Source of the DNA: Nitrososphaerales archaeon
Lineage (GTDB): Archaea > Thermoproteota > Nitrososphaeria > Nitrososphaerales > Gagatemarchaeaceae
Direction: 5' to 3'
DNA length: 11,613 bases
Assembly (NCBI GenBank): GCA_030044375.1
Contig: JASHVX010000064.1
Location: forward strand, 1 to 11,613
Shown: positions 1 to 11,613 of the stretch, piece by piece
Numbering within the stretch: the first letter of the stretch is position 1
Layout of the letters: every line of letters starts with the position of its first letter
Position numbers and translations under genes: made by a program
Notes under the pieces: generated by a model
What the model was told of the DNA's origin: nothing
The model's input: only the letters and a program-made list of their open reading frames with translations
Databases searched by the model: none

Positions 1-63
1 CGCGTTCCACACCACATCAAAGCCGCGAACCGGCTCGCCTCCTCGAAGCTCGTCCAAGTCTGA
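1..63 (+). CDS. Possible C-terminal end of a gene entering from the left edge
   Basis: An open frame runs from base 1 to a TGA at 61-63, giving a basic 20-residue tail that starts RVPHHIKAANR and ends SSKLVQV. Most third codon positions are G or C, as in the confident genes here. Too little is visible to name a family. The opposite strand is also open from a GTG at 74 down to base 1 (peptide starting MPRLQTWTSFEEA). A TTTTAT box at 91-96 lies upstream of it, but only about 20 bases away, closer than in the other genes. Only one of the two readings is likely real, and I slightly prefer the plus-strand one. Confidence 0.3.
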   Translation, partial: RVPHHIKAANRLASSKLVQV

Positions 64-102
64 AGTCGCGGCACGGGCGGCAGAGTGGAGATAAAAGTGC
101 GG

Positions 103-1035
103 TCAGGCCTTGCGTCTGGTCAGAGCCAGTGCGACCAAGGCGGCACCTATCACCACGGCGGCAGCAAGAACGAGGTAAGCTGCATCGTCCTGGTCTCCGG
201 CACCCTTCGCCGTAGTCGTGACGACTGTGACAGAGGTGAAGGTCGTCGGTTGCTCGATGGTAGAGGTGACGACAGACGTCTCGACCCTGGTCGAAGTCAC
301 GGCCTGGACCGTGGTGTACGTGACCGGCTCGACGATGGTCGTGGCAGCTTCAGTCAATGTGGAGGTAGCCGTCTGCGTAACACGGCTTTCTGAGGTCAGG
401 GTCGCGGTGGTGGTCCTCGAGGTGGTGCTCGTGGTAGTCGTCGTCAGGGTGCTGGTGGCTGACACCGTCGCCGTCGCGGGAGCCGCGATGATGAGCTGCT
501 GGGTCGAAGCAGCTTCGGCTCCGCTGTTGCCATCATACACCTTGATGTACTTGTAAGCCGAAGAGACGAACACCGCTATCGGGCCTACGACAACCGGCGT
601 ACTGCCGAACTCACCGATATAGAACGTACCGTTGACGTTGGTCACAGCTTCAAGCGTCCCCTTGTTCGCCGCGAAGTCTGCGACTTCAAAGGTGGGCGAG
701 TACTGGACATCAGAAGCGCTCTGCGAGGCGAGGCCATTCTGGCTCATCAGCAGGTAGAACTGCCCGCCTGAGAACGTGATGCCCGTGAAGTTGATCGCCA
801 GGAGATCGGTCGAAGGAGTCACGCCCACGCCATCGACCGCGGTCACTTGCATGCTCCCGGCAGGCAGGGAGAGGTTGTTCATGGCTGGCGTGAAGCTGGT
901 CGGTGTGGGAACCTGGTTCACCACCCCCAGCGTCGGATGGCCTACGGCACCCTGCACCGGGACCGCCGGCAGGAAGGCTACGAGTGCAGCCACCAGAAGC
1001 AGTAAGAGAAGTGCCGCGGTGCCACCGAGGCGCAC
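103..1035 (-). CDS. Exported Thr/Ser-rich surface protein with C-terminal membrane anchor
   Basis: 310 residues, GTG start. Residues 1-30 form a classic signal peptide: RL, then a long Leu/Ala/Val core, ending near VQGA. Residues about 31-180 form a compact, beta-rich extracellular domain with NLS and NGT glycosylation-type sites. Residues about 185-282 are a low-complexity Thr/Ser/Val stalk. The end has one hydrophobic helix (about 286-306) followed by TRRKA, a stop-transfer signal. This is the layout of archaeal S-layer-associated or stalked surface proteins: secreted domain outside, mucin-like O-glycosylated spacer, helix in the membrane. I do not recognise the outer domain. The GTG at 1035 is the first usable start after an in-frame TGA at 1042-1044, and a TATA box lies about 25 bases upstream, so the mRNA should be leaderless. 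It is divergent from the small membrane gene at 1128. Confidence 0.85.
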   Translation of the reverse strand: MRLGGTAALLLLLLVAALVAFLPAVPVQGAVGHPTLGVVNQVPTPTSFTPAMNNLSLPAGSMQVTAVDGVGVTPSTDLLAINFTGITFSGGQFYLLMSQNGLASQSASDVQYSPTFEVADFAANKGTLEAVTNVNGTFYIGEFGSTPVVVGPIAVFVSSAYKYIKVYDGNSGAEAASTQQLIIAAPATATVSATSTLTTTTTSTTSRTTTATLTSESRVTQTATSTLTEAATTIVEPVTYTTVQAVTSTRVETSVVTSTIEQPTTFTSVTVVTTTAKGAGDQDDAAYLVLAAAVVIGAALVALALTRRKA

Positions 1036-1055
1036 GGCCCGTCACATTCGCAGTA

Positions 1056-1063
1056 CTCTATAA
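1056..1063 (-). promoter_or_regulatory. TATA box of the surface-protein gene
   Basis: Minus strand TTATAGAG, centred 24-25 bases upstream of the GTG at 1035. This is the archaeal TATA-to-start distance, so transcription should begin at or next to the start codon. Confidence 0.6.
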
Positions 1064-1127
1064 CCATGCGCCCAGGCCGCGAGCAAGAGGAAGCAAAAAG
1101 AGGGCCGTTGCACGCCCTCTGCCGGCT

Positions 1128-1427
1128 ATGGCCTCGCAGCTTTTCCTCGCCTGGTACTTCATCATGGGTTTCCTACTTGGCAACGGAGTCCCCCACTTCG
1201 CGTTCGGTTCTGCCGGCAAGGTCTTCCGAAGCCCGTTCGGGCAGAAGTCTTCCCCTAGGACCAACGTGCTCTGGGGCCTGTCCAACTTCGTGGCCGCCAC
1301 CGTCATAGCGGCTGCCCTCATCGCGCTGAACCTATACGACGACTACTCCCTGGTGGCACTGATGGCAGGGTTCTGGCTGATGATGCTCATGTTCGGCACG
1401 GGGATCAAGCGGTTCCTCAACGAGTAG
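1128..1427 (+). CDS. Small three-helix membrane protein, unnamed conserved family
   Basis: 99 residues from the ATG at 1128. Three hydrophobic segments are visible (about residues 5-22, 52-71 and 75-93). The soluble-looking link holds GNGVPHFAFG, then SPFG and a SSPRTNVLWGLSNF stretch. From memory, a GNGxPHF...SPFG...NVxWGxxNF pattern marks a small integral membrane family of unknown function found in many bacteria and some archaea; this is recall, not a search. The frame is open further upstream to 903, but that part overlaps the surface-protein gene and reads as Arg/Pro-rich out-of-frame sequence, so I trimmed to the ATG where hydrophobic sequence begins. A weak AT patch (CAAAAAG, 1094-1100) sits about 30 bases upstream and may be its TATA box. 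Confidence 0.75.
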   Translation: MASQLFLAWYFIMGFLLGNGVPHFAFGSAGKVFRSPFGQKSSPRTNVLWGLSNFVAATVIAAALIALNLYDDYSLVALMAGFWLMMLMFGTGIKRFLNE

Positions 1428-1442
1428 CGTCCGTCCAAATCA

Positions 1443-1448
1443 TTTATG
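1443..1448 (+). promoter_or_regulatory. TATA box of the nitroreductase gene
   Basis: TTTATG in the 44-base gap after the small membrane gene, centred 26-27 bases before the ATG at 1472. The spacing predicts a leaderless transcript and separates this gene from the one before it. Confidence 0.6.
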
Positions 1449-1471
1449 CTCCGTAGCCAGTCCTTCGGGCG

Positions 1472-2122
1472 ATGGCCGCGACACTCACCCCCGACGAGCT
1501 CCTGACGACGACGCGGGCTGTCAGGAAGAGGCTCGACCTCACAAAGTCGGTAGACAGGAAGACGATCGAGGAGTGCATCTCCATCGCATCCCAGGCGCCG
1601 AATGCCGGGAACGCGCAGTCCGTGCACTTCCTGGTGGTGACCGACCCCGAGAGACGCGCCTCGCTGGCCGCGCTCTACAGGAGGTGCTCCGCAGGGTACT
1701 TCGCCTCGCGGAAGCCGTCGATGCTCCCCTCCTCAGGCGACCCGGTAAGGGACGCAGCGATGGAGCGCAAGTTCGAGTCGGAGCTGTACCTCAACGAGCA
1801 CCTCCACGAGGTGCCTGTCCATGTCATCCCCTGCATCATCGGCAGGACGGACGGCCTAGGCATACCGGCACAGGCCGCGCTCTGGGGCTCGGTCTACCCT
1901 GCGGCCTGGAGCTTCATGCTGGCCGGCAGGGTCAGAGGGCTGGCCATGACGTTCACCACGATTCACCTGCGCGCAGAGGAGGAGGCGGCTGGGCTCCTGG
2001 GCATCCCCTTCAAGGAGGTCATGCAGGCGGGGCTCCTGCCGGTCGCACATGCCAAGGGGACGAGGTTTCGGAGGGGCTTGAGGAGGCCCGTCTCAGAACT
2101 GGCACATTGGGAGAGGTGGTGA
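1472..2122 (+). CDS. Nitroreductase-family flavoenzyme
   Basis: 216 residues. The family is FMN-dependent NAD(P)H oxidoreductases of the nitroreductase fold, usually cytosolic homodimers. Seen here: the N-terminal phosphate-binding type motif TTTRAVRKRLD (residues 12-22; family form R-R-S-x-R), the SQAPNAGNAQ segment (40-49; family form A-P-S-x-x-N-x-Q), a central GSVYPAAWSFMLAGR helix with GLAMTFTT after it, and the C-terminal AGLLPVAHA strand followed by an Arg-rich RFRRGLRRP tail that in relatives contacts the flavin phosphate or the partner subunit. Length is normal. The substrate cannot be read from the sequence: quinones, nitroaromatics or a dedicated metabolite are all possible. It has its own promoter and ends 14 bases from the convergent YbjQ gene. 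Confidence 0.88.
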   Translation: MAATLTPDELLTTTRAVRKRLDLTKSVDRKTIEECISIASQAPNAGNAQSVHFLVVTDPERRASLAALYRRCSAGYFASRKPSMLPSSGDPVRDAAMERKFESELYLNEHLHEVPVHVIPCIIGRTDGLGIPAQAALWGSVYPAAWSFMLAGRVRGLAMTFTTIHLRAEEEAAGLLGIPFKEVMQAGLLPVAHAKGTRFRRGLRRPVSELAHWERW

Positions 2123-2136
2123 GGGAACGGGAGAAC

Positions 2137-2508
2137 CTAGCTCAGCCTCACAGGCTGAGCCGTCTCCGTCGCCGGAGTTATGACCACTCCCGTGCCGAAC
2201 GCGATTATCTCGTCCATCGTGGCCCCGACCTCTGTCGAGTCGAACATTATGCTCAGTACCGCATTCGCGCCCATGCTAGCCGCGTGTTCGGCAAGCCTGT
2301 CCAGCGCCTGCTGCCGTGCTTGGCTGGCCATCTGAGTGTACTCGTTGATCTCCCCGCCTTTGATAGACCGAAGCCCTGCCATGAAGTTCCCGCCGATCCC
2401 TCGCGAGCGGACTGTTATCCCATAGACCATCCCGAGCACTTTGGTGACCTTGTAGCCGGGTGCGTGATTAGTCGTCAGCATCATAATCTTCCCCGAGTCG
2501 GAGCTCAT
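2137..2508 (-). CDS. YbjQ/UPF0145 family protein
   Basis: 123 residues. Recognised by the family pattern: an early TT..APGY.V...LG.V.G strand pair, then RSRGIGGNFMAGLRSIKGGE, a long helix (YTQMASQARQQALDRL), and the GANAVLSIMFDST...G..EI.AFGTGV core. YbjQ proteins are small and often form pentameric rings; their function is not established, though many occur near metal or stress genes. Here no partner gene is attached: it is single, with its own promoter, and faces the nitroreductase tail-to-tail. The ATG at 2508 is chosen because a TATA box lies 26 bases upstream, implying a leaderless mRNA. Its last codons form a perfect hairpin with the sequence next to the stop. Confidence 0.9.
   Translation of the reverse strand: MSSDSGKIMMLTTNHAPGYKVTKVLGMVYGITVRSRGIGGNFMAGLRSIKGGEINEYTQMASQARQQALDRLAEHAASMGANAVLSIMFDSTEVGATMDEIIAFGTGVVITPATETAQPVRLS
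2140..2160. terminator. Perfect 9-bp hairpin at the tail-to-tail junction
   Basis: GCTCAGCCT (2140-2148) and AGGCTGAGC (2152-2160) are exact reverse complements around a 3-base loop. The element includes the last codons of the YbjQ gene and lies 18 bases past the nitroreductase stop, so both convergent transcripts would carry it. There is no U-tract next to it, so it may be a 3'-end stabiliser or processing site rather than a classical archaeal terminator. Confidence 0.4.
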
Positions 2509-2530
2509 GCGTGTTCCGAGTGCAAGTCAG

Positions 2531-2538
2531 TACATAAT
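2531..2538 (-). promoter_or_regulatory. TATA box of the YbjQ gene
   Basis: Minus strand ATTATGTA centred 26-27 bases upstream of the ATG at 2508. Confidence 0.6.
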
Positions 2539-2574
2539 CGTTCCGACATGGAACCCTGTCAGGGGAAATCAGAG

Positions 2575-2580
2575 TTTTAA
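2575..2580 (+). promoter_or_regulatory. Plus-strand TATA box in the 2509-2778 gap
   Basis: TTTTAA, centred about 27 bases upstream of the ATG at 2605 and of the foot of the hairpin at 2612. It points into a region with no long gene, so it most likely drives a small RNA or microprotein. Confidence 0.45.
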
Positions 2581-2604
2581 GCAAGGCCCCCAAAAGCAGG
2601 GACA

Positions 2605-2682
2605 ATGGAGAGGGGCAGGGTCCTGAAGACGCGCTTTGGTCCTCAAACGGAGGCCGAGTCCGGTCCGGACCTCGCCATTTGA
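2605..2682 (+). CDS. Possible 25-residue leaderless microprotein
   Basis: ATG at 2605 to TGA at 2680-2682, peptide starting MERGRVLKTRFGPQTEAE and ending SGPDLAI. Three points speak for it: the start codon sits about 27 bases after a TATA box, as in the other leaderless genes here; most codons end in G or C; and the codon choice (GAG, AGG, GTC, CTG, AAG, GCC, GAC, CTC) matches the neighbours. Against it: the ORF is very short, no family is recognised, and the same bases form a long hairpin that constrains the sequence. A structured RNA is the main alternative. It could also be the front of a frameshifted gene. Confidence 0.35.
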   Translation: MERGRVLKTRFGPQTEAESGPDLAI

Positions 2683-2697
2683 GCAATTCCCTGCCCC
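2612..2697 (+). ncRNA. Candidate structured RNA (long branched hairpin)
   Basis: The outer 9-bp stem GGGGCAGGG (2612-2620) / CCCTGCCCC (2689-2697) is perfect. Inside it a second stem pairs CTCAAACGG (2642-2650) with CCATTTGAG (2675-2683) at 8 of 9 positions. It continues, after a 4-base bulge, into CGAGTCC (2655-2661) / GGACCTCG (2667-2674) with a GGTCC loop. The 21 left-hand bases between outer and inner stem contain a short GAAG/CTTT hairpin, giving a three-way-junction shape. A plus-strand TATA box is correctly placed for a 5' end near 2602-2605. It lacks a T-loop and anticodon arm, so it is not a tRNA. On the minus strand it could instead be the 3' tail of the DUF488 operon. The rest of the 2509-2778 gap holds only the YbjQ promoter and unassigned sequence. 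Confidence 0.35.
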
Positions 2698-2778
2698 ATG
2701 GCCGATTTAAGCGGTCCGTGCCTTAAGAGCATATTTACCAAGGTTGCCTCCTGAACCGTCAGAAGGTCTGAGCCCAAG

Positions 2779-3126
2779 TCACATGACTCCTTCAATCGCA
2801 TGTCTCAACAGCGTACGATGGCAGTGAGCTTCGTCTTTGCAGGCGCACAGCAACGTTATCGTACCCTCTCTCGAGTCGGCGGCCAGTCGCTCCAGCAGGC
2901 CGACCTTGCCGGCCAGGCTCGCCCTGTATGCCCTTGAGTACTCGGGCCAGCCTACTTCTCCTGCCTTCCACCGCCTGATCAACTCCTTCTCAGTACCAAG
3001 CTCCTTCAGCCATACGTCGACCTTCGACTTCGATATCCCTCTCGGCCACGTCCTCATGACCAGGACCCGCTTTCCGTCAGACGCTGCCGGCTCTTCGTAA
3101 ACCGTCTTCTTTGTCTTGATCGTCAA
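2779..3126 (-). CDS. DUF488 family protein (YeaO-like)
   Basis: 115 residues, the usual size. Family features are clear: VYEEPAASDGKRVLVMRTWPRG near the N-terminus, VDVWLKELGT, a WPEYSRAYRASL helix, and the C-terminal ITLLCACKDEAHCHRTLL segment with its Cys/His cluster. DUF488 proteins are small cytosolic proteins without a settled biochemical role. The start is TTG at 3126: no ATG or GTG is available before residue 24, and a strong SD (GGAGG, 3133-3137) lies 6 bases upstream. It begins one base after the UDGb stop codon and is the last gene of the nuclease-UDGb-DUF488 operon, so it is made from the same mRNA. That context suggests a link to nucleic-acid maintenance, but this is inference. 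Confidence 0.88.
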   Translation of the reverse strand: MTIKTKKTVYEEPAASDGKRVLVMRTWPRGISKSKVDVWLKELGTEKELIRRWKAGEVGWPEYSRAYRASLAGKVGLLERLAADSREGTITLLCACKDEAHCHRTLLRHAIEGVM

Positions 3127-3127
3127 C

Positions 3128-3835
3128 TCAGTCCTCCCCCCGGTTGGCTCCCTCTATCGCTTTCCTCAGCACGCCTGTAAGCATAGCCCTCGTTAGTTTC
3201 CCAGTGTTTGTGTTCCTGGGACTGGGGTGATAACAGGCCCAGACGCAAGGGAGTCCCTCAAAGGCGAAACCACGGGCGTGCTCGAACTTGACGCCCGCGG
3301 TCTGGGCTCCCTTCGTAGCGGCCCAGCGGAGAGTCGATGCGAACGCGAGGTGTCCTAGGGCCAGCACGGCCTGGGCCTGCGTGAGGAGGCTCATCTCCGA
3401 GTCGAGATATCCGCTGCAGGCCAGAAACTCTTCGCGGGTCGGCCTGTCGCCAGGCGGGACGCACTTTACGGCCGCCGTCATGTAACAGCCTTTGAGCAGC
3501 AGCCCGTCGTCCTTGGACAGCGACTCTGGCTTGTTGGCTAGCCCGGCGTCGTAGAGGGACCTCATCAGGAAGGCCGCCGACCTGTCCCCGGTGAAGACAC
3601 GTCCAGTCCTATTGCCGCCATGGGCTGCGGGCGCGAGGCCCACGACTACTATCTTGGCGTCGATGTCTCCGAACCCTGGAACCCCTCTCCTCCAGTACTC
3701 CTGGTTGCGAAAGGCCGCGCGAGGAGGAACCCCCTCTCTGAACTCGACGAGCCTCGGACACCTCCTGCAGGCGGCCACGGCCAGATTCAGCCTGCCGATG
3801 CCGTCCGCCCTCTCGCGCCTTCCCTTGGGGCTCAT
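3128..3835 (-). CDS. Family 5 uracil-DNA glycosylase (UDGb)
   Basis: 235 residues from the ATG at 3835. UDGb removes uracil, and often other deaminated bases, from DNA as the first step of base excision repair in the cytosol. Motif A is GLAPAAHGGNRTGRVFTGD (66-84), the form specific to family 5, in which the usual catalytic polar residue is replaced by Ala. The C-terminal motif is HPSPRNTNTG (203-212). Four cysteines expected to bind a 4Fe-4S cluster are present: C23 and C26 (CRRC), C125 (VKCVPP) and C140. The frame stays open to 3886, but the ATG at 3835 overlaps the upstream stop as ATGA, gives the normal family N-terminus and indicates translational coupling. It lies between a Cas4-like nuclease and DUF488. 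Confidence 0.93.
   Translation of the reverse strand: MSPKGRRERADGIGRLNLAVAACRRCPRLVEFREGVPPRAAFRNQEYWRRGVPGFGDIDAKIVVVGLAPAAHGGNRTGRVFTGDRSAAFLMRSLYDAGLANKPESLSKDDGLLLKGCYMTAAVKCVPPGDRPTREEFLACSGYLDSEMSLLTQAQAVLALGHLAFASTLRWAATKGAQTAGVKFEHARGFAFEGLPCVWACYHPSPRNTNTGKLTRAMLTGVLRKAIEGANRGED
3133..3137 (-). promoter_or_regulatory. SD sequence that fixes the TTG start of the DUF488 gene
   Basis: Minus strand GGAGG within a longer G-run (3133-3141), inside the last codons of the UDGb gene, 6 bases before TTG. It is the main argument for the rare start codon and for translation as an internal operon gene. Confidence 0.65.
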
Positions 3836-4611
3836 TTCGCCGCTAGAGACTTCGTGCAGACCTGGGAGTACTCGCACGCACGACACTTCGCGACGCTCGT
3901 GCTCGACGTCGGCTCGCGCTCACCGCGCCAATATCCTCTCTTTGCCCCGATGCTCGCGACTGCGGCGGCCCGGTCATGCACTAACAGATGGAACTTCATC
4001 CTTCCAGCATACTCGGACTCCAGCTCAGAGGTCGTCCCGTCGGTCAGGGCCTTGGACACCCTGAGTATCCAGGGACCCTTGTCGTCTTCTGACAGTTCAC
4101 TCCCCCTGAGCCTCACCAGGGCCAGGCGGAGACTCGAACAGTTGAACCCCATCAGGTCGAGCAGCAGGCCGTAGATCCTCGTCTGGACGACCTGGTCATC
4201 CCAGAGCAGGCCGGGGTCGCCCTTCGTCGTCTTGAGCTCCACGAGCCACACCGGTCTCCCTTCCGACCATATGACGTGGTCGGGCGTACCGATGATGCGG
4301 AGGCCCGCGACGCTTCCCCACAGCCTCAGCACGGCGAAGCTAGGCTCCTTCCTCCTGACGAGCGCAGAGAATGCGTCCTTGCCGATCTCGACTTCAGGGA
4401 CCAACTCGTCGTGAAGCGCCGTCCCCTGGGCCTTCGCCTTCGAGGGAAGCTCTCCGAGCGCGAACTCGTTCTCCACCTTGAACTCGCAGTAGAACTGGCC
4501 GGCTATGCTCGAGACGCCCACGAAGCGGAGGCCATGGCGGAACTCTGGCTTGGCAGACACCATGAACGCCTCCTCCCTTCGCCACAGCTCCTCGAGGAAG
4601 GCCTCCGACAA
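3832..4611 (-). CDS. Cas4/RecB-like PD-(D/E)XK nuclease with Fe-S cluster
   Basis: 259 residues as drawn. The nuclease core is complete: H67 (GTALHDEL), D111 (GTPDHVIW), E125-x-K127 (VELKTTK) and the QxxxY motif (Q143...Y147), the signature of the Cas4/RecB/AddB group. C42 (QFYCEFK) plus C243, C246 and C252 (CRACEYSQVC) match the four ligands of the 4Fe-4S cluster in Cas4- and AddB-type nucleases. Such enzymes resect DNA ends or cut single strands with Mg2+ or Mn2+. No cas1, cas2 or CRISPR repeats are nearby, and the gene is coupled by ATGA overlap to UDGb, so a repair role is more likely than spacer acquisition. The start is uncertain: a TATA box fits a leaderless TTG at 4611, while a strong SD (GGGAGGAGG) sits 5 bases before an ATG at 4563, which would make 243 residues. 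Confidence 0.88.
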   Translation of the reverse strand: MSEAFLEELWRREEAFMVSAKPEFRHGLRFVGVSSIAGQFYCEFKVENEFALGELPSKAKAQGTALHDELVPEVEIGKDAFSALVRRKEPSFAVLRLWGSVAGLRIIGTPDHVIWSEGRPVWLVELKTTKGDPGLLWDDQVVQTRIYGLLLDLMGFNCSSLRLALVRLRGSELSEDDKGPWILRVSKALTDGTTSELESEYAGRMKFHLLVHDRAAAVASIGAKRGYWRGEREPTSSTSVAKCRACEYSQVCTKSLAAK

Positions 4612-4635
4612 GCGCGACTCGAGGCGCCTTCCAGT

Positions 4636-4643
4636 CTATCTAA
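4636..4643 (-). promoter_or_regulatory. TATA box of the nuclease-UDGb-DUF488 operon
   Basis: Minus strand TTAGATAG, predicting transcription from about 4611-4614. This matches a leaderless TTG start at 4611, or a leader of about 50 bases for the ATG at 4563. Confidence 0.45.
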
Positions 4644-4703
4644 CTGTTCTCAGCTCGGAGCCGGGAAAAAGGATGAATTAGCCCATGCCTGACGTCTCAG
4701 TCC

Positions 4704-6533
4704 GTGTTCGAGCCCAACCTCGCCGAGGACGCTCCCTGGAAGAGGAGGTTCCGCATCCCTAGGGCCGCCATCCACATGGCCTCATACAACCCCGAGCGTG
4801 TCCTCCTCGCGAGCAACCAAACGGGAGTCTACGAACTGTACTCCTACCTCCTTCTCACCGGCGCGCTGAAGCAGCTCACGGACAGGCCGTCAGGAACAGC
4901 GTTCGGGACGATCTCCCCAGATGGACGCCAAGTCTACTATGTAGACGACAAGGAAGGAAACGAGACAGGGCACATCGTCAGGATACCGTTCGAGGGCGGC
5001 GCGCCCCTGGACATGACGCCCGACATGCCGGACTACACCCTGGTCAGCCCCATGATCGATGGGACGGGCTCTCGCCTTGGTTTCACTGTCCCAGGCTCCG
5101 ACGGTTTCGACTCTTACGTCGTCGCCACCAAGGAAGGAAAGCCAGGCAAGCCCAGGATGATTATCAGGAGCACGAAGATGGCCGACGGGCCGCTGTTCTC
5201 CCGGGACGGGGCCGTCTCCGTGGTGAGCTCGGCAGAGCGGTTCGGCGGGCTAGACTTCACGATAACCGCGTTCGATACCGACTCAGGCCAGAAGCTCCGG
5301 GAACTGGCGGACGAGTCGAGCAGAGTCGACCCAGTCGAGTTCTCTCCCGCCTCAGGCGACAACCGCCTGCTCGCCGAGAGCAACAGGAGCGGAAGCATGC
5401 GCCCCCTCTTGTGGGACGCTCGCACAGGGGAGCGCACGGACCTGCAGGTGGACAGCATCGAAGGCGAGATCGCCGGCATGGGATGGTCCCCTGACACGCA
5501 GAAAGTCCTCCTTCGCCAGACCGACAAGGCGACCACGCAGCTCTGGACCTATGACCTGGCGTCCTCCGAGACTGCCAGGGTCCCCCACCCGGAAGGGACG
5601 GTGGCAACGGCACGCTTTCGGACGAACGAGTCCGTCCTGATGGCCTGGCAGGACTCCACCAACCCCACCCAGTTGCTCTCTCTCGACCTCCGGAACCCCT
5701 CCACAGCCCCCGATACGTACCTGGCTCCGAGGAGCGTCCCGGCGTCGAGGCCCTGGCGACGTGCGACATTCAGGTCGTCAGACGGCCAGGAGATTCAATG
5801 CTGGTATGCGACCCCCGAAGGAAAGGGGCCGTTCCCCACGATTTTCGAGACTCACGGCGGGCCGACCAACGTGATGTTCAACACGTTCTCCCCGAGGAGC
5901 CAGATCTGGCTCGACCACGGGTTCGCCTTCGTCACTGTCAACTACAGGGGCTCGACGACCTTCGGGAAGGAGTTCGAGAAGAAGATCAACGGAGACATCG
6001 GGCACTGGGAGGTAGAAGACATGGTCGCCGGCCGCGACTGGATAGTCAGGAACGGGATCGCCAAGCCCGAGGAGATCTTCCTCACAGGTTGGTCCTACGG
6101 CGGATATCTGACGCTGCAAGCCATGGGCGTCCATCCCGAGCTCTGGGCCGGAGGGATGGGGGGCGTCGTGGTGGCTGACTGGGTGACCGAGTACGAAGAC
6201 GAGCCAGAGGCCATGAGAGGCTACGACGTGGCCTTGCACGGCGGGACCCCGGCGGAGAAGCGGGAGGAGTACGAGCGGGCCTCCCCCATCAGCTACGTAG
6301 AGAAACTGGCGGCGCCCCTCCTGATAATCCAGGGCAAGAACGATGTCCGCGACCCGCCCCGTCAGGTAGAGCTCTACGACGCCAAAGCCAAGGCCCTCGG
6401 CAAGGACGTCACCGTGGTGTGGTTCGATACTGGACACGCAGGCTCAGGAATGAACGTCGAACTTGCGATTAGCCACCACGAGACCATGCTGCACTGGATG
6501 CAGAAGGTCATGAGCAAAGGAACGGCGAAGTGA
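4704..6533 (+). CDS. S9 family serine peptidase (acylaminoacyl-peptidase / prolyl-oligopeptidase type)
   Basis: 609 residues, GTG start. No signal peptide, so cytosolic. Residues about 25-345 show the repeated beta-strand blades of a propeller (FGTISPDGRQVYYVDD, GMGWSPDTQKVLLRQT), which gates access to the active site. Residues about 350-605 are the alpha/beta-hydrolase domain. HGGP (384-387) supplies the oxyanion region, S464 is the nucleophile in GWSYGG, D547 lies in GKNDVRDPP and H578 in DTGHAG. The triad is intact. The family releases N-acylated or short-peptide residues from peptides; which substrate this one takes is not visible. The GTG at 4704 is chosen because an in-frame TGA lies at 4674-4676 and an AT patch (GAATTAG, 4675-4681) sits about 26 bases upstream. 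It is divergent from the nuclease operon. Confidence 0.93.
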   Translation: MFEPNLAEDAPWKRRFRIPRAAIHMASYNPERVLLASNQTGVYELYSYLLLTGALKQLTDRPSGTAFGTISPDGRQVYYVDDKEGNETGHIVRIPFEGGAPLDMTPDMPDYTLVSPMIDGTGSRLGFTVPGSDGFDSYVVATKEGKPGKPRMIIRSTKMADGPLFSRDGAVSVVSSAERFGGLDFTITAFDTDSGQKLRELADESSRVDPVEFSPASGDNRLLAESNRSGSMRPLLWDARTGERTDLQVDSIEGEIAGMGWSPDTQKVLLRQTDKATTQLWTYDLASSETARVPHPEGTVATARFRTNESVLMAWQDSTNPTQLLSLDLRNPSTAPDTYLAPRSVPASRPWRRATFRSSDGQEIQCWYATPEGKGPFPTIFETHGGPTNVMFNTFSPRSQIWLDHGFAFVTVNYRGSTTFGKEFEKKINGDIGHWEVEDMVAGRDWIVRNGIAKPEEIFLTGWSYGGYLTLQAMGVHPELWAGGMGGVVVADWVTEYEDEPEAMRGYDVALHGGTPAEKREEYERASPISYVEKLAAPLLIIQGKNDVRDPPRQVELYDAKAKALGKDVTVVWFDTGHAGSGMNVELAISHHETMLHWMQKVMSKGTAK

Positions 6534-6539
6534 GCGGCA

Positions 6540-6559
6540 GGCCGCCGACGAGGGCGGCC
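6540..6559. terminator. GC-only hairpin between convergent genes
   Basis: GGCCGCC (6540-6546) pairs perfectly with GGCGGCC (6553-6559) around a 6-base loop, in the 45-base gap between the S9 peptidase stop and the VOC gene stop. It has no U-tract. Its position at a tail-to-tail junction matches the hairpin at 2140-2160 and suggests 3'-end protection or mutual termination. Confidence 0.4.
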
Positions 6560-6578
6560 GCACGGCAGCAGGTCCGGG

Positions 6579-6971
6579 CTACTTATCTGCCAGAGTCTTA
6601 CTCTGCCAGAGCCCGATGACGTTGCCTTCTGTGTCTTCGAAGTAGGCGGCCCAGCCCATGTCGCCGACCGCATTCTTCTTGCCCACCGCCTTCCCTCCGA
6701 GCTTGGCCACCGTCTTGAGGCTGGCGTCGATATCGTCGACCGAAATCGTCACTGTCACGGCCTCGGGCGCCATCTCGCCTTTCTTCCCCATTCCCCCGTT
6801 GATTGCCCCAGGCTTCTTCGGTCTCCCATCCCTGTCGGAGTCCGTCGTGCCGGCCGCCCAGTACGGGTTCTCTCCATATTGGTTGAAGGTCCAGCCGAAG
6901 GCCTTCGAATAAAATGCCGAAGCCCTCTTGGGATCCTTCGCAGGTATCTCGAAGTGAACCACAGAATCCAT
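6579..6971 (-). CDS. VOC/glyoxalase-like protein
   Basis: 130 residues. The vicinal-oxygen-chelate fold shows as two beta-alpha-beta-beta-beta halves: VVHFEIPAKDPKRASAFYSKAFGWTF at the front and VTVTISVDDIDASLKTVAKLGGKAV...YFEDTEGNVIGLWQ at the back. H5-type and Glu positions in FEDTEGN are where the family usually binds a divalent metal. This sub-type (HFEIPA.DP..A..FY...FGW) covers predicted lyases or dioxygenase-like proteins of mostly unknown substrate; true glyoxalase activity is not implied. The ATG at 6971 is preferred over an upstream GTG at 7010 because a TATA box sits 25-26 bases before it and the domain begins directly there. It is transcribed separately from the methyltransferase gene behind it. 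Confidence 0.9.
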   Translation of the reverse strand: MDSVVHFEIPAKDPKRASAFYSKAFGWTFNQYGENPYWAAGTTDSDRDGRPKKPGAINGGMGKKGEMAPEAVTVTISVDDIDASLKTVAKLGGKAVGKKNAVGDMGWAAYFEDTEGNVIGLWQSKTLADK

Positions 6972-6992
6972 TGGGCTCGTCAAATCTGAGCA

Positions 6993-7000
6993 GAATTTAA
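6993..7000 (-). promoter_or_regulatory. TATA box of the VOC gene
   Basis: Minus strand TTAAATTC, centred 25-26 bases upstream of the ATG at 6971. This decides the start of that gene. Confidence 0.6.
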
Positions 7001-7054
7001 GCCATGTCACTTATCTTTCGAAACCGCGACGAGGCCCGCTGAAACTGACGCCGG

Positions 7055-8167
7055 CTAGGCCTTCCGCGCCACCAGCAGTTGCGAGAAAGCCGCGCCTTTG
7101 AACATGACAAGGTCCGACTCAGGGACGCCTGCTTTCCTGGCTTCTTCAAGAAGCATCGGGTGCTCGACCTTCGCGTAGACGAAGCCGGCCCGCCTCGCCA
7201 TGTCTTCCAGCTCGCCGTTCTCGTAGAAGTGTAGCCTGCTCGCCGCAGGTTCGGGAGCCGCCGGCGTCCCCTTCATCTCCTTCGAGCCTGTGAAGGCCAC
7301 GAACCTGCCTCCGCTCTTCAGCACTCTGGTGATCTCCTTGAACGACTGGAGAGGGTCCGGGATGAAGCCCAGAACGCCTGTCATCACCGCGCACGTGAAC
7401 TTCCCGTCCTCGTATGGCAGCGAGCCTGCATCTCCCAAGGTGATCTTCAGCCTGCTCCCGGCGAGGGACGCCCGGTTCGTCTCTGAGGCGAGCCGTACCA
7501 TCTCCCGACTGTGGTCTATGGCCTCGGCGGTGCACCCGCTCTTGAGCGCCTCGTGCAGGAAGGCGCCACCACCACATCCGACCTCTAGGAGATGGTCCTC
7601 AGGTCGCAGGGCCAGCACGTCGAGTATCGCATAGAAGTTCGGCCAGTGGTAGAGCGGATTCCTGTAAACGTCCTTGGAGCGAGCCCCTGTAGGTCTCCTC
7701 GCAATCCTATCTGTGATCCAGTCACCCAGCCTATCCGGGGAGGACGCTTGCAGCAACGGCGCCGCCATCTCGCCAGTGAACCATCCTAGCAGTTCCTTCG
7801 CGTCGCTGCCGACGACATGGCCCCAGCCGCGCTGCTCGACACTGACGGTCGTCTCTCCCTCGTGCTGCGAGAACGTGATCACGAGCTCCGAAGTCGCAGG
7901 CTCCCAGGTCTTCGGGCGCCACAGGAACGAGATCCGCTCGCCGGGCTTCCATTCCTTGACCGTCCCTACCTCTACGCCCCGCTGCATCACTTTCTTCTCG
8001 GCGCCGGTCCTGTCGATCTGCATCCCGCGGTCGGCGAGCGCCAGCTCTATCTCATCGGCGAAGACATCGAATGCCTCCTTAGGGGTCAGAGAGACATCGA
8101 CGCTCGAGGTGACGGTTCCGCCCACGCCGCCTGTGATGTCGCCATCTTTGTCTTTAAGTTCGCCCAT
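7055..8167 (-). CDS. SRPBCC domain fused to a class I SAM-dependent methyltransferase
   Basis: 370 residues. Residues about 18-145 look like an AHSA1-type SRPBCC (START-like) domain: VDVSLTPKEAFDVFADEIE at the start, then VKEWKPGERISFLWRP, ATSELVITFSQHEGETTVSVEQRGWG and a closing helix LLGWFTGEMAAPLLQ. Residues about 165-368 form a class I methyltransferase: motif I LLEVGCGGGAF (193-203), D219 in AIDHS for the ribose of SAM, GDAGSLPY (245-252), and RVLKSGGRF after the sixth-strand region. SRPBCC domains bind hydrophobic ligands in a deep cavity, so the fusion suggests methylation of a lipid-like or aromatic small molecule, or a regulatory ligand sensor; this is inference. No known pathway gene is adjacent. 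Upstream AT sequence (ATCATTAG, about 8186-8193) is a weak promoter candidate because it lies only about 22 bases from the ATG. Confidence 0.88.
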   Translation of the reverse strand: MGELKDKDGDITGGVGGTVTSSVDVSLTPKEAFDVFADEIELALADRGMQIDRTGAEKKVMQRGVEVGTVKEWKPGERISFLWRPKTWEPATSELVITFSQHEGETTVSVEQRGWGHVVGSDAKELLGWFTGEMAAPLLQASSPDRLGDWITDRIARRPTGARSKDVYRNPLYHWPNFYAILDVLALRPEDHLLEVGCGGGAFLHEALKSGCTAEAIDHSREMVRLASETNRASLAGSRLKITLGDAGSLPYEDGKFTCAVMTGVLGFIPDPLQSFKEITRVLKSGGRFVAFTGSKEMKGTPAAPEPAASRLHFYENGELEDMARRAGFVYAKVEHPMLLEEARKAGVPESDLVMFKGAAFSQLLVARKA

Positions 8168-8222
8168 GGTCTTCGAGACAGATCTAATGATCCTGAGAGT
8201 CCGCGACGTCGCCGGTATGGCG

Positions 8223-8816
8223 TTAACTCTTGACTACGGCTCCACAGTTCGAGCACGTCCTTTGCGTTGATATGTCGTTGAGCGCTCCGCAGTACTTGCA
8301 GGGGACCTTGACGACCTCCCTCTGGATTATGGTCGTCTCCTTTTCCTTTTGCGGCCTGTCGGAGAAGTCTTCCTCCTCGCTCACCGAGTCCCTCGTGTAG
8401 TTGTACCCGCAGCCCTTGCAGCGGTATGTCGTCCGCACCGTCTTTCTCACGACCGGAGCCCTCTCCTGTCGCGACGTCGTGGAGGTCTCTGTCACCATGC
8501 TGCCCGTGCCATCGTGCTTCGACGTAGTGGTCGTGTCCTGTCGTGTGACGACGCCGTAGCCCCTCTCTGCGCTAACCACCTGCGAGCCCGTCGCACCAAT
8601 CGTACCATGCCTGCCGCACGAGGGGCACTTGGCCCTGGTGAAACGCCAGACCAGGTAGACGACCCCGCAGACCAGGCCCAGGTAGAACAGGACCGGTATG
8701 AACACAAGGAGCAGTGCCGCGATGACTGCGGCCGCGAGCGCGGCCGCCAGCATGGTCCTCATCCCCTTGCCCGCACCTCCACGGTCGCTTTCTCCGTTCC
8801 TTCGAGCCCGAGCCAC
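8223..8816 (-). CDS. Membrane-anchored double zinc-ribbon protein
   Basis: 197 residues from GTG at 8816; an ATG at 8762 (residue 19) just before the hydrophobic stretch is an equal alternative. Residues about 22-58 form one long or two short membrane helices. The rest is soluble. Cys pairs C64/C67 (CPSC) and C133/C136 (CKGC) look like one zinc ribbon split by a Thr/Ser-rich insert of about 65 residues. C173/C176 (CKYC) and C188/C191 (CSNC) form a second, compact ribbon at the C-terminus. Such proteins often act as scaffolds or sensors at the membrane, but I recognise no named family. It is the last gene of a three-gene membrane operon, 16 bases after the preceding stop. No good SD is visible, so the start is soft. 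Confidence 0.75.
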   Translation of the reverse strand: MARARRNGESDRGGAGKGMRTMLAAALAAAVIAALLLVFIPVLFYLGLVCGVVYLVWRFTRAKCPSCGRHGTIGATGSQVVSAERGYGVVTRQDTTTTSKHDGTGSMVTETSTTSRQERAPVVRKTVRTTYRCKGCGYNYTRDSVSEEEDFSDRPQKEKETTIIQREVVKVPCKYCGALNDISTQRTCSNCGAVVKS

Positions 8817-8832
8817 GTGGCGCCTGAGCGTC

Positions 8833-9039
8833 TCAACTCAGGAAGGACGTGACTGCCAACACTGCGAAGATTGCCAGATAGCCAACGAGAGCCCACCGGA
8901 GTATCATGACACCTTCGGGGCTGAGCTCGCCACGTGCCACGCTCCTCGCGGCCATCCGGTACAGCAGGCCAAAAACAAGCAGCAGTGCCCCTGCGAACGC
9001 GACGACCGCCACAAGGGCATCGGTGTTCAGGCTTGTCAC
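8833..9039 (-). CDS. Small two-helix membrane protein
   Basis: 68 residues, GTG start. Two hydrophobic helices (about 8-27 and 46-66) are joined by a charged loop with RMAARSVARGELSPEG. No family recognised. Its GTG directly follows the TAG of the upstream gene with no spacer (TAGGTG), so it is very likely translated by reinitiation and belongs to the same operon. Its reading frame keeps the local G/C third-position bias, and its hydrophobicity pattern fits a real small membrane subunit or accessory protein of the five-helix protein made just before it. Confidence 0.7.
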   Translation of the reverse strand: MTSLNTDALVAVVAFAGALLLVFGLLYRMAARSVARGELSPEGVMILRWALVGYLAIFAVLAVTSFLS

Positions 9040-9630
9040 CTAGTAGATCGCCAGATGCGCCATTATGAGGATGATTATCACCTGGAATACTGCCTGGCTC
9101 GCCGCGAGCCTGACGTTCCTTATCGTCAGCTTGGAGATAAGCCCGGGGTCTGGCTTCGCCTTTGCGAGCTCCAGAAAGATCCTGACGCCGTTAGGAAGGA
9201 AGACGCCAAAGCCCTGAGCGACGAGGATGAGCACCACGACACCGGCAGCCATTATCCACACGCTGTGGAGGTCGAACTTGCCGAAGTCCTGTGCAAGGTA
9301 GATTCCTGAGGTTATAGCCGTCGAGGCGAGGGAGGGAATGATGAAGAAGGTCGTCGGCGTAAGCCTCTTCGCAATCTCGACTCGCGCAGGCACTTCAAGA
9401 GACCTGAGTATCTGAGACATCACCAGACCCATGTACAGGTCGAAGCCGGTCCAAGTGCCCCCTGTAATCACATGGACGTAGTCGAGGAGCAGCACGCTCT
9501 TGGACACCAAGGCGACGACGAGGACGACCGGAGGTACGATTCCAATCGCGAAGCTCCATCTGAGGAGCTTCTTTGTGAACGGCGGCAGCGTCGAAGTTGC
9601 GCCTTGCGCCTGGCCCTGAGCCTGAGCCAC
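9040..9630 (-). CDS. Five-helix integral membrane protein, DUF2269-like
   Basis: 196 residues, GTG start. After a Gln/Gly/Ala-rich soluble N-terminus come about five membrane helices (approximately 25-50, 57-77, 92-112, 124-146 and 175-196). Helix boundaries carry DYVHVITGGTWTGFDLYMG and later TPTTFFIIPSLASTAITSGIYL. The HV...GG.W.G pattern resembles DUF2269/CopD-like predicted membrane proteins, in which the His may bind heme or metal; this assignment is tentative. It is the first gene of the operon. A TATA-like palindrome centres 26-27 bases before the GTG, supporting a leaderless mRNA. A GGTGA lies 6 bases before the GTG and would act as SD only if transcription starts further upstream. 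Confidence 0.75.
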   Translation of the reverse strand: MAQAQGQAQGATSTLPPFTKKLLRWSFAIGIVPPVVLVVALVSKSVLLLDYVHVITGGTWTGFDLYMGLVMSQILRSLEVPARVEIAKRLTPTTFFIIPSLASTAITSGIYLAQDFGKFDLHSVWIMAAGVVVLILVAQGFGVFLPNGVRIFLELAKAKPDPGLISKLTIRNVRLAASQAVFQVIIILIMAHLAIY

Positions 9631-9649
9631 GGTCTCTCACCCAGACCTC

Positions 9650-9663
9650 CCCTTTCAAAAGGG
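9650..9663 (-). promoter_or_regulatory. Perfect 14-bp palindrome on the TATA position of the membrane operon
   Basis: Plus strand CCCTTT-CA-AAAGGG: exact 6-bp arms around 2 bases. Its centre is 26-27 bases upstream of the GTG at 9630, so its AT core serves as TATA box. The symmetry could also bind a dimeric regulator that blocks promoter recognition. Confidence 0.45.
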
Positions 9664-9697
9664 CTTGGGCCAAGCGCGAGCGTACGAAGTGGTCGGG

Positions 9698-9775
9698 CTA
9701 GTCCCCTTTGCTCGCTTCCTGTCCCGTGCTGCCTTTCTCGTCACAGCAGTTGCAACAGCAGCAACAACACGCCAT
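9698..9775 (-). CDS. Poly-cysteine microprotein (25 residues)
   Basis: ATG at 9775 to TAG at 9698-9700. The peptide begins MACCCCCCNCCDEKGSTGQ and ends EASKGD: eight cysteines in positions 3-11, then a short acidic, hydrophilic tail. I know no named family with this pattern. Dense thiolates suggest binding of soft metals (Zn, Cu, Fe-S, Hg) or a thiol redox role, as in metallothionein-like peptides, or membrane attachment through acylated cysteines; all are inference. Signals support it as a gene: GGAGGAGG (9783-9790) with 7 bases to ATG, and an AATAAAT box placed for a leader of about 14 bases. Its direct neighbour downstream is the membrane operon, with a separate promoter. The main doubt is that the Cys run could be a trinucleotide repeat by chance. 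Confidence 0.7.
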   Translation of the reverse strand: MACCCCCCNCCDEKGSTGQEASKGD

Positions 9776-9782
9776 ATTATCG

Positions 9783-9790
9783 CCTCCTCC
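9783..9790 (-). promoter_or_regulatory. Double SD of the poly-cysteine gene
   Basis: Minus strand GGAGGAGG, ending 7 bases before the ATG at 9775. It is among the best SD sequences in the window, and it stands before a gene with its own promoter rather than inside an operon. Confidence 0.65.
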
Positions 9791-9810
9791 ACAGTGTATT
9801 GGACGGCAGT

Positions 9811-9833
9811 GATTTATTGACTGACCGGGGTCA
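9811..9833 (-). promoter_or_regulatory. TATA box and adjacent palindrome of the poly-cysteine gene
   Basis: Minus strand AATAAAT (9812-9818) predicts transcription from about 9789, just before the SD. Directly upstream lies TGACC-GG-GGTCA (9822-9833 on the plus strand), a perfect inverted repeat occupying the BRE side of the promoter. This is a plausible operator for a dimeric regulator. Confidence 0.45.
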
Positions 9834-9887
9834 AACCCTCTCTAAAGGGCCTGGCTAGCGGCCCGGCGAGTCGTCGGTCAGATTTAC

Positions 9888-10349
9888 CTACTTGAGGTCT
9901 TTGCGCATCTCTTCTGCGAGCAGCCGCCACATGCCGGAGTCGTCGCGGGCGAGCTCCGCCGCCATCCTCGCAACTTCTTCATCAGACGGGCGCCTTCCAT
10001 AGTTTATCTGCAGCCCGGTGAAATCCAGCCTTGACCCCTTGCCTGAAGGCACGACCTGGTACCAGAACTGAGAGTGCAGGTTCGGGCCCCCGATATGGGT
10101 GTTCGTCCACGCCAGCCTATCCCGGTTCAACCTGACCAGCCTCTGCTTTGTGACAGGACCATCTCTGCCGACAACCGTGTCGGTGAGAATGATAGTGTCC
10201 TCGTTCAGCCGTTCTATCTCTCTCCTCCCGTTCTTCCCCATTATCGTCCAGTCGTCCGGCTTGTAGTCGACGCACCAGGCGTAGGCCCTGTCTGCCGGAG
10301 CGTCGAACTCCTGACTGAAGCTGTAACGGACCGAGTACGACGTCTGCAT
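9888..10349 (-). CDS. SRPBCC (START-like) family protein
   Basis: 153 residues. The family fold shows in the opening strand VRYSFSQEFDAPADRAYAWCVDY, typical of polyketide-cyclase or coenzyme-Q-binding type SRPBCC proteins, followed by a run of beta-strands (DTIILTDTVVG, TKQRLVRLNRDRLAWTNTHIGG, SQFWYQVVPSGKGSRLDFTGLQINYG) and the long C-terminal helix (DEEVARMAAELARDDSGMWRLLAEEM) that closes the ligand cavity. Soluble, presumably binding a hydrophobic small molecule; no catalytic residue can be named. The ATG at 10349 has a TATA box 26-27 bases upstream, so the mRNA is leaderless. It is single: the next minus-strand gene, the poly-cysteine ORF, has its own promoter 54 bases beyond this stop. 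Confidence 0.85.
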   Translation of the reverse strand: MQTSYSVRYSFSQEFDAPADRAYAWCVDYKPDDWTIMGKNGRREIERLNEDTIILTDTVVGRDGPVTKQRLVRLNRDRLAWTNTHIGGPNLHSQFWYQVVPSGKGSRLDFTGLQINYGRRPSDEEVARMAAELARDDSGMWRLLAEEMRKDLK

Positions 10350-10371
10350 GCTCGAGCACGCTCGCGCACTC

Positions 10372-10379
10372 TGATAATG
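10372..10379 (-). promoter_or_regulatory. TATA box of the SRPBCC gene
   Basis: Minus strand CATTATCA, centred 26-27 bases before the ATG at 10349. Confidence 0.6.
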
Positions 10380-10471
10380 AAGATTGCTGCCCGGACGGGC
10401 GCCGTTAGTAGATTGCCGACGCCCTGCCTCCCTCGGAAACGCTTAACGCGAAAAGCCCGGCCACCAGAGGC

Positions 10472-11236
10472 GTGCGGACCTATACCACAGACATGTATGA
10501 AGGGATGCTCGCAGAGACTGTCGTCGTTGACGCCCACAAGGGCTTGCGGACCAACGCGTACTTCGCGCGCCCGCTCGGCGCCGGGCCCTTCCCAGGCGTC
10601 GTGTTGATCCACCACAGGCCGGGGTGGGACGAGTGGTACAAGGAAGCCACGAGGAAGTTCGCCTACCACGGGTACCTGGCCATCTGCCCCGATCTGTACT
10701 TCGGATTCGGGCACGGCACTCCCGAGGAGGTTACTGCCAAGATGCGTGCCGCCGGAGGCGTGACTGACGACGACGTCGTAGCCGATGTAGCGAGCGCAAC
10801 GGCCTACCTGAAGTCGCTCCCCACTTCAAACGGAAAGGTGGCGGGGTTCGGTTCCTGCTCTGGCGGGCGTCACGTGTTCCTAGTCGCGTGCAGGACGAAG
10901 GCGCTGGACGCAGCCGTCGACTGTTGGGGAGGGTCCGTGGTAATGAAGAAGGAAGACCTCGTACCCAATGCGCCTGTCTCTCCCTTGGACTACGCGTCAG
11001 GCCTCTCATGCCCCTTACTCGGCCTGTTCGGAAACGAGGACCGGAACCCCGGACCGGAGATGGTGGACCAGATCGAGGCCGAGCTGAAGAGGCTGGGAAA
11101 ACCATACGAGTTCCACAGGTATCAGGGCGCAGGACACGGCTTCTTCTACTACCACTCGCCCACCTACAGGCAGGAGCAGGCGGTCGACGGGTGGAGCAAG
11201 ATATGGTCGTTCCTGGAGAAGAACCTGGGCTCGTGA
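10472..11236 (+). CDS. Dienelactone hydrolase family protein
   Basis: 254 residues, GTG start. Alpha/beta-hydrolase with the thiol triad characteristic of dienelactone hydrolases: C129 in GSCSGG (family form G-x-C-x-G-G), D190 in LFGNED, H222 in GAGHGFF. The loop HHRPGWDEWYKE after the first core strand holds acidic residues where the family has the Glu that activates the Cys. The family opens cyclic esters such as dienelactone in chlorocatechol breakdown, but most members, this one included, have unknown natural substrates, and no ring-cleavage genes are nearby. No signal peptide, so cytosolic. The GTG at 10472 is preferred over the ATG at 10493 because a GCTTAAC box (10441-10447) lies about 27 bases upstream. 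A secreted-protein gene follows after 25 bases. Confidence 0.92.
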   Translation: MRTYTTDMYEGMLAETVVVDAHKGLRTNAYFARPLGAGPFPGVVLIHHRPGWDEWYKEATRKFAYHGYLAICPDLYFGFGHGTPEEVTAKMRAAGGVTDDDVVADVASATAYLKSLPTSNGKVAGFGSCSGGRHVFLVACRTKALDAAVDCWGGSVVMKKEDLVPNAPVSPLDYASGLSCPLLGLFGNEDRNPGPEMVDQIEAELKRLGKPYEFHRYQGAGHGFFYYHSPTYRQEQAVDGWSKIWSFLEKNLGS

Positions 11237-11261
11237 ACAGGCGTTGACGGAGCGCGCCGAC

Positions 11262-11613
11262 ATGCCCTCTTCGACGACGAAACGGGCCGGTCTGCACTCG
11301 GCCGCACTTGTGCTGCTCCTCTCTCTTAGCCTGGTCACCGTGACCAGCACGACTTCGGTGTCGTACACTACTAGCAATCTCAGCTCGTGGTGCACCGGCC
11401 TCAACCTCACCTGGGAAAGCTCCACCAACACCTGCGCGGTGACAGGCAGCGTCAGAATGAGCGACGTGGACGTCTCAAGCGGGGAGACGCTCCAGATAGC
11501 CGGCAACGGCGTCCTCACAATCGATAACAACGCGACGCTCACAGTCGAGAGCGGCGGAAGCGTCACCATCGTGGGCTCGGGAGAATTCGGCAGCGGGATC
11601 ATCGGGACCTCAG
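11262..11613 (+). CDS. N-terminal part of a secreted, probably beta-repeat surface protein (runs off the right edge)
   Basis: Open from the ATG at 11262 to the window end, 117 codons. Residues 1-30 are a signal peptide: KRAGLH, then SAALVLLLSLSLVTV. The mature part starts Ser/Thr-rich, contains NLS, NLT and NAT glycosylation-type sites and a Cys pair (WCTG...NTCAV), then turns into short alternating strands such as VSSGETLQIAGNGVLTIDNNATLTVESG. That pattern resembles beta-helix or adhesin-like extracellular proteins. A GGAG (11249-11252) lies 9 bases before the ATG, no TATA box is visible, and the gap to the dienelactone hydrolase is 25 bases, so it is probably the second gene of that transcript. 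An in-frame TTG at 11244 is a weaker start. Confidence 0.75.
   Translation, partial: MPSSTTKRAGLHSAALVLLLSLSLVTVTSTTSVSYTTSNLSSWCTGLNLTWESSTNTCAVTGSVRMSDVDVSSGETLQIAGNGVLTIDNNATLTVESGGSVTIVGSGEFGSGIIGTS

Follow-up and report, generated by a model that had tools for sequence, protein, structure and literature searches.

A poly-cysteine microprotein of Nitrososphaerales archaea, probably a tiny trap for arsenic or metal

The window ORF and its relatives

The DNA analysed here, a stretch of 11,613 nucleotides from a Nitrososphaerales archaeon (the window), carries on its minus strand an open reading frame (ORF) that is too small for most gene finders and contains six contiguous cysteine codons. 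The ORF and its surroundings are as follows:

9698–9775, minus strand: poly-cysteine microprotein ORF, ATG start, TAG stop, 25 amino acids, C6-N-C2 and a mildly acidic tail
9783–9790, minus strand: Shine-Dalgarno-like sequence (SD) GGAGGAGG, recognised from the sequence, ending 7 nt before the ATG
9812–9821, minus strand: regulon element GTCAATAAAT, single copy in the assembly, beginning 46 nt before the ATG
9040–9630, minus strand: next gene, 196 amino acids, hydrophobic by eye, beginning 67 nt after the ORF

Translation of 9698–9775 (minus strand) gives MACCCCCCNCCDEKGSTGQEASKGD. The eight cysteines are residues 3–8 and 10–11, just as an earlier sequence-only reading had placed them (six, N, two, within the first eleven residues), and are encoded by both TGT and TGC. 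The tail, which that reading called soluble and acidic, is acidic but only mildly so, with four acidic against two basic residues. Runs of five TGY triplets occur in the 943,725-bp assembly solely in this ORF (two overlapping matches). It is also the sole ORF of the window with six cysteines within 16 residues, a strict rule that returned no ORF from 43 control loci (278,606 strand-bases). A looser rule, used at the winged-helix loci described below (five cysteines among the 22 N-terminal residues, with CTG accepted as a start), returned six ORFs from the same control loci.

The 196-amino-acid gene is possibly cotranscribed with the window ORF and lies outside the conserved unit; none of its relatives that were fetched has a poly-cysteine ORF alongside. 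In the closest relative found, where a neighbouring gene is 87% identical at the amino acid level, DNA similarity ends at window base 9674 and there is no cysteine-rich ORF at that place. This relative has its own member of the microprotein family at a winged-helix locus, L039.

The starting pattern, six TGY triplets, was searched in 31 genomes of the genus and found in eight. Seven of these genomes, among them that of the window, have it inside a short ORF consisting of a start codon, at most one further residue, the cysteine run and a short tail. Six of these seven ORFs contain a second CC block; L026 has eight cysteines in one run and no second block. In the eighth genome (L028) the run falls in an unrelated reading frame. 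In the six genomes other than the window's, the microprotein ORF is located 3′ of a gene of about 80 codons encoding a cysteine-rich winged-helix (wHTH) protein.

This wHTH gene is present in 13 of the 31 genus genomes, in 14 copies. From a larger group, 400 genomes of the order were taken; a search with an alignment of these copies matched at least 123 of them at E≤0.001. Thirty-one matches, belonging to families f1 and f9, were strong (E≤1.3e-24); among the matches listed, the next best had an E-value of 3.1e-11 and the weaker ones lay mostly inside longer open frames. Kinship among the MAGs inflates all counts of loci, elements and genes given here. A microprotein of 15–29 amino acids with 6–12 cysteines lies directly downstream of the wHTH gene in 21 of the 31 strong loci (20 by script, L066 by eye), and still in 15 of 25 (14 by script) when the six loci first found by the poly-cysteine pattern are left out; the chance expectation, calculated from the looser control rate, is 0.24 microproteins in 31 stretches. 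Among the ten loci where it is absent, L068 has arsM there, L044 has a CLCCCC tail on the wHTH protein itself and eight have neither. The wHTH proteins of L044 (1501–1734, genome G012) and L084 end in ...YRSLCLCCCC, as if a poly-cysteine tail were fused to the regulator, and other microprotein-free wHTH proteins end in KCDC or SLCTC.

Together with the window ORF the family has 22 members, each with 6–12 cysteines and zero to two F, W, Y or H residues. Exactly eight cysteines are found in 12 of the 22 (13 if L057 is read from GTG), and contiguous runs include C6 in the window and C10 in L067. The members from L037 and L057 were read from an in-frame codon other than GTG, and those from L058 and L069 from CTG; exact N-termini are provisional, because many members could also start at a GTG that lies within the SD. 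The cysteine codons over the 22 members are mixed, 69 TGT and 101 TGC. The central claim of the sequence-only reading, a real and conserved microprotein with expression signals, is supported: relatives keep the cysteine-rich ORF, the mixed codons and the spacing of the start. A Pfam-A scan of three members found no model, and a PDB search with the window peptide no chain, at E≤1. The literature searched on poly-cysteine proteins, archaeal metallothioneins, cysteine-rich microproteins, arsM of Thaumarchaeota and related subjects contained nothing on such a family.

The winged-helix gene and the control element

The conserved element upstream of the window ORF is GTCAATAAAT(A), written GTCAATAAATA for the regulon, and it stands about where an archaeal TATA box would be expected. 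The sequence-only reading had called it a TATA box; the sequence is indeed conserved, but is better described as an element common to wHTH, arsM, MIP-channel and SelW-like genes. In the 31 genus genomes, GTCAATAAAT has 28 matches in 18 genomes, as compared to 12 for the same pattern read backward. Fourteen matches lie upstream of the 14 wHTH copies, three upstream of arsM, one upstream of an Rdx/SelW-like gene and one upstream of the window ORF. The other nine fit neither wHTH, ars-type gene nor window ORF: two precede agmatinase-like genes (by eye) and seven lie elsewhere. At these agmatinase-like genes (L105 in G014 and L107 in G009) the element stands 53 and 32 nt upstream, and there is no strong wHTH match. 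In 24 further genomes chosen for the search, GTCAATAAATA occurs 34 times, spread over 20 genomes, and the control 6 times. The 34 copies are located at wHTH genes (16), arsM (9), MIP channels (3) and elsewhere (6, one without a locus). In the window's own assembly, GTCAATAAAT and its backward control have one match each.

The exact element precedes 30 of the 31 strong wHTH genes, that is all 14 genus copies and 16 of the 17 copies from other genomes, the seventeenth having GTCTATAAAT. In L066 the element lies far from the wHTH start, at about 97 nt. A second copy is found where the wHTH gene ends or close by, before the microprotein. The distance from this copy to the microprotein start has a median of 46 nt in 19 loci, 12 of which fall at 43–47 nt, and the value for the window ORF is 46 nt. 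Where the element is present at the wHTH end, the microprotein is found in 20 of 23 loci, as opposed to one of eight loci where it is absent (L043; Fisher test, 3.3e-4, with L066 added by hand). The window microprotein has kept the element, yet is placed apart from any wHTH gene of the associated family; none was found in the window genome, which is 72% complete. Likewise, genomes G004 and G070 bear the element at ars-type genes, yet neither yielded a wHTH of this family.

Most wHTH proteins have a CC near the N-terminus, and cysteines 28 and 32 are invariant or nearly so. The predicted structure is a winged helix (pLDDT 82) in which the N-terminal cysteine region is poorly predicted, and Foldseek returned generic winged-helix matches, none at E≤0.001. 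Membership of the ArsR/SmtB family was considered and is not supported by Pfam, which prefers MarR/TrmB-like models in the three members scanned. TrmB (2.3e-5, below the cut-off) and PF22798 lead in L033 and L039, and MarR_2 passes the cut-off in L044; PF01022 appears at E 0.11 in L044 and is unlisted for L033 and L039. The wHTH protein is a probable regulator, and its co-location and cysteine content suggest that it may bind the element and sense As(III).

The 22 wHTH loci that were named belong by title to Thaumarchaeota or Nitrososphaerales (12), an 'archaeon', a 'bacterium', Thermoplasmata (5), Aenigmatarchaeota (2) and Archaeon HR02 (1). The eight loci from the last three groups are weaker matches, and the pattern in these loci outside Nitrososphaerales is partial. 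In three Thermoplasmata loci, GTCAATAAATA is found exactly at the wHTH end and is followed by a protein of 85–93 amino acids with SCCS and a C-terminal SCxCFDK:

L089, 3258–3515: small cysteine protein 3′ of the wHTH gene
L092, 3215–3481: small cysteine protein 3′ of the wHTH gene
L094, 3235–3516: small cysteine protein 3′ of the wHTH gene

Upstream of the wHTH gene, L092 and L090 have the exact element and L089 and L091 a version with one mismatch; a version with one mismatch is also found at the wHTH end in L095. Among these eight loci, nothing close to the element was found in L088 and L093.

Arsenic-handling genes that carry the element

The genus yielded three stand-alone arsM genes, each with the element upstream; three further matches are parts of open frames of 569–599 amino acids. 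An order-wide search gave 21 arsM matches in families f1 and f9. Among those that are stand-alone, at least 45% identical and testable, 14 of 15 have the element, 12 as exact GTCAATAAAT and two (L169, L172) with one mismatch. It is absent from L205, a stand-alone arsM-like gene (50% identity), from L206 (38% identity, 285-amino-acid frame) and from four arsM-like matches in longer open frames; L175, at a contig end, lies outside the 15 testable genes. For arsM of other families, the element was found in none of the 15 loci examined (best, 3–5 mismatches; the place of L176 was assumed). The difference between 14 of 15 and none of 15 gives a Fisher value of 2e-7 (5e-7 counting L206), kinship being ignored. 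L205 (G089:C152:74500–75900) has SSCCCGSD near its start, and the other arsM of the same genome carries the element.

Two arsM proteins match NF008823 (arsenite methyltransferase) with E-values of 2.4e-75 and 1.1e-73 and scores of 253.6 and 248 as compared to a curated cut-off of 263; a third, cut protein gave a weaker match and the remaining ones are named by similarity. Two of the proteins from the three element-bearing MIP-channel genes were scanned and match TIGR00861 (E 1.9e-40 and 2.4e-38; scores 139 and 132, cut-off 171). According to a passage in PMC6205960, aquaglyceroporins act as channels for arsenite, and arsM can lie next to arsR. In genome G004, the element lies upstream of a SelW/Rdx-like protein ending in GNPCC (L113, 1208–1477; PF10262 above cut-off), and an ArsR/SmtB gene and acr3 follow on the same strand, beyond 600 unannotated bases.

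Stand-alone arsM is present in just three of the 13 wHTH-bearing genus genomes, and the arsenic link is therefore indirect where only wHTH and microprotein are seen. The efflux gene acr3 is found in 12 of the 31 genus genomes, two of which have the wHTH gene. Both genes occur in 2 genomes, wHTH only in 11, acr3 only in 10 and neither in 8 (Fisher p 0.03; p 0.057 in the 17 genomes at least 88% complete). In these related and incomplete genomes, the complementary distribution is no more than suggestive, and would fit two alternative ways to cope with arsenic.

Near the window ORF, a dienelactone-hydrolase-family gene (10472–11236) has a close relative, by eye, in genome G041 (L119, 2220–2993), beside arsM and acr3. 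The element-bearing window ORF and the G041 arsM thus lie near the same kind of neighbour. The window 196-amino-acid protein showed no homology to the small protein of membrane type whose gene adjoins arsM in L119.

A thiol trap and its alternatives

Sequence comparison establishes the microprotein family, its usual place 3′ of the cysteine-rich wHTH gene and the common element. The control element shared with arsM, channel and efflux-linked genes points, with exceptions, to membership of an arsenic regulon. Since it shares this control sequence with arsenic-handling genes, the poly-cysteine microprotein probably serves as a tiny trap for arsenic or metal, and we consider it reasonably likely that the window ORF in particular encodes a minimal thiol trap for metal or metalloid within an arsenic-type regulon. 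It would then be a very small metallothionein-like thiol peptide of the regulon marked by GTCAATAAATA. The wHTH protein would bind the element near the position of the archaeal TATA box, and As(III), or a soft metal(loid) like it, on binding its cysteines (CC near the N-terminus, C28, C32), would change expression. The microprotein would then be made, and its 6–12 thiols would bind the metal(loid) and either buffer it or pass it on, presumably in trithiolate sites if the ligand is As(III). From the sequence data we infer translation, metal binding, arsenic induction and the direction of control. The soft-metal role proposed in the sequence-only reading gains support as a probable one. The general Fe-S, Cu/Zn or thiol-buffer roles that it also offered are less favoured than arsenic-type thiol chemistry, because the element is common to wHTH, arsM, MIP-channel and SelW-like genes. 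A broader picture is somewhat harder to credit and is offered tentatively: a hitherto undescribed archaeal arsenic-response system in which a MarR/TrmB-like cysteine-wHTH acts on GTCAATAAATA and a near pure-thiol microprotein is a primary detoxifier able to replace Acr3 efflux, with wHTH and element relatives in Thermoplasmata controlling a different small cysteine protein.

The main rival, which we regard as unlikely though deserving serious attention, is that a thiol peptide of this kind handles a different soft metal (Cu(I), Cd, Hg or Zn) or general thiol stress, with arsM and MIP belonging to a broader regulon. Cysteine clusters bind many soft metals, and small fungal metallothioneins with seven cysteines take up about six Cu(I) according to a passage in PMC13107397. 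In L086, the wHTH gene is preceded by genes for a heavy-metal P-type ATPase and a DUF1326 protein, and most microprotein-bearing genus genomes gave no stand-alone arsM. However, the annotated genes that, beside wHTH, most often bear the element are arsM and MIP channels, one SelW-like gene bears it near acr3, and the link of the L086 ATPase gene to the element remains putative. Somewhat less probable again is that the microprotein works together with the wHTH protein, as an anti-repressor or a shuttle bringing metal to the regulator, which would be compatible with a thiol trap. It mostly adjoins the wHTH gene, and the CLCCCC end in L044 and the KCDC or SLCTC ends of others can be read as fusions; yet the window copy is not next to any wHTH gene of the family, and an element and SD of its own make the microprotein look separately controlled.

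We find it very unlikely that the ORF is a leader peptide for cysteine starvation, in which ribosomes stalled at cysteine codons would alter expression of the downstream gene. Cysteine codons are dense near the start, the 196-amino-acid gene lies on the same strand 67 nt downstream, and polycysteine short ORFs of mycobacteria (Canestrari 2020, as cited in PMC9094748) provide a precedent. Such cysteine-sensing attenuation fails because the downstream gene varies (Alba-like behind a TATA-like site, cyclophilin-like on the opposite strand, both by eye, and others), relatives of the 196-amino-acid gene have no poly-cysteine ORF alongside and the RNA fold of 9590–9775 is ordinary (z −0.82; equalled or bettered by 40 of 200 shuffled sequences). 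The mycobacterial ORFs are also, by their title, leaderless, whereas the window ORF has an SD. A candidate attenuator pairing seen by eye, CCCTTTT/AAAGGGG near the SD of the next gene, was rejected: its second arm is absent from the closest relative found and the fold is unremarkable. An attenuator short ORF of the polycysteine type was likewise rejected, given the SD, the element 46 nt before the start, the variable downstream gene and the z value. Least credible of all, and hardly to be entertained, is that the ORF arose by chance in a simple repeat of TGY type. One of the eight genus genomes with six TGY triplets (L028) does have the run in an unrelated frame, but cysteine-rich ORFs are found at 15 of 25 wHTH loci chosen without regard to cysteine content, against about 0.2 expected; spacing and element are conserved, and the cysteine blocks are split by varied linkers rather than forming a single repeat.

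If a thiol trap of arsenic type is correct, archaea would have a metallothionein-like peptide of extreme composition and known genetic context, with six cysteines in a row, tied to arsenic handling in little-studied Nitrososphaerales of soil and groundwater. Naming a regulator and a DNA element would make it testable, and the element can reveal genes below the size limit of annotation.

All 22 members have the composition of metallothioneins (less than about 100 amino acids, high cysteine, few aromatics), with metal binding as a prediction; no sequence match to a described family was found with Pfam-A (three members) or PDB (window peptide). The closest likeness is to the small fungal metallothioneins of family I (Neurospora crassa, Agaricus bisporus, 7 Cys), which are similarly tiny and rich in cysteine with almost no aromatics, and both are probably metal-inducible. 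Fungal metallothioneins have spaced CxC motifs; the microprotein differs from them in its contiguous cysteines, archaeal host, position beside a wHTH gene and element in common with arsM. SmtB-SmtA and ArsR-type systems are pairs of a metalloregulator and an effector, which resembles a small cysteine winged-helix gene and a cysteine-rich effector under a common element, except that the wHTH protein falls outside the ArsR/SmtB family, with Pfam preferring MarR/TrmB-like models. ArsD is a folded protein of over 100 amino acids, as opposed to the 25 of the microprotein. As an arsenite metallochaperone (PMC6205960), it is likewise an ars-type regulon product, possibly with As(III) on thiols. The mycobacterial polycysteine ORFs (Canestrari 2020, cited in PMC9094748) are also short with dense cysteine codons; as cited there, they are leaderless and attenuate operon genes, whereas the window ORF has an SD, its own element and no fixed downstream gene. 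Small cysteine-rich metal peptides are already known, and what is new, within what was searched, is the contiguous cysteine runs, the archaeal host, the pairing with a wHTH gene and the element.
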